Shown here: positions 1-57,176 of the stretch, piece by piece
Layout of the letters: each line of letters opens with the position of its first letter
Numbering within the stretch: the first letter of the stretch is position 1
Source of the DNA: a virus
Reading direction: 5' to 3' (one strand)
IMG/VR virus record: IMGVR_UViG_3300043446_003411
Location: 1 to 57,176 of that record
DNA: 57,176 nucleotides
Notes under the pieces: model-generated
The model's input: only the letters and a program-made list of their open reading frames with translations
The model's database searches: none
Told to the model about the DNA's origin: nothing
Made by a program: the position numbers and the translations under genes

Positions 1-110
1 CCAAGGCGCTCTGAGTAAACGACATGCTCAATGCGGGCTTTGCATTCAAGCGCTCGGTGCTCATACTCTTTGGCTACCTCAAGCGCCCTGCGGATTTCTT
101 CGTAAGTCAT
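1..110 (-). CDS. Partial small hypothetical protein, C-terminus outside window
   Basis: A frame opens with ATG at 110 (MTYEEIRRALEVAKEY...) and stays open for 36 codons to the window edge. The visible part is charged and probably one long helix (E, K, R and A rich). I see no good ribosome-binding site, so the start rests on the open frame and its place at the end of the minus-strand chain. No family is recognised. Confidence 0.5.
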   Translation of the reverse strand, partial: MTYEEIRRALEVAKEYEHRALECKARIEHVVYSERL

Positions 111-136
111 GCCAGAGATTCTAGCATGATTGAGCG

Positions 137-325
137 CTATTTTCTTGCCGCTTTGAGGATTTCCTCAACCTCATCAGCGAAAGAATGCCAGTGATGGCCC
201 TCTCTACGATCCTGCTCGATCATATACCATGAGTTCCATTCTTCGTTGTACTTATCGAAGATCTTGCGGATGTGCAGGATGGCCTCTTCGGAAGTCACGT
301 CAGAGGCCTTTATGGATCCAATCAA
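137..325 (-). CDS. Small hypothetical protein (62 aa)
   Basis: Not recognised. The product is 62 residues, acidic and helix-prone, with a run of aromatic and His residues in the middle (NSWYM, HHWHSF). The start is TTG at 325, preceded by GGAG about nine bases upstream; an internal GTG at codon 10 is an alternative. It overlaps the 3' end of the tiny membrane-peptide frame at 300-392, the tight packing that is normal in this gene chain. Confidence 0.55.
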   Translation of the reverse strand: MIGSIKASDVTSEEAILHIRKIFDKYNEEWNSWYMIEQDRREGHHWHSFADEVEEILKAARK

Positions 326-392
326 GTACGATCACTCCAATCAAAATGATGACAGCGCCGAGAATCTGTTCGGCAGAAACTTCATGAATCAT
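300..392 (-). CDS. Possible 30-aa single-pass membrane peptide
   Basis: A 30-codon frame starts at ATG 392 and stops at 300. It reads MIHEVSAEQI, then a strongly hydrophobic stretch (LGAVIILIGVIVL), then DWIHKGL, the pattern of a one-segment membrane peptide with a basic tail. AGGA lies about nine bases before the ATG. It fills the gap between the gene ending at 417 and the one starting at 325. The short length makes this tentative; conservation in relatives would decide. Confidence 0.4.
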   Translation of the reverse strand: MIHEVSAEQILGAVIILIGVIVLDWIHKGL

Positions 393-416
393 TGGATGAT
401 CCTAGCAGATAGGAAA

Positions 417-767
417 CTACTCTTCAACATAGCCTACGGGTTGCAGGCATACGGTGTATTTCGAGTTATCGTGACGAAAGCGGAAGGACCATTTCATATC
501 CTCAACCGCGTTCTTGAGACTTTTCAAAGCCCACTGATCTTCCATCTTGGCTGCATCAGAGATCTCATCGGTGTCAATAGGGTCTTCTTCATTGATTTCA
601 CCCTTATTGAAGTCCTTCAGCCAGTTCTGTAGGGCCTTGTAAGCGTCTTTCCAGCAAGGGTAGGCTCCGACTATGTCTCGGCCATGCTCGCCCTCTATGA
701 CGACCTCCCAAGGCTTCTCCTTGGCGATGTGGAGCATCTCTTGTCTTGTTGCGAGTCTTTTAGCCAT
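417..767 (-). CDS. Hypothetical protein sharing its N-terminal motif with the 1321-aa neighbour
   Basis: Not recognised; 116 residues, mixed charge, no membrane segment. Its first residues, MAKRLATRQEML, match the start of the giant protein encoded just upstream at 962-4927 (MPKRLSTSREIL). This suggests a shared N-terminal docking or processing signal, or an old duplication of the 5' end. It starts inside the last codons of the preceding gene (8-base overlap at 760-767), so translation is probably coupled. Confidence 0.7.
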   Translation of the reverse strand: MAKRLATRQEMLHIAKEKPWEVVIEGEHGRDIVGAYPCWKDAYKALQNWLKDFNKGEINEEDPIDTDEISDAAKMEDQWALKSLKNAVEDMKWSFRFRHDNSKYTVCLQPVGYVEE

Positions 768-960
768 TTAAGTATATTGCGGATAGCACTTCGCCACAGG
801 TCATTGCTTCGTCTAGACCTGTGGACCAGATGTTGAGAGTGATTGGTTTTGTTTCCCGCTTATCAACGAGATACATAGAGACAACGTATTCATTCCAGTC
901 AGATCCCTGTTCTTTCGGATCCTCCCAGTCCCATGAGATGTCGCTGTCCTCCCAGAACAC
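760..960 (-). CDS. Hypothetical protein (66 aa)
   Basis: Not recognised. The product is acidic and rich in Trp and Asp at the N-terminus (WEDSDISWDWED), followed by a probable beta-rich part. It lies one base after the stop of the 1321-aa gene and overlaps the following gene by 8 bases, so it belongs to the same transcript. Position among large, likely virion-associated genes is the only hint of role. Confidence 0.65.
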   Translation of the reverse strand: MFWEDSDISWDWEDPKEQGSDWNEYVVSMYLVDKRETKPITLNIWSTGLDEAMTCGEVLSAIYLNG

Positions 961-961
961 A

Positions 962-3900
962 TTACTGATTCTTTCTTAGTTTGGCTAGTTTGGCTAGCCT
1001 TCTAAGCACATCGATCTTGCTCTGTGGGGTGATGCCGACATTCTTTAGAACATCCTGCATTTGCTGTTGTTGATTCTTTGTCTTCTGAGCGGGGGTCACA
1101 ACGTCAGTCTTAGGCGCTGCAGGTGTGCGGGCATCAGCAATAGCCTTCTTGAGATCAGTAAACAACTTCTCAAGATACTTACGCCCAACAGCGCTATCTC
1201 CGGCGCTAGGATCAAGTTCCTCATTCCATGTATCAACGAGTCGATTCCAGTCCTTGACTTCAATCGATGACTCGCCGGGAATCTTTTTAGGAGCGGGATT
1301 CTCGCTCTCCCACCTTATTCTGACACCCTTAACAAGGCTCTTGCCAATCTGTTCGCGCTTCGCTTGCCACTCGTCCATTTCGGCTGGATCTTCAGGAGCA
1401 GGGTTTTTGCTTTCCCATTCCTGCTGACCCTTCTCAATATGCTGCTGAACCTTGGGATCTGCGAGGAACTCCTTGCGCTTTTTAACCCATTCAGAGCGCT
1501 GCTTATTGTAGTCGGTTAGACCACCAACGCTTGAGAAAAGATCAGGATGTTCGTATACGAAGCGAATCAATTTCTCGAACTTCGGATTGTCTTGAGCGAA
1601 CTGGTCAAGGAACTGCAGTCTCTCATCGATATCAACCGACTCCGAGGGCACTTCCTCCGCAACGTCTTCGCCGGCCATTTCGGGCCTAGATTTTGCAGGT
1701 GCGTAACCTTCAAGGTAGTCGGTAAGTGCAGAACCCTCTTCTTGTGTCATATCTTGGAGAACACCCGCGAGATCAGAAAAGCCCTTATTGTACTTCTCTT
1801 GAGGTTCGGGGAACTCTCTTTGATATTTGCCAATTTCTTGGAAGTACTGTTGCCAAACCTCCGTAGGAATGTCCTTCTTGGTCTTCCCCTTGACTATACC
1901 GAGGCCCTCTTTAACATTGGTCTTGAAAGTATTGAAGTCATCAAACCACTTTTTGTACTCTGGAGTCCAAGCGTTTCTTCCCCAGAGTTCACGATTTAAG
2001 CGTTGACGAGTGTTGGTGATTTGACCACGAAGCCATCTACCAATGGCGTCACGCATCATTTCGCCCTTGTCATCGGCGGTTTGAGATAGCCTGTCCCATT
2101 GATTGAACAGCGAGTAAACTTCTCTTTCTCGATTCGCCTGACTCAGATTTAAGAAGACGTGATTGATCATTTGATCGACAACGCTTTGCGTTACGCGATC
2201 ACCACCTCTTGCAATAAGTCTTGGATCCAATCTGTAGGCCTCGTACAGAAGACCCTTTTGAATGTTCTCAGCAACTGGATCCTGATCGCTCATAGGTGTG
2301 TACATCAAATATGTGATGTAGTCTTCAATTTCTTGCAGGTGCATCTGTTCGGCAAGGGCACGACCAGACTGATTAAGGAAGGGCCGACCCGCCTCGTCGG
2401 TACTTACATACTCAGAGATGGGCTTGCCGGTCTCCTCAATGATTAGATCTGGATTGTCTGCCGCTATTGTCATTATCTGATTTTTAATCGTCTTGAATGA
2501 TGGAGGATTTGCATCCGGACCATAACGACGATAGTCATCAAGGCTTCCCGGCAACTGAGGCTCGCCAGCGGGGAACTGCTTCTTCTTGCCCTTTATTTTA
2601 GGCTTAGGCTCGACTGCTGCTTCACCAAGAGAAGTGAGGATATCCACATCCTCTTCATCGCTCTGCATGACCGCCTTCAAAGCATCATTGACTTGCTGTC
2701 TGTATGTGCCCGGCTGAGAGACAGCGTCGACTGGATCTACGTCCTCTTTGGCAACATCCTCAGCAGCCCGCTCCTCCTCAGAGGGCGCTTCTTCGGCAGG
2801 CTCTGCGTCTTCCTTGAATGCCTTTTCGGCACTCATCTCTTCAGGGTGGTCACCAATTCCGGGGAGGAATTCTTGGGGACTGCTCTTGGCCGAAGAGGAC
2901 ATCTGCTTAACCAGTTCCATCATTGCACCAACGGCGTAGTCTGTGGTCATCGCCTGCTGGGCATACGACTCGTTCCACATCTTAGGATTCTCTGTAAAGA
3001 ACCTGACCACACTGATGGCGTCAGCAGCGATCTGAGAGTTAACTCTGTTTAGAGCGTTCTGATAATACGAACCCTTTGCTGAGTTCTTTTCCCACCAGAG
3101 CGTCTCTTCCTGTTCAGAGAAATGCGATAAGGTTTGCACAAACGGTGCGTTTATTTTTTCCCTGATGCTCGGTGTCTTCTTAATGAAACTTCTAAGGCTT
3201 GGGATGCTTATGTTCTGAATGTCGGGCTCTTGACTATCGTACCAAGCCTCTAAGGCCTTTCTTTGGTCATCAGCAATACGATTGAGTCTATAGAAGTAGT
3301 CATAATTCTTTGACGCCTCAGCGAGACGGTTTGAGAGTTCGTCAGAAGGGTTCTGCTGATACTCTAGAGCAAGTTTATCTCTTAGTTGTCTTTTTTCGAT
3401 GAGACTAAAAAGATCTTCTTGAGAGAGAGTTCGGAAGCGTTGCTTATCACCGGGATTCTCTTGCTGAGTCTTTAAACGAGCATCATTAATGTTTTGCAAA
3501 ACGTCTTCAGCAGAACGCAGAACACCAAATGCATTGTCAAAATCTTTCTGCATCTGCTCTCTGCTGGGCTTCAATTCATATCTACCGTCTGGGGTCATTT
3601 CCCATTTGGGTCTTTGCTGTAGGCGCAGTTCGCCTTGAATGCCCCTAATGCGCTCATTTTCGCGCTCTATCTCTTGTGCCGAGGGTCCTGTCTTTGGCTT
3701 AGGCTCAACAACACGAGGCTTGTTCATCTCTTCTTGGCGCGAATCCCAACCAGCAGGATCTGCCTGCATTGAGTCAACCATCTTTTGGAGATATTGAATC
3801 TGCTTGTCAACATCTAAAGACTGGATCTTTGACTCCAGAGACTTAATCTGGCCCATAAGTTCACGGATGCCGCTCAGGATCTCATATGTCTCTTTGTTTG

Positions 3901-4927
3901 GGGCGGGGTTTGGAAGTTCCAAACGCTTTCTATAAATCCCATTCGGATCCATCGACTCCAATTGCTGTTGCAACTGCTGCAATTGAGAATTGTATTGTTC
4001 TGGCAGCGACTTAAGTCTTTCGATCTCTTGCTGATACTGAGCAAGATCCTCCTGCACAGCGCTTAGTTTCGCGCCGGAACTTTGAAGTTGTTCAATCTTA
4101 GATTGTGCGCTCTTAGCATCATGGAGCACCAATTCTCTAATGCTCTTTGCGGCGTTTTTATTGACAACGGAGAGAGCCTTAAGTTCTGTTCTTAAGTCAT
4201 CAACTCGACTGAGTGGATCATGTCCCCAGTCTTGACGATCAAAATAATTCTTGAAGACCTGCTCGACTTGTATCGCTCTCTGCTCGCCGGTCTGCTGGAT
4301 GTCCTTTCGACGCTCCTTCTCAGCCTGTGCGATTTCTTTATCGGAAAGCCCGCCCTTTTCTGCTGGAGAAAGAAATGCATCCTGAGGTTCAATTTGTTCT
4401 GATTTCGGAATAAGACCAGATCTTGAGACATCAACATACGACGGATCAAGTTGATAGAGATATTGATACAAACCGGGAAGAACGGACCTTCTTATCTTGT
4501 CTCTCTCTGAAAGCAGTTGTCGGCGCTCTGCCATCATCTTTTGGACAGACTCTGAGCCCGAAAGTTCTGAGCCGCCGAGTTCTTTGTAAGCCCCTGCCAA
4601 AGCATCGAGACGAAGATTAATCTTCATCACTCTCGATCTGAATTCGTCAATCTTGGTAAGGATTTGCTCTTTGTTCTGAGGATCGAGAGGGGCGGGGATG
4701 TCTCCCTGATCAAACATCTTAACGGCCTGCTCAGGCTCTTGGAAAGAAGGAGATTGTCGATCTCTAAGAAAGCCCGGGTGCTTTGGGTATTGAGGCTTTA
4801 TGCCTTTTCTCTTTGCTTGATCCCGTTTCTCCTGTTGCGCTGGAGATAACGGAGTCGGCTTAATCGGTTCCGGCGGTGCGTCAAAAATAGAAAGAATTTC
4901 GCGGGATGTGGAGAGTCTTTTAGGCAT
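962..4927 (-). CDS. Very large coiled-coil protein (1321 aa), probable virion or internal protein
   Basis: Not assigned to a family. The protein is highly charged and Gln/Glu/Lys rich, with long heptad-like stretches around residues 200-400 and 420-620 (for example EIERLKSLPEQ and QLQQLQQQLE), an acidic linker near 700-780 (EEAPSEEERAAEDVAKEDVD) and a second charged half. It has no membrane segment, which argues against a standard tape-measure protein. It lies downstream of portal and terminase on the same strand, so a structural, internal or scaffold-like role is an inference from place and composition. The first residues (MPKRLSTSREIL) recur in the 116-aa protein at 417-767. Confidence 0.75.
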   Translation of the reverse strand: MPKRLSTSREILSIFDAPPEPIKPTPLSPAQQEKRDQAKRKGIKPQYPKHPGFLRDRQSPSFQEPEQAVKMFDQGDIPAPLDPQNKEQILTKIDEFRSRVMKINLRLDALAGAYKELGGSELSGSESVQKMMAERRQLLSERDKIRRSVLPGLYQYLYQLDPSYVDVSRSGLIPKSEQIEPQDAFLSPAEKGGLSDKEIAQAEKERRKDIQQTGEQRAIQVEQVFKNYFDRQDWGHDPLSRVDDLRTELKALSVVNKNAAKSIRELVLHDAKSAQSKIEQLQSSGAKLSAVQEDLAQYQQEIERLKSLPEQYNSQLQQLQQQLESMDPNGIYRKRLELPNPAPNKETYEILSGIRELMGQIKSLESKIQSLDVDKQIQYLQKMVDSMQADPAGWDSRQEEMNKPRVVEPKPKTGPSAQEIERENERIRGIQGELRLQQRPKWEMTPDGRYELKPSREQMQKDFDNAFGVLRSAEDVLQNINDARLKTQQENPGDKQRFRTLSQEDLFSLIEKRQLRDKLALEYQQNPSDELSNRLAEASKNYDYFYRLNRIADDQRKALEAWYDSQEPDIQNISIPSLRSFIKKTPSIREKINAPFVQTLSHFSEQEETLWWEKNSAKGSYYQNALNRVNSQIAADAISVVRFFTENPKMWNESYAQQAMTTDYAVGAMMELVKQMSSSAKSSPQEFLPGIGDHPEEMSAEKAFKEDAEPAEEAPSEEERAAEDVAKEDVDPVDAVSQPGTYRQQVNDALKAVMQSDEEDVDILTSLGEAAVEPKPKIKGKKKQFPAGEPQLPGSLDDYRRYGPDANPPSFKTIKNQIMTIAADNPDLIIEETGKPISEYVSTDEAGRPFLNQSGRALAEQMHLQEIEDYITYLMYTPMSDQDPVAENIQKGLLYEAYRLDPRLIARGGDRVTQSVVDQMINHVFLNLSQANREREVYSLFNQWDRLSQTADDKGEMMRDAIGRWLRGQITNTRQRLNRELWGRNAWTPEYKKWFDDFNTFKTNVKEGLGIVKGKTKKDIPTEVWQQYFQEIGKYQREFPEPQEKYNKGFSDLAGVLQDMTQEEGSALTDYLEGYAPAKSRPEMAGEDVAEEVPSESVDIDERLQFLDQFAQDNPKFEKLIRFVYEHPDLFSSVGGLTDYNKQRSEWVKKRKEFLADPKVQQHIEKGQQEWESKNPAPEDPAEMDEWQAKREQIGKSLVKGVRIRWESENPAPKKIPGESSIEVKDWNRLVDTWNEELDPSAGDSAVGRKYLEKLFTDLKKAIADARTPAAPKTDVVTPAQKTKNQQQQMQDVLKNVGITPQSKIDVLRRLAKLAKLRKNQ

Positions 4928-4968
4928 GATATCTATTACTTATGTTAACGAAAAAGAGTTGTTTGAGG

Positions 4969-5565
4969 TTAGTTGTCCCCACGACCCTTTTCTGTCATAT
5001 CGTTCATATTGCCCTTCTGTGTTCCGGCAATGAGATGACGAGGGTTACAACACTTGGGATTGTCGCAATCGTGAAGGATATATCTCCCCTTTTTCAGAGG
5101 ACCTTTCATCAGTTCAAGAGCGATTCTATGAGCATCACAGATTCTGTCGCCGATGCGAAATTGTCCGTAACCGAGAGAGCCGCGAGTACTGTTCTTCCAT
5201 GGCCAGCACTGATTCGCGCTCTTCACATTGATCTTGCTCCAGAATCGGGCTAGATCCTTGTCGGAGAGTTTGACGCCGCATGCGGTCCTGTGTTTTGTGA
5301 CCGCCTTCGCAGCAGCAGGAATTCCTTCCTCCTCCTTGCTTCTCTTGTACCCTAGATCGGTATAAGGATCGTCTCTCTCAAATGCTTTTTCCGTCTGCTC
5401 TCTTTTTTCATAGAGGGGACGGTACTTGTCTGCTATCTCGGCATGCAGACGCTGGGCCTCTTCATTACTGATTTCGCCACTCAGAGAACGACGAAGAACA
5501 TCAATGCGTTCTTTAATCTCTCGATCTTTTAAAAGATCTTTTCCCCATTGATATTCTTCAAGCAT
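4969..5565 (-). CDS. HNH endonuclease with an extra N-terminal helical region
   Basis: The last ~105 residues (from about residue 90) form a zinc-dependent HNH homing-type nuclease: FWSKINV...CWPW, a beta-hairpin containing GYGQFRIG, AHRIALEL, then HDCDNPKCCNPRHL with paired Cys and the HNH His. Such proteins nick or cut DNA and often move themselves. The first ~85 residues are different: a charged helical region (MLEEYQWGKDLLKDRE...) with no nuclease motif. This looks like an HNH gene that joined the 5' part of an older small gene. It sits 2 bases after the neighbouring membrane-protein gene, between structural genes. Confidence 0.85.
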   Translation of the reverse strand: MLEEYQWGKDLLKDREIKERIDVLRRSLSGEISNEEAQRLHAEIADKYRPLYEKREQTEKAFERDDPYTDLGYKRSKEEEGIPAAAKAVTKHRTACGVKLSDKDLARFWSKINVKSANQCWPWKNSTRGSLGYGQFRIGDRICDAHRIALELMKGPLKKGRYILHDCDNPKCCNPRHLIAGTQKGNMNDMTEKGRGDN

Positions 5566-5566
5566 A

Positions 5567-5806
5567 CTATTTGGCTAGATACGAGATGCCCCAAACCATA
5601 CCGGCAAGAATGCCGCCGCTTAGGACACTGCTCATGATGACTCTCTGCATGTGTCTTCCGCGCTGCTCTCCCTGCCAACGGGCTTCTTCCATTTCAAGGT
5701 CGGTAACTCGACCGTTGGTTCGTTTAACTTCCCTGTGAACCTCTTTAAGAGTTTCTTCAAGTTGATCGAGTCTATTTAAAATGACTGCAATATCCGATTC
5801 GCTCAT
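5567..5806 (-). CDS. Coiled-coil plus single-membrane-segment protein (XhlA/holin-accessory-like)
   Basis: With the ATG at 5806 the product is 79 residues. Residues 1-50 form a coiled coil (ILNRLDQLEETLKEVHREV), and residues about 56-77 form one membrane segment (SSVLSGGILAGMVWGISYLA) ending in K. That architecture is known from XhlA-type phage membrane proteins that assist lysis, but the lysis cassette here lies far away at 37.5 kb, so a virion or injection role is equally possible. The start was set at MSESDIAV because TAGGATTGGG precedes it; an upstream start would add 17 residues that do not fit. Confidence 0.65.
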   Translation of the reverse strand: MSESDIAVILNRLDQLEETLKEVHREVKRTNGRVTDLEMEEARWQGEQRGRHMQRVIMSSVLSGGILAGMVWGISYLAK

Positions 5807-5874
5807 TTTGAACCCAATCCTACTTACCGCAACCGCAATTTTGACATTTGCAACCACGAAACGAAAACCACGCT

Positions 5875-6048
5875 TTAACTTTTTTCAGCATTAACTATCT
5901 CCATGTACAGTTCACGAGTTGTTTTTACGCGGGAGGTCAGGACTTCGCCCTCTGTCGCAGAAACGATAATTGTCCTCGGCTTCTGTGTCTGCTCGGGTGC
6001 TGGAGTCTCTTGGGTTGGTTCTTCGACTTTTGCCTTTTTCTTAGCCAT
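5875..6048 (-). CDS. Small charged hypothetical protein (57 aa)
   Basis: A 57-codon frame starts at ATG 6048 with GGAG six bases before it and stops at TAA 5875. The product has a Lys-rich start (MAKKKAKVEEP), a Pro/Gln/Glu linker, and then a short folded part (RTIIVSATEGEVLTSRVKTTRELY). Its start overlaps the end of the next gene upstream (6041-6199) by 8 bases, as in most pairs here. No family recognised. Confidence 0.7.
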   Translation of the reverse strand: MAKKKAKVEEPTQETPAPEQTQKPRTIIVSATEGEVLTSRVKTTRELYMEIVNAEKS

Positions 6049-6199
6049 TTTTTCTCCAAAAGATCAGCGCAGTAAAAACAACGCAGGTTATAACCATTAC
6101 AAGTGCGCTTCTGTTTATAATCAAGTCCTCTTTGTGCGGAATAGGGAATCCCGTCTCCTTGTTTCGAGACACGGACTTCTTGAATAGTGGATTAATCAT
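6041..6199 (-). CDS. Small membrane protein (52 aa)
   Basis: Starting at ATG 6199 (GGGAG six bases upstream), the product has a basic N-terminal half (INPLFKKSVSRNKETGF) and one C-terminal membrane segment (ALVMVITCVVFTALIFW) followed by RKNG. An N-in or N-out one-pass protein is expected. It overlaps both neighbours by 8 bases. Not recognised; small one-pass proteins in phages often act at the host membrane or in lysis control, but nothing here proves that. Confidence 0.65.
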   Translation of the reverse strand: MINPLFKKSVSRNKETGFPIPHKEDLIINRSALVMVITCVVFTALIFWRKNG

Positions 6200-6398
6200 T
6201 TTCAGGCTCCCTGTTGAAGTTGCGCACAATCGCATTGAACTTTATCCTGTCCTTATAGAAGTCGTCAAGACATCTTTGAGAACAGAAATTATATTCGTGA
6301 TTGTCGTCTTCCGACGGTTGTAACGAATAGAAGGATATGACGGAGGTGCTTGCCGCAGCAATAACCTTCTTGCATTTGAAGCATTTTAAAGATTTCAC
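6192..6398 (-). CDS. Zinc-ribbon-like small protein (68 aa)
   Basis: The sequence carries CFKCKK at residues 6-11 and FCSQRC at about 39-44, two Cys pairs spaced like a one-knuckle zinc site of the TRASH/MYM type, followed by a short helix (LDDFYKDRIKF). A zinc-stabilised fold is inferred; the partner (protein, DNA or RNA) is unknown. It abuts the gene at 6399-6833 and overlaps the following one by 8 bases. Confidence 0.65.
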   Translation of the reverse strand: MKSLKCFKCKKVIAAASTSVISFYSLQPSEDDNHEYNFCSQRCLDDFYKDRIKFNAIVRNFNREPEND

Positions 6399-6833
6399 CT
6401 ACAGGTTAAATCGGTGCTTCCTCATCTTTTCATATAATTCATCTGTCACATAATCAGTTCCTATCTTCATGTGAAAATAAGTAGGTATCGTGTTCAGTGC
6501 ATGAAAGGAACCAAAAAGAATTGTTGAACAGAGTTGATTCGCAACATTGTACTTGTTCAACATATTGTCTTCTGCCAGAATCTCAAGAAGATATTCGTCA
6601 TTTGGATCAAAATCAAAGATTATATTCACCTCATGTGTTCCCGGACTTATCGCCTGCATGACTTCTTCTTCCTCGCTTTCTGGTTCAGGCCGTGGAACGA
6701 TGACGGCCATTCCCGGTCCTATCGGAAGATCATGCTGAACCGCTAAAAAGTCAACGATGTCAGCGATTTGCCCTGAAGTGAACCGGGGATCGACTACGCC
6801 GAATGTCGAATGGATTGAGAAGATCGCAAACAC
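6399..6833 (-). CDS. Hypothetical protein (144 aa)
   Basis: Not recognised. The product starts at a GTG that shares one base with the stop of the preceding gene (TAGTG). It has a hydrophobic N-terminal strand, a Pro/Glu linker (RPEPESEEEEV) near residue 50, and an acidic middle (FDFDPNDEYLLEIL). No membrane segment, no metal motif. Lies within the chain of small genes between two large putative structural genes. Confidence 0.65.
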   Translation of the reverse strand: MFAIFSIHSTFGVVDPRFTSGQIADIVDFLAVQHDLPIGPGMAVIVPRPEPESEEEEVMQAISPGTHEVNIIFDFDPNDEYLLEILAEDNMLNKYNVANQLCSTILFGSFHALNTIPTYFHMKIGTDYVTDELYEKMRKHRFNL

Positions 6834-7249
6834 TAAACCTCGCCGCAGAACAGCAGGAGGGATATGTAGTGAGCGAGGAGAAGGGGGAGATTCAGTTCCT
6901 CAGATTTCAAATTGATTGTCGGGGTGTTGACGACGAAAGAACCCTCTTCTGTCTCGCTTCCCAAGATCAAGTGTCCATTTGAACGAATGAAGTTTCTATG
7001 TCTTTTCAAACTAATCGGTGAACGATCCTCGACACAAAAAGAATAGAGACCACGATCAGAGAACTGCAGCAGATCCTCATCCTGCTTTAAATAAGCAAAA
7101 ATCGCAATCTGCTGATCTATTTCGAAACTGAAGAATGGTGTTTCAATTCTGAATACGGCAACGTCATCTCCGGGCTCATCAGTAAGATGCTCAACGCTCG
7201 ATCCGGCGATACTTGACTCAATGAGAGCCTTGGCCTCATCTACAGTCAT
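6833..7249 (-). CDS. Hypothetical protein, weak DUF1828-like look
   Basis: 138 residues. The middle reads as alternating beta strands (FFSFEIDQQIAIFAYL, then LLQFSDRGLYSFCVED) with a helix-rich end (LPLLLAHYISLLLF). The strand-turn pattern with a conserved-looking SDRGLY turn resembles DUF1828 proteins of phages and defence loci, but this is a by-eye similarity and could be wrong. Its ATG overlaps the stop of the 47-aa gene before it (ATGA). Confidence 0.6.
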   Translation of the reverse strand: MTVDEAKALIESSIAGSSVEHLTDEPGDDVAVFRIETPFFSFEIDQQIAIFAYLKQDEDLLQFSDRGLYSFCVEDRSPISLKRHRNFIRSNGHLILGSETEEGSFVVNTPTINLKSEELNLPLLLAHYISLLLFCGEV

Positions 7250-7389
7250 TCTTTGCCCCAGAATCTATCTTTGTAGTCCTCTAAGGCGTCTTCGAGTTCA
7301 TCATTATCGCTCACCCAACTATCGTAAGACTTTGGGTCGCGAATGAGTTGTTCGACCACGTTTTCGTAGTCATCGCGAGTATCTTTCAT
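7246..7389 (-). CDS. Small acidic protein (47 aa)
   Basis: A 47-codon frame begins at ATG 7389, with AAGGAC directly upstream, and ends in an ATGA overlap with the next gene. The sequence is MKDTRDDYENVVEQL... ending DRFWGKE: very acidic and helical. The clean start signal and the 4-base overlap support a real gene despite its size. No family recognised. Confidence 0.65.
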   Translation of the reverse strand: MKDTRDDYENVVEQLIRDPKSYDSWVSDNDELEDALEDYKDRFWGKE

Positions 7390-7420
7390 GTCCTTAGAAT
7401 AAACAAAGGACGGCGAGTTG

Positions 7421-9403
7421 TCAAATTAAATCAATATCTTTGAGCGGGATCCAGAGATGAATATGACTATGGTTCGGAGAGTATTCTTCCAAATTATATT
7501 CAATCATAACCATTCTATCTCTAGGGTCAACAGATAGGATCACAACTTCGTCCCCAACGGGTATTGCGCCGTAGGTTCCTCTGTCTTCTTCCTCGCAACC
7601 CATTTCGCCAGTGACTGGGTTGTATCCAAGATCATCCGGGCTGTAGATAAAATTGCCGTCAGGTCGAATCTTCAATGGTAGTGCGTCCGGATGTGGAACC
7701 AGACCACCACGCTGCTCGCCCCACAACTCTTTTCTAACAAAGCCCCTAGGGGACCGACCACCCGTAAGTTCCTGCTGGATATAAACGACAATGTCTTTGA
7801 TCGGAATATCAGAGGACAGTATCGTTACCGAGGAAGACTTTTTGTTGTCGTCCTCGAAAAGATCAGAGAGACTATCGAATAAACTGAAACTGCTCTCTTG
7901 TGGCTGCTCAATTGCAGGTTGCTCCACCTCGGGCTCTGGCTGAACACTGTCGGCAGGAATTGGCACAGGCTGTTTTATCGGTGTGGTAGGCATTTGCATT
8001 TGTGACCATGCGCCTCCGGGACCAGCCGCTTTGATTCTCTCTTTAATCATCTTCAGGATAACCTTAGGATCCTTGTTCTTAAGGTATCTTTGAATGAAGT
8101 CTCGTCCGCGCTTCTTGTCGTTGACCTCCCACCAATGAAAGTCTCTAAAAAGGTCTTGGGCTTTTGTCTTTGAGAAAAGATCAGAGTCCGGATTCGCGTC
8201 GTAAGCCTCTTGTATGGCGTTTTTTCTTACACGAATCTCTTTCTTTAACTGATCAATTTGTTGTCTTTTCTCTGTGTACTCTCCCCTATCTGCCCAGAAA
8301 TACTCAGGAACTGGTTCGCCCTGCTCGCGCAGCCTTCTGACATCTTCCGGGTCGGCGTCGTAGAACCCTAAGGGGAGTTCCTCTAACTGTCCCTGTTCGT
8401 ATAGATTCATTTGCTCAGGGGTAAGCCTCGGTCCAAATCTTGTGGGCCTGTTGGCCAGAAGTTCTCTCGCCTCTTTGTCAAGACCTATCATCTGGGCAAC
8501 ACGCGCAACAATTTCTTTCTTATAAATTTCTGTTTCCTCTGTGTCGTAAACGTTTCTGGTGTTCACGAGCATTTGAAGTTCTTGCGTTAAGTTAGAGATG
8601 GCGTTTTGATCAGACGGATCCGTTTCGTATATTTCGTTTAGGATCCTTGTAATCTCGTCAACGACCTGATCCGCCGACACAAGGTCAAACTGATCTTGCA
8701 GCGCCTTGTTCAAAACCGAGATGTCTATACCGTCCAGCATCTCCAGTTCTCTTGGGGAGATTCTTCTCCTTTCAGGCTCCTGCTTCTCGTCAACAATCTC
8801 CTTCATTGCGTCCCAGTCAGTTCCTTCTAATCGGTCTTGCTCCAACAGTTCTGGGAAGAACCTCTGCATGACGGAGGGATCGACATCTTCATACTCAACT
8901 GCTCTTGTCATCGATGTCCACCAAAGAGCAAGGATGTGCGAACAGACCCTACCTTCGAACTTCTTATTGACTTCTTTTCTGCGACCGCGCATGTCGACTT
9001 TGTAGATCGGCCTTCGGTCCCAAGCGTATCGCCCCCAAGCGCAAGCGCAAGACCAAGATCTGATCGCTCGGCTCTTTGGGTGCGGAATAAGAATCTTGGC
9101 TTCATAGGATCCGTGGTCGCCAACGATCTTTCCGTACACCTCAATGATCTCATGGGGGAGATTAAGATCGTAAGGTCTTTTGTAAATAAGGCTTACTCTG
9201 TTGGAGGTGACGATAACCTTTGCTTTGCGCTCAACATCGATCCAAGCAGATTGATGCTGCATGCGTCCGAGTTTCTCAATATCGAAACAACCCTGTTCTA
9301 AGTACTGATACGAAACAGGATCGGAGACATAGAGGGATTCCTCATCAGTGAGTTGAGATGGGAGTTTGTCCCAAGCGGCTGCCTTTTGCTTTGTACTAAG
9401 CAT
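7421..9403 (-). CDS. Large protein with SWIM-type zinc finger (660 aa)
   Basis: Residues about 117-160 contain CAC at 119-121 and, after an Arg/Lys-rich spacer, CSH (C154-x-H156) followed by ILALWW: the CxCx(n)CxH layout of a SWIM zinc finger, which binds DNA or protein. Upstream is a beta-rich part (residues 50-115), downstream a long charged helical region (to ~480), an acidic/Pro linker, and a C-terminal beta domain (about 530-660). ATG at 9403 has AAAGGG six bases upstream and was preferred to the TTG two codons earlier. A second SWIM protein lies at 33478-33774. Location suggests a virion-associated role; the function is not known. Confidence 0.75.
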   Translation of the reverse strand: MLSTKQKAAAWDKLPSQLTDEESLYVSDPVSYQYLEQGCFDIEKLGRMQHQSAWIDVERKAKVIVTSNRVSLIYKRPYDLNLPHEIIEVYGKIVGDHGSYEAKILIPHPKSRAIRSWSCACAWGRYAWDRRPIYKVDMRGRRKEVNKKFEGRVCSHILALWWTSMTRAVEYEDVDPSVMQRFFPELLEQDRLEGTDWDAMKEIVDEKQEPERRRISPRELEMLDGIDISVLNKALQDQFDLVSADQVVDEITRILNEIYETDPSDQNAISNLTQELQMLVNTRNVYDTEETEIYKKEIVARVAQMIGLDKEARELLANRPTRFGPRLTPEQMNLYEQGQLEELPLGFYDADPEDVRRLREQGEPVPEYFWADRGEYTEKRQQIDQLKKEIRVRKNAIQEAYDANPDSDLFSKTKAQDLFRDFHWWEVNDKKRGRDFIQRYLKNKDPKVILKMIKERIKAAGPGGAWSQMQMPTTPIKQPVPIPADSVQPEPEVEQPAIEQPQESSFSLFDSLSDLFEDDNKKSSSVTILSSDIPIKDIVVYIQQELTGGRSPRGFVRKELWGEQRGGLVPHPDALPLKIRPDGNFIYSPDDLGYNPVTGEMGCEEEDRGTYGAIPVGDEVVILSVDPRDRMVMIEYNLEEYSPNHSHIHLWIPLKDIDLI

Positions 9404-10484
9404 TAGCAACCCTTTCCTTGATCTTCTTGTCGTCTTGCTGGTGTATCACATACACATGTTTGACTTCATGTTCCGGATACATATCAATCCACAAATTGAT
9501 TAGATGCCTAATAGTATAAGGCAGTGAAGACTGATTGACAATCAGCAAATCCCCATCCGGAGTGTAGTAGCCCTCAGCCACGCCAAACGGATTGGTCTCA
9601 TCGATCTCCACCCTCTCGTCTCCCGGCTCTCCGACATAGAGTCGATCTCTCTCAACATGGAAAGAGAATGGAATAGGTCCTGCCGGCTGCGCAGCACCAA
9701 CGACCTGTCCACCGGGACCACCACCGGGTCTTGATGCCTCGTTGTCAGGATAAAAGTATTCGTCGTTATCTCTGATTTCGTACTCAGGACCTGTTGGCTC
9801 TTTCTTGGGATGATCGTGAGTCATATGCAGAAGGAACTCGCTATAAGAATCAAACACCTCACTGCATTCGGTACAACCATATGTGTCTTCCGACAGTCTA
9901 GGAGTGATGACTCTAAGATCACCTTGACCGGGCAGTTTGCCTCTGTCGTTGTCTTGAATCTGAATGTCTGTTAGCAGGCTCTTATCTGTGTTCTTCCAAG
10001 GATATTTAAAATGGTCATCGCCGATGCCGGGATCTGCGGCCATCTTGCGGATACCGACCGGCAAGGGAATACCATTCTTGTCCTGAACGGAAACGAGATG
10101 CAGCGGGTGGTTCCACTCCTTGAAATTGGTTGAGGGATCTTTCGCCCATCTGCGGAAAATACCGTGCAGAAAATCGAGATCTACATTGGCCTTCTCCACC
10201 ACAAATGATGTCGTCCAGCGATGCGTGATCTCTACGGAGCCCGTTGCAAACGGTCCGTGATGGTCATCGACAATACCTAGTGCCCGATAGGCATCATCAA
10301 GATTATCGGGACTGACAACAAGAATGGTCTTACCAGCAAGAACCCAGCGGAAAACTTGTTTGGTCGCGCCAGACATATCTGACATTTGCTGCCTGTCAAA
10401 CTGGAACTGCAACTCTTGCGGCTGCTGTGCTGGGTAGGCGTCGGTGCCCCATCCGAAGTCGGATTCTTTGCGAATGTCTTCCAT
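9396..10484 (-). CDS. Hypothetical protein with a C2H2-like zinc finger (362 aa)
   Basis: Around residues 203-225 it shows C-x2-C, a 12-residue spacer and H-x4-H (CTECSEVFDSYSEFLLHMTH), the layout of a classical C2H2 finger, uncommon in phage proteins. A Gly/Pro linker (SRPGGGPGGQ) follows, then a C-terminal beta-rich domain. The ATG at 10484 has no Shine-Dalgarno: it directly follows the T-run of an intrinsic terminator (10485-10518), so the gene is probably expressed by read-through or from an unseen start. Function not known; a nucleic-acid or capsid-surface contact is an inference. Confidence 0.75.
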   Translation of the reverse strand: MEDIRKESDFGWGTDAYPAQQPQELQFQFDRQQMSDMSGATKQVFRWVLAGKTILVVSPDNLDDAYRALGIVDDHHGPFATGSVEITHRWTTSFVVEKANVDLDFLHGIFRRWAKDPSTNFKEWNHPLHLVSVQDKNGIPLPVGIRKMAADPGIGDDHFKYPWKNTDKSLLTDIQIQDNDRGKLPGQGDLRVITPRLSEDTYGCTECSEVFDSYSEFLLHMTHDHPKKEPTGPEYEIRDNDEYFYPDNEASRPGGGPGGQVVGAAQPAGPIPFSFHVERDRLYVGEPGDERVEIDETNPFGVAEGYYTPDGDLLIVNQSSLPYTIRHLINLWIDMYPEHEVKHVYVIHQQDDKKIKERVANA

Positions 10485-10518
10485 AACAAAAACGCGCTCT
10501 ATACTAATTAGAGCGCGT
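10485..10518 (-). terminator. Intrinsic terminator or attenuator
   Basis: On the minus strand ACGCGCTCT pairs with AGAGCGCGT (9 bp, 9-base loop) and is followed by TTTTGTT. It ends the candidate RNA of 10485-10660 and stands directly before the ATG of the next gene, so downstream genes would need read-through. Confidence 0.75.
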
Positions 10519-10660
10519 ACACCACACTATAATAGAATGCAGCGGGCCAGAGGACTGGCAAGAGCGGTGGGATCCGATTATGCCAGTGCTCTGGCCCTTT
10601 TGTGGTTTCGAAGACTTCCTGAGAAGTAGACTTCGGATCACCTCCACGCTTGTACCGCTC
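10485..10660 (-). ncRNA. Candidate structured non-coding RNA (~175 nt)
   Basis: No convincing gene fits between the stop at 10668 and the ATG at 10484. On the minus strand the region holds three hairpins in a row: a 6+5 bp hairpin with a TCAG loop (10608-10636), a 17-base inverted repeat with one mismatch and a 20-base loop (arms 10544-10560 and 10581-10597), and the terminator hairpin (10492-10518). At 10635-10645 it also carries GGAGGTGATCC, an 11-base complement of the usual 16S rRNA 3' end, with no start codon at the right distance. A -35/-10 pair lies just upstream. Alternatives are a long structured leader or 3' UTR. Confidence 0.5.
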
Positions 10661-10666
10661 TCGCCT

Positions 10667-10694
10667 ATTATGGCTCGTCCGAAAGCGATAACAA
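10667..10694 (-). promoter_or_regulatory. Candidate promoter for the 10.5-kb RNA
   Basis: TTGTTA (10694-10689) and CATAAT (10672-10667) are separated by 16 bases on the minus strand; they overlap the stop codon of the 64-aa gene. Transcription would start near 10660. Confidence 0.45.
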
Positions 10695-10862
10695 GTATAA
10701 AGCCTTATCGGGATTGCCGCATTTGATTGCCGCCTCGGCAATCCTCAGATCAACGTCTTGCCGAATGGAGATCTCTAAAGCCATTGCTGGCTCCCACCCC
10801 GCAGCAATCAAAACGCTCTTGCGCCAAGCGATAACGGCTTCATCCTCTTTTGAGACTGTCAT
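10668..10862 (-). CDS. Small helical protein (64 aa), actinophage-like
   Basis: The product, from ATG 10862, is a two- or three-helix protein (AWRKSVLIAAGWEPAMAL, DVDLRIAEAAIKCGNPDKAL). The WEPAMALEIS and DVDLRIAEA blocks recall short proteins common in phages of Actinobacteria whose function is not known; this is from memory. No Shine-Dalgarno is visible before the ATG; TTG codons just upstream are alternative starts. A promoter for the following RNA overlaps its stop. Confidence 0.7.
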   Translation of the reverse strand: MTVSKEDEAVIAWRKSVLIAAGWEPAMALEISIRQDVDLRIAEAAIKCGNPDKALYLLSLSDEP

Positions 10863-10868
10863 CAACAA

Positions 10869-11051
10869 TTAAGGTGAAGCCTTAGCCTTACTTAAAGGGC
10901 TACGGCTAGGAGAACCTCCTGCACCATTAACGCTTGACAAACCAAAAGAAAACACACGGGTCCATTTTCCGCTGTTATCTGGCGGAACGTCGGCCTTGTC
11001 TGTCTCTACGACAGTGCCGTTTTCGTGTTGCCACTCATAGACTACTGCCAT
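10869..11051 (-). CDS. FmdB-like zinc-ribbon relative that has lost its cysteines
   Basis: 60 residues from ATG 11051 (GGAG seven bases upstream). The start, MAVVYEWQHENG, and the end, RVFSFGLSSVNGAGGSPSR, line up with the first strand and the last segment of FmdB-type small zinc ribbons that are frequent in actinophages, but the usual CxxC pairs are absent (there is no Cys at all). It may keep the fold without metal or serve as a binding patch. It overlaps the upstream gene by 17 bases. Confidence 0.65.
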   Translation of the reverse strand: MAVVYEWQHENGTVVETDKADVPPDNSGKWTRVFSFGLSSVNGAGGSPSRSPLSKAKASP

Positions 11052-11334
11052 CGATTTCTCCGCGCTCGCCACCATGAGCGTACTGTCGAAGGTAGCGGTT
11101 GATGATTTTGTAGGAATTTCTGAGATGACGCATTGCCTTTCCGTCATACTCGTCTTTCTCTAGTTCTGATAGGGCCTTGAGAATGTCCGTCTGCAGGTCG
11201 TATAGCGCACGGCTCTCTGGAGCCTGAGCGGGCTTCTTCTTGGGCTTCTTAATACCGCCCTTGGGCTGCTGCTCGTATTTGAAAACGTCGCCGCCGAAGG
11301 GGCTAAGTGGATCTGTAAAGTCCTGCCTAGGCAT
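11035..11334 (-). CDS. Hypothetical basic protein (99 aa)
   Basis: Not recognised. From ATG 11334 (GAGGAAG just before it, 8-base overlap with the upstream gene) the product has a Pro/Lys-rich N-terminal linker (GGIKKPKKKPAQ) and two C-terminal helices (YDLQTDILKALSELEKDEY, HLRNSYKIINRYLRQY). An upstream in-frame extension of 56 codons exists, but it would run through the preceding gene. Basic linker plus helices could bind nucleic acid; no direct proof. Confidence 0.65.
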   Translation of the reverse strand: MPRQDFTDPLSPFGGDVFKYEQQPKGGIKKPKKKPAQAPESRALYDLQTDILKALSELEKDEYDGKAMRHLRNSYKIINRYLRQYAHGGERGEIDGSSL

Positions 11335-11575
11335 CTTCTTCCTCTTCTTGGTCATCCTCTTGGTATGTCTCGTAGACATAGTCCTTGAGGAAGCCAGACA
11401 ATCTCTCATGAATTCTAGACAACTCATTAGTGAGTGGTCGATAATTAATTGTCTGCTGGAGGTTGTTATATGCCTCTGCCACATCCTCAGACTGATAGGC
11501 ACTCATCGTAAGATGGAGAACGGCGATAGTGTCCTCAAGGTCTTCAATCGGTATCTGAATCGACTTCTCTGTCAT
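11327..11575 (-). CDS. Hypothetical acidic protein (82 aa)
   Basis: Not recognised. The protein is helical throughout (IPIEDLEDTIAVLHL, ELSRIHERLSGFL) and ends in an acidic tail (EDDQEEEEDA). GGAAG precedes the ATG. It overlaps the upstream gene by 32 bases and the downstream gene by 8. The very acidic tail could be a DNA mimic or a partner for the basic 99-aa protein encoded next, which is a guess from charge alone. Confidence 0.65.
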   Translation of the reverse strand: MTEKSIQIPIEDLEDTIAVLHLTMSAYQSEDVAEAYNNLQQTINYRPLTNELSRIHERLSGFLKDYVYETYQEDDQEEEEDA

Positions 11576-11918
11576 CTTCCATCCAATCTGGCTTTTCTGG
11601 TGTCATGAAGGACACCGCAATAATCTCGTCAGCAAGAAATGCTTTCTTGTTGAACGATCTGTCAGTGAAATAGATAAACTTTATATTCTTGTCGTCATTA
11701 ATCGCGTTCCACCAAGTCGAAGTGAAACTCATCAGTTCCTCAAGATCTTTAACCGGATCGTCCTTCTCGAAAAAGAAGACATGCTCCGTGAAGATCGGCT
11801 CGGGCTTATGACGAAGATGAACTATCATCTCTATCGGGATCTGATAGACCCCCTCTAGATCGAACAGGTCTTCTGACTCGAACATTCTTTCTTCTCCAAA
11901 GAAATCATAATCATGCAT
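11544..11918 (-). CDS. Hypothetical protein (124 aa)
   Basis: Not recognised. The ATG at 11918 gives an 8-base overlap with the upstream gene and has GGAAG before it; two in-frame ATGs further up are less likely. The product is acidic and beta-rich (GVYQIPIEMIVHL, HVFFFEKDD, KFIYFTDRSF) and ends REVDSDTD. No metal or membrane motif. Confidence 0.65.
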   Translation of the reverse strand: MHDYDFFGEERMFESEDLFDLEGVYQIPIEMIVHLRHKPEPIFTEHVFFFEKDDPVKDLEELMSFTSTWWNAINDDKNIKFIYFTDRSFNKKAFLADEIIAVSFMTPEKPDWMEDDREVDSDTD

Positions 11919-12162
11919 CTTTTGCTTCCACTCCATTGAAATCAACTAGACGGAGTAGTCCGCCACAAACGCCACATACAAAAAGGTTTAGAGGTCTACC
12001 GTTGCGATTGACCTGACCATTGTCTTCAATGACCCAATCGATAGCGGAGACCGGGTGAGGACAACCTGTAACCGGGACAGCGCCGGCCTTTGCTCTGGCC
12101 GACTCACGGGCACGAATGATTTCCGCATCAGGCGAATTGAGATATTTGAGGGAATCAGTCAT
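11911..12162 (-). CDS. Small zinc-binding-like protein (83 aa)
   Basis: From ATG 12162 (8-base overlap with the DUF3310 gene) the product has an N-terminal helical part and a C-terminal part with CPHP near residue 34 and VCGVCGG near residue 63, a likely two-part zinc site, followed by LRLVDF. A zinc ribbon of unknown partner is inferred. An upstream in-frame ATG would lie deep in the preceding gene and was rejected. Confidence 0.65.
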   Translation of the reverse strand: MTDSLKYLNSPDAEIIRARESARAKAGAVPVTGCPHPVSAIDWVIEDNGQVNRNGRPLNLFVCGVCGGLLRLVDFNGVEAKDA

Positions 12163-12409
12163 CGTCAAACAGACTCGCTTGATAGAAGCCAAAAGAATTC
12201 TTGTCTTCGATAAGAGCGATATACCTATCGAGATACCAAGCGGCCTTCTTAAGGTCTTCTAGTTCCTTGCCCTTGCGCTTGGCGCGAGAGACATACTTCA
12301 CCACATTACCAAGGTGATAGGGAAGTTCCCAAGCCTCAATAACATCAATGGTCTCATGGACACCGAAGGCGTAATGAGGCGGATGATTCACCATATCCAG
12401 ATTGCTCAC
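12155..12409 (-). CDS. DUF3310 family protein
   Basis: 84 residues with the clear DUF3310 pattern: VNHPPHY near the start, then ETIDVIEAW, HLGNVVKYVSRAKRKG, and DLKKAAWYLDRYI. The family is widespread in phages, sometimes called nucleotide-kinase-like, but its biochemical role is not established. The gene overlaps the upstream one by four bases (ATGA) and the downstream one by eight. Confidence 0.9.
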   Translation of the reverse strand: MSNLDMVNHPPHYAFGVHETIDVIEAWELPYHLGNVVKYVSRAKRKGKELEDLKKAAWYLDRYIALIEDKNSFGFYQASLFDDD

Positions 12410-12633
12410 GACGACTGTCCTTTCAGTTCCGCATAGCCTTCCTCAAGATAGGTATCAATTTCTTTCTTGATGGCCTCACGACGCTCTGCAATGAACGAGG
12501 CGACCTTATCGTCCGGCTCATCGATCACCATCCACGTCTCCGTGCGGCTCTCAGAGATATCTGCGGACTCGTAGTTGCCAAGATTTGCCTTGACGCTGGC
12601 GCGATACGAGATAGCAACCTCACGCAGTTCCAT
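12406..12633 (-). CDS. Small hypothetical protein (75 aa)
   Basis: The first half is a beta sheet (VAISYRASVKANLGNYESADISES), the second a charged helix (IAERREAIKKEIDTYLEEGYAEL). The LGNYESADI block is a pattern I have met in short phage proteins next to nucleotide-metabolism genes, with no known function. Its ATG shares a base with the stop of the 59-aa gene (TAATG). Confidence 0.65.
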   Translation of the reverse strand: MELREVAISYRASVKANLGNYESADISESRTETWMVIDEPDDKVASFIAERREAIKKEIDTYLEEGYAELKGQSS

Positions 12634-12812
12634 TACGCCTCGCCCCCTGAGACCTCACCAGAGGCCCATAGAAGGCGCGTACCGTCCTTCTCTTCGATCT
12701 CCTTGATCGCGCTCTGGATTGCGTTGCTGAGGGCATCCTGAGCGTTCTGAGACAGTGGTCCACCGTTCATGTTCCAAACAGTGAAGTGAGTGTAGGTATC
12801 GATAACGGTCAT
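12633..12812 (-). CDS. Small hypothetical protein (59 aa)
   Basis: A 59-codon frame from ATG 12812 to TAA 12633. The ATG overlaps the phosphoesterase stop (ATGA) and the TAA overlaps the next ATG (TAATG), which strongly supports a real gene. The product has a beta hairpin (DTYTHFTVWNMNG), a helix (NAQDALSNAIQSAIKEIEEK) and a strand (TRLLWASGE). Not recognised. Confidence 0.75.
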   Translation of the reverse strand: MTVIDTYTHFTVWNMNGGPLSQNAQDALSNAIQSAIKEIEEKDGTRLLWASGEVSGGEA

Positions 12813-13819
12813 GCGTAAATCAACTCCTGATCGTAGACGTTGCCGTAGTGTTTTCCGCCGTAGATATATCCGTTGTGTACTGCGCGGACCAGTTCCACAT
12901 GGTAGTTATCGGTCTTTGTTGAGAAGTGGCCAACAGCGATACCCGGCTGCCAGTTCGTCTCACCGATCTTGTAGTCGGCATTACGCGAACAGAGACAGCC
13001 CTGCTCGTACCATGTGAGGTTGCGATAGCCGAACTTGGGATACTCCGCCATGCGATGAGTGTGTCCCATGATTCCCGAGATAAGCGTGTTCGTTAGGCGA
13101 GCCTTGGCGCTAGCGCCCGCTTCACCGCGAACAACGTGACCGTGCTCAAAAACAAACTCTGGGCGAATGCGATGACCACCACGGCCAAACAGCGTGATAT
13201 CGAGTTCGTTGAGACCTAGGAGAGTTTCCGGCTTAAGCGCTCTAAGGCTAGCCAGAGATCTTGCATTATTCTCGATATACGAAAGGATTCTCTCATCATG
13301 ATTGCCCAGATTCTCTCTAATCGTCGCATTGGGGAACATATCTCTTAGGCTGCGACGAAACTCGTAGCCCATATCAATTTCCTCTTGCAGATTGTCAAGG
13401 CGCTCAAGGCCCTGATTGAATCTTGAGAGTTGGAAGAAGTCATTGACATCTCCATTGATTACAACGACATGCGGCTGGATATCATTCATGAGTAGAAGTG
13501 TCGCCTCAAGTAGTTGCTTATTGTGATATGGGAAATGAATATCTGATATCGACACAACCGTCTCAAACAGTTCTGTCGTTGTCGGCTCAAGGAGCGGAGC
13601 GATTCCCTCGCCCCACTTCTCTGTGTCGGGAACGACAAAACCAGCACCGGGAATGTATCTCTGGTGCTTGTTCTTGATCTTCCGGTATTCGGCGACCCTA
13701 GAACGAAGACCGGAGATAGACCCGCCCCAACCGATCTCTTCTGCCAGTTCCGCCCACGAGGGATTTGGTTCTCCCTTGGGCTTGCGTTCTAGACAATATT
13801 CGAGGATTTCTCTATTCAT
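12809..13819 (-). CDS. Calcineurin-type metallophosphoesterase
   Basis: 336 residues. The metal-binding motifs are in order: SDIH (D93, H95), NGD (123-124), GNHDE (N173, H174), a further His (EHGH, about 226-228) and GHTH (H253, H255). The two-metal centre hydrolyses phosphomono- or diesters of nucleic acids or nucleotides. Residues 1-60 look like a small helix-turn-helix that may place it on DNA. The gene overlaps portal by 8 bases and the 59-aa gene by 4. Such enzymes are common near phage packaging and replication genes; the natural substrate is unknown. Confidence 0.9.
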   Translation of the reverse strand: MNREILEYCLERKPKGEPNPSWAELAEEIGWGGSISGLRSRVAEYRKIKNKHQRYIPGAGFVVPDTEKWGEGIAPLLEPTTTELFETVVSISDIHFPYHNKQLLEATLLLMNDIQPHVVVINGDVNDFFQLSRFNQGLERLDNLQEEIDMGYEFRRSLRDMFPNATIRENLGNHDERILSYIENNARSLASLRALKPETLLGLNELDITLFGRGGHRIRPEFVFEHGHVVRGEAGASAKARLTNTLISGIMGHTHRMAEYPKFGYRNLTWYEQGCLCSRNADYKIGETNWQPGIAVGHFSTKTDNYHVELVRAVHNGYIYGGKHYGNVYDQELIYA

Positions 13820-15923
13820 CTTCTTCCTGAATCAGTTTGATGGAACGAGGACGTTTGGCGATTGCCGCTTTCTTTATAGCAGATTCGCCGTCAGGCTGCA
13901 ATTCGTATTGGTCTTTTTTGGAACCCATACGATTATATTGTAGCCCGGGTCTTCGTTCATTACTGACTTCAGGAACTGGCCCCATCTCCGGAGAGACTGG
14001 ACCTGCTGGGGGAGGACCACCCATAGGAGTGGCACCGCCCATACCGCCGGGGCCGAGAAGATCTTCCGGCATTCCCGGCATGGGAATAGGACCGCCGCCG
14101 GGGGCAGGAGGCATTGATGGACCACCCACGCCTGCGCCCATTGCGCCCATCTCGCCGCCCATACCTCCCGGCATTCCCTGCATGGCAGAAATCTCTGCCT
14201 GAAGGTCTGGCGGGATTGGGAGGCCCTTGGCTTGAAGAATCTTGTAAGACTCCATCTTCGCCTCTTGCTGGGCAACGGTCTTCATGATCATTTCCTTCTC
14301 TAGACGATCTAGAGATTCCTTGAAATCGAAGTTGACGCCAACCATCATGTGCTTGTCGGCAATCGGCACACCCATCGACTTCAGGGTCTGTAGGAACTGG
14401 CGTTCGGTTGCCTCATCGCGCATATCGAGAACAGCCATTTCCATATCGGGAATTAGAAGTTTGTTTCTCTTTTCAATGCGGAAACCATCTTTCGCATCAG
14501 GATCAGGAATAACAACTTCTTCATATATCGGAATACGAGTTTGTCCCTTCTTCTCGTAATCATAATGCTCGTGAGCCTCAGCGATAACCATTGCTCTTTC
14601 GCGGTAATGCTGCTTGAGATAATCTTGATAGGTACGCAGCATTTGATTCATAAACTCTGCCTGAAGCGCCGAGGACGCATAGGGCTGCGAGTTAACCCCA
14701 CCGCCAAGAAGCGAGGGATTGATGCCGAACACCTGCATGAGGCGGCGCTCAATCTGATCGAAATCACTCCAGAGGTTGGGCATGTCCTCACGCCCAAAGA
14801 CGTTTGTCACCTCAAGACCGAAGTGGTGGACCAAGAGGCGGAAGTCAGACGAGAGCGCCATGTCCATGTCGTCACGGAACTGCTCAAGATCGTCTGGACC
14901 GGGAATCCACGGACCCTGCCCATCACCAAGATCGGTTGCACCGAGTTTGGCGAGAATAAGCGGCGAATAAAGGCGCTCTGCAATCGCATCCTGTGATGCG
15001 AGCAACTTCTCTTCGTGAATCAATGTGCGGAGCCCACGAAGAAGAATAGGAGTTCCGTGATCGTCCCACGGATTTGCCTTGAATGCGATCTGCTTCATGA
15101 GAACGTCTGAGACTGGGAAGGCCTCGCTGCGCTCCAAGAAGGGAATGAGGTCGCCGTAATGCTCAACAAGCATCTTGTATTCATCATTCGGCTGCTTCGT
15201 GCGAGCGAGACGCTTGAGGTACTCTGGCGGCACGATCTTCATTTGCTTAGAACCCAGAAGCGGATAGTTCTCGATAATCACATCTTCCGGGTTGATAAGT
15301 TCTTCGCGCTCCCAAGTCCCGAGATGCTCGTTAAACGAAGCAAGGGGGAAAGCCTCACCAATCGTCCAATACTCGCGGCCAAGAGAAACAAGGAAGTCAG
15401 GATAGTTAAGTTGATCTAGGAATACTTCTTCGTAAAACGATGTAAGTTGATCGTCTTTAGAATTAAGATACATTCCTGCAAGCGGAAAGCGTGTGAAGAT
15501 GTCAACAAGAATAGGCACAAGATAGTGCGTCATGTAGTAGAGACGCATCCACTTATGCAACTTGTGACGATGGCCTTCGTCGGCCATATTCCAAGGTAGA
15601 CCGGATAGATCCCAATACTCCATTGGGTCGTAGAAACGCGGAATTGCGGCATACGCATCTCCGCCTGAGCCGACCTTCCTCATTCTCGATGAGCGGACAG
15701 CGCGTGCAAGACGGCTGTTCTCTCGCATCATCTTCAGCGTGGCTTCATTGTCCCCACCGTCGATACGGGTCAAATCCTGCTGCAGGGAGTGCGATGAAGC
15801 CATTCCATACATCTCTTTGGCCGTGATTGCCGCTCTGAGCGGGTTCTTGGGAAGCGTTAGGCTTTGACTCTTCAGCCGGTGCAGTTCCTGATCTAGACCT
15901 GATGTACGGATTTTCTTGTCCAT
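13812..15923 (-). CDS. Portal protein
   Basis: 703 residues. The portal forms the dodecameric ring at the capsid vertex through which DNA is packaged. Evidence: position after the large terminase, size, a long alpha/beta core with the typical portal blocks (YDPMEYWDLSGLPW, LGREYWTIGEAFPL, PWDDHGTPILLRGLRTLI, GINPSLLGGG), and the switch-like region near residues 380-430. The C-terminal ~120 residues are a Gly/Pro/Met-rich tail (repeated MPG and MGG), unusually long. An out-of-frame HNH gene runs 179 bases into its 5' end, and an extended -10 promoter (15965-15973) lies 42 bases before its ATG. Confidence 0.85.
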   Translation of the reverse strand: MDKKIRTSGLDQELHRLKSQSLTLPKNPLRAAITAKEMYGMASSHSLQQDLTRIDGGDNEATLKMMRENSRLARAVRSSRMRKVGSGGDAYAAIPRFYDPMEYWDLSGLPWNMADEGHRHKLHKWMRLYYMTHYLVPILVDIFTRFPLAGMYLNSKDDQLTSFYEEVFLDQLNYPDFLVSLGREYWTIGEAFPLASFNEHLGTWEREELINPEDVIIENYPLLGSKQMKIVPPEYLKRLARTKQPNDEYKMLVEHYGDLIPFLERSEAFPVSDVLMKQIAFKANPWDDHGTPILLRGLRTLIHEEKLLASQDAIAERLYSPLILAKLGATDLGDGQGPWIPGPDDLEQFRDDMDMALSSDFRLLVHHFGLEVTNVFGREDMPNLWSDFDQIERRLMQVFGINPSLLGGGVNSQPYASSALQAEFMNQMLRTYQDYLKQHYRERAMVIAEAHEHYDYEKKGQTRIPIYEEVVIPDPDAKDGFRIEKRNKLLIPDMEMAVLDMRDEATERQFLQTLKSMGVPIADKHMMVGVNFDFKESLDRLEKEMIMKTVAQQEAKMESYKILQAKGLPIPPDLQAEISAMQGMPGGMGGEMGAMGAGVGGPSMPPAPGGGPIPMPGMPEDLLGPGGMGGATPMGGPPPAGPVSPEMGPVPEVSNERRPGLQYNRMGSKKDQYELQPDGESAIKKAAIAKRPRSIKLIQEEDE

Positions 15924-16152
15924 TTATTCTTTGACTCACGATCCAAGTTAGAAGGCTGGGTTTGATTATACCACGATCAGCCTCTAAATGATGATTGGGA
16001 CAGAGGGAAATGACGTTCCCGAGAACGTACTCCCCTCCGTCCCGACCGGGTTTTATCCTGTGCTGCTGGACCACTGTTGTGTATCCGCATATTTCGCAAC
16101 GCTTTGGTGATAGTGATTTCTTCTTGTTTCTTGAAGTGCCTCTTTGAGACAA
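15745..16152 (-). CDS. HNH endonuclease overlapping the portal start
   Basis: The first ~75 residues carry a compact HNH nuclease: CEICG (19-23), HRIKPGRDGG, then CPNHH (about 51-55). HNH proteins beside terminase genes often take part in packaging; others are homing enzymes. The remaining ~60 residues are simply the portal gene read in another frame (after RINGQENPY), which suggests that the HNH lost its own stop or never needed one. The functional part probably ends near residue 75. Confidence 0.8.
   Translation of the reverse strand: MSQRGTSRNKKKSLSPKRCEICGYTTVVQQHRIKPGRDGGEYVLGNVISLCPNHHLEADRGIIKPSLLTWIVSQRINGQENPYIRSRSGTAPAEESKPNASQEPAQSGNHGQRDVWNGFIALPAAGFDPYRRWGQ
15965..15973 (-). promoter_or_regulatory. 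Extended -10 promoter for portal
   Basis: TGGTATAAT on the minus strand inside the HNH gene, with a start expected near 15958, 35 bases before the portal ATG. No good -35 is seen; the TG extension can compensate. Confidence 0.45.
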
Positions 16153-16158
16153 TTCCGT

Positions 16159-18195
16159 TTACTGCTTCGCTTGCTTCTTTAGGAAAGACTGGTAGATATT
16201 AGAAACCATTTTGTAGTTGACTGGATTCTTTGTTGTTGGGCTATTTCTTGTAGAAGGAGCAGTAACATCCTCTAGGGGTTGCGCCTCTTCTAACGGCATC
16301 TTCTTAATTCTATCTTCTTCTTTTTCGTCAATATTGAATCCGGGAGTATAGTAATCTGCCTTCGCCGATGACTCTTGTGCCATCAATCGATACAGTTCGG
16401 ACTGTAGTTGACTTTTCTCTTTTTCACTCAACGGAGCGCCGCCTCTACCGACGTTGCGCTCAAGAACACCCTTAATCATCTTGATCTGATCTGAGATGAC
16501 TCCGGGATGATCTGCTGTTTTTGTCTTTGCGAATCTGGCTGCATATTGACGGACATCTTCAATATTTGACGGGGCCAGACCAATCGCCTGCTCGAACGCC
16601 TGTGCGATTTGATCAACCGCGTTCGGACGATTCTCGGCGTACATCGCAAACAATGTATCGACCGCCTCTTGAGACGTTTCGAATCTGCCGGAGTTGGCGT
16701 ACTGACGATACACCTGAGCGATTTGGTCAGGGTCAACGTCGCCGACCTCGTAACTCATCTCAAGAAGGTCGGGGTCTGTCGTGTCCCATAGGGACTCCTT
16801 CACAGAAGAGATTGTGGTGTTCAAAAAGTCGTCACCAGCATCCTCTTCGTATAGGTCGCCGAGACTGGGCTCGTTATCATCTTCGCCTCTTTGAGGAGCG
16901 TTCGCCGCCTCTTCCTCTGCGGCTAGATCCATCATCTCGTCTTCGGAGATAACGTTTTGTGTCGGCATAGCGGACAATTCTTCTTCTGATGGTTCGTCCA
17001 TCTCAAGAAGTTGCTCGTAAAGATCTTTGTTGGCGGATGTCCATGACTTGTGGGCCCAGCCGGGATCAACGTGATTGACATAGAAATCAATACGATCCTT
17101 AGCCTCGTGCTGAGGCATACCAGCGGAAACGAGATTATCAACAGCCTCTGATGGCGTCATAAGTTCCGAAAGAGCATTGAAATCCATGCGCTCTGCAGCA
17201 GCCTTGGCCATTGCGGGCCTATATTGCTGATCGCGATAGTTCTTCCAATTCCTTCTGTCATCCCATACAGACGCTTGCCCATAGGGATTTTTAGAATGAA
17301 GACCGGAGGCATCCTGAACAGGACCTTCATATCTTCTTAGGCCACGGCTTTGGTACATGGGAGACATGCGCGAATAAGGGGCATCCATACCCTCCTGAAC
17401 TGACTCCCAACTATCTTCTTCCTCTGGGACCGATTCAACTGGGTCATCGGGAGCGGACCAAAGATCCTCCCAATCTGCTTCAGTATCATCAAGAGAGTCT
17501 GATGAGACCGCTGGGGGCTCAAGCATGCCCGGATCGATATCCAAGTCTTTCATTAACTCGGATTCGTCGTCCTCACTCCAGTCCGCCGCTTCCGCTAAAA
17601 AACTACTTGTGACCGGATCCGCCTGACCCTTGTTGGGGAACGTCTGGGTCTTAGGACCCTTCTGTTCGGGCCTCTGATCAGAAACATTGGTGCGCTCTAG
17701 ACCATCACCCTCCATAGGGATTGGGGAGTCCCAAGGCCATTCTTTGTCTGGGGGATTCTGACTATCGTCGGGGCTGAGTTCTGGAATATCCGGGTTGGTG
17801 TTCTTCATGTGATCACCAGCGGAATTCGGATTTAGCGCAACGGTCGGCTCGGTGTAGTAGCCGTCGGCGGGCATGGTCGGAAGTTTCTGCTTCTCGTCAG
17901 CCTCACCACCGGCCTCCGGCTTCGCCTCAGCAAGAATCTGCAACTGACCAATGACCAGTTTGGCAATGTGCTGCGGATCATCGTAGCCGTATTCTTCGCA
18001 TGTGTCGTTTGCGATCTTCACGATCTCTTCGGCCACTAGGGCAAGACGAGCGTTAAACTCTTTGTCGCCCTGAGAAGACTCGACAAACGAGCCGAAACGG
18101 CGCTCGGCACGATCAATAGCAACGGCAGCGGCATTTCTGAAAGGAAGGTTTTCCTCTCTGGCCTGCGCCTCTAGATAGTTGAACATATCGCTCAT
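16159..18195 (-). CDS. Large acidic hypothetical protein (678 aa)
   Basis: Not recognised. The first 100 residues are helical (FNYLEAQAREENLPF...), followed by a long, disordered, Asp/Glu/Pro/Ser-rich stretch to ~270 and then helical parts (YGQASVWDDRRNWKNY, AERMDFNALSEL). The end is basic (SNIYQSFLKKQAKQ). Placement between the terminase and portal on the same transcript suggests a packaging, scaffold or internal-virion role. It overlaps the upstream gene by four bases (ATGA). Confidence 0.75.
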   Translation of the reverse strand: MSDMFNYLEAQAREENLPFRNAAAVAIDRAERRFGSFVESSQGDKEFNARLALVAEEIVKIANDTCEEYGYDDPQHIAKLVIGQLQILAEAKPEAGGEADEKQKLPTMPADGYYTEPTVALNPNSAGDHMKNTNPDIPELSPDDSQNPPDKEWPWDSPIPMEGDGLERTNVSDQRPEQKGPKTQTFPNKGQADPVTSSFLAEAADWSEDDESELMKDLDIDPGMLEPPAVSSDSLDDTEADWEDLWSAPDDPVESVPEEEDSWESVQEGMDAPYSRMSPMYQSRGLRRYEGPVQDASGLHSKNPYGQASVWDDRRNWKNYRDQQYRPAMAKAAAERMDFNALSELMTPSEAVDNLVSAGMPQHEAKDRIDFYVNHVDPGWAHKSWTSANKDLYEQLLEMDEPSEEELSAMPTQNVISEDEMMDLAAEEEAANAPQRGEDDNEPSLGDLYEEDAGDDFLNTTISSVKESLWDTTDPDLLEMSYEVGDVDPDQIAQVYRQYANSGRFETSQEAVDTLFAMYAENRPNAVDQIAQAFEQAIGLAPSNIEDVRQYAARFAKTKTADHPGVISDQIKMIKGVLERNVGRGGAPLSEKEKSQLQSELYRLMAQESSAKADYYTPGFNIDEKEEDRIKKMPLEEAQPLEDVTAPSTRNSPTTKNPVNYKMVSNIYQSFLKKQAKQ

Positions 18196-19577
18196 AGGAA
18201 CAACCCCTCATCTGGAATGCTGCTTGCAGTCTTCTGCTCGTTTTGCACCTCTTCGAAGTGCGCCACCTTTAGAGACGAGAGAGTCTTCTGTCTTGTGCTC
18301 TCGGCCTTCTCTAGATAACTTGCAACAACTTGATTTTTAACTTCCTCGTCAAGAGGACCAGCGATCTCGCTAACTCTTTGTGTTGCGAGGTTTCTAACTG
18401 CAACTGAGTTGGCAATAACTTCTTCGGACAGGCTGCTGACGAACACGACAGGATCCTCATGAATCAACTTATCAATGTCAATCTCTTCAGCATCAGCGGC
18501 CATCTTTTCGATGACCTCATCCATCCAACCGCCTTCTTCGCGACTGAAGTTTGAAACGAACATCTCTTTGCCGATCTCGAACTTGGGGAGATCTTCAAGA
18601 TACTCCACATCCTGATCGGTCATTGCGGAGGCAAGACTTGCCTCATGCTCCTGAATGCGGCGCTCACAAGAGGCGTGAATCGCATCTAGGGACAACTCAT
18701 CTTGACCTAGGAAGTGGCCGTCGACAACGAGTTTGTAAGCGATGTCTTTCGCCGTCTTGAGGTTGGCGATATTGGCCTGAATTTCTGCTCGGGTCTCAGC
18801 AGTTTCAGGGATATGCGAAACAAAAGTTTTTAGTTCATGAATGGGATCAATCGCTTCAGTTGAAACGAACTCGACGGTCTCTCTTGGGACATCGATAATT
18901 TGGCCATGAACGGAAAGACGAACAAGTTCTTCGCCCCACATGCCACGATATGAGTCAAGGACCTTTGCTTCCTCGCCTCGAAAGTATGCTTTTTTCTTCA
19001 TAGTTTTCTTTGCCTGTGACCAAGCGATAGCGGCTGCAGATGCTTGTTCTTCTTTTGTTGGCTCGCCCTTTCCATCCCTGTCTCGCATTATTGCGTGATA
19101 AATTTCATTGGCCTTGTCGGCCTTAGGACCCTTACCCTTTAGGTGTCGCTTATCGCCCTTTTTATTTTTCTTATGCTTTTTACCGGGGTACTTCGCCATG
19201 GTTTTCATTGGGCTTGTTGGCGACATCGCTTCTGATTCAACCGTTGAATCCACATTCAGAACTTCTTCCTGAGAGACCGGGTTCTGAATCTCCGGGACTA
19301 CCGGTTGAGGCGGCTGAACTGCTGTTTGTTGCTGAACTTTTGGATTGTTTCGATAGTTCATAACAATGTCAGCCGCCGCTTGGGCATCCATGCCCTTATT
19401 GGTGGACATAAGCGTCTGCACAAGAACGTCGTCGGGAAGGCGAACGTTGGCGTCACGCTCCATCTTGGCGAGCAAATCGATATAGTTATGCTCAACCCTT
19501 TCCTGATCGACGCTTAGATCGCTATTGGGAAGCCCGACTTCAGCGACGATCTTCCATTTAGACTGTTTAATTGGCAT
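18192..19577 (-). CDS. Hypothetical structural-region protein (461 aa)
   Basis: Starts at ATG 19577 (a TTG two codons upstream is possible). Residues ~1-100 are helical; ~120-160 is a Lys-rich linker (KYPGKKHKKNKKGDKRHLKG); ~155-200 contains a block (EIYHAIMRDRDGKGEPTKEE, AAAIAWSQAKK) of a kind repeated in phage structural and capsid-maturation proteins; the rest is helical and acidic. It directly follows the large terminase. Function unknown. Confidence 0.75.
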   Translation of the reverse strand: MPIKQSKWKIVAEVGLPNSDLSVDQERVEHNYIDLLAKMERDANVRLPDDVLVQTLMSTNKGMDAQAAADIVMNYRNNPKVQQQTAVQPPQPVVPEIQNPVSQEEVLNVDSTVESEAMSPTSPMKTMAKYPGKKHKKNKKGDKRHLKGKGPKADKANEIYHAIMRDRDGKGEPTKEEQASAAAIAWSQAKKTMKKKAYFRGEEAKVLDSYRGMWGEELVRLSVHGQIIDVPRETVEFVSTEAIDPIHELKTFVSHIPETAETRAEIQANIANLKTAKDIAYKLVVDGHFLGQDELSLDAIHASCERRIQEHEASLASAMTDQDVEYLEDLPKFEIGKEMFVSNFSREEGGWMDEVIEKMAADAEEIDIDKLIHEDPVVFVSSLSEEVIANSVAVRNLATQRVSEIAGPLDEEVKNQVVASYLEKAESTRQKTLSSLKVAHFEEVQNEQKTASSIPDEGLFL

Positions 19578-19631
19578 GCTCAAGATAAAATGGTCTATAC
19601 ATTAAGATTAGCGAAGGTGCACATATAAGTA

Positions 19632-21536
19632 TTACCGTCCGCGTGGTTTATTCCTGTAATCCATGCCTCTAGACGACATTGAGGGCATTCTCTTTGTGTC
19701 CTTGTAATAGTCCTCAAACGTTCGGTCTCTTCCGATTCCATAACCGCCCTGAGCGCCGAACCTAACTCCCGATTTAAACCCGGCAATTGCTGCCGACGAA
19801 CCACCTAGAAGGGTGGACGCGACTTCTGCGATACAGTCGGCAATATCCTTCGTCTGAATGGGGCCAATGTCTTGTTTGTCAACACGGCCATTCTTAATCT
19901 GAAGGAATTTCAACTCCATTTTTGCGTACTCAGAGTCGGGACAATCAATAGGGATATGAACAAGATCCAGATTAAGAGCGGTCTTGAAAGCTTCGTACTT
20001 GTTGAGGTTCGCAGACGCAGTCGCCGTCTTCTCAATCACACGAGCATTAATTCTCTTTGACATGAGTTTTGCCCTCATCGTTTGGATGAGGACGTTTGAA
20101 TAGTATTGGTCGAAACTAAGTTCTACGAAACTGAACACTTCTGCCCATTTTGCTATCTCGTCAAGCACGACCTCGTACTGAATAGTCTCTCCCGGAAAAT
20201 CTTTAGGATTCCAGCGCTTTACGACATCGAAGACAACATGCGGAATGTTCTTCCCATCCTCGTCAGGAATCTCTTCGATGTGACCAATTGCAAATCCGAA
20301 ACCAGCGGTTGTGGATGAAGGGTCGCAATGAGCAAAGTAGCGGTGCATGTATGTGCCGCTAGTTGACATCTTAACTGGTCTGTCCTCATATTCAGACACA
20401 AAAGCGCGATCTACATTTTCAGGATTGAGGTAGGAGTCAACAACCTCAGCCCACTGGCCCCTTCTCTCGACTTTGAACTTGTCTGGATTGGCCTTCTCTG
20501 AAAGTTGCGCCTCTCTAGACTTGTCAGCGTCTTCTTCGCTGAGGAGTTCGCCATCAAGATCTGGTGAGACCATGATTGCGCTTTTGAATCTGCGCTGAGG
20601 ATCCTTATCGTAGTCCTTGTAGAACTCCCATGATGGAAACTGGAAACTGAGAAGCGTTGGGAACTTCGCCATATCGTCAACGACTTCATGACTCTGAACG
20701 AAACGGTCGTAGAAAAATCCGATCTTGGTGTATGGCGAAGAGTTCAGGAAGATCATTCCGTCTTTGCCGAACTGAGCAAGCGCAGGTTCTGCCGCGTAAT
20801 AACATTGCTCAAGAGAGGATGAGTTTCCCTCCGTGCTTGTCATGAACGCGGCCTCATCGAAGACAACAACCATCGTTGCTGAACCACGAATAGAGTCGGC
20901 GTTTGCGGACTTCGGCACACCACGCAATTTTGCGAAATCTCTACCAATCTTCATGCCCTTCGTTTTCATCTGGGCAATATACTGCTCGTCAGCAGATGTC
21001 TTGATTGTGAACGTCTCTTCCTGAACCTTGCCGATGTGCGGCTGAAGTGAACGACAGCGCGTAATTGCGGAAACAAGATCGGCGTACTGATAGGCCTTTG
21101 CCTGCTGAAGAGCAGTGGCCAGACACATGAAGTATATTTCTTTATCCGGATCGATATTGTAATACCGACCGGGATCGCCCAACTTCCAAGTATCATACAT
21201 CTTCTTGCCAACAGCAAGAGATGTGATATAGCCCTTGGAGGAGCGACGGCCACCGACGAGTTGGACTTCGGGAAAGTTTCTGTAGCCGTTCTCTATCAGC
21301 CATTCTCGCTGTTCACGAACCTTGGGACTGATTCGTGACTCGCCGGTGCCATTGATCCACTCGGTTAGAACGTCTTCTTCCCAGCCCTCAAGTTCCTCAA
21401 GGAACATGAGTTTAAGGAAAATCTTCTGGCGAGGATAAAGGGGCTTGTTGCAGAACTCATCGCTCTCAGCGAACTCAACAATGCTTACCTTCTTGGTGTC
21501 AAAGGATCGCAGTACCTGATCTGCAAGAATCGACAT
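19632..21536 (-). CDS. terL: Terminase large subunit
   Basis: 634 residues. The ATP-driven motor and nuclease that packages phage DNA. The N-terminal ATPase has a P-loop variant GGRRSSKG (95-102), Walker B VVVFDEA (D227, E228) and the coupling region FLNSSPYTK (264-271). The C-terminal RNase-H-like nuclease starts around HCDPS (D405), with further acidic residues in ELSFDQYYS and DIADCIAE. Size is typical. It follows the candidate small terminase with a 112-aa protein in between, and starts one base into that gene's stop. Confidence 0.95.
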   Translation of the reverse strand: MSILADQVLRSFDTKKVSIVEFAESDEFCNKPLYPRQKIFLKLMFLEELEGWEEDVLTEWINGTGESRISPKVREQREWLIENGYRNFPEVQLVGGRRSSKGYITSLAVGKKMYDTWKLGDPGRYYNIDPDKEIYFMCLATALQQAKAYQYADLVSAITRCRSLQPHIGKVQEETFTIKTSADEQYIAQMKTKGMKIGRDFAKLRGVPKSANADSIRGSATMVVVFDEAAFMTSTEGNSSSLEQCYYAAEPALAQFGKDGMIFLNSSPYTKIGFFYDRFVQSHEVVDDMAKFPTLLSFQFPSWEFYKDYDKDPQRRFKSAIMVSPDLDGELLSEEDADKSREAQLSEKANPDKFKVERRGQWAEVVDSYLNPENVDRAFVSEYEDRPVKMSTSGTYMHRYFAHCDPSSTTAGFGFAIGHIEEIPDEDGKNIPHVVFDVVKRWNPKDFPGETIQYEVVLDEIAKWAEVFSFVELSFDQYYSNVLIQTMRAKLMSKRINARVIEKTATASANLNKYEAFKTALNLDLVHIPIDCPDSEYAKMELKFLQIKNGRVDKQDIGPIQTKDIADCIAEVASTLLGGSSAAIAGFKSGVRFGAQGGYGIGRDRTFEDYYKDTKRMPSMSSRGMDYRNKPRGR

Positions 21537-21874
21537 TAATCGTTGTACTTTTCTTTTTCACCACGGAACTTCTCACCACGGTCGTTGCCGCTAAGAACTT
21601 CCCACTTCTTTCTGTCGTGGTCAAACTCCTCCTTGGCGTTCTCCGTTGTGTCGATTCTGCCCAGAATCTCAATGCACGGCGGCTGATAGAACAACACTGG
21701 TGCGAGGTCAACGTGCACCTTCAGACCGATTGCTTGGAATCTATCCTCAGCCTTTTTCGCCATCTCGGCGAGATTCATCTGAGTGTTCGTCTTTTTAGAG
21801 AATTCTGCTGAAAGTTCTTTTGCAATTTTGCCGACTTTCATAATTTCATAATCGTAGAGTTCAGAAATGTCCAT
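21536..21874 (-). CDS. Hypothetical protein between the terminase subunits (112 aa)
   Basis: Not recognised. Helical N-terminal half (DYEIMKVGKIAKELSAEF), a middle strand region (VHVDLAPVLFYQPPCIEIL) and a charged C-terminal helix rich in Lys and Glu. It shares single bases with both neighbours' stop/start codons, so it is made with the terminase subunits and may belong to the packaging machine. Confidence 0.7.
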   Translation of the reverse strand: MDISELYDYEIMKVGKIAKELSAEFSKKTNTQMNLAEMAKKAEDRFQAIGLKVHVDLAPVLFYQPPCIEILGRIDTTENAKEEFDHDRKKWEVLSGNDRGEKFRGEKEKYND

Positions 21875-22563
21875 TACTCTTCTTCCTTGTCTATTTCAAT
21901 ATCTATTGGTTGAGATGTCGGCAAAGTCTTCATGATTTCTGGATTGTCAAGAAACTTATCCACAATCGCTGTCTCTTGCTCTAGAATCTTTCTAAAGTTG
22001 TAAAGAATTCTATCGTACATCTCGGGCGGAACAACTTCTTTCACGGCCTGACTGAACGCATTGAAGTCGCGCATCATTTCGTCAACCTGTGTTGCCGCCG
22101 TGTCCTTCTCCATTTTCTCCAGAAGGGCGATCATATGAACCACATCTCGTGGCTCCGGAACAATGGTCCCATCGACTATGCCTTGATAGGACTTCATCAT
22201 TGCGACTTCCATATAGCCGCGTCGAGTCAAAAGATGTCGTCTTGTGTTGTCGACATCCTCGCCCATTTGACGAGCCTTTTCTTCAATCACTTGACGGATT
22301 GCGGCCTGCTCAATGCTGAGATGGCGGCGCTTGTGATTTGAAAGAGAACGACGGTTGATGCCCTCAGTTTCAAACTGTCTTGCAATCTCGGCAAATGGAA
22401 CACCCATAACAAGAAGTTGATCCATTGTTCTACGGAAGCGAGACTTACAAACAGAACACCTCGGCTCTACAATCTCCTCTGTCGCAAAGGACACGGTGGT
22501 TCCCCCACCACCAGAGTTATTGTTGTTGCTGTTTCCGTTGTTGTTGCTTCTGAAGTTTGCCAT
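21874..22563 (-). CDS. Candidate terminase small subunit
   Basis: 229 residues just upstream of the large terminase. A low-complexity Asn/Gly N-terminus is followed by CSVCKSRFRR and a helix-turn-helix-like region (LLVMGVPFAEIARQFETEG, RRSLSNHKRRHL), then long helices (about 80-210) suited to oligomerisation. DNA-binding head plus helical oligomer domain is the build of phage small terminases, which recognise the packaging site. Assignment rests on architecture and place. Confidence 0.7.
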   Translation of the reverse strand: MANFRSNNNGNSNNNNSGGGGTTVSFATEEIVEPRCSVCKSRFRRTMDQLLVMGVPFAEIARQFETEGINRRSLSNHKRRHLSIEQAAIRQVIEEKARQMGEDVDNTRRHLLTRRGYMEVAMMKSYQGIVDGTIVPEPRDVVHMIALLEKMEKDTAATQVDEMMRDFNAFSQAVKEVVPPEMYDRILYNFRKILEQETAIVDKFLDNPEIMKTLPTSQPIDIEIDKEEE

Positions 22564-23001
22564 TTAGCGGTACCAACTCGCCCCGTTCTTTTTTCTTTGC
22601 TCGGGCGTTGTTATCTTTCTTCCTTGAGGGTGGGCTCTCCAATAGATTCCGGACACTATGTTCGGATCGGGAGTTCCATTCTGATTGTAGATTTCTCTGC
22701 GCTTTCTCGAATACAGATGCTCTTCAAAAAGAATCGGTGCTTCTCCACCAATTCCTCTAGGTCTTCCAGTTTCGGGATCAACTGCACGAGAGTGGGCACG
22801 CAAAATTTCATCTGCCATTTCATCCAATTGACCGGGAGTATAGTTTCTCCCTTCCTCAATTACAAGATTTTCTCCCTCGGGTTTTCCGAGATCTATAACG
22901 ATTCGATTTCTTACTTTATTCTCTGACTCGTCCTCTTCCGAGAACTCCTCATCTAAGAAATCTTCATCTTCGTTTTCTTCTCTTGGGTAAAAGTAACTCA
23001 T
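22564..23001 (-). CDS. Hypothetical acidic protein (145 aa)
   Basis: Not recognised. From ATG 23001 (GAGAAAG upstream) the N-terminal 40 residues are very acidic (ENEDEDFLDEEFSEEDE), the middle has strands (RIVIDLGKPEGENLVIEEG) and a helix, and the end is basic (QGRKITTPEQRKKNG). It overlaps the sigma-like gene by 38 bases and abuts the candidate small terminase. Confidence 0.65.
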   Translation of the reverse strand: MSYFYPREENEDEDFLDEEFSEEDESENKVRNRIVIDLGKPEGENLVIEEGRNYTPGQLDEMADEILRAHSRAVDPETGRPRGIGGEAPILFEEHLYSRKRREIYNQNGTPDPNIVSGIYWRAHPQGRKITTPEQRKKNGASWYR

Positions 23002-23341
23002 TATCTTTCTCAGTGGTTTCTTCGGAGACGTTCTCGCTGAAGTACTCTTCGGCAAATTGAATGAAACCGGACTCTACATATTGACCCACAGAAACTGTTG
23101 TTATTCCCATAATCTCTGCGACATCCTTTTGCCTCATGTCCTGAATCACGTTGTAAAAAATTGCTTCTCTTTTTCTTTTTGAGAGCCTATTCAATCCGTC
23201 CTTGAGATCTAGAAATGAGATCTCAATCTGATCCGGGCCCTTAATAACGCTTTGTCCGGTCTGAACAAAAAGTTGCTCGAACTCATAAAAATGACGGAGC
23301 GCTTCTCTTAAGAATCTATGCTGTTTTGTCTTTTTGTCCAT
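22964..23341 (-). CDS. Sigma-factor region-4-like DNA-binding protein
   Basis: 125 residues. Residues about 48-95 (LNRLSKRKREAIFYNVIQD, RQKDVAEIMGITTVSVGQYV) read as a sigma-70 region 4 helix-turn-helix: a scaffold helix, 'DVAEIMGIT' and a recognition helix. Similar phage proteins steer host RNA polymerase to late promoters. No region 2 is present, so it cannot be a full sigma factor. It is made with RuvC upstream and packaging genes downstream, a good place for a late-gene regulator. Confidence 0.75.
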   Translation of the reverse strand: MDKKTKQHRFLREALRHFYEFEQLFVQTGQSVIKGPDQIEISFLDLKDGLNRLSKRKREAIFYNVIQDMRQKDVAEIMGITTVSVGQYVESGFIQFAEEYFSENVSEETTEKDNELLLPKRRKRR

Positions 23342-23856
23342 GCTAATGGTATTGCTATGGCATCCGTTTCGTCTGCCAGATATTTTCTTTCTTTTAGTTC
23401 GGGGAATGTTTTCACCACCGCGTTTTTGACTTGGGCTTTACTGGCCGTGGCGATATCTGTCATTTGCTTTTTGACTGTGGTCGCTGTTATCTCAGTCCAA
23501 GAAATGCCGTTAGCATCTGCCATGGCTTGACCGACTGTTGCAACCGCAAAAGCAAGAAGGCGCTGCCCCGAAGCAGCGCCCACATTAGAAACCGGAAGAA
23601 ACTCGAAAACGATTAGATCGGGATTGTGCTCATCGAAGAGAGACTCGAAACTGTCAATACTCGCGGGGATCAGTCGCTTCTTGTACTGACTGTATGTCTC
23701 GTCATTGCTCTCATCGCGAGAGAGGCCGAATATGCCCGAGGTTATGTAGCGGGGGTTGAGGAAATCCTCTCCCTCCGAGGAGTCAAATTCTATTATTGAA
23801 TAGCCACAGCGTTTTGCGCCGGGATCTACTCCCATGATTCTTATCTTTGATGACAT
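23308..23856 (-). CDS. ruvC: RuvC-like Holliday junction resolvase
   Basis: 182 residues with RNase-H fold: GVDPG (D11) and CGYSIIEF in strand 1-2, IVFEFLP (E85), AVATVGQAMADANG helix, and a C-terminal DETDAIAI (D162, D165). These acidic residues bind two metals that cut four-way DNA junctions. Role here: resolving recombination and replication intermediates before packaging. It overlaps the sigma-like gene by 34 bases. Confidence 0.9.
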   Translation of the reverse strand: MSSKIRIMGVDPGAKRCGYSIIEFDSSEGEDFLNPRYITSGIFGLSRDESNDETYSQYKKRLIPASIDSFESLFDEHNPDLIVFEFLPVSNVGAASGQRLLAFAVATVGQAMADANGISWTEITATTVKKQMTDIATASKAQVKNAVVKTFPELKERKYLADETDAIAIPLAWTKRQNSIDS

Positions 23857-24534
23857 TTACTTGCATGTGCACACCACAGGCTGTTCGTTTCTAATTGCAT
23901 CCGAAACTCTTGTCCACTTATCATAGATGGGTTCAAGAATAGAATCATCTCTTTGGAATACAAATTCTCTGAATTCATGTGGTGTATCTTTTTGTATGCC
24001 AATAATTATAGCAGACTCTACACGATTGTCCCAAGCCATATAGCAAGCAACTTGTAATTGCCATTTAGCAAGCAAATCTTGATTTGGCTTTTGAAAACTA
24101 AATGAGTTCATTGTCTTGAAATCAATAAGGTATGAACCCTTGCCGGGTATATCGCATTTAGCAATATCTGCAAAGCCTCTTGCCCACCACTTATGATCTT
24201 GAAAGCGAAGTTCTTTCTCGACATCGCCCTGTTCGCAAAACTCGAGCCGATCACAGATTATATCTTGAAGAATTCCGTGCCAGAAATGACCAACGAAAAA
24301 GTTCTTGTGACTCGTTGCGGTAAGTTCTTGCTTTTCAGCAGTGCCCGACATCTTCGCATACAACTCACACTCGCAAGGATAACAATCAGAGGACGGATGA
24401 AAAGCATCATCAGGCTCTTTGCTTGTGCGAATCTCGATATCAAACTTCTCGGGAAAGTCTGCACGAGCAAGGTAGTTATTGATGTACGGAACTAGAATCT
24501 CCTTCTTTGCAAGATCCTTAATGAAGTTAGCCAT
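23857..24534 (-). CDS. PD-(D/E)XK nuclease with a possible Fe-S site (Cas4/AddB-like)
   Basis: 225 residues. Core motifs: GHFWHGILQ (H83, H86), GFADI (D123), LIDFKT (D138, K140) and QLQVACYMAW, the RecB-type order. Cysteines C51, C54, C56 and the terminal CTC (C222, C224) bracket the nuclease, as in Cas4 and AddB, where four Cys hold a 4Fe-4S cluster. An exonuclease making 3' single strands for RecA is the likely role, given recA two genes upstream. It contains a promoter-like site for downstream genes (24005-24034). Confidence 0.85.
   Translation of the reverse strand: MANFIKDLAKKEILVPYINNYLARADFPEKFDIEIRTSKEPDDAFHPSSDCYPCECELYAKMSGTAEKQELTATSHKNFFVGHFWHGILQDIICDRLEFCEQGDVEKELRFQDHKWWARGFADIAKCDIPGKGSYLIDFKTMNSFSFQKPNQDLLAKWQLQVACYMAWDNRVESAIIIGIQKDTPHEFREFVFQRDDSILEPIYDKWTRVSDAIRNEQPVVCTCK
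24005..24034 (-). promoter_or_regulatory. Internal promoter within the nuclease gene
   Basis: TTGGGA (24034-24029), an 18-base spacer ending in TGC, and TATAAT (24010-24005) on the minus strand. It would start transcripts near 23998 for ruvC, the sigma-like gene and packaging genes. Confidence 0.5.
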
Positions 24535-24898
24535 GGAGATTCTCCCATTCTTTCAGTGTCACACAAACAAAATCGATATTCCCTTTATGATCCGCAAGAA
24601 CGGAATCGGGGTTGTAGATCCTAAGAGCCATCGCCGGCGCTTTCCGATTGAGCGCTGCCTCTTCGTGAACCTTTTCAAAGTCTGCCAACCTCAAACTGAT
24701 GCTCTTGGCTGGCTTTTCAGGATTGCCGCTCATCTTGCACTCGACTATGTAGTGCTTGCTTTCGACATCTCCATCGTCATAGATCCAAGCACCCGAAGAA
24801 GGCGAGCGCCTACCGCCCGTAACCTTTGCGACAAATTCTTCCTGAGCAACAGAATGCTCTTTAATCAGTTTGCGATTTGCCAATGCCGAATCTTTCAT
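24527..24898 (-). CDS. Second small PD-(D/E)XK nuclease
   Basis: About 123 residues if started at ATG 24898; ATGs at 24919 and 24934 are possible. Motifs: a helix with Glu (SVAQEEFVAKV), an acidic turn (YDDGDV, 41-45) and IVECKMSG (E53, K55), followed by a helix-strand (KAPAMALRIYNP). This is the compact restriction-endonuclease fold seen in Hjc-like resolvases and small phage nucleases. It overlaps the recA end and the next nuclease, so recA, two nucleases and ruvC form one recombination group. Confidence 0.75.
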   Translation of the reverse strand: MKDSALANRKLIKEHSVAQEEFVAKVTGGRRSPSSGAWIYDDGDVESKHYIVECKMSGNPEKPAKSISLRLADFEKVHEEAALNRKAPAMALRIYNPDSVLADHKGNIDFVCVTLKEWENLHG

Positions 24899-25901
24899 AA
24901 GCGAGATCTTTGATCTCATCGTATTTCTCTGCATAGAGAAGTTGCGCTAGTTCTCGCTCACGAAAACTCTTGCCCTCATATTTGAACCAGCCCCTGTTGT
25001 TCTCGACAACATTAAGCCTGAGAGCAACCGATAGCAGGTCTCCCTCTTTATCAATTCCGAAAGGCAGACCCTCAATCGGAGTGTTGTAAAAGTCGTATCG
25101 GGTTTCTCTTCGACCACCAACAGCGACCTTGTTTCTCTGAGTGATGATTCTCACTTCGTGAGAAACTTGTATCGATCCCTCTTTGCCCTTTTCAACAAGT
25201 TCCTGTGTCATCGGATCGTAGAATCGATCACCCTTGGAGTCGCCCTTGCGGATCTGAAGAATGATCTGCTCATGGTGCTCTAGTGCGTTGCCGCCCGGCT
25301 GAGAATAGACTCCGGGGACTGTTGCGCTCATGACGGCACGAACCTGATTGAGAAGAATCACACAAGCGTTCTTTGAATAGACGCGAGGAGTCATTGCCTT
25401 CACTGCAAAACTAATGAGATTCGCCTGTCCGCCTTGACGAGGCTTGCCGTCTTTGGCATCGAGTTCGCTTGCGTGAGCAAGGGCACCGATGGAATCGAAG
25501 ACTAGGAACTGTACTCCGTTGTCCAGCATGTAAAGCGCTGCCTTGACAGCATCCTCACCGCTTTCCGGGTAATACAGAACGAGTTTGTCCGTATCTACTC
25601 CGTGCATCTCTGCCCACTCTTTGCTGAAGTCTGGCTCAACAGCAACCCACCCGCAGGTCATTCCCATCTTCTGAGCATTCGCAATGCCCGTCAAAGACAG
25701 AACAGACTTACCAACGTCGCGTGGACCGAAGATACCGATCAGTCTTCGAGTCGGCCAACCGCCCGTCCCCAAATGCAGATCCAAAGACAAGCAGCCTGTA
25801 GGAATGACATCGAAACCCAGACTTTGATCCGCTGTGGTTGCGATGCCCTTCAGTCCGGCAGCGCTAGAAAGTTTCTTTGCAATATCTTCTGGATCTGACA
25901 T
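24861..25901 (-). CDS. recA: RecA-like recombinase
   Basis: 346 residues. Walker A GPRDVGKS (59-66), Walker B LVFDSIG, the L1/L2 loop region (QGGQANLISF, ILLNQVRAVMSATVPG with the QVR motif), and the RecA-type GGNALEHH block. It pairs and exchanges homologous strands on single-stranded DNA. The C-terminal ~90 residues are shorter and more divergent than in bacterial RecA. The start shares a base with the polymerase stop. Confidence 0.95.
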   Translation of the reverse strand: MSDPEDIAKKLSSAAGLKGIATTADQSLGFDVIPTGCLSLDLHLGTGGWPTRRLIGIFGPRDVGKSVLSLTGIANAQKMGMTCGWVAVEPDFSKEWAEMHGVDTDKLVLYYPESGEDAVKAALYMLDNGVQFLVFDSIGALAHASELDAKDGKPRQGGQANLISFAVKAMTPRVYSKNACVILLNQVRAVMSATVPGVYSQPGGNALEHHEQIILQIRKGDSKGDRFYDPMTQELVEKGKEGSIQVSHEVRIITQRNKVAVGGRRETRYDFYNTPIEGLPFGIDKEGDLLSVALRLNVVENNRGWFKYEGKSFRERELAQLLYAEKYDEIKDLAYERFGIGKSQTD

Positions 25902-28900
25902 TATGTGACCTTTTCACCGTTTTGAAGAACAAGTCCTCTTTCGCCGACCTTAACATCGAAGATACCAAGAGTCATCGGTCTAAGCAACCACGACCTGTAC
26001 TCTTTCCATCGGTCCTTTGAATCCCATTGAGAGGCACCGAAGACAGCGAACTCCACTTCGCTCCCCTCCCACTCAATCTTCACACGACCCATGTTGGTAC
26101 CGTTCTTCGTTTTGATTTCCTTGACCTCAGAGATAACGCCGGGGATCTTGACAAACGAACCCAAGAGGGAATCAAGTTCATCATATGACGTAAGAGACTC
26201 AAACCGTTCTCTGTTTTTCTCGATTATATCAGAGTTTGGATCGATAATTGAGAATCCAAACAATTCTTTTTGGTTCTCCGCCTCTTCGTGAACATCGAAC
26301 TCTCTTGGGTCAGTGCGGTCAAAAGCACCCGCCATGATGAGCGTATCGATCTGACTGGAGCGGAGCATCTGTCGTGGCGACTTGCCCTTCTTGTTTTTCT
26401 CCCAAGCCTTCTGCAGTTCGGCATGCTTGTTCTTGAAGTCTTCGATTCCGGCGTAGGGGCGATTCTCGACAACGAAACGAGCGGCCTCCTCGCCAATCCA
26501 TTTAATGTTCTTCAGACCAAACCAGATGGTTCCATCTTTCTCAGAGATCTCGATATCCGAGTTGTTGATATCAGGGGCCTTGATCTCGATCCCCATCTTT
26601 CTTGCCTCACGAATATAGAGACCGACATCGGCGGGATTCGTTTTAATGGAAGACATGATGAACTCAATCGGATGCTTCCACTTTGCATACATGGTGCGAG
26701 CAAGAATGATTGCGTAAGCGACCGCATGAGACTTATTGAACGAGTACTTGGAGAAGTCAACGATAAGATCCCAGATCTTTTTCGCATGCTCCTCCTCCAT
26801 GAAGTTCGTGGCTCTTTCCAGATACCTCGGATACTCCTTCTCCATCTCAACAACAAGTTTCTTACCAAGCATCTTACGAATGCCGTCCGCCTCTTTCATG
26901 TCATAACCGATAGCGCGGAAATAAGCGATGACCTGCTCTTGGTAAAGAAAGTCTCCGTAGGTCTCCTGAAGGATATCGCGCAGGATCGCATGAGGGTAGA
27001 CCACAGCCTCCTCCTCACTACGACGAGCAATGAACCTATCGACAACCCCTGAGCGAAGAGGACCCGGTCGATTCAGGGCGACGATTGCTGCAAGGTCTTC
27101 AATCGATCTTGGCTTTAGTTTCTTGCCGATACGCTTGGCGTTTCCATCCTCAACCTGAAACAGACCCAAGGTCCAACCGCGCTCAATCAACGCCCAGAAG
27201 TCTTCAGGAAGTTCCTCCCACTCAATCGTTTTATATGACCAGTCGCCTCCGGTCATAGACACAACAGAGCGCAGCGTACTGAGGTTGCGAAGACCGAGGC
27301 GGTCAAACTTTGGGAACCCGCATTCCTCAACTTCGCGCATCTCAACCTGAGTCGCAAGAACTTTCTTGCCTTTGGTTCCGTCATCGGATGCACGGAACAT
27401 CGTGGGAAGAACGCCACGAATATCAACGTCAGAAATAATGATTGCTGAGGCGTGAACGCCGTATGTGACGAGGCGACCACCGATTGCCTTCGCATGCTCA
27501 AAGAGTTTGGGATACTTGTCGATATACGGCTGAAGTTTCTCTGCCGCCTCTTTGTCCTCAAGAACTGCAATCTTAATTCCGTCGCCCGGCTCCCAGCCGA
27601 TCTGATCAGCGGAAATAATGTTGATATCTGGAATGGTATCGATGATCTTCTTAATTGCTTCGGCATCACCGAACGGAATACCTAGTGCCTTAGACACACG
27701 ATCAATCGTCATCTTGGGCTTCATGCGAATATGATTGCCGATAGGAATGACCTGATTGGTTCCGTATCTTGATTTGAGATATTCATCGATCTCTACACGA
27801 CGCTCAGGCTCAAAATCAATATCAATATCCGGAAGGCCCTCATCTCTACCAGCGTTGTAGAACCGCTCGAAATAAAGATTGTACTTCAGAGGATCAACAT
27901 CGGTGATACCAAGCGCATAGGCAATGAGCGATCCACCCACAGAACCACGACCGGGACCGCGCTCAATTCCGCTGTCGTCAGCCCATTTGCAAAAGTCTGC
28001 AGTGATGAGGAAGTAGTCTGCGAGACCCGCCTCAATGACGGTCTCAAGTTCGTACGCCGCTCTCTCTTCTACCTCTGGGGTGATCTCACCAAAGCGGTTA
28101 ACAAGACCCTCCTCGACCATCCTGACGATCAAGTGATTGTTGGACTTGTCCTTAGTCGCTTCTCTTGGGACGTAGACGGGGAGGTGCATACGAGGCTCGG
28201 GAAGACGAGCATCTCTGCACAATTCAAGAATCGCATGAGAGTTATCAACCGACTCAACAATCGCTGCCGCCGGAAGATATGAAAGAGCATCAGCGATTTC
28301 GTCCTCACTCTGAATATACAGACAAGGAGGATGAGACATCCTGTTTTCGTCGGTTATCTTTGCACCCGTCTGCATGCAAAGCATGACCTCATGGTGACTA
28401 TAATCAGACGCGCAAGAATAATGAGCATCGTTTGCATACACAAGAGGAACACCATGCTCGCTCGCAATAGTAACAAGTTCTTTGTTTACCTCTCTCTGAT
28501 ACGGGTCGTCGTAAGTATGCAACTCAATATAAAAATTATCACCAAAAATATCGAGATACCGATATAGATCAGATCGATCATCGTTCTTGATTCCTTTTGA
28601 CACGAGTCCGGCTAGGCATGCCGAAGTCGCTATAACTCCCTCGCTGTGCTTCTCAAGAAGTTCCCAATCTGCGCGAGGAACGAAGTAGAAGCCGGAGCGA
28701 TTTGCCTCATCGTTTATTCGCATGAGGTTCGCCACGCCAGCCTCGTTCTTAGCCAACAGAACAAGGTGGTGCTGGTCACGACTCTTTCTCTTCTCTTCTG
28801 GTCTCGAAGACCTGTGTACTGCAGCCTGATATGCCTCTATGCCGAAGCCCGGCAAAAGGCCACGACTACGCATCGCTTTATCAAAAGATCTCCAACCGGC

Positions 28901-29029
28901 AACAACGCCATGATCTGTAATGAATGCACCGGGGGCACCGATCTCAGATATACGATTCGCTATCTCAGTGACTGTCGAAAAGCCATCGAGGGCGCTGAAT
29001 TCACTGTGGTTGTGAATAGGAACAGCCAT
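25901..29029 (-). CDS. dnaE: DNA polymerase III alpha subunit (DnaE type)
   Basis: 1042 residues, a little shorter than bacterial DnaE (~1160). The PHP domain opens with H6 and H8 (PIHNHSEF) and has ITDH at 37-40; the palm carries GPGRGSVGGSL (358-368) and the catalytic PDIDIDF (D401, D403) with a third Asp expected further on; the fingers contain PGPLRSGVV and the thumb/finger motif YSFNKSHAVAYA. The C-terminal region ends in an OB-type domain (PGVISEVKEIKTKNG, KIEWEGSEVEFAVFG). Replicates the phage genome with the helicase and primase encoded nearby. A host clamp is probably borrowed. Confidence 0.95.
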   Translation of the reverse strand: MAVPIHNHSEFSALDGFSTVTEIANRISEIGAPGAFITDHGVVAGWRSFDKAMRSRGLLPGFGIEAYQAAVHRSSRPEEKRKSRDQHHLVLLAKNEAGVANLMRINDEANRSGFYFVPRADWELLEKHSEGVIATSACLAGLVSKGIKNDDRSDLYRYLDIFGDNFYIELHTYDDPYQREVNKELVTIASEHGVPLVYANDAHYSCASDYSHHEVMLCMQTGAKITDENRMSHPPCLYIQSEDEIADALSYLPAAAIVESVDNSHAILELCRDARLPEPRMHLPVYVPREATKDKSNNHLIVRMVEEGLVNRFGEITPEVEERAAYELETVIEAGLADYFLITADFCKWADDSGIERGPGRGSVGGSLIAYALGITDVDPLKYNLYFERFYNAGRDEGLPDIDIDFEPERRVEIDEYLKSRYGTNQVIPIGNHIRMKPKMTIDRVSKALGIPFGDAEAIKKIIDTIPDINIISADQIGWEPGDGIKIAVLEDKEAAEKLQPYIDKYPKLFEHAKAIGGRLVTYGVHASAIIISDVDIRGVLPTMFRASDDGTKGKKVLATQVEMREVEECGFPKFDRLGLRNLSTLRSVVSMTGGDWSYKTIEWEELPEDFWALIERGWTLGLFQVEDGNAKRIGKKLKPRSIEDLAAIVALNRPGPLRSGVVDRFIARRSEEEAVVYPHAILRDILQETYGDFLYQEQVIAYFRAIGYDMKEADGIRKMLGKKLVVEMEKEYPRYLERATNFMEEEHAKKIWDLIVDFSKYSFNKSHAVAYAIILARTMYAKWKHPIEFIMSSIKTNPADVGLYIREARKMGIEIKAPDINNSDIEISEKDGTIWFGLKNIKWIGEEAARFVVENRPYAGIEDFKNKHAELQKAWEKNKKGKSPRQMLRSSQIDTLIMAGAFDRTDPREFDVHEEAENQKELFGFSIIDPNSDIIEKNRERFESLTSYDELDSLLGSFVKIPGVISEVKEIKTKNGTNMGRVKIEWEGSEVEFAVFGASQWDSKDRWKEYRSWLLRPMTLGIFDVKVGERGLVLQNGEKVT

Positions 29030-29051
29030 CTAATTACTCCCCATAAGGTTA

Positions 29052-29078
29052 GGGCGGGAGCCTGCCCGACTCCCGCCC
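29052..29078 (-). other. GC-rich hairpin between SSB-like and polymerase genes
   Basis: GGGCGGGAG and CTCCCGCCC pair perfectly (9 bp, 9-base loop). No T-run follows on the minus strand, so this is an RNA-processing or translation-tuning hairpin rather than a clear terminator. Confidence 0.55.
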
Positions 29079-29095
29079 CCTGTCCTTCTCGTCAC

Positions 29096-29914
29096 CTACT
29101 CAGTGACTTCATCAATCTTAGCACGAAGAGCAGCGAACTTGGTGTTCGAGGGCGCATCTTCGTTATCCCAAGGTGCGGACTCATCCGAGACCTCCTGCTT
29201 GGGCTTCTCCGGAGCGAAACGCGACAACTTCGCATTGTCCGGCAGAGGATCGATCAACTTGCGGACACGGTTCTCGTCAGCAAGATGGGTCAGATACTCA
29301 TCGATGTTGGGGATGACACTAGCGTAGTCGGAGAGATCCATCGCAGGCATATCGGTCTTGATGAACTCATAGCGAGTGCTGATCTTCTCACCACGACGAG
29401 TCACCGAAAAGATGGAGTTCTCAATCGAACTGCCCGTATCGCTTTCGAACGTGGCGAGCCACGAAAAGAAGTTGGCGGGATGCTGAATGATCAGGCCGAT
29501 CTCCGGAATCGTCTCGCCCTTGCGAGTAGTCTTTGTTGCGATGTTCCAGCCGCTAATCTTGCCTTCGGAATTGCGAACCGGCTCAAGAGCAGCAGCCGCA
29601 GCAACACAGCGGTCGCGGGGCTGAAGATCAAAGCGGGTCCAGATCGGATCGTAGCCGTCCTCGCCGTCAATACCGGCATCGCGGCGCGACACGAAGTCGT
29701 TGTAGATCAGCGAACCATCTTCACGAGCACCCGTAATGATGAACTGGTGCATCTTCACACGCGGAATATCTTCCAACGGAGTGATGAACTGGATGTACTT
29801 CTTCTCTTCCTGCGCCCACTGAATGAACTGAGGGCGGGGAGTGCCGTCGGAAGTTCCACCCGTGGGGGCGGGGTTGTGGAGGATGGCAGCGCCACCCTTG
29901 CGGAAATTAGGCAT
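29096..29914 (-). CDS. Putative single-stranded-DNA-binding protein
   Basis: 272 residues, made between primase and polymerase. The N-terminal ~200 residues look like an OB-type beta domain (KYIQFITPLEDIPRVKMHQF, DPIWTRFDLQPRDRCVAAA), and the tail is acidic and flexible (PKQEVSDESAPWDNEDAP), as in many single-strand-binding proteins that use the tail to bind partners. The RPRDR-like zinc site of relatives is not complete here. Assignment is by architecture and neighbours; no family match was computed. Confidence 0.6.
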   Translation of the reverse strand: MPNFRKGGAAILHNPAPTGGTSDGTPRPQFIQWAQEEKKYIQFITPLEDIPRVKMHQFIITGAREDGSLIYNDFVSRRDAGIDGEDGYDPIWTRFDLQPRDRCVAAAAALEPVRNSEGKISGWNIATKTTRKGETIPEIGLIIQHPANFFSWLATFESDTGSSIENSIFSVTRRGEKISTRYEFIKTDMPAMDLSDYASVIPNIDEYLTHLADENRVRKLIDPLPDNAKLSRFAPEKPKQEVSDESAPWDNEDAPSNTKFAALRAKIDEVTE

Positions 29915-30047
29915 TCTCGTTCTCCTTGTTTAGGTCTACGTTTAGTTCGTTCTTCTCTTCTTCGGTCATCTCAGATACAGCCGTCTTAGCCGTGCGCTGA
30001 AGATGGGTATCAATGACCTGCTTTTCTTCTTCTGTCACGTTTTCCAT
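29907..30047 (-). CDS. Small acidic helical protein (46 aa)
   Basis: From ATG 30047 the product is ENVTEEEKQVIDTHLQRTA...MTEEEKNELNVDLNKENENA: two similar charged helices, each beginning (V/M)TEEEK, which looks like an internal duplication. Overlap of 8 bases with the SSB-like gene. An in-frame extension upstream to 30101 lacks a ribosome site. Unknown role, perhaps a replisome accessory. Confidence 0.6.
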   Translation of the reverse strand: MENVTEEEKQVIDTHLQRTAKTAVSEMTEEEKNELNVDLNKENENA

Positions 30048-30079
30048 TTTCTCTGACTTTTGAAACTTTTGAAATCCCA

Positions 30080-31093
30080 CTATAACTCCTTCATGAACCA
30101 AGGTTTTGCGTTTTCGATCAGGTCGCGAACCTGAAAGCCGTTCAGATCATTCAGGTCCTCTTTCTCTGCTCCCGACAAACCGATCACATGAACCGGGATT
30201 GTCTTTCGCAGACGATTACAGACCATATCACATGCCGACTGGCCTGCGTGGTCGTTATCAAATGAGAGTATAACACCCCATGAAAAAGAACGCAAGAGAC
30301 GGATTTGTTCATCCGTAACTTGAGCACCAAATGTTGCTACTGCAGTATATCCCAATTGATAAAGATATATTGCGGTTATCGCACTTTCTACAACGACGAC
30401 GGACTGCGTATTATTCCCGACAGCAGCCTCATCATACGCGAAAAGAGTTTCTCCTTTTGGGAACCCTTTTGAATTCGTGTATTTCGGTATATTCTTGGGT
30501 CGATCATTATCGATCCACCTCTCCTGATATCCTACGAGATTACCCTCAAAGAAATGAGGAATGATAGCAGCAGGGCCAACATAATTTCCCCTCTGGTGAT
30601 TCGGGTCAAAGCCGAGCGCGAATCGATCCTGAGTTGTTTTGTCGATCCCTCTTGACTCAAAATAAGGACAATAATCGGTCGTCCAGTCTTTGAGAATAGA
30701 TTTGTTGAAACGAGGGATTGGCTCTGGGCTCGTCCTCTTTTGCTGCTGAGATGCGAATATCCGATCAAGTCGTTCTCCGAACGAAATGGCATTGCTAGAT
30801 CCGTCCTCGTAGGTTTTGCAGAAACGGTATGCCTGATCGTAGTCGACATTGAGAATCCTTGCGACGAGATCAATGACGTTACCGCCAATGCCGCAAGCAA
30901 AACAGTTGTAGACCAACTTTGTTCTATTGATTGAGAAACTAGGGTTTGAGTCCATGCCATTGTGGGAGGGCAGGGGACATCGGCAGATGTCTTCATTTCC
31001 CGACTTCTTGATTACATCGATATCAAGAGCGTCTTCCAGAAGATCAATGTCGAGAGTCCCTTGCAGGGAGGACATCTGCTCCTTGACGCTCAT
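30080..31093 (-). CDS. DnaG-type primase
   Basis: 337 residues. A CHC2-type zinc site at 37-67 (C37, C39, H44, C64, C67 with CFACGIGGNVIDLV), a linker, and a TOPRIM domain: VVVVESAIT (E236) and LSFDNDHAG (D279, D281). It makes RNA primers for lagging-strand synthesis. Shorter than bacterial DnaG (~600 aa) because the helicase-binding C-terminal domain is missing. It overlaps the helicase gene by four bases, so the two are probably made in step. Confidence 0.9.
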   Translation of the reverse strand: MSVKEQMSSLQGTLDIDLLEDALDIDVIKKSGNEDICRCPLPSHNGMDSNPSFSINRTKLVYNCFACGIGGNVIDLVARILNVDYDQAYRFCKTYEDGSSNAISFGERLDRIFASQQQKRTSPEPIPRFNKSILKDWTTDYCPYFESRGIDKTTQDRFALGFDPNHQRGNYVGPAAIIPHFFEGNLVGYQERWIDNDRPKNIPKYTNSKGFPKGETLFAYDEAAVGNNTQSVVVVESAITAIYLYQLGYTAVATFGAQVTDEQIRLLRSFSWGVILSFDNDHAGQSACDMVCNRLRKTIPVHVIGLSGAEKEDLNDLNGFQVRDLIENAKPWFMKEL

Positions 31094-32331
31094 GACCGTC
31101 CGGTGATCCTAAAATTTGAATTCTGGGACAACTCGACAATCATCTCCCACTTCTCAGCACGGTACGATCTTGCTTCGATAACACCGAACTCCAGAACCCT
31201 AGACTTACGCATGTCCTCGCTCTGATGCAAGCCCAGAACAACATCCGCCGTCTGACCAATAGAGTCGGAAAGACCGATCTTTGACAGGTCTGCCATTTCG
31301 GATAGTTTCGCCGCTTCCCTATTGAACTGGGCTGCGATATAGATCGGGAACTCAGAACAGGCGTCCTTCAGGTCCTCATTGATGTATTCGATTTCTCGAA
31401 ACCTCAGATCCGCTTTGACCTTGACCGTAGACTCCAGAAATTTCAACTGATCGATATAGATGATTTCTGCGCCGTGCTCTTTCGCAATCATCTTCAGGGC
31501 ATGAACGGTTCGTTCGCCTCTCGGCGGCTTGATAATCTTGATCTCAGAGGATTCGTTGATTCTCTCAAGGTTTCGCGTCATCAGATCCATATCTGACGGC
31601 ATAAGTTCTTTATTCCTGAAGCCGGACCAAGAGATGCCCGACGCCATACAGGCGTACCTTTGAAACATTTCGGCCATCTCCATCTCAAGTGTAAAGAACA
31701 CCGCTCTTCTCCCTTGCTTCTGCGCCTCAACCATACTCTTCATCAGCATCCATGACTTGTAGCGCTTTGGACGACCAATGACGTATACGAGTTCGCCGCG
31801 CTTAAGTCCTTTGAGGACGTTATCAACTTCAGGGAAACCATAGGTTATCCCGTCGCCAACATCTTGGTGCTCCCAATAGTCACGAAGAACAGAATCAAAT
31901 TCCGTAGAAGACATTTCTGTCTTCCGGTCTCTAACCGATTCACGAATTCTATAGAGTTCATTGCTGATGTCGTCTAGGACATCAGACGGCGAATCCTTAT
32001 AGATTCTTTTCGCGAGTTCGGTTAGCGCCGTTTCTGTTTGCGAACGTGCATATCGATCTCTGAATTGGTCGATGAGCCATTCGACTTCCGAGGACGGCTG
32101 AATAAAAGAGATGTCAATAAAACGGGATTCAAGAATTTCCTTCGTGGCGGGTGTCCCATACTTCTGTATGTGGGAGAACTGATATTCAAGTACCGACCGC
32201 GAAAATGCCTCTTCCTCAGTGAGGTAGTCGGGATTGAATCTCAGGTCAAAAAGACGCTGGGCGCTTTCAGCAAGAGCGAGGTGGTCAAGAAGTTCATTCT
32301 CCAGCGATAGGAGTTTCGTTGCCTGTTCCAT
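31090..32331 (-). CDS. DnaB-like replicative helicase
   Basis: 413 residues. N-terminal helical domain (1-150), then the RecA-like motor: GRPKRYKS (Walker A, 186-193, with a basic variant), FFTLEME, and IIYIDQL (Walker B) near residue 300. The hexamer unwinds the fork. A matching AAA+ loader is encoded divergently at 33900-34685. The loop GRPKRYKS differs from the usual GxxxxGKT but keeps Lys-Ser. Confidence 0.9.
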   Translation of the reverse strand: MEQATKLLSLENELLDHLALAESAQRLFDLRFNPDYLTEEEAFSRSVLEYQFSHIQKYGTPATKEILESRFIDISFIQPSSEVEWLIDQFRDRYARSQTETALTELAKRIYKDSPSDVLDDISNELYRIRESVRDRKTEMSSTEFDSVLRDYWEHQDVGDGITYGFPEVDNVLKGLKRGELVYVIGRPKRYKSWMLMKSMVEAQKQGRRAVFFTLEMEMAEMFQRYACMASGISWSGFRNKELMPSDMDLMTRNLERINESSEIKIIKPPRGERTVHALKMIAKEHGAEIIYIDQLKFLESTVKVKADLRFREIEYINEDLKDACSEFPIYIAAQFNREAAKLSEMADLSKIGLSDSIGQTADVVLGLHQSEDMRKSRVLEFGVIEARSYRAEKWEMIVELSQNSNFRITGRS

Positions 32332-32947
32332 TCTTCCCCGACTTGATGATTTCGATTGCCTGCTGGACGTTCTTGCTGTGCTTTTCCTTTAGGACGGTAG
32401 CAGGGTTGCCATACCGTCGCAAGGCGTCTTGCAAGGTCTTATCGAAAATCTCCATTTCTCCCGGTGGCTGATTGTCGTCGTCACGGCTTGAGACAGCCAC
32501 AAGAAGATCGGGGTTTGTAATTGGGAGATAGAACACATGCGTATACAGGGCGAAAGAATCAATAGTCAAATATGCAAATAGTTGCGCAGCAGTAAGTTCT
32601 CGCATAAGGACTCCGTTCTTCTCGTCCCTATCGCCGCTAGCGTTTGCGATAATTTCAGCATGAAAGCCGGTGTAGCACAATGTATCGAACATTGTTCCGC
32701 AAACAATAAAGTTCTTATCCTCTAGGGTAAGTCTTCTTGCCTCTTGTTCACGATATGAGGCGATATGCAGATTTGGCAGATATGTCGATTCAACGCCGAT
32801 ACTCATTTGCATCTTCTGCTGGAGTTTTTCAACGTAGCCATCGACAACCTGAAACTGGTATTCAGGAAGTGCTCTCTTGAGTGCTGAAGCAAAACGAGTC
32901 TTGCCCGATCCGGGCACACCTATAATTGCAATTCTAACCTTATTCAT
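32294..32947 (-). CDS. P-loop kinase-like protein
   Basis: 217 residues with GVPGSGKT at residues 10-17 and an Asp-Gly turn (VVDGYVEK) near 35-42, as in AAA_33/NadR-type small-molecule kinases. The C-terminal half is helical. A nucleotide- or cofactor-kinase is the likely class, but the substrate is not identifiable. The gene overlaps the helicase by 38 bases and the upstream gene by 8. Confidence 0.75.
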   Translation of the reverse strand: MNKVRIAIIGVPGSGKTRFASALKRALPEYQFQVVDGYVEKLQQKMQMSIGVESTYLPNLHIASYREQEARRLTLEDKNFIVCGTMFDTLCYTGFHAEIIANASGDRDEKNGVLMRELTAAQLFAYLTIDSFALYTHVFYLPITNPDLLVAVSSRDDDNQPPGEMEIFDKTLQDALRRYGNPATVLKEKHSKNVQQAIEIIKSGKNGTGNETPIAGE

Positions 32948-33521
32948 CTTCTACCTTCTTTGGCGATGACATTCTAAGTTGGATCTTACCAGCCTTTGAG
33001 GCGTCTTGCAGGATAGAGAGATATTCTGGCTTCTCTTCTATCATCTTCATCGCTTTCTTCTCGTTAAGTTCGTAAACAATTTTCATGTCAACGATTTGTT
33101 CAAAAATCTCTGGATTGTATTCTTCAAGTTTCAGATAATCAAATGTCGTTCCGACGACTGCCGTTGTTCTACTCAACTGGTAGCCTTCGGGATTCACCCA
33201 TTCAAACTTCATCTTTGTCGGGTCTTCTTCTATGACAATCTGATTCTCATCATACTGAGATATACGCCAACCGGGATGATTGTTCTCAACAAAAGTTTCC
33301 GCCTGCGCACGCGAGGCGCATTTTTCTTCAAGCACCTCGGTTTTGAGTGATCCTGAAAGTTCTAGGTACTCATTCGCTAGTTCGAAGAAGACTTCTCTGA
33401 GTTGTTTTTTCGAGTCCTCTATCTTCTTGAGTTCGACGCATACGTCATCTATCTCAGCAACGATATCGTCAAGTTTGTCAGATAGTATTTGTAGGCGATC
33501 CACAGCGGGGGCAGATTCCAT
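32940..33521 (-). CDS. Hypothetical coiled-coil protein (193 aa)
   Basis: Not recognised. The first ~60 residues are a strong coiled coil (LQILSDKLDDIVAEIDDVC, LKKIEDSKKQLREVFFEL), followed by an alpha/beta part with NHPGWRISQYDENQIVIEE and a basic end. Position at the head of the replication operon suggests an early replication accessory role. Confidence 0.7.
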   Translation of the reverse strand: MESAPAVDRLQILSDKLDDIVAEIDDVCVELKKIEDSKKQLREVFFELANEYLELSGSLKTEVLEEKCASRAQAETFVENNHPGWRISQYDENQIVIEEDPTKMKFEWVNPEGYQLSRTTAVVGTTFDYLKLEEYNPEIFEQIVDMKIVYELNEKKAMKMIEEKPEYLSILQDASKAGKIQLRMSSPKKVEDE

Positions 33522-33774
33522 TTTCTACTTGCCGTTCCTTTCCTTCTTTGGGGTTATCGTACCAGTCACAAAAGTAATTGTCGTATACCTGATCTATGTG
33601 AGAACAGGTGTGTCGAAATTTATATCCCTGACAACTGCAGGTCGAGTTCTCCATCGCCCAAGGGTATATCGTAACATCGTAATATCTGCCGGCCTCACTA
33701 TGGGACTCTATCTGAATAGAAATGCTTTTTTCATATTCAGAAATTAAATCTGAAAATTGAGAACAGATTTCCAT
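33478..33774 (-). CDS. Small SWIM zinc-finger protein (98 aa)
   Basis: From ATG 33774. CSC (C46, C48) ... TCSHI (C57, H59) is the SWIM CxCxnCxH motif, and C88/C91 (CPRCG) adds a zinc ribbon at the end. Probably DNA- or protein-binding. An upstream in-frame start would add a Pro-rich stretch that is only the G-tract region read backwards; it was rejected. This is the first gene of the minus-strand replication operon; TATAGT at 33790-33785 could be its -10. Confidence 0.75.
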   Translation of the reverse strand: MEICSQFSDLISEYEKSISIQIESHSEAGRYYDVTIYPWAMENSTCSCQGYKFRHTCSHIDQVYDNYFCDWYDNPKEGKERQVENGICPRCGSPTNTI

Positions 33775-33779
33775 TTGAA

Positions 33780-33823
33780 GGGGGACTATAGGGGGTAGGA
33801 GGGGGTGTGGGGGAGGAAGGGGG
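33780..33823 (+). other. Five-run G-tract, possible G-quadruplex at the divergent switch
   Basis: Five runs of five G at 33780, 33791, 33801, 33809 and 33819, separated by 6, 5, 3 and 5 bases, lie between the first minus-strand gene (33774) and the first plus-strand gene (33900). The G-rich strand is the non-template strand for the plus-strand genes. Confidence 0.7.
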
Positions 33824-33899
33824 ATTCTGCCAGAGATTGTTTTGAACCGCAAGCGGACTTGATTTGAATTCCGCCGGGACTTCGTCTAGGCTGGTCGCC

Positions 33900-34685
33900 G
33901 TGAACAGATACTCCTCGATTTTCGACCCAGCCGAATACGCCGAACTGGAGTCTCGTGTCAGTTATCGGAAGCACGGAGATCTCTGCCCGACGTGCAAGGG
34001 CACTGGGTACTACGAGTACAAGGGAGAGACACATGAATGCGAAAAAGACTATGACGGGATATGCATTCAAAGAAAACTGTTCCTCAGATACGAACTTGCG
34101 AACATCCCTCTAGATTATCACAGAATAGATTGGGCCGATTTCGATACACAGCCAGAAGCGAAGCAATGTATAGAGGCCTACGTCAACAATCTGGATAACG
34201 CAATCGACAAAGGTCTTGGGCTATATGTCAACAGCACCGGACTTGGGACCGGCAAAACGCTGATCGGTTGTCACGTTTTGAAAGAGGCTGTGAAGAAAAA
34301 TAACCGAGCATACTTCTGTCAGTTTATGGATCTGGTCAATATCACTAATGATCATTATCAGAAAATAGAAGACAAACTTCTGAATTCAGACATTGTGTGC
34401 ATTGATGACATAGTCTCATCGAGCATATCCGTTAAGCAGAACGATCTGTTCAAGTATCTGCTTGAGAAGACAATTAGGCATCGAGTTCATAATGAGATGT
34501 CAATCATAGTCACATCCAATTTGGAGAGTGACGAATTCCTCAAAGCATACGACAGAGTATTTTCTCTGCTTATGAGTAGCGCGTTTGAGATTAAGTTAAA
34601 GTCATCAATCGACTATCGTAGAGACTTTTTGGCAACAGAAATTGATGCACTTTTGCGGTCAAAAGAGATCGCACCGATAACCTAA
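33900..34685 (+). CDS. AAA+ helicase loader (DnaC-like) with zinc site
   Basis: 261 residues from GTG 33900. An N-terminal zinc region (CPTCKGTGYY at 29-38, then C47 and C55) precedes an AAA+ domain with STGLGTGKT (about 112-120) and Walker B VCIDDIV. It loads the DnaB-like ring encoded on the other strand. A TTG at 33864 is a less likely start. It heads the plus-strand operon with no visible terminator before the reductase. Confidence 0.85.
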   Translation: MNRYSSIFDPAEYAELESRVSYRKHGDLCPTCKGTGYYEYKGETHECEKDYDGICIQRKLFLRYELANIPLDYHRIDWADFDTQPEAKQCIEAYVNNLDNAIDKGLGLYVNSTGLGTGKTLIGCHVLKEAVKKNNRAYFCQFMDLVNITNDHYQKIEDKLLNSDIVCIDDIVSSSISVKQNDLFKYLLEKTIRHRVHNEMSIIVTSNLESDEFLKAYDRVFSLLMSSAFEIKLKSSIDYRRDFLATEIDALLRSKEIAPIT

Positions 34686-34762
34686 AGAATTGTTCGATCC
34701 TACCACATCAAGACGATGCGGTTCTTTGAAATAAAACATATAGCGCCGAATTAGGAGATACG

Positions 34763-36700
34763 ATGACACAAGGTCATAACCTGCCAACAGACTACCAAAG
34801 ATTCATTCATATTAGCCGATACGCTAGATGGGTAGACTCCCTCGGTAGAAGAGAGACATGGGAGGAAACTGTTGATAGATATTTTGACTTCATCGAATCC
34901 AATCTTGCCAAAAAGAATGATTATAAATTGTCTGCAGAACTCAAGAAGGAGTTGCGTTCTGCAGTTCTAGACCTTGACATCATGCCGAGCATGAGAGCAC
35001 TTATGACTGCTGGTCCTGCGCTTGAGCGTGACAACATCGCTGGATATAACTGTTCGTATATTCCGATCAACAGTGTTCGTTCTTTTGACGAAATCCTGTA
35101 CATCCTTATGTGCGGCACCGGTGTTGGCTTCAGTGTAGAGAGACAGTTCGTCAGCGAACTGCCCGTCGTCAATGAGCATTTTGAGAACTCCCCGACCACC
35201 ATCATCGTTGAGGATTCAAAGGCTGGCTGGGCAAGAGCGCTGCGAGAACTGATCGCCATGCTTTACGCAGGCCATGTCCCCTCTTGGGATGTCAGCAAGG
35301 TTCGCCCTGCTGGTGCTCGGCTCAAGACTTTCGGCGGTCGTGCATCTGGGCCCGGTCCTCTTGAGGATCTTTTCCGTTTCTCAATCCGCACATTTCAAAA
35401 TGCCGCTGGCCGTAAACTGACAAGTCTTGAATGCCATGACCTTGTTTGCAAGATCGCAGATATCGTTGTTGTTGGTGGTGTTCGTCGTTCTGCTCTTATC
35501 TCCCTTTCCAATCTTACCGATGATCGTATGCGTCACGCTAAATCCGGCGCTTGGTGGGAGGATAATGTTCAACGCGCTCTCGCCAACAATTCTGTTTGTT
35601 ATACAGAGAAGCCGGAGATGAGTTCCTTCATGGAAGAGTGGCTATCTCTTTATCAGTCGAAGAGCGGTGAGCGCGGAATCTTCAATAGGGACTCAGCCAA
35701 GAAGCACGTTGCTCGCAACGGTAGGCGTGATGTCGAATGGGACTTCGGAACGAATCCTTGCTCTGAGATCATTCTACGCCCGTATCAGTTCTGCAATCTG
35801 ACCGAGGTTGTGGTTCGCGCTGAGGATACGCCGAAGGACATTGAACGCAAGATTCGTCTGGCCACGATCCTTGGGACCTTCCAAGCGACCATGACCGACT
35901 TCAAGTACCTTCGCAAAATCTGGAAGGACAACACAGAAGAAGAGCGCCTGCTGGGTGTTTCTTTGACCGGCATTCTGGACAATAAGTTCATGGCGAATCG
36001 ATCCAGTTCGTTGTCAGACGCTCTGGTTGGCTTCCGTGAAATGGCTGTCAAGACCAATGCTGAATTCGCCAAGAAACTCGGAATCAATCAGTCCGCCTCA
36101 ATCACATGCATCAAACCCAGCGGAACTGTTTCGCAGTTGGTTGACTCTGCGTCGGGCATTCATGCTCGTCATTCTGAATATTACATTCGTCGCGTTCGTG
36201 GAGACAAGAAGGATCCTCTTACTCAGTTCATGATTGACGCTGGCATTCCTTGTGAAGACGATGTGACGAATTCTGAGAATATTGCAGTGTTTTCTTTCCC
36301 GATGAAGTCTCCAAAGGGTGCCGTGCTTCGTGATGATATGAGCGCTCTTGAGCAGTTGGAACTGTGGAAAACGTATCAATTGGAATACACAGAGCACAAG
36401 CCTAGTATCACGGTTTCTGTCAAAGAGCACGAATGGATGGCGGTCGGTTCTTGGGTGTGGGACAACTTTGATTATGTGAGTGGCGTTTCGTTCCTGCCAC
36501 ATTCTGAGCACACCTATCGTCAGGCTCCTTACGAAGACATCGACAAGGACACCTACGAGAAGATGTTGTCGGAAATGCCCTCGACAATCGATTGGTCTCT
36601 TCTCGCCGACTACGAGCAGGAGGACAATACCGATGGTGTTCAGACGCTTGCCTGCTCGAATGGCGCTTGTGAGATCGTTGATGTTGGCATTTCGTCCTAG
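34763..36700 (+). CDS. nrdJ: Adenosylcobalamin-dependent ribonucleotide reductase (class II, monomeric type)
   Basis: 645 residues. It reduces ribonucleotides to deoxyribonucleotides using coenzyme B12. Active-site residues: C97 (NCSY), NPCSE (N331, C333, E335), C344 (QFCNLTE), VGGVRRSALIS (237-247), and the redox-relay pair C631-x4-C636 near the end (CSNGAC). The monomeric form is about 740 residues in Lactobacillus, so this one is shorter. GGAG precedes the ATG. The next gene is a Ni/Co transporter, a fitting supply of cobalt for the cofactor. Confidence 0.95.
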   Translation: MTQGHNLPTDYQRFIHISRYARWVDSLGRRETWEETVDRYFDFIESNLAKKNDYKLSAELKKELRSAVLDLDIMPSMRALMTAGPALERDNIAGYNCSYIPINSVRSFDEILYILMCGTGVGFSVERQFVSELPVVNEHFENSPTTIIVEDSKAGWARALRELIAMLYAGHVPSWDVSKVRPAGARLKTFGGRASGPGPLEDLFRFSIRTFQNAAGRKLTSLECHDLVCKIADIVVVGGVRRSALISLSNLTDDRMRHAKSGAWWEDNVQRALANNSVCYTEKPEMSSFMEEWLSLYQSKSGERGIFNRDSAKKHVARNGRRDVEWDFGTNPCSEIILRPYQFCNLTEVVVRAEDTPKDIERKIRLATILGTFQATMTDFKYLRKIWKDNTEEERLLGVSLTGILDNKFMANRSSSLSDALVGFREMAVKTNAEFAKKLGINQSASITCIKPSGTVSQLVDSASGIHARHSEYYIRRVRGDKKDPLTQFMIDAGIPCEDDVTNSENIAVFSFPMKSPKGAVLRDDMSALEQLELWKTYQLEYTEHKPSITVSVKEHEWMAVGSWVWDNFDYVSGVSFLPHSEHTYRQAPYEDIDKDTYEKMLSEMPSTIDWSLLADYEQEDNTDGVQTLACSNGACEIVDVGISS

Positions 36701-36713
36701 TCTGTGTTAAAAT
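36684..36713 (+). promoter_or_regulatory. Promoter for the transporter transcript
   Basis: TTGGCA (36684-36689), an 18-base spacer ending in TGT, and TAAAAT (36708-36713): a -35 with an extended -10 overlapping the reductase stop. Transcription would start near 36720, just before the folded leader. Confidence 0.6.
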
Positions 36714-36732
36714 CAAATCAAGCGATTTCCGT

Positions 36733-36824
36733 GCAACGGGGTGATGGCCGCACGGGGCCATGTCCGGTCAGAGTTTCCTCCTTTCGCTGATCGGGCTTGC
36801 GTTGTTCAGGCACCCCGTCTAAAA
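36733..36824 (+). promoter_or_regulatory. Three-helix leader RNA before the metal transporter
   Basis: A closing stem ACGGGGTG (36736-36743)/CACCCCGT (36811-36818) encloses hairpin ATGGCC/GGCCAT (36744-36761) and a 10-bp hairpin (36762-36771 with 36787-36796, two G-U pairs). The second loop contains CCTCCTTTC, matching the 16S rRNA tail. The last strand lies seven bases before the ATG and there is no Shine-Dalgarno. A riboswitch-like aptamer is plausible; I could not match it to the cobalamin or NiCo consensus. Confidence 0.55.
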
Positions 36825-37535
36825 ATGTTTGACGAATATCTAACATCATATGGAGAGGGTTGGGTATTCGTTCTCCTTGTCGGTGCTCTCCTTGGGCTTC
36901 GTCATGCCACAGACCCTGATCATCTCTCGGCTCTACTAACTCTGCGGCTGAGGAAGAAGCAGAAGTCTCCGCATATGCTCGGGGCTTCATGGGGCTTGGG
37001 TCACGCCGTATCCATGATTGTTGTTGGCATACCTTTGATTTTCTTTTTCGGAGAACTTCCGGAGGATCTCCAGAGAGGTCTTGAGTTCGCTGTTGGCGTC
37101 ATGATCGCTGTTCTTGCGGCGAGAGTTTTGTGGGGCCTGATAACAATCAAAATAGATGATCACCCCCATGTCCATCATGATGGTCTTGAACATTCGCATC
37201 CCCATACGCACACAGGCTCCGGACACTCTCATCGCTCAAATCGATCTGCGGCATTCATAGGTCTTCTCCATGGGGCCGGTGGTAGCGCGGGCGTCGTTGC
37301 ACTTATTCTTAGCCGAATGCCCAATCACTGGATGGCTTCTATCGCTCTTGTGGTCGTATCGGTTTTTAGCGGTCTCTCTATGGCCCTCTGCTCATGGGTT
37401 CTTTGTCGTGGTCTTGACGCATCCGAAAGAATTGTCAACGTAAACCGAATGATCTTTATCGGATCAACATGTGCATTTTTGTTTGGAATATGGTATGCTT
37501 GCGCCGCATTTGAACTTGTCCCCTACCCCCTATAG
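36825..37535 (+). CDS. Nickel/cobalt transporter (NicO/NiCoT/RcnA-like)
   Basis: 236 residues from ATG 36825. H27-x4-D32-H33 (HATDPDH) is the NiCoT signature in the first membrane segment; SWGLGH (55-60) is a second conserved block. A His-rich loop at 113-136 holds ten His. About six membrane segments follow. The protein moves Ni or Co ions across the inner membrane; direction (uptake or efflux) cannot be read from sequence. Next to the B12-dependent reductase, cobalt uptake is attractive. Such a gene in a phage is unusual. Confidence 0.85.
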   Translation: MFDEYLTSYGEGWVFVLLVGALLGLRHATDPDHLSALLTLRLRKKQKSPHMLGASWGLGHAVSMIVVGIPLIFFFGELPEDLQRGLEFAVGVMIAVLAARVLWGLITIKIDDHPHVHHDGLEHSHPHTHTGSGHSHRSNRSAAFIGLLHGAGGSAGVVALILSRMPNHWMASIALVVVSVFSGLSMALCSWVLCRGLDASERIVNVNRMIFIGSTCAFLFGIWYACAAFELVPYPL

Positions 37536-37547
37536 AAAGGAAAAGAA

Positions 37548-37799
37548 ATGGACATCAATAAATCCCTCCTACAACAGGCTGTCCTGAGAGCGGTTCGCTC
37601 ATTCATTCAGGCCTTCCTCGTTGTCTACCCCGGTCAGGCCCTGATCAACTGGGCGATGGGCACAGGAGAACTCGATACGAACCTCCTCCGTGCAGCCGCG
37701 ATCTCCGGCGGTGTCGCCGTTCTCTCGTTCCTCTGGAGATACCTCCTCGATCCTAGCCGCGTTCCCTCAATGGTTGACGCGCCGACTGACACTCACTAA
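37548..37799 (+). CDS. Holin
   Basis: 83 residues, two hydrophobic segments (LRAVRSFIQAFLVVYPGQAL and LLRAAAISGGVAVLSFLWRYL), ending DPSRVPSMVDAPT. The order 'holin then endolysin' and the two-segment build match phage holins, which pierce the inner membrane at lysis. The DPSRVP tail recalls actinophage holins. AAAGGAAAAG precedes the ATG; 12 bases after the transporter stop. Confidence 0.85.
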   Translation: MDINKSLLQQAVLRAVRSFIQAFLVVYPGQALINWAMGTGELDTNLLRAAAISGGVAVLSFLWRYLLDPSRVPSMVDAPTDTH

Positions 37800-37801
37800 A
37801 T

Positions 37802-38575
37802 ATGAAAACAATCAATCTCACCTCACCTCTCACCAAGGGTCCTGAAGTCAAGAAACTTCAGAGCCTGCTCAAGAAGAATCCTTACGGCTCTTTCTACAGA
37901 GACAAGGTCGATGGAGTCTTCGGCACATACACCGCGAACTCTGTCAAGTCAGCGAAGTACTGGCTCGGCTACCCGGAGAACGAGATCAAGGCTTTTGCTG
38001 GCGACCCGCTATCTGAGTACCTTGACGGCACGAGAGAATTGCCGATGCTTTATAAGGCTCGTCGCAAGAGCCGCCTTAAGAAGTATTCACAGAACCCTTC
38101 GCTTCGTCTTCGTGAGGGCGCACTCGCAAGTGCCATTCCGTTCATTGGCGTCAAGGAGTCTCCCGCTGGCTCCAACATCGTGATGTTCTCTCAGTGGTAT
38201 GGACTCATTGGTGCATGGTGCGCGATGTTTGTCACATACAACTACACTCAGGCGGGCAGCAAGGCGTTTGATAAGAACGCGGAGCGCTGGGCGTATTGTC
38301 CCTTCCTACTCGCCGACGCTCGTGCTGGTCGCAACTGGGTCAAGGAAGTCTCAATAGAGAATGTTCAGCCCGGTGATGTTGTTCTATATGATTGGGATAA
38401 GGATAGTCTTGCTGATCATGTCGGTATCTTCGAGGCATGGACAGATAAAAAGAAGACAAAATTTACAGCAATTGAAGGTAATACGAGCGCTACTGATAAT
38501 AGTAACGGCGGAGAGGTGGCTCGTCAGTCACGCACAAAGTCGAACGTTATCGCTTTCGTTCGTGTCCTGAAGTAA
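37802..38575 (+). CDS. Endolysin (CHAP peptidase with peptidoglycan-binding domain)
   Basis: 257 residues. Residues ~1-75 form a PG-binding fold (GPEVKKLQSLL, VDGVFGTYTANSVK). The CHAP domain follows with catalytic C140 (GAWCAMF) and H206 (ADHVGIF). It cuts peptide links in the cell wall after the holin acts. The gene starts two bases after the holin stop and is followed by a strong intrinsic terminator. Confidence 0.9.
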   Translation: MKTINLTSPLTKGPEVKKLQSLLKKNPYGSFYRDKVDGVFGTYTANSVKSAKYWLGYPENEIKAFAGDPLSEYLDGTRELPMLYKARRKSRLKKYSQNPSLRLREGALASAIPFIGVKESPAGSNIVMFSQWYGLIGAWCAMFVTYNYTQAGSKAFDKNAERWAYCPFLLADARAGRNWVKEVSIENVQPGDVVLYDWDKDSLADHVGIFEAWTDKKKTKFTAIEGNTSATDNSNGGEVARQSRTKSNVIAFVRVLK

Positions 38576-38598
38576 TCTGACCCAAACTTCGGAGTGGG

Positions 38599-38631
38599 AA
38601 AGGGGTCGCCTTGTGCGGCCCCTTTTCTTTT
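38599..38631 (+). terminator. Intrinsic terminator after the lysis genes
   Basis: AAAGGGGTCGC pairs with GCGGCCCCTTT (11 bp, one G-U, loop CTTGT), followed by TCTTTT. Confidence 0.9.
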
Positions 38632-38738
38632 GATAGACTCTTCATGCGGGTTGACCAATGATCCGGTCATTTGCAGACTAGGCCACGACAGGCCACATCC
38701 TAGGAACGCACTGCACGTCCCTAGTTTGACCGCAACAG
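38632..38738 (+). other. Non-coding spacer with small repeats before tRNA-Gln
   Basis: No gene seen. It contains a palindrome TGACC (38652-38656)/GGTCA (38665-38669), a direct repeat of GGCCAC ten bases apart (38681, 38691) and a TTGACC that could be a -35, but no convincing -10. Confidence 0.4.
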
Positions 38739-38809
38739 TGGGGGATCGTCTAAAGGCAGGACAACGGGTTTTGGTCCCGTGAATTGGGGTTCGAATCCCT
38801 GTCCCCCAG
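38739..38809 (+). tRNA. tRNA-Gln (TTG)
   Basis: Acceptor TGGGGGA/TCCCCCA, anticodon loop with TTG, T-loop TTCGAAT. Reads CAA. The ATG of the next gene is at 38811, one base after the tRNA end. Confidence 0.95.
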
Positions 38810-38810
38810 T

Positions 38811-39539
38811 ATGAGTAAAAAGAAAATCAAGTTCATCTCTAAGGACGCTATTTACGGTAGAGCGTTCACGCCCCCCGGCCCTGCTTCTAAAGACATACCC
38901 AAGTGGTATAAAGAAGAAGAAAGATATATGGGCGGGGAGAAGAGATGGCATAACGACGGCTATCACGCTAGATTCAATCATTCAGTTAAAGCCTGCCCAG
39001 CAGTATACGACTCGATCACGGCTGGCTATGTGTTTTATCTTGATGCGGATGTTCATATTGAAAAGAGTCCCGAAGGCGTTATCAATGTCTCACAGGCAAT
39101 TGATGACGACTATAGACTCGTTTCATTTCATGACATAAAACAGATCAGTAAATTTAATTTTGATAGAGAGTATTGGGACGATACGGTTATTTTTAAGTTT
39201 ATGACCGGATGGAGAATAGAGGTGCCCAAGGGGTACTCATGTCTTTACATGCATCCCATGTGGAGAGAAGAGACACCGTTTAAGATTCTTCCCGGCATAA
39301 TTGATCAAGACAGTTATGGGTTTGTCGCAAACTTTTTCTTCTTTATTAAAAGAGGGTTTGAGGGAACAATACCCAGTGGAACTCCTATTGGCCAAGTCAT
39401 TCCATTCAAAAGAGATGAATGGAGACATGAGGTCGAGTTGGGAACTAGAGAAGACTGGCAGACGATTTACATGAGCGTTAACCGAGAAATTGAAAACGGC
39501 CACAAGAAGAAGAACTATTCCAAAAAGAGATGGCTATGA
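38811..39539 (+). CDS. DUF6065-like protein, copy 1
   Basis: About 242 residues. Start MSKKKIKFISK aligns with MKRKLIQFIPS of the protein at 47400-48113, and both share PP.PA.K..P.WYK, H.IK.CPA..(D)..T.GY, PPGYSCL...PMW.E, G.I..D.Y. and G.PI.QV.PFKRD.W. I recall the family as DUF6065, function unknown; not checked. The gene starts one base after tRNA-Gln with no ribosome site, so RNA processing would leave a leaderless mRNA. Glycosyltransferases follow, hinting at surface or tail modification. Confidence 0.75.
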   Translation: MSKKKIKFISKDAIYGRAFTPPGPASKDIPKWYKEEERYMGGEKRWHNDGYHARFNHSVKACPAVYDSITAGYVFYLDADVHIEKSPEGVINVSQAIDDDYRLVSFHDIKQISKFNFDREYWDDTVIFKFMTGWRIEVPKGYSCLYMHPMWREETPFKILPGIIDQDSYGFVANFFFFIKRGFEGTIPSGTPIGQVIPFKRDEWRHEVELGTREDWQTIYMSVNREIENGHKKKNYSKKRWL

Positions 39540-40252
39540 ACATCGCGGCAATACCGGTTAAGAACAAGATTGAGTGGACTGCCCCTCTTGTAGAGCATTT
39601 GCTTCTGCACGATGATCTAGACCAGATCTGGATATACGATAACGGCAGTACGGATATAACTCGTGAATGGGTAGAGAACCGCAAAAACATTGACCAGAGA
39701 ATTACGATTTTTGATGTTCCGGATATGAAGATCTACGATATGTGGAACGATATGATTCTTATTGCCGCCGAAGAGTATAAGACTTCTAATCTTGCAATTC
39801 TGAACAACGATATTAGACTGCCGCCCTACGCCATTAGAGATATGTCTTTAATGATGCGCAAAGAGGACTATCAGATTGCCGCTGTGGATCCGACCAGAAC
39901 CGGACTGTACACCTTCTCAATTGGCTGGTGGGACCTGTCGCGAGCCCTGCCTCATCCAATTCAACCGTATTGCGAAAGGCTGCATATTGGAGACAGGATT
40001 GGCTGGGCCTTCGTTGTTGCGGCAGAGTTCTGGAAGAATGAGAAGTACGCGATTCATCCGGACTATATTCATTATTTTGGCGATGATGATCTCTATCGCA
40101 GAGCGATGCATCGCGGTGGTAATGCCTGCATTGTGCGTGGCATTGGATGCGATCATGCGGAATCAACCACTGGTGGAATCGACGGCGATCTTTGGAAGCA
40201 CGATGAGGATATCTATATGAGGTTGTGGGATGGCACATCAAGCGCAATTTGA
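39536..40252 (+). CDS. Glycosyltransferase-like protein (GT-A fold)
   Basis: About 238 residues from ATG 39536 (ATGA overlap; AAGAG upstream). DNGST near residue 40, ILNNDI with the DxD-like metal site near 90, and GDDDLYRRAM near 180 mark a nucleotide-sugar-dependent transferase. Acceptor unknown; could decorate virion proteins or host surface. It is made with copy 1 of the DUF6065-like protein and the methyltransferase. Confidence 0.75.
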   Translation: MNIAAIPVKNKIEWTAPLVEHLLLHDDLDQIWIYDNGSTDITREWVENRKNIDQRITIFDVPDMKIYDMWNDMILIAAEEYKTSNLAILNNDIRLPPYAIRDMSLMMRKEDYQIAAVDPTRTGLYTFSIGWWDLSRALPHPIQPYCERLHIGDRIGWAFVVAAEFWKNEKYAIHPDYIHYFGDDDLYRRAMHRGGNACIVRGIGCDHAESTTGGIDGDLWKHDEDIYMRLWDGTSSAI

Positions 40253-40760
40253 TTTTGTTCACTCAGTCAAGAACCGCTATCCAGATATGTTCGGTGGTCG
40301 AACGAAAGTTCTAGAGGTCGGTAGTCTCAACATCAACGGGACTATCCGCAATCTTTTTTCAACATCGTTTTATATCGGAATTGATCTTGAACTGGGCCCC
40401 GGAGTAGATTTGGCAGCGCCCGGTCATACAGTTCTTTTTGCTGACCGATTCTTTGATCTCTCAATCAGTTGCGAATGTTTTGAACATAATCCATACTGGG
40501 TTGAGACATTTTTGAATATGGTGAGAATGACAGACAAAATGGTCGTCTTTACCTGCGCAACAACAGACAGGCCGGAGCACGGAACGACGAGAACAAGCGA
40601 AGCCGAGTCCCCGTTCACAACAGGCATATGGGACTATTATCAGAACCTCACAGAAGATGATTTCAAAGAGTACATAGAACTAGAAAAGCATTTCGCTTTT
40701 TATGAATTCACTTCTAATGAAACAGCACACGATCTATATTTCTGGGGAATCAGAAAATGA
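40230..40760 (+). CDS. SAM-dependent methyltransferase
   Basis: 176 residues. LEVGSLNINGTI is the motif I loop for SAM, YIGIDLELG motif II, SCECFEHN motif with acidic strand 4. Class I fold. A GAGG lies upstream of the ATG, and the gene overlaps its neighbours by 23 and 4 bases. Between two glycosyltransferases it may methylate a sugar or a small acceptor; that is inference. Confidence 0.85.
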   Translation: MAHQAQFDFVHSVKNRYPDMFGGRTKVLEVGSLNINGTIRNLFSTSFYIGIDLELGPGVDLAAPGHTVLFADRFFDLSISCECFEHNPYWVETFLNMVRMTDKMVVFTCATTDRPEHGTTRTSEAESPFTTGIWDYYQNLTEDDFKEYIELEKHFAFYEFTSNETAHDLYFWGIRK

Positions 40761-41458
40761 AAGCGTCTATTGTTATACCCACATACGACAGCGTCCATCT
40801 AATCGAAGACTGTCTTCGGTCACTGTTGGAGCGTGTTGACGCAGAGGTAATTGTTGTTGACAACGGATCCAGAGAATACTCTACAAAAGTATTTAATGAT
40901 CAAATCATTTATCTGCGCTTCTGTGAAAACCTTGGTTTCTCTCGGGCTTGCAACATGGGCGCAAAAGTATCTTCCGGCGACATAATCATTTTTCTCAACA
41001 ATGATACGATTATCAGCAATGACTTTGTCACGCCGATCCTTAATGTTTTTGCTCATGATGACGCCGGCATTGTCGGCAGCAAATTGCTTTATGAGAACGG
41101 CGACATTCAGCATGCCGGAATTGATTTTGAGATCAGAGACGGGAACCTTGAGGGGCGAAACATTCACGAGGATATGCCGTTCGGTGAAGTGGCCGCTGTT
41201 ACAGGCGCATGTCTTGCAATCAAGAGAGACCTGTTCTTTTCTCTGAATGGTTTTGATGAGGCGTACTGGGTCGGAAACGAAGACAGCGATCTCTGCTTCA
41301 GAGCGCGAGAAGCCGGAGAGAAGGTTGTCTATCAGCCCCTGTCAGTCCTTACTCATCTTGAGAGTTGTTCGGGATCGGCTCGCTGGGTGGCCGTCACAGA
41401 GAACGTGCGGATCCTGACTGAGCGTTGGGCGAACAAGCCAGAGGTGTGGATGCTATGA
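40757..41458 (+). CDS. Family 2 glycosyltransferase
   Basis: 233 residues. MKASIVIPTYDS (strand 1), VVDNGS (35-38), FLNNDT (80-84; the DxD-like site), TGACLAIKRDLF and GNEDSDLCFRAREAG are the family 2 landmarks. It would add a sugar from a nucleotide donor. It closes the four-gene modification group, 41 bases before the tRNA cluster. Confidence 0.9.
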   Translation: MKASIVIPTYDSVHLIEDCLRSLLERVDAEVIVVDNGSREYSTKVFNDQIIYLRFCENLGFSRACNMGAKVSSGDIIIFLNNDTIISNDFVTPILNVFAHDDAGIVGSKLLYENGDIQHAGIDFEIRDGNLEGRNIHEDMPFGEVAAVTGACLAIKRDLFFSLNGFDEAYWVGNEDSDLCFRAREAGEKVVYQPLSVLTHLESCSGSARWVAVTENVRILTERWANKPEVWML

Positions 41459-41499
41459 TGAATCGTCCCCGCCCGCGAGGCGCATTTTTATAAAGACAG

Positions 41500-41582
<83 letters not shown>

Positions 41583-41583
41583 A

Positions 41584-41668
41584 GGATGGTTGGCCGAGTG
41601 GTTGAAGGCACCAGTCTTGAAAACTGGCAAGAGTAACATCTTCGGGGGTTCGAATCCCTCACCATCCG
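41584..41668 (+). tRNA. tRNA-Ser (TGA)
   Basis: Acceptor GGATGGT/ACCATCC, anticodon loop CTTGAAA between CCAGT and ACTGG, long variable arm. Reads UCA. Confidence 0.95.
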
Positions 41669-41670
41669 TT

Positions 41671-41757
41671 GGAGCGGTGGCCGAGTGGCTTAAGGTACCT
41701 CCCTGCTAAGGAGGCGTGTGGGAAACTGCACCGTTGGTTCGAATCCAACCCGTTCCG
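41671..41757 (+). tRNA. tRNA-Ser (GCT)
   Basis: Acceptor GGAGCGG/CCGTTCC (one G-U), anticodon loop CTGCTAA between CCTCC and GGAGG, long variable arm. Reads AGC/AGU. Confidence 0.95.
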
Positions 41758-41766
41758 TGATATAAT
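41758..41766 (+). promoter_or_regulatory. Extended -10 promoter for tRNA-Asn/Thr
   Basis: TGATATAAT directly after tRNA-Ser; start expected near 41773, 13 bases before tRNA-Asn. No clear -35. Confidence 0.5.
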
Positions 41767-41785
41767 GAATTCGGCACTGCTGCCA

Positions 41786-41857
41786 TGGTCGGTAGTTCAA
41801 CGGCAGAACCCCGCACTGTTAATGCGGTTGTTGCAGGTTCGAATCCTGCCCGACCAG
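41786..41857 (+). tRNA. tRNA-Asn (GTT)
   Basis: Acceptor TGGTCGG/CCGACCA, anticodon loop CTGTTAA between CCGCA and TGCGG, T-loop TTCGAAT. Confidence 0.95.
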
Positions 41858-41859
41858 TC

Positions 41860-41933
41860 GCCGGGCTAACTCAGTTGGCCAGAGTGCCTCCCTTGTAAGG
41901 AGGAAGTCGTCGGTTCGAATCCGACGCCCGGCT
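41860..41933 (+). tRNA. tRNA-Thr (TGT)
   Basis: Acceptor GCCGGGC/GCCCGGC, anticodon loop CTTGTAA between CCTCC and GGAGG. Reads ACA. Confidence 0.95.
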
Positions 41934-41934
41934 C

Positions 41935-41943
41935 TGCTATAAT
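41935..41943 (+). promoter_or_regulatory. Extended -10 of a leaderless promoter
   Basis: TGCTATAAT, then six bases, then the ATG of the deaminase at 41950, so transcription probably starts at the A of the ATG. The same form precedes the gene starting at 46308. Confidence 0.65.
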
Positions 41944-41949
41944 TTGATC

Positions 41950-42399
41950 ATGAAGGAGGATGACCTGATTGATCTTGCGCATCGAATAGCGCAGCGTTCT
42001 CCGGTCCGCCGATTTCAGACTGGCGCGGTCATTGAGAAGAACGGAGTCATTCTATCCACCGGTTGGAGCCATGCCTCTGATCGTAATATGGCATGCTATC
42101 GATCCATGCATGCGGAACTTCACGCGATATCTAGATGTGATGTGAGGGATACCGTCGGATCTACAATAGCCATTGTGACCCTATCTAGGAAATCCGGCAA
42201 CCGTACCGACGGTACCCCCTGTCTTTTCTGTCTACGGAACATTCAAAAATTCGGCATAGAGAAGATCATATGCACAACCACAGGTGGCGGATCCAAAGTC
42301 ATTTACGCAGATCTTCTGGACATGTCAAAGATATCCGATAAAATGGACATGTCCGCGAAAAAGAAATATGTTGGCCACATCCTCTCATATGCGAGTTGA
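41950..42399 (+). CDS. Deoxycytidylate/cytidine deaminase family
   Basis: 149 residues from ATG 41950. Zinc site: HAE (H54, E56) and PCLFC (C91, C94). GAVIEKNGVILSTGW is the first sheet. dCMP deaminase is the likely activity, giving dUMP for thymidylate synthesis; no nucleotide-allosteric region is obvious, so a free-base or RNA deaminase is possible. The mRNA is probably leaderless. Confidence 0.85.
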   Translation: MKEDDLIDLAHRIAQRSPVRRFQTGAVIEKNGVILSTGWSHASDRNMACYRSMHAELHAISRCDVRDTVGSTIAIVTLSRKSGNRTDGTPCLFCLRNIQKFGIEKIICTTTGGGSKVIYADLLDMSKISDKMDMSAKKKYVGHILSYAS

Positions 42400-44290
42400 G
42401 ACATTCACTCCGGAAATAGAAGACGAACTTTCCTCCCTCACTGCAGAGGCTCGAAAGAAAATTCTATTTATTGAGAACCACCCGATGATTGAGATGCACT
42501 GGTATGTCTCCGCTTTCGACAAGTCTTTCATAAAAGATTTTTCTTTCCTGAACAGTCGTCCGATCATTAATCCGTTTCAGATTCGTCGTCTTGCCGCCGA
42601 AGCGGAAAGACAGGGCTACCGAATGATCTGGTTGAGCGATCCAACCGAGGTGTTGGATTGGATCGACTCGCTTGACAACGAGCCCGACGTTCTCCTGCAG
42701 AGCGAACTTCCGGGAACAATCAGCGGCTTTCTCCCTTTTCAGATACAGGGATACAACTTTCTAAAGACGAAGCAAGCAGGGATAGCCAACTGGTCAACAG
42801 GAACGGGTAAAAGCGTTCTGGCCTGCGGTCTGGTTAAACACCATTTCGAGAACAAGAACTTTGATGTCTGTCTCTGGGTGGTAAAAACTCACAACAAGAT
42901 CAACACTCAAAGAACCATGGATCGCCTGACCGGGCTGGGCGAGCACTCAGTTGTGATTGACGGCTCTAGGAAAAAGCGCATCACTCTCTACGAGCAGGCA
43001 GAGAAGATAGACCGACCAATCATCATTCTGAACTACGAAAAGTTTCGAGATGATCCTGCAGACATATTGCGACTGATCGAAGGCAAAAGCGTATTCATTA
43101 TCTGGGATGAGATGCCGACGAAACTGAAGAACAGAGACACCAAGTTGTATCGAGCAATAGTCTCGCTGCTTTATCAGAACAAAAGCAAATTGTCTCTTGA
43201 GAAAATCAAGCCAAAGCACATCTCTCAGGTGATGCTTTCGGCAACACCAATTGAGAACTCCCCTGAGGATTTCTTCAACTGTGTTCGCCTAATGGATCCC
43301 ACCGTATTCGGAACGGTCAAGGAGTTTCATTCAAAGTATGTCGCTTCATTTAGTCGTTTCGGATGGAAACAGCCGGAGAGATGGAAGAACCTCGACCTGA
43401 TGGGCGCGAAGGCAGCGCATATGACGCATCAGGTTGACAAGAACGATAAAGACATTGCGTCTCAGTTTCCCAACGTCATTGATGAGATCGTCTATGTTGA
43501 CATGGGAGAAGGCCACAAGAGGATCTATGACCTTCTCATGGGCCAATACCAGAAAGACATGTCGCAGGATCTTGATGCGCCCAACATGCTCTCTAGAATC
43601 AATGTTGCACAGATGCTTCTCAATCACCCAAGGTCAGTTCTCATTAGCGCAGATCGCAGGGAGGATGCAATTCAATCCACCCTTGATGGGATACCAGACT
43701 TTGGGGGATCTGAGTTCGCACGTCGTCTTGTGGCGAGCGTTGGTCGAGAGGCTTTTGCCAAAACCGAATGTGAGAAACTTGATGTGCTCCAAGACATTTT
43801 GGAGTCGAATGACGGCAAGTGCATTGTGTTCACGTCCATGAATGCAACGCTCATACCGCTCATTAGTGAGGCCCTCGACAAGTGGAAGTGCGGACATGTC
43901 GTTTATCACGGTTCACTGTCAATGAAAGAAAAACAAGAAGCAGAAGACCGTTTCAAAAACGATCCAAACATTCGAGTTTTCGTATCCTCTGACGCCGGCT
44001 CTGACTCAATTAATCTAGAGATTGCGAAGACTGTTGTTCACTACGATATGCCATGGAAATGGTCAACGCTAATCCAACGACAGAATAGAGCCCACCGCAT
44101 CACATCAGAGCACGATCATGTTCGCTATTACACTCTGATGTTTTCCAACACCGTAGAAGAGCGCAAGAGAGATAAGATTCTTTTGAAGGAGAATTTTCAC
44201 GATGCCGTGCTGCGTGGATCGGTTGCAGAGATTTCTGGAGGAGCGAGACTTGGCCGCAAAGAACTTAAGTATATCTTGTTCGGCTCCTAG
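42389..44290 (+). CDS. SNF2-family DNA helicase/translocase
   Basis: 633 residues from ATG 42389. Motif I STGTGKS (136-142), II IWDEMP, III SATPIEN, and the C-terminal helicase with VFTSMN, VYHGSLS, DAGSDSINLE and motif VI QRQNRAHRI. Such ATPases move along duplex DNA; phage copies are linked to replication, repair or evading restriction. Overlaps the deaminase by 11 bases; weak ribosome site. The first ~100 residues show no known domain. Confidence 0.85.
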   Translation: MRVETFTPEIEDELSSLTAEARKKILFIENHPMIEMHWYVSAFDKSFIKDFSFLNSRPIINPFQIRRLAAEAERQGYRMIWLSDPTEVLDWIDSLDNEPDVLLQSELPGTISGFLPFQIQGYNFLKTKQAGIANWSTGTGKSVLACGLVKHHFENKNFDVCLWVVKTHNKINTQRTMDRLTGLGEHSVVIDGSRKKRITLYEQAEKIDRPIIILNYEKFRDDPADILRLIEGKSVFIIWDEMPTKLKNRDTKLYRAIVSLLYQNKSKLSLEKIKPKHISQVMLSATPIENSPEDFFNCVRLMDPTVFGTVKEFHSKYVASFSRFGWKQPERWKNLDLMGAKAAHMTHQVDKNDKDIASQFPNVIDEIVYVDMGEGHKRIYDLLMGQYQKDMSQDLDAPNMLSRINVAQMLLNHPRSVLISADRREDAIQSTLDGIPDFGGSEFARRLVASVGREAFAKTECEKLDVLQDILESNDGKCIVFTSMNATLIPLISEALDKWKCGHVVYHGSLSMKEKQEAEDRFKNDPNIRVFVSSDAGSDSINLEIAKTVVHYDMPWKWSTLIQRQNRAHRITSEHDHVRYYTLMFSNTVEERKRDKILLKENFHDAVLRGSVAEISGGARLGRKELKYILFGS

Positions 44291-44310
44291 CGCTATGCTA
44301 GGATTGAATC

Positions 44311-44384
44311 AGGCGGTGGGAGTACTGGTTGACTCATCCACTCTTATAAGGTGGACTTGCAGGGTTCGATTCCCTGACCGCCTA
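44311..44384 (+). tRNA. tRNA-Ile (TAT)
   Basis: Acceptor AGGCGGT/ACCGCCT, anticodon loop CTTATAA, T-arm CAGGG-TTCGATT-CCCTG. Reads the rare AUA codon. Confidence 0.9.
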
Positions 44385-44386
44385 CT

Positions 44387-44436
44387 TGGAAGGAAAATTG
44401 ACGCGAGATCGCGGGTTAGGCGTACCCCTCCTTCCA
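44387..44436 (+). other. Compact three-stem RNA-like element after tRNA-Ile
   Basis: TGGAAGGA (44387-44394) pairs with TCCTTCCA (44429-44436), enclosing CGCG-AGAT-CGCG and GGGT-7-base loop-ACCC. It is 50 bases long, close to the size of an arm-poor tRNA, but has no anticodon arm I could identify. The rest of the spacer to 44554 holds an A/T-rich inverted repeat CTTTTAA/TTAAAAG and no gene. Confidence 0.4.
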
Positions 44437-44554
44437 TTCATTGTCGGTGCCTTTATACTAGTCAAACGAGGTTCCGGCCCCCGGTCCTGAGCATGACTTC
44501 TAAACTGCTCAACTTTTAATACTTAGTTTCGGTTAAAAGCGGCACATAAAGAGT

Positions 44555-45025
44555 ATGAAGACATGCTCTAAGTGCAAGCAAAACTTGCCGCTAACCGAAT
44601 TTAACAAGAAGTCTAATCGCAAAGACGGGCTTCAACCTTTCTGCCGCGAATGCAATCGCGCTCGCTCCCGTCAGTACTATGCTGAGAATCGGGACAAGCA
44701 TCTTTCTGTTGTAAGCAAAAGAAAAATAGAGCAGATAGCAAAAGCAAACGCTTTTGTTGCTGACTTTCTGTCAGAGAAAAATTGTGCCGACTGCGAAGAA
44801 AAGAACATTTTGGTTTTAGAGTTTGATCATATCTTTGGTGACAAAAGAAACAATATATGCACAATGATAGGAAACGGTTATTCCGTAGACTCAATTAAAG
44901 AAGAAATAAGCAAATGCGAGGTTGTTTGCCGAAATTGCCATTCTATTCGGACTCATCGTCGCGGCAACACATTCAAGTGGCGCTACCTTCAAGAACGTGC
45001 TAGTCTCACAGAGACGGGATCGTAG
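44555..45025 (+). CDS. HNH endonuclease beside tRNA-Lys
   Basis: 156 residues. Zinc pairs CSKCK (4-8) and FCREC; the nuclease core has CADCEE, LEFDHI (HNH His) and VVCRNCHSIRTHRR. A free-standing homing-type enzyme. Its last codons overlap the first 10 bases of tRNA-Lys, and a 25-base copy of the tRNA's 3' end lies just beyond: a possible trace of how it arrived. Confidence 0.9.
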   Translation: MKTCSKCKQNLPLTEFNKKSNRKDGLQPFCRECNRARSRQYYAENRDKHLSVVSKRKIEQIAKANAFVADFLSEKNCADCEEKNILVLEFDHIFGDKRNNICTMIGNGYSVDSIKEEISKCEVVCRNCHSIRTHRRGNTFKWRYLQERASLTETGS

Positions 45026-45089
45026 CCAAGCGGTAAGGCAGCGGACTTTTAATCCGAAGATTTCGAAGGTTCGAATCCTTCCGGTCCCA
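45016..45089 (+). tRNA. tRNA-Lys (TTT)
   Basis: Acceptor GGGATCG/CGGTCCC (one G-U), anticodon loop CTTTTAA, T-arm GAAGG-TTCGAAT-CCTTC. The first anticodon-stem pair is G-A. Confidence 0.85.
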
Positions 45090-45090
45090 T

Positions 45091-45115
45091 ATGGTTCGAA
45101 TCCTTGTGGACCCAT
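45091..45115 (+). pseudogene. tRNA 3'-end remnant (tandem copy)
   Basis: This 25-base stretch matches 45066-45090, the 3' end of tRNA-Lys, at 21 of 25 positions and lies right after it. No 5' half is present. Confidence 0.7.
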
Positions 45116-45132
45116 CAAAATACGGAGCCAAC

Positions 45133-45342
45133 ATGAATTTTCTTTACTTTCTAGCGGACAACTTATTCCGCTTCAAATATCGAGATCCTTATTCTACTCA
45201 TGAGAATCGAACCTTTTGGGCTCTAGATGTTTTTGAAGAAGAGAACGAGAAGATGCGTCGTGACTTCTTTATCATGGGTTTGGTTTTCGGGGCTGTGATT
45301 TCCATTCTTCTTGTCGGAGCACTATGGCTAATCGCCCGCTAG
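45133..45342 (+). CDS. Small membrane protein (69 aa)
   Basis: From ATG 45133 (GGAG six bases upstream). A charged N-terminal part (FRFKYRDPYSTHENRTFW, FEEENEKMRRDF) is followed by one membrane segment (FIMGLVFGAVISILLVGAL) and WLIAR. Unknown role. Overlaps the following 42-aa gene by 19 bases. Confidence 0.7.
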   Translation: MNFLYFLADNLFRFKYRDPYSTHENRTFWALDVFEEENEKMRRDFFIMGLVFGAVISILLVGALWLIAR

Positions 45343-45452
45343 GAACTGAACCCTCCTTTCAAAGAGAGTTTCAGATTAATGTCGAACCCCCTCGCGAGGA
45401 AGTCTCTTTCCGCGAAAAAATAAAAGCCATCTTACGCAAGAAGAACAAATGA
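45324..45452 (+). CDS. Small basic protein (42 aa)
   Basis: ATG 45324 with GGAG five bases upstream, stop overlapping the next ATG (ATGA). Sequence begins MANRPLGTEPSF and ends in a basic helix (FREKIKAILRKKNK). Not recognised. Confidence 0.7.
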   Translation: MANRPLGTEPSFQREFQINVEPPREEVSFREKIKAILRKKNK

Positions 45453-45649
45453 CAGAAGAAGAAAAAGTCAGGCTTCTTTTTCACTGCATCCTTGAGATCG
45501 CCAAATCCTGCAAGATGCGTGGTTGTCCGCAGATCAATCCGGAGACCCCGTGCTGGTGCATGCAAGATGCTCAGACGATCTATGATGCGATGACGCTACG
45601 CGGCCTTGACCTCGTATACCTTAGGTCAGATAATGACCCTCAGACTTAA
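45449..45649 (+). CDS. Small hypothetical protein with Cys pairs (66 aa)
   Basis: Four-base overlap with the upstream gene. A helix (VRLLFHCILEIAKSC) leads to CKMRGC and PCWCM, possibly a small zinc or Fe-S site. It ends in a 29-base convergent overlap with the methyltransferase gene on the other strand. Confidence 0.65.
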   Translation: MTEEEKVRLLFHCILEIAKSCKMRGCPQINPETPCWCMQDAQTIYDAMTLRGLDLVYLRSDNDPQT

Positions 45650-46202
45650 GCGTATAATCGTACATCGCAATAGCGGATGCGCTTCCGACATTGATTGATC
45701 GCGTTGATCCAACCTGAGGGATGTAGACAATGTCGTCTGCCTGCGCGAGACTATTATTTGAGAGCCCGATCTGTTCTTGCCCAAGAACAATGATTGACTT
45801 GTCCCACCACCTATAGCCAGTTATCGGCTGGGCCTCTTCCACATTATCAATCGCGACAATACGGTGTCTCTCGTAATTTGAGAAAACCTCGTCAATGTTT
45901 TCCGCGTGGTGGATGTGTTCGTATTTGTGCGTCCCACAGGTGCCCCTGCGGTCGAATCTCTTTCGACCAACGATCCAGACGCATTTACAAAGGAACGCGT
46001 TGGAGTTCCTGACAACCGTCGCGATATTGAAATCGTAGGCGAAGTTCTCACAGACCACAACAAGTTCAGACCTCTTCTTGTCGAGGTCTGCCACGATTGC
46101 TTCGTGCTCCCAGTACTTGTAATGGTCGATGACGTTCCGCCTATCATGAGGCGAAATCTGTTCCAGTCCATCAGGGAAGTTCGGATTCAGTATCTTGGTC
46201 AC
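45621..46202 (-). CDS. SpoU/TrmH-family RNA methyltransferase
   Basis: 193 residues from GTG 46202, preceded by GGAGGAAAAGA. The SPOUT knot motifs are clear: FNIATVVRNSNAF (motif 1), IVLGQEQIGLSN (motif 2) and IPQVGSTRSINVGSASAIAMYD (motif 3). It transfers a methyl group from SAM to a ribose in tRNA or rRNA. A phage copy next to its own tRNA genes may modify those tRNAs. An in-frame start at 46235 has no ribosome site. Confidence 0.9.
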   Translation of the reverse strand: MTKILNPNFPDGLEQISPHDRRNVIDHYKYWEHEAIVADLDKKRSELVVVCENFAYDFNIATVVRNSNAFLCKCVWIVGRKRFDRRGTCGTHKYEHIHHAENIDEVFSNYERHRIVAIDNVEEAQPITGYRWWDKSIIVLGQEQIGLSNNSLAQADDIVYIPQVGSTRSINVGSASAIAMYDYTLKSEGHYLT

Positions 46203-46308
46203 TCTTTTCCTCCAACTGCTTTTGCAGCGTATCAACGACCTCTTGCAATTGCAAAATCTGCAATTGAAGTTGTCCTAGGACGAGAGCGACCCTGTCGTTT
46301 AAACTCAT
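46171..46308 (-). CDS. Small leaderless coiled-coil protein (45 aa)
   Basis: ATG 46308 lies six bases after TGCTATAAT, so its mRNA is probably leaderless. MSLNDRVALVLGQLQ then an LQxLQ-rich heptad (QILQLQEVVDTLQKQLEEK) and an acidic end. No family. Overlaps the methyltransferase start by 32 bases. Confidence 0.65.
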   Translation of the reverse strand: MSLNDRVALVLGQLQLQILQLQEVVDTLQKQLEEKSDQDTESELP

Positions 46309-46314
46309 GGTTTA

Positions 46315-46323
46315 ATTATAGCA
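46315..46323 (-). promoter_or_regulatory. Extended -10 of a leaderless promoter
   Basis: TGCTATAAT on the minus strand, six bases before ATG 46308, placed directly after the terminator of the fibre operon. Confidence 0.65.
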
Positions 46324-46357
46324 AAGAAAAAGGGCGACAGACCGAAGTCTGCCGCCC
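46322..46357 (-). terminator. Intrinsic terminator with a UUCG loop
   Basis: GGGCGGCAGAC-TTCG-GTCTGTCGCCC (11 bp, one G-U) followed by TTTTTCTTT on the minus strand; ends the tail-fibre operon. Confidence 0.95.
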
Positions 46358-46370
46358 CAGTTCTTTAGGA

Positions 46371-46700
<330 letters not shown>

Positions 46701-46728
46701 TCACTACTTATCCCGCTGGAGATGGAGA

Positions 46729-47403
46729 TTAGTGAGTGTGTGGGGTTTTGCTTGTTGCCGCGAAATCTTTGTTGATTGTTTCTTTATACTCTTGTGCAAT
46801 CGACTCAATGATCTCATACACTCGCTCCGATTCTTGCTCAATAAAGGTCTTCTCTTCTACGTCTTTTCTTGCCGGAGGATTTGCAACGAGTTCATCAATA
46901 CCCTCTTGATCGATATTTGTGGGGTTGGCAAAAACGACAGGCCAAATCATTGAGCGCATGTCTTTGCTCATCGGCGGAACCACTCCACCGCTCACAAGAT
47001 GAATTGAGCCACTTTCAAAATCAATTCCGAAATATCTTCCCAAATCTATATCTTCATTCTTGAACGGCGCATCCGAAAGGTGAGCAGCAAGGTTGTGTGC
47101 ATTGAGGGGCGTAGAGTCGCTCAAGAATCCGGTACCCATCTCTTCACTGTCAAGAATGGGCGGACGAACAAAACCGTAGTCTTCCCAAAGAGGGGGATCT
47201 GTCGGTCTCAACTCCCCTAGTTCGTTGTGATTGAAATAGATCTCATTTGTCTTATGAACTATGTCGGATGGCGAGAGAGACTCTAAGTCCCAGTCGATTG
47301 CCTCAAGAACCCGTCGTGCAAGAAACTCCGCATCCTCAGGAGAAAGACCATGGAAAGGGACGGTCCAGCCCATCAATAGAATAATTTTTTCGTTCTTTGT
47401 CAT
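46729..47403 (-). CDS. Hypothetical protein (224 aa) in the fibre region
   Basis: Not recognised. Starts MTKNEKIILLMGWTVPFHGL; mostly helical and acidic with Pro-rich turns (TDPPLWEDYGFVRPPIL), an FGIDFESGSIHLVSGG strand block near residue 125, and a His/Thr tail (TPHTH). It overlaps the DUF6065-like gene by four bases. An enzyme or assembly factor for the neighbouring fibre proteins is possible but unproven. Confidence 0.65.
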   Translation of the reverse strand: MTKNEKIILLMGWTVPFHGLSPEDAEFLARRVLEAIDWDLESLSPSDIVHKTNEIYFNHNELGELRPTDPPLWEDYGFVRPPILDSEEMGTGFLSDSTPLNAHNLAAHLSDAPFKNEDIDLGRYFGIDFESGSIHLVSGGVVPPMSKDMRSMIWPVVFANPTNIDQEGIDELVANPPARKDVEEKTFIEQESERVYEIIESIAQEYKETINKDFAATSKTPHTH

Positions 47404-48113
47404 CTGTAGTCCTTTATGGTTCTATAGTCTTTTTTGTACCTATGACCGAATCGCCGTTTGGATTTTTGCCATTGTTTTGGATCAACTGTGCTTTTCTTTT
47501 TCACTTTGTGTTCCCAATCATCTCTTTTGAATGGAACAACCTGAATGATTGGTGTGCCCATTTCAATGCTTCCCCGGAAGCCCTGACGCAAAACAAAAGG
47601 AAAATTAATTGGCTGATTGCAATATCTATCGGTGTCGACCACACCGGAAAAACATCTAAATGGCAAATCTTCATGCCACATTGGTGCTGTAAAAAGACAC
47701 GAGTAACCGGGAGGTGTTTTAATCGCCCAAGGATTATGAAATTTCCACGCAACGGGCTCCCAAGCATCGGTGTTCAGCGGCAACTGATCAATCTGTTGAA
47801 GACTGTGTGTAGAGACTTGTTTGAATATATCGGATGGCCATCTTATTGATGCGCCACCTTCAGGGTTGTCGACCACCTCAATGTCTTGAGGTAGTGTTAT
47901 TATGTATCCTGATGTCATCGCATCAAGCGCAGGCATACATTGCTTGATGGTGTGATTGTAATCACCAGTGTCGGTTACTTCTTTTGTCCCGCTCACAAAA
48001 CCGCTCTGCATCTTGTACCAGTTGGGGAGAAGCGTTTTAGCCGGCACGGGCGGATCAAAAACCCCTTCAATGCTTTTTTCAGAAGGGATGAATTGAATTA
48101 GTTTTCTTTTCAT
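47400..48113 (-). CDS. DUF6065-like protein, copy 2
   Basis: 237 residues from ATG 48113 (AAGGAAA before it; an upstream in-frame start was rejected because copy 1 begins here too). Shares with copy 1 (38811-39539) the start pattern, the WYK, CPA/CMPA, PPGYSCLF.APMW, and the G.PI.QVVPFKRDDW segments. The conserved aromatic/His residues suggest an enzyme. One copy sits with glycosyltransferases, the other with tail fibres, so action on virion surface proteins or their glycans is an inference. Confidence 0.75.
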   Translation of the reverse strand: MKRKLIQFIPSEKSIEGVFDPPVPAKTLLPNWYKMQSGFVSGTKEVTDTGDYNHTIKQCMPALDAMTSGYIITLPQDIEVVDNPEGGASIRWPSDIFKQVSTHSLQQIDQLPLNTDAWEPVAWKFHNPWAIKTPPGYSCLFTAPMWHEDLPFRCFSGVVDTDRYCNQPINFPFVLRQGFRGSIEMGTPIIQVVPFKRDDWEHKVKKKSTVDPKQWQKSKRRFGHRYKKDYRTIKDYR

Positions 48114-48132
48114 TTTCCTTATTCTAGCATAT

Positions 48133-48819
48133 CTAGCATTTGATGATATGCCAAAGATCCATGTAAAGAGGTGTCCATGAGCCTTGCGAATCGCTACCAA
48201 AATTGGCGGTATTTGTTGTCGGGTTGTTGTGGCTATGATTGGCTGCATTCATGTTTGAGGTCACATTATGAGCGCCGCCATAATGAGCAGAGTAGTTACG
48301 ATTTCCCGGATGCCCGTGACCCGGAGCAGAGACTCTGGTGTTTCCGGCGTTCCAAGATGTGCCGCCACCAGTTGAGTTTTGACCATAGTTTCCATTGTGA
48401 TTGAAACCATGACCATCGGTTGAACAATTGATAGCATTGGTATCATGGTATCCGTTGCCACCTATGGAGACACTTGGGGATATGGAGTTTGAATGAGAGT
48501 GTGCGGCACTATATGTGTTTGACGCATTGCCTCTGCTTAAGTTGCCAGAGACCCCTTGTATAAATCTTGAAGAGCCTCCCGGCAAATTGAATGTTGTTGA
48601 TCCGTCTCCAGAGCCATACGTTGTTGAGATTGCGGCAAACAGCGCAGCATAAATAGACCTGCTTACCGCAGACCCATCGCAAAACAACCAGCCCTCGGGG
48701 GCGGTTCTTGTTGTTTGTGTCCCATAGGTTGCGGCACCACCAGCCCACGGCACAATAAGTCCGGGAGGAATCGCAATCTGCGGTCCAGTCTGTAGATTTC
48801 TGACGGATAGAACACTCAT
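48133..48819 (-). CDS. Tail-collar domain protein 1
   Basis: 228 residues. PPGLIVPWAGG, PEGWLFCDGSAVSRS, YAALFAAISTTYGSGDG and FNLPGGSSRFIQG are the phage tail-collar landmarks (microcystin-dependent-protein family), followed by a His/Asn/Ser/Gly-rich C-terminal shaft (HSHSNSIS, GHGHPGN). The His-rich part may bind metals along the fibre axis, as known for other phage needles. Likely receptor-binding tip. Confidence 0.85.
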   Translation of the reverse strand: MSVLSVRNLQTGPQIAIPPGLIVPWAGGAATYGTQTTRTAPEGWLFCDGSAVSRSIYAALFAAISTTYGSGDGSTTFNLPGGSSRFIQGVSGNLSRGNASNTYSAAHSHSNSISPSVSIGGNGYHDTNAINCSTDGHGFNHNGNYGQNSTGGGTSWNAGNTRVSAPGHGHPGNRNYSAHYGGAHNVTSNMNAANHSHNNPTTNTANFGSDSQGSWTPLYMDLWHIIKC

Positions 48820-49541
48820 GTCTTAATGATCATTCCCGCAATAAACGTGTCTAAAGACTGATTGTTTGTGAACGTGACATTTCCTGACGCACTCGTTGCT
48901 GTCAAACTATGGTAGGCATTAGCGTGATCACCGGAATACGTTGCGTTTGTGCCATTGTGATTGTGAGTGTGATAATGGTCACCGGCATCAATATAGCCAA
49001 CAATTGTGTGTGTGTGACTATCAATGCTACCGCCAGCACGCGTCCCGTTTCCAGCGGCAAAGTTGGAGGTGGATCCACTGGTATTGTTTGCAAGGTTGTA
49101 GTGATTATGATATGAGCCAGCGTTTCCTCCGTTGGTATTAATACCATTGATGTTGTGGCCGTGATATCCTAGGTTGTTGACATTTGCGGTGTTCGCTGCA
49201 AAACCAAACGTCACTGAATAACTTGCGTTGTGTGAATGACTGTTTGCTCCACCCTGAGCAATCGTTGAGGACAGCGTATTAGAGGCGGACCCCCAAAGAT
49301 GTTTTCCAGTAACGGAAACATCTGGCAGACGAAATGTGCCAACTGCCTCTCCCCCGGTGTTATACTTGGAGCCGACCACAGCGTATAGCGCAGGAAAGTC
49401 GCTCTGATTCTTCACGGTACCGTCGCAGAAAAGCCAGCCGACAGGGGCAGTAGTTCCTCCGCCCCAGTGCATAATTGCCCCGGGTGGGAAAAATCTTAGG
49501 GCCGCAATAGGCCCACCTTTTGTCAAAGAGTGAACGCTCAC
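48816..49541 (-). CDS. Tail-collar domain protein 2
   Basis: 241 residues, same layout as its neighbours: FFPPGAIMHWGGG, VGWLFCDGTVKNQSDFP, YAVVGSKYNTGG, FRLPDVS, then an Asn/Gly/His-rich shaft (HSHNASYS, HTHTIVG, HYHTHNHNG). Overlaps the collar genes on either side by four bases each. Receptor recognition is the likely job. Confidence 0.85.
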   Translation of the reverse strand: MSVHSLTKGGPIAALRFFPPGAIMHWGGGTTAPVGWLFCDGTVKNQSDFPALYAVVGSKYNTGGEAVGTFRLPDVSVTGKHLWGSASNTLSSTIAQGGANSHSHNASYSVTFGFAANTANVNNLGYHGHNINGINTNGGNAGSYHNHYNLANNTSGSTSNFAAGNGTRAGGSIDSHTHTIVGYIDAGDHYHTHNHNGTNATYSGDHANAYHSLTATSASGNVTFTNNQSLDTFIAGMIIKT

Positions 49542-50269
49542 ACCACACCCGTAAATAGAATATAATTGAGTTCGATATAGGGTGGCCTGTGATCGACAGC
49601 GGCAGGCGCTGTGTTTGTGTTGGTTACACTGATGCCGTGATTATGTGATCCATCGCTGGTTGTGTTTGAGGTGTTGACTCCGTGACCGTGACCACCGTGA
49701 CCACCACCGTCATAGTTATAAGCACCATTATGGCCGTGACCATAAAAGGACATTCCTTTTGCAGACCCAGAGCCGCCAAGTGGCTGTGAGCCACCACCGT
49801 TTGCATCAATGTTTGCTCCTGACACAACATTGTTGAGACCCGGAGCATCCGTACCAGTGTTCACACTGCTGTGGTTGTGAGCCCCACCAGTCGCATCATT
49901 TGCTGTCACATTGGTTGTGAACGTATGATTGTGCGTATTTGTTGCGTTACCGCCAGTTGCTCCAACGTTTGATGTTGCGCCCGACGGAGGAGTAGTTGTT
50001 GATGGACAGCGAATGAGACGTGTTCTCAGATCCGGAACACGAAAGTGCGTACTGCCCGCAGCGCCAGAACCATTTGTGTTTGCTCCAAAGGGAAACGTTG
50101 CGCCGTTGTTTGTTATGGTTTCATAAAGTTCTGGGTAGGTGGCAATTGCTAACTCTTGGCCATTGCACAATACCCAGTTCGTGGGCGCAGTTGAATCAGA
50201 CCAAGCGAGAATGGTCCCGGTTGGGATGGTGTCTGATCTTGTAACTCCTGATATTGTGGTAATGCTCAT
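49538..50269 (-). CDS. Tail-collar domain protein 3
   Basis: 243 residues from ATG 50269. IPTGTILAWSD, NWVLCNGQELAIATYPELY, FRVPDLRTRLIRCPS and an Asn/His/Gly-rich C-terminal region with HNHTFTT, HGHNGAYNYDGGG and HGHGVNTSN. Third of three tandem collar paralogues. Different tips on one fibre would widen the range of hosts. Confidence 0.85.
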   Translation of the reverse strand: MSITTISGVTRSDTIPTGTILAWSDSTAPTNWVLCNGQELAIATYPELYETITNNGATFPFGANTNGSGAAGSTHFRVPDLRTRLIRCPSTTTPPSGATSNVGATGGNATNTHNHTFTTNVTANDATGGAHNHSSVNTGTDAPGLNNVVSGANIDANGGGSQPLGGSGSAKGMSFYGHGHNGAYNYDGGGHGGHGHGVNTSNTTSDGSHNHGISVTNTNTAPAAVDHRPPYIELNYILFTGVV

Positions 50270-50271
50270 AA

Positions 50272-50682
50272 TTAGACGTAGCAGAGAACGCCAAAGAAAC
50301 AAAAAGACAGATTGCTTGTTGATGAGTAGACAGTCACAATGTCTGTGGGTTGAATGGTCACTCCCATAGGGCAGATGTCTGTTTTGTTTCCTGCTATCTT
50401 TTCATCGTAGTGGATGTAGTGTTTTGCTGCTAGCGCAGCGCCGCCATCTCTGATGGCTATTCGGTATGTCGCAGATGTTGTTGCTTGATTGCAAACCGTT
50501 ATCCCTGAGAAAATGACTTGTCTTCCTGATGGCGCTGTGTAAACGTCTGTGTTTGTTGCCGCTGTCGGTATCGATTGAACGATTGGTCGATGATAAAAAA
50601 CGACAGAAGAAGACGCATCCTGAATTTCAGGATATAGGGAGGAGGAAGGGTAGGTCGACGTTGAGGGATAGAGGATTGCCAT
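50272..50682 (-). CDS. Beta-rich virion protein, paralogue A
   Basis: 136 residues, of which the last ~95 match the protein at 54386-54715: AATNTDVYTAPSG, ITVCNQATTSATYRIAIR, TVYSSTSNLSFCFFGVL. All beta and Ser/Thr rich, the sort of sandwich that decorates phage tails. Function not established. Confidence 0.75.
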   Translation of the reverse strand: MAILYPSTSTYPSSSLYPEIQDASSSVVFYHRPIVQSIPTAATNTDVYTAPSGRQVIFSGITVCNQATTSATYRIAIRDGGAALAAKHYIHYDEKIAGNKTDICPMGVTIQPTDIVTVYSSTSNLSFCFFGVLCYV

Positions 50683-51081
50683 TTACTTTTTTGAGGGCGG
50701 CACGGGCAACTCGAATCCGATAAGGACATCCATCTCGTTGAACGAGAGATCAAAGCCCGCCTCGGTGATATCGCGAAGTTGTTGACGATAGGCGTCCCAT
50801 TCGGCGCACCAGTCTTCGCCTCGCACCTGTCGGATGTCGTAGCCTTGCGTCCAATCGGATTCTCTTAAAAGCCAATCTCTTATTTGACGCAAGTTCTCCA
50901 TAGGCTCATCTTGCTTAAGTTCCTCAATGGCTGCCTCAACTTCTTCTCTTGTCGGCTGTTCGACATCGTCGCTATGCCATTCTATTTTGTCGTAGTCATC
51001 ATCTCTAACTGCGAACTGCGCCTGTGGGCGCAACTTCAAAAGAGCCTCAGTGACCCCAATATTTTTTCTCATTCCAATCAT
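50683..51081 (-). CDS. Tail-assembly-chaperone-like protein
   Basis: 132 residues. LRQIRDWLLRESDWTQGYDI and EWDAYRQQLRDITEAG match the short 'R..L..SDWTQ..D' and 'W..YRQ.LRDI' motif of phage tail assembly chaperones (APC type), which bind unfolded tail-fibre proteins. AGGAAG precedes the ATG. The setting among fibre genes agrees. Confidence 0.75.
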   Translation of the reverse strand: MIGMRKNIGVTEALLKLRPQAQFAVRDDDYDKIEWHSDDVEQPTREEVEAAIEELKQDEPMENLRQIRDWLLRESDWTQGYDIRQVRGEDWCAEWDAYRQQLRDITEAGFDLSFNEMDVLIGFELPVPPSKK

Positions 51082-51082
51082 T

Positions 51083-51550
51083 TTAACTTCCTATCTCGTA
51101 CAATCTTAGATAGTGATTTGTAGAACCACTATTGTATGTCCCAATCCAAGCCGTGCCTTGATGAGCCAGCGCTTGACCGGTGAAACTGTAAGTTCCGACA
51201 GAGGCCGGAGTATAGATAAACGTTCTCTCATAGAATCCAATATGCAAACTATGAGCACCCATATGACCGCCATGCATTACTTGAGTTCCGTTGCATAAGA
51301 CCCTATGATAAACCAAACACCAGTTTCCTTGAGCGTAATCATTTCTCGAATTCATAAGGTATTCGACAAGTATTTTATTTCCGGCTTTGCTTGTTGTTAT
51401 AGATGTTGTGAGAGTGTTGACCCAAGTAGCAGTTCCAACCGTTGTGTTTACTGTACTGGTGTTGTCCACAAACTGAATGACAGTGCCGGGGATATTAACA
51501 GCGCTTGACTCTGCGGTGATCTGCGTCCCATTGGAGAATTCGATGCCCAT
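51083..51550 (-). CDS. Tandem beta-rich fibre protein 1
   Basis: 155 residues. First of three neighbours with the same plan: M(G/A)I.F.N...IT..., a Val/Thr-rich beta core, an aromatic middle (LVYHRVLCNGTQVMHGGHMG), Y(T)PAS.G.YSF and a short end LRLYEI. Likely trimeric adhesin or small fibre domain of the virion. Stop/start overlap of one base with the next copy. Confidence 0.75.
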   Translation of the reverse strand: MGIEFSNGTQITAESSAVNIPGTVIQFVDNTSTVNTTVGTATWVNTLTTSITTSKAGNKILVEYLMNSRNDYAQGNWCLVYHRVLCNGTQVMHGGHMGAHSLHIGFYERTFIYTPASVGTYSFTGQALAHQGTAWIGTYNSGSTNHYLRLYEIGS

Positions 51551-52029
51551 TAGACCGCAATCTCCGTTAATCGCATGTATGCAGGAGTACCGTCAGAGCC
51601 TGTACCGAAGGTTGTTGAAGATGCTTGATACGACCAGCCTCGACATTTGTAGGAGTGTGGACCAACGGAACCCGGCGTGTGAATAGCAACACGATGAATG
51701 TGACGAATAGTATTTGTATACTCACCATTATATCCACTATAAGACAACTGAGTTCCGGTCTGCACATGAACTATATCCATATAATGCAAATTCCATACGT
51801 TGTCTCCCCAGTCGTTTGAACGGTTGTCACTATGCAATTCAATTAAGACTTTATTACTTGCGCTGGTCAAAGTAATTGTGTCGCTTGTGAAAAAGTCTAC
51901 TGCGCTTGTGCTACTCGTTGCCATACCACTAGTGTTTAACGTGTGCACCGTCTGGACGATGTGTCCGGGCATGCTGATCTTGTTGCTTACCTCGGTTATT
52001 TGTTTAGAGTTGCTAAATATGATGGCCAT
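51550..52029 (-). CDS. Tandem beta-rich fibre protein 2
   Basis: 159 residues. Same plan as its neighbours (FSNSKQITEVSNKI, VHVQTGTQLSYSGYNG, HTPGSVGPHSY, YMRLTEIAV). The start, conserved turns and end match; the middle differs, as expected of host-recognition parts under change. Confidence 0.75.
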   Translation of the reverse strand: MAIIFSNSKQITEVSNKISMPGHIVQTVHTLNTSGMATSSTSAVDFFTSDTITLTSASNKVLIELHSDNRSNDWGDNVWNLHYMDIVHVQTGTQLSYSGYNGEYTNTIRHIHRVAIHTPGSVGPHSYKCRGWSYQASSTTFGTGSDGTPAYMRLTEIAV

Positions 52030-52508
52030 TATGTTGCAAACTCTATTAATCGAATGTGGCTTATTCCATCATGTGCACAAGACGTATTGCAAACATGAGT
52101 GCCGCTCGGGTAGTTTCCGAACCTGAGGCTGTAAGTCTGAGCAGAGGTACTTGCGGGCGAGTGCAGGAAGTGCTTAGACCAATCGTAGATCACCATTCTC
52201 CACGTCCCATTCCATCCGCTTCGGCCTAGCGCTACGTTCTGCGTATTATTGTGAACCCAAAAATAGCCAAGGCTCCAACTGCCATCCGCAATGTCTCCAC
52301 GAAAGTGACAATTGACGTAAATGAGTATTTGACTCGTCGTAGATGTTGGGGTTATCGTTGCGGTCGCAATCTCGTTTTGGGTCGACCAGTTATTTACGGA
52401 AAGAGTTGCGGTAAAAGGGTTATCAACAATTTGAATAACTTTTTTGGGATAGGATATTTTTCCAGCGCCGACTTCGGTTATTGTGTTGTTAGGAAATACT
52501 ATAGCCAT
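52029..52508 (-). CDS. Tandem beta-rich fibre protein 3
   Basis: 159 residues, third copy (FPNNTITEVGAGKI, WVHNNTQNVALGRSGWNG, HSPASTSAQTY, HIRLIEFAT). It overlaps the halogenase end by 20 bases, so halogenase and fibre proteins are made from one transcript. Confidence 0.75.
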   Translation of the reverse strand: MAIVFPNNTITEVGAGKISYPKKVIQIVDNPFTATLSVNNWSTQNEIATATITPTSTTSQILIYVNCHFRGDIADGSWSLGYFWVHNNTQNVALGRSGWNGTWRMVIYDWSKHFLHSPASTSAQTYSLRFGNYPSGTHVCNTSCAHDGISHIRLIEFAT

Positions 52509-54015
52509 ATTGGTACTCCCTAATATTTTGAATGAATTCGGTGTTGTCGAGCATACGTTCCATGATCGCTTCGGCGTTATACTCTCCCACCTCCCAGACG
52601 GTTTTGGCGAGATCGTGCTGGCCGAAGAAATCCAATTCTCTTTGCGCTTCCTTTTTGCCGAAGTAGCCGAGACCGATAAGAATCCAGTTATAGAGTGATG
52701 CTCCGGCGTGTCCCGGATATTGCTCTAAATCGTTTGGTCTAAGCATTCTGCACTTTTGAAGTTCAATAATCATTTTGCTGGATTCGGTGAGCGGTTCTCC
52801 GGTCCCCATCCAGCGCCAAAACTCAGAGTCTGTTCTTTGACTCGCGTAGTGAATATTCAGAAAATCTTTAAAGTCATCGTACATCTTTGACATTACGCGA
52901 TTGTATATCCCAACAGACGCTTCGTTGCATGTGTCTTCGCGAGTGTCTCTAAGATATTGAAACACAAATGTGTTTAGTTGGATTACGGTGCTATGAATAC
53001 TTGTCGCCTCAAGAGGCTCCGCGAACGCAGCAGACAGGCCTGTGAAAAGACAGTTCTTAAACCAAAGTTTTTCTGAGCGTCCGGTTTCAAAATTGAACAC
53101 ACGGATTGGTTCGATCTCTCTGCCCAGAGTATTTTCAATCTCAGCAAGAGCATCCCCATGAGAAACAAATGAATCATCAAACACATAGCCACAACCCCAG
53201 CGGTCCTGCGTTGGGATCATCCACATCCATCCCGCTTTCTGTGCCCAAGCAATCGTGACAGGATCGATTTTCTCGTCTTCCTCGTGAGGAATAAGAAATG
53301 GCATTGCGGTATTGACGGGAAGGTGTTCCCGATAAGACCTCCAACCAATCCCTAGTCTCTTTGCGAACACACGAGCAAAACCCGTGCAGTCAACAAAGAA
53401 ATCTGCTTCTATCGTCTGGCCGTTGCTGAGGTTGATTGATGTTATGAATCCCGTTTCATCAACGGCAATGTCCACAACTTCGGAGTCAATGCTAGTTACG
53501 CCTTCTCCGCAAACCTTTTTAAAATACTTGCCGACCTTATGGGCGTCAAAGTGATATGCGTGACTATGCATGTTGATGATCTTCTCGGTCTTTTCTTCGG
53601 GGTAAAAAGACGACAGGGATCTTTCAATATACTTTCCGTCAAGACTTGCGGTATGAAAGGGCAAATCATTAACAAGAGCATGACAAAGTAGATAGTCTGT
53701 TCCAACGGAATTTGAGGTCGGGCCATCAAGCGGAGCAATATACTCATGACCGAGTTCCCTCCAGTCACGATGCTTAATGCCGAGTTTTATTGTCGCATTG
53801 GTTTCGCGAAGAAAATCCCCCTCATCGCATCCGTAGTCCCATGCATTGCCTTGAATGATGTCTGTTAGATATCCGGTGCTGCCTTCACCTGCGCCAACGA
53901 TTCCAATTTTGCTGGACTCAATGACGGTCACATCATGGCTATCGCCCTGAACTTTTGTGATCATTAGCGCGGCCAGCCAGCCTGCTGTTCCTCCGCCGAC
54001 AATCGCAATCCTCAT
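52489..54015 (-). CDS. Flavin-dependent halogenase (tryptophan halogenase family)
   Basis: 508 residues. FAD site GGGTAGW (7-13), the catalytic Lys equivalent K77 (ATIKLG), the halogenase signature W263-x-W265-x-I-P (WMWMIP), and E336 in AEPLEATS. The enzyme uses reduced flavin, oxygen and chloride/bromide to form a Lys-haloamine that halogenates an aromatic ring. A related enzyme from a marine cyanophage is known to iodinate small substrates. Here the gene is overlapped by fibre genes on both sides, so the substrate could be a virion protein, a free indole or a host compound. Confidence 0.9.
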   Translation of the reverse strand: MRIAIVGGGTAGWLAALMITKVQGDSHDVTVIESSKIGIVGAGEGSTGYLTDIIQGNAWDYGCDEGDFLRETNATIKLGIKHRDWRELGHEYIAPLDGPTSNSVGTDYLLCHALVNDLPFHTASLDGKYIERSLSSFYPEEKTEKIINMHSHAYHFDAHKVGKYFKKVCGEGVTSIDSEVVDIAVDETGFITSINLSNGQTIEADFFVDCTGFARVFAKRLGIGWRSYREHLPVNTAMPFLIPHEEDEKIDPVTIAWAQKAGWMWMIPTQDRWGCGYVFDDSFVSHGDALAEIENTLGREIEPIRVFNFETGRSEKLWFKNCLFTGLSAAFAEPLEATSIHSTVIQLNTFVFQYLRDTREDTCNEASVGIYNRVMSKMYDDFKDFLNIHYASQRTDSEFWRWMGTGEPLTESSKMIIELQKCRMLRPNDLEQYPGHAGASLYNWILIGLGYFGKKEAQRELDFFGQHDLAKTVWEVGEYNAEAIMERMLDNTEFIQNIREYQYGYSIS

Positions 54016-54386
54016 GGCGTATCTCCCGACTTTGGTGGAACAACAGACGGATCAACCTCAATTAAAGCGAACTTAAATGCTCTGCCGCTTTTATTGTTTA
54101 GAATGAATAGGTCTTCCTCGCCCTCAATGATGGTGTAATCACCTATACCATTGCTGAGATTAAGATCCTGCGTGTAAAGATTTCTCCATCGATATGTGGC
54201 AGACCCGAGATCATATGAGTTCGTTGTTGACGGGTAGATTGTCGCGGCAATCCCAGACAGCCCGTCAAGTTTATCGTTGGCTGTCTTGACGCCCAAGTCA
54301 ATCGTGTTCAGAGCAGAGGCGGATATCGCAGATGCAGTAGATGGGGCATCAACAAATCCACCAGCATAGGGTCTCGAATACGGCAT
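54012..54386 (-). CDS. Tail-fibre head-domain-like protein (124 aa)
   Basis: Contains the fibre block YDLGSATYRWRNLYTQDLNL followed by SNGIGDYTIIEG, a beta-strand series found at the join between shaft and head in phage fibres. N-terminal Ala/Ser/Thr linker. Overlaps the halogenase by four bases. Confidence 0.75.
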   Translation of the reverse strand: MPYSRPYAGGFVDAPSTASAISASALNTIDLGVKTANDKLDGLSGIAATIYPSTTNSYDLGSATYRWRNLYTQDLNLSNGIGDYTIIEGEEDLFILNNKSGRAFKFALIEVDPSVVPPKSGDTP

Positions 54387-54715
54387 TAGGTAATCACCGA
54401 TCCGAAGAGGGAGAACGAGAGATTTGCGCTAGAAGCGTAGACCGTTACTACGTCCGTTGTTCCCAACGTGATGCCTATAGTTATTGCCACTGTGGACTTT
54501 GCGTAGACTGGCGAATCATAGAATATGTATTGACTCGCGGTTAATGTCGCCCCAACAGGACGGACCGCAAGACGAAACGTTGCATCGGACGTGCCCTGAT
54601 TACAGACAGTCAGTGTTGAGCACACGATGCTTGTTGATGACGGCACCGTATACATGTCTGTATTTGTTGTTGCCGATGGATTTGATTGTGCAATTACTTT
54701 ATATGCTGTAGCCAT
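54386..54715 (-). CDS. Beta-rich virion protein, paralogue B
   Basis: 109 residues. ATTNTDMYTVPSS, LTVCNQGTSDATFRLAVR and TVYASSANLSFSLFG pair with the protein at 50272-50682, so a second copy of this fold exists 4 kb away. Likely fibre or decoration protein. Confidence 0.75.
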   Translation of the reverse strand: MATAYKVIAQSNPSATTNTDMYTVPSSTSIVCSTLTVCNQGTSDATFRLAVRPVGATLTASQYIFYDSPVYAKSTVAITIGITLGTTDVVTVYASSANLSFSLFGSVIT

Positions 54716-54721
54716 TTGTTC

Positions 54722-56995
<2,274 letters not shown>

Positions 56996-57080
56996 TCACT
57001 GTCCCTCTGGCAAAAGAAACCTTTTCACATATTAGTTGCCGCAATATGCAAGATTAAATTGACCGTTTTTATTCTGTCCA

Positions 57081-57176
57081 TTATCTGTTCTCTAACTCAG
57101 CAATACGTTTCTTCAAGTCCTGCACCTCAGCGACAAGACAAGCGATCATGTCCCGTTCACGCCAGTTAATAGCCTG
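57081..57176 (-). CDS. C-terminal end of a coiled-coil or fibre protein (partial)
   Basis: The last 31 codons of a gene that continues beyond the window end: QAINWRERDMIACLVAEVQD then LKKRIAELENR. A hydrophobic and then heptad-patterned helix at the very end resembles the chaperone tails (peptidase S74 type) of phage fibres. The 90 bases down to the next gene hold no clear gene. Confidence 0.6.
   Translation of the reverse strand, partial: QAINWRERDMIACLVAEVQDLKKRIAELENR

Follow-up and report, generated by a model that had tools for sequence, protein, structure and literature searches.

A conserved structured phage RNA with an orphan extended Shine-Dalgarno sequence, a candidate for docking the 30S subunit

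A gap between two minus-strand genes of a viral record of 57 kb (57,176 nt, the whole stretch of DNA analysed, hereafter the window) encodes a real, conserved and structured phage RNA that has no match in Rfam. By computation we found a fold with covariation among related phages, an intrinsic terminator and a conserved complementarity to the 3' end of 16S rRNA, and this Shine-Dalgarno (SD) sequence is accompanied by neither a start codon nor a conserved open reading frame. The RNA is likely to dock the 30S subunit through this orphan SD; from the docking we infer a consequence, either that the RNA acts as a decoy or that it protects itself. If docking does take place, we have here a conserved phage RNA with an orphan SD at its core.

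The gap covers 183 nt (10485-10667, minus strand), with the upstream open reading frame ending at 10668 and the downstream one starting at 10484. The features of the locus, in the direction of transcription, are the following.

10668-10868, minus strand: upstream 66-aa gene, a synteny marker conserved in the relatives.
10667-10694, minus strand: promoter-like pair TTGTTA-16-CATAAT (9/12), weak and not established.
10485-10667, minus strand: the whole structured non-coding element (z -5.9, rank 1 of 3,802 tiles), with covariance-model homologues in the relatives L001, L149 and L150.
10654-10665, minus strand: 5' strand of P1, GGCGAGAGCGGU, predicted to form 12 pairs with 10557-10568 (pseudoknot; shuffle test below).
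10635-10645, minus strand: orphan extended SD, GGAGGUGAUCC, a perfect 11-nt complement of GGAUCACCUCC, with which bacterial 16S rRNA ends at its 3' side.
10604-10642, minus strand: hairpin P2 (GGU/ACC, CGAAG/CUUCG, a UCU bulge, ACUUC/GAAGU), with covariation and wobble changes; its base overlaps the SD.
10544-10597, minus strand: middle hairpin P3, whose loop holds the 3' strand of P1; three pairs with two-sided changes once L150 is added.
10557-10568, minus strand: 3' strand of P1, ACCGCUCUUGCC, inside the P3 loop; the pairs at the top of P3 compete for its 3' part.
10529-10540, minus strand: linker GCATTCTATTAT, joining P3 to the terminator, without any difference between the window, L001 and L149.
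10486-10518, minus strand: hairpin and U-tract of the intrinsic terminator, separated by 3 nt from the next ATG, with equivalents in L001, L149, L150 and L157.
9396-10484, minus strand: downstream 362-aa gene with a weak C2H2 zinc-finger-like motif and without an SD of its own.

The original prediction, made from the sequence of the window, had placed three strong hairpins and an intrinsic terminator in this gap. They are indeed present, and the region is the most structured of the window: its minimum free energy is -75.2 kcal/mol, against -52.9 +/- 3.8 in dinucleotide shuffles (z -5.9, 0 of 200 shuffles), and it ranks at the top of the 3,802 GC-corrected 150-nt tiles on both strands. The middle hairpin, described as a 17-base inverted repeat with one mismatch, was confirmed as such, since its arms (10597-10581 with 10560-10544) span 17 positions with one C.C mismatch; no longer inverted repeat was found in the window. 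The terminator (10518-10492) has 10 pairs followed by TTTTT; among 28 hits in 20 kb, none is stronger. Its T-run had been said to touch the next ATG, which is nearly right, with 3 nt (GTT) between the two.

The pairing of the 5' end of the RNA with the loop of the middle hairpin was overlooked in that prediction; an H-type pseudoknot of P1 and P3 is supported by the following comparisons. Compared with 1,000 shuffles, the P1 duplex beats 997 in the window (p 0.003), 998 in L001 (p 0.002) and all in L149 (p <0.001), and is not significant by this test in L150 and L157. The letters of P1 have changed on both sides in L149, and 12 pairs remain with one U bulged when the pairing is set by hand to allow for the bulge. 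Because of this bulge the changes are invisible to the MAFFT alignment of three sequences, in which no two-sided change was counted in P1. Strands taken from different phages form 8-10 pairs, versus 11-12 with their own partner. With P1 formed, opening the SD is computed to cost 5-9 kcal/mol, versus the 19-22 kcal/mol gained from pairing with the 16S tail.

Five contigs with related flanking genes were found by protein searches, and four of them keep an RNA at this locus. Three (L001, L149 and L150) have a homologous gap, recognised by sequence or by covariance model. The fourth, L157, is assigned by layout only: its gap is longer, has the same order of features and is not recognised by sequence or by the model. 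In the fifth, L153, both neighbouring genes are present, the gap is only 23 nt, and the RNA and terminator are absent, so that the element is dispensable in this phage. L153 has a closer portal protein than L156 (the L150 contig) and L157, which makes a loss in L153 the simpler reading. With the covariance model, for which three sequences were used, L150 is detected at E 1.7e-9 and nothing significant appeared in 100 unrelated loci from pattern matches in viral contigs; the pattern matches included one true homologue.

In the three-sequence alignment, no two-sided covariation was seen in the nested helices, where it appeared only after L150 was added. The four-sequence alignment of P2 and P3 has 6 pairs with two-sided changes (0 of 500 shuffles) and 96.8% of its cells pair, with slid controls falling to 38-50%, in an alignment of few sequences made with the covariance model, a procedure that favours that model. 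Covariation of the hairpins in related phages, proposed as a check in the original prediction, is thus present. The RNA is 84% identical in L001 and 78% in L149, versus 65-71% for the flanking genes, which indicates stronger constraint on the RNA in these two closest relatives; for L150 the values are 68% versus 65% for the neighbouring genes. A terminator follows the RNA in the window as well as in L001, L149, L150 and L157, the last two having unrelated stems; none is found in the L153 gap. Coding or recoding (a frameshift or an overlapping reading frame) was considered and rejected, as the frames shift and contain stops in the relatives and no open reading frame is conserved. Good support for the earlier view of a structured non-coding RNA with its own terminator comes from the covariation, the conservation above the neighbours, the terminator in four relatives and the lack of a conserved reading frame.

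The window portal protein shares about 40% identity with its counterparts in the Rhodococcus phages E3 and Finch, and a little less with those in Gordonia and Mycobacterium phages; from this resemblance the host is likely to be an actinobacterium. The gap DNA has no match among 50,697 phage records, and neither the search of a phage collection with the downstream-gene protein nor the search of a genome collection gave a match. The RNA element is present in a single copy per genome. Two other gaps, at 7250-7420 and 12634-12808, were inspected by eye and both contain ATG-led reading frames. The CxxC...H...H motif of the 362-aa protein (9396-10484) is kept in relatives and falls below the Pfam cut-off; in L157 (13708-17457) and L158 (16067-19663) the homologue of this gene lies within a 1,200-aa protein that also matches a tRNA nucleotidyltransferase (phrog_2244). 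Elsewhere the window carries eight tRNA genes on the plus strand (38739-45089; Gln, Leu, two Ser, Asn, Thr, Ile and Lys) and, at 34763-36700, a ribonucleotide reductase with a B12-dependent (class II) insertion domain.

The most telling feature of the RNA is the orphan SD, which had gone unnoticed in the original prediction. GGAGGUGAUCC has no other exact match in the window, and its anti-SD duplex of -23.4 kcal/mol is the strongest on both window strands (the next is -19.6), as computed against the general bacterial 16S tail, which may not be that of the host. The equivalents in the relatives are GGGGGUGAUCC, GGGGGUGAUCU, GGAGGUGAUCC and GGUGGUGAUCC, with duplexes of -20.1 to -23.5 kcal/mol, so that the pairing is kept in L001, L149, L150 and L157; the changes are wobble-compatible (GGAGG to GGGGG, C to U), bar one letter in L157. 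This site also ranks highest among the anti-SD sites of the L152, L150, L156 and L155 loci; in L157 one other site is better, by 0.1 kcal/mol. The SD lies partly inside the base of P2. No start codon (ATG, GTG or TTG) was found at a usable distance after it in any of the five sequences; an ATC at 2 nt is too close, and a TTG in L157, at 13 nt, is beyond the usual spacing. A few anti-SD sites, down to -19.3 kcal/mol and all weaker, occur in comparable regions of phages E3, Finch and Alice. In more distant relatives, a second kind of orphan extended SD was observed at another locus, directly before a terminator hairpin, 3' of a tail-fibre-like gene, at L158:4318-4370 (AAGGGGGUGAUCC, -24.5 kcal/mol) and L160:3854-3905 (UAGGAGGUGACCC, -19.1 kcal/mol); in L160 the next gene begins about 70 nt after this site. 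From these cases, only two in number, orphan SDs next to terminators may be a recurrent feature of this phage group.

A -35/-10 pair had also been proposed. The sequence exists (9/12), and as a promoter it does not rise above chance, with 24 such matches found versus 20.3 expected. The pair sits at the end of the upstream gene, reaches the scan threshold in the window and L150 and not in L001, L149 or L157, and implies a transcription start downstream of the outer P1 pairs. An ATAAT box at 10667-10672 overlaps with the end of the 66-aa gene. The four sequences whose RNA is recognisable by sequence all retain it despite a differing gene frame, and it is altered in L153, the phage without the RNA. 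A promoter in the linker was discarded, as no -35 was seen by eye and the motif recurs in the window no more often than by chance. Scans of the window and three homologues with Rfam 15, also foreseen in the original prediction, brought no family above the gathering cut-off. The best score was for VrrA (RF01456), 33.7 bits against a cut-off of 50, with 27.4 for L149 and no listing for L150 and L157. A hammerhead-like GUGAUCC...GAAA noticed by eye was likewise rejected: stems I and III and the cleavage site do not form, and no Rfam ribozyme matches.

The reading that we favour begins with transcription of the minus gene strand into a separate RNA of about 165-180 nt, which would be ended by its own intrinsic terminator. 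The 5' strand would pair with the P3 loop, and P2 and the orphan SD would lie in the loop so formed. The SD would then pair with the 16S rRNA 3' tail and dock the 30S subunit; since no start codon follows, the docked subunit would be unable to initiate. During infection the RNA may thus occupy the anti-SD tails of some 30S subunits and bias translation, and may itself be shielded from decay. A separate 30S-docking RNA is the simplest reading of a terminator, a pseudoknot and an orphan SD found together. Even in L153, a phage without the element, no SD precedes the downstream gene, which argues against a simple role of the element as its ribosome-binding site, and the terminator between SD and gene argues against a simple 5' stabiliser. 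The complete account, in which a discrete pseudoknotted RNA docks the subunit, biases translation and is protected from decay, has in our estimate slightly less than an even chance of being correct. That the RNA is a decoy, its maximal SD tying up the 16S tail or shielding it from toxins that cleave the anti-SD, is unlikely. If true, 30S docking suggests a cheap, protein-free way for a virus to tune host translation, and the combination of an extended SD without a start codon, a pseudoknot and a terminator is a signature that can be searched for in other phages. At the least, the locus adds a covariation-supported RNA without an Rfam match, in phages with portal proteins that are distant relatives of those from Rhodococcus, Gordonia and Mycobacterium phages.

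The SD could instead serve the downstream gene in cis. A 30S subunit bound about 150 nt upstream of the ATG would block a 5'-3' exonuclease, or stand by and slide to the SD-less start, with the terminator partly read through. The distance of the SD from a start lacking one fits such a leader, and precedents exist: the stabilising SD (STAB-SD) of cry3A lies near the 5' end of a transcript that starts 129 nt before the gene and binds 30S without initiating (PMC4113751), and tisB depends on a standby site, 100 nt upstream, together with a pseudoknot (PMC7708055). However, a conserved terminator separates the SD from the gene in the window and four relatives, the version of the gene in L153, also SD-less, has neither element, and in L160 the orphan SD, which is followed by a terminator, has no position from which it could serve the next gene. 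We consider a cis leader rather unlikely. An attenuator, which had been the other suggestion for this gap, or a riboswitch would act on the downstream genes by means of a terminator that can fold in alternative ways. The terminator does lie directly before the gene, and competing folds exist, such as that of the P1 5' strand with the 5' arm of the terminator in the window and L001. The strongest competitor is, however, a P3 arm in L149 and L150 and lies at another place in L157, and these differing positions speak against a conserved switch. No conserved antiterminator pairing was found in the window, L001, L149, L150 or L157, and L153 keeps the downstream gene without RNA or terminator; moreover, no Rfam riboswitch matches and the orphan SD would be left unexplained. 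This makes attenuation quite improbable.

A structured RNA with another function, such as a base-pairing small RNA, a sponge or a protein-binding RNA, would need the SD-like motif for its fold or for a different partner. Most recognisable homologues do have the GGU of the motif paired within P2, and the window offers GGUGAUCC a further partner in GGAUC of the P3 loop; yet more letters are conserved than P2 requires, they follow the 16S complement, and the changes among them preserve wobble pairing. We regard this explanation as very doubtful. Intergenic terminators are common in phages, and the gap might be a plain terminator region with fortuitous structure. This view is disfavoured by the covariation, the pseudoknot and the conservation above the coding neighbours, which leave it with hardly any probability.

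In the open-access literature searched, whose coverage is incomplete and gives no proof of novelty, we found no natural trans-acting RNA with an orphan SD. The closest system is the STAB-SD of Bacillus thuringiensis cry3A, where 30S binds but does not initiate and RNase J1 is blocked (PMC4113751; PMC3997798). As in cry3A, an SD without an associated start codon, complementary to the 16S 3' end, lies about 100-150 nt before a gene, and to judge from its sequence it may hold 30S here too. The STAB-SD is part of a 5' UTR and protects the downstream mRNA, whereas here a pseudoknot surrounds the SD and the terminator, in the window and four relatives, would interrupt the continuity with a stabilised mRNA unless it is read through. 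By analogy, the 30S-binding step is best read as working like that of the Bacillus STAB-SD. The E. coli tisB mRNA also combines a pseudoknot with a standby site (PMC7708055), and distant standby modules can work (PMC3936740). The likeness is that of a pseudoknot near a candidate 30S-binding site, which in tisB is about 100 nt upstream of the start codon. The tisB standby site is single-stranded and linked to S1, and tisB has its own sequestered ribosome-binding site; here, in contrast, the site is an 11-nt SD, a terminator intervenes, and no SD that could be sequestered was found before 10484. VrrA (RF01456) shares the layout of hairpin and terminator, and the match covers only these generic parts. 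Finally, removal of the anti-SD from 16S rRNA by MazF-mt11 nearly halts protein synthesis (PMC12274833). The common target is the 16S tail and, although MazF-mt11 is a protein nuclease and not an RNA, it shows that this tail is a control point.
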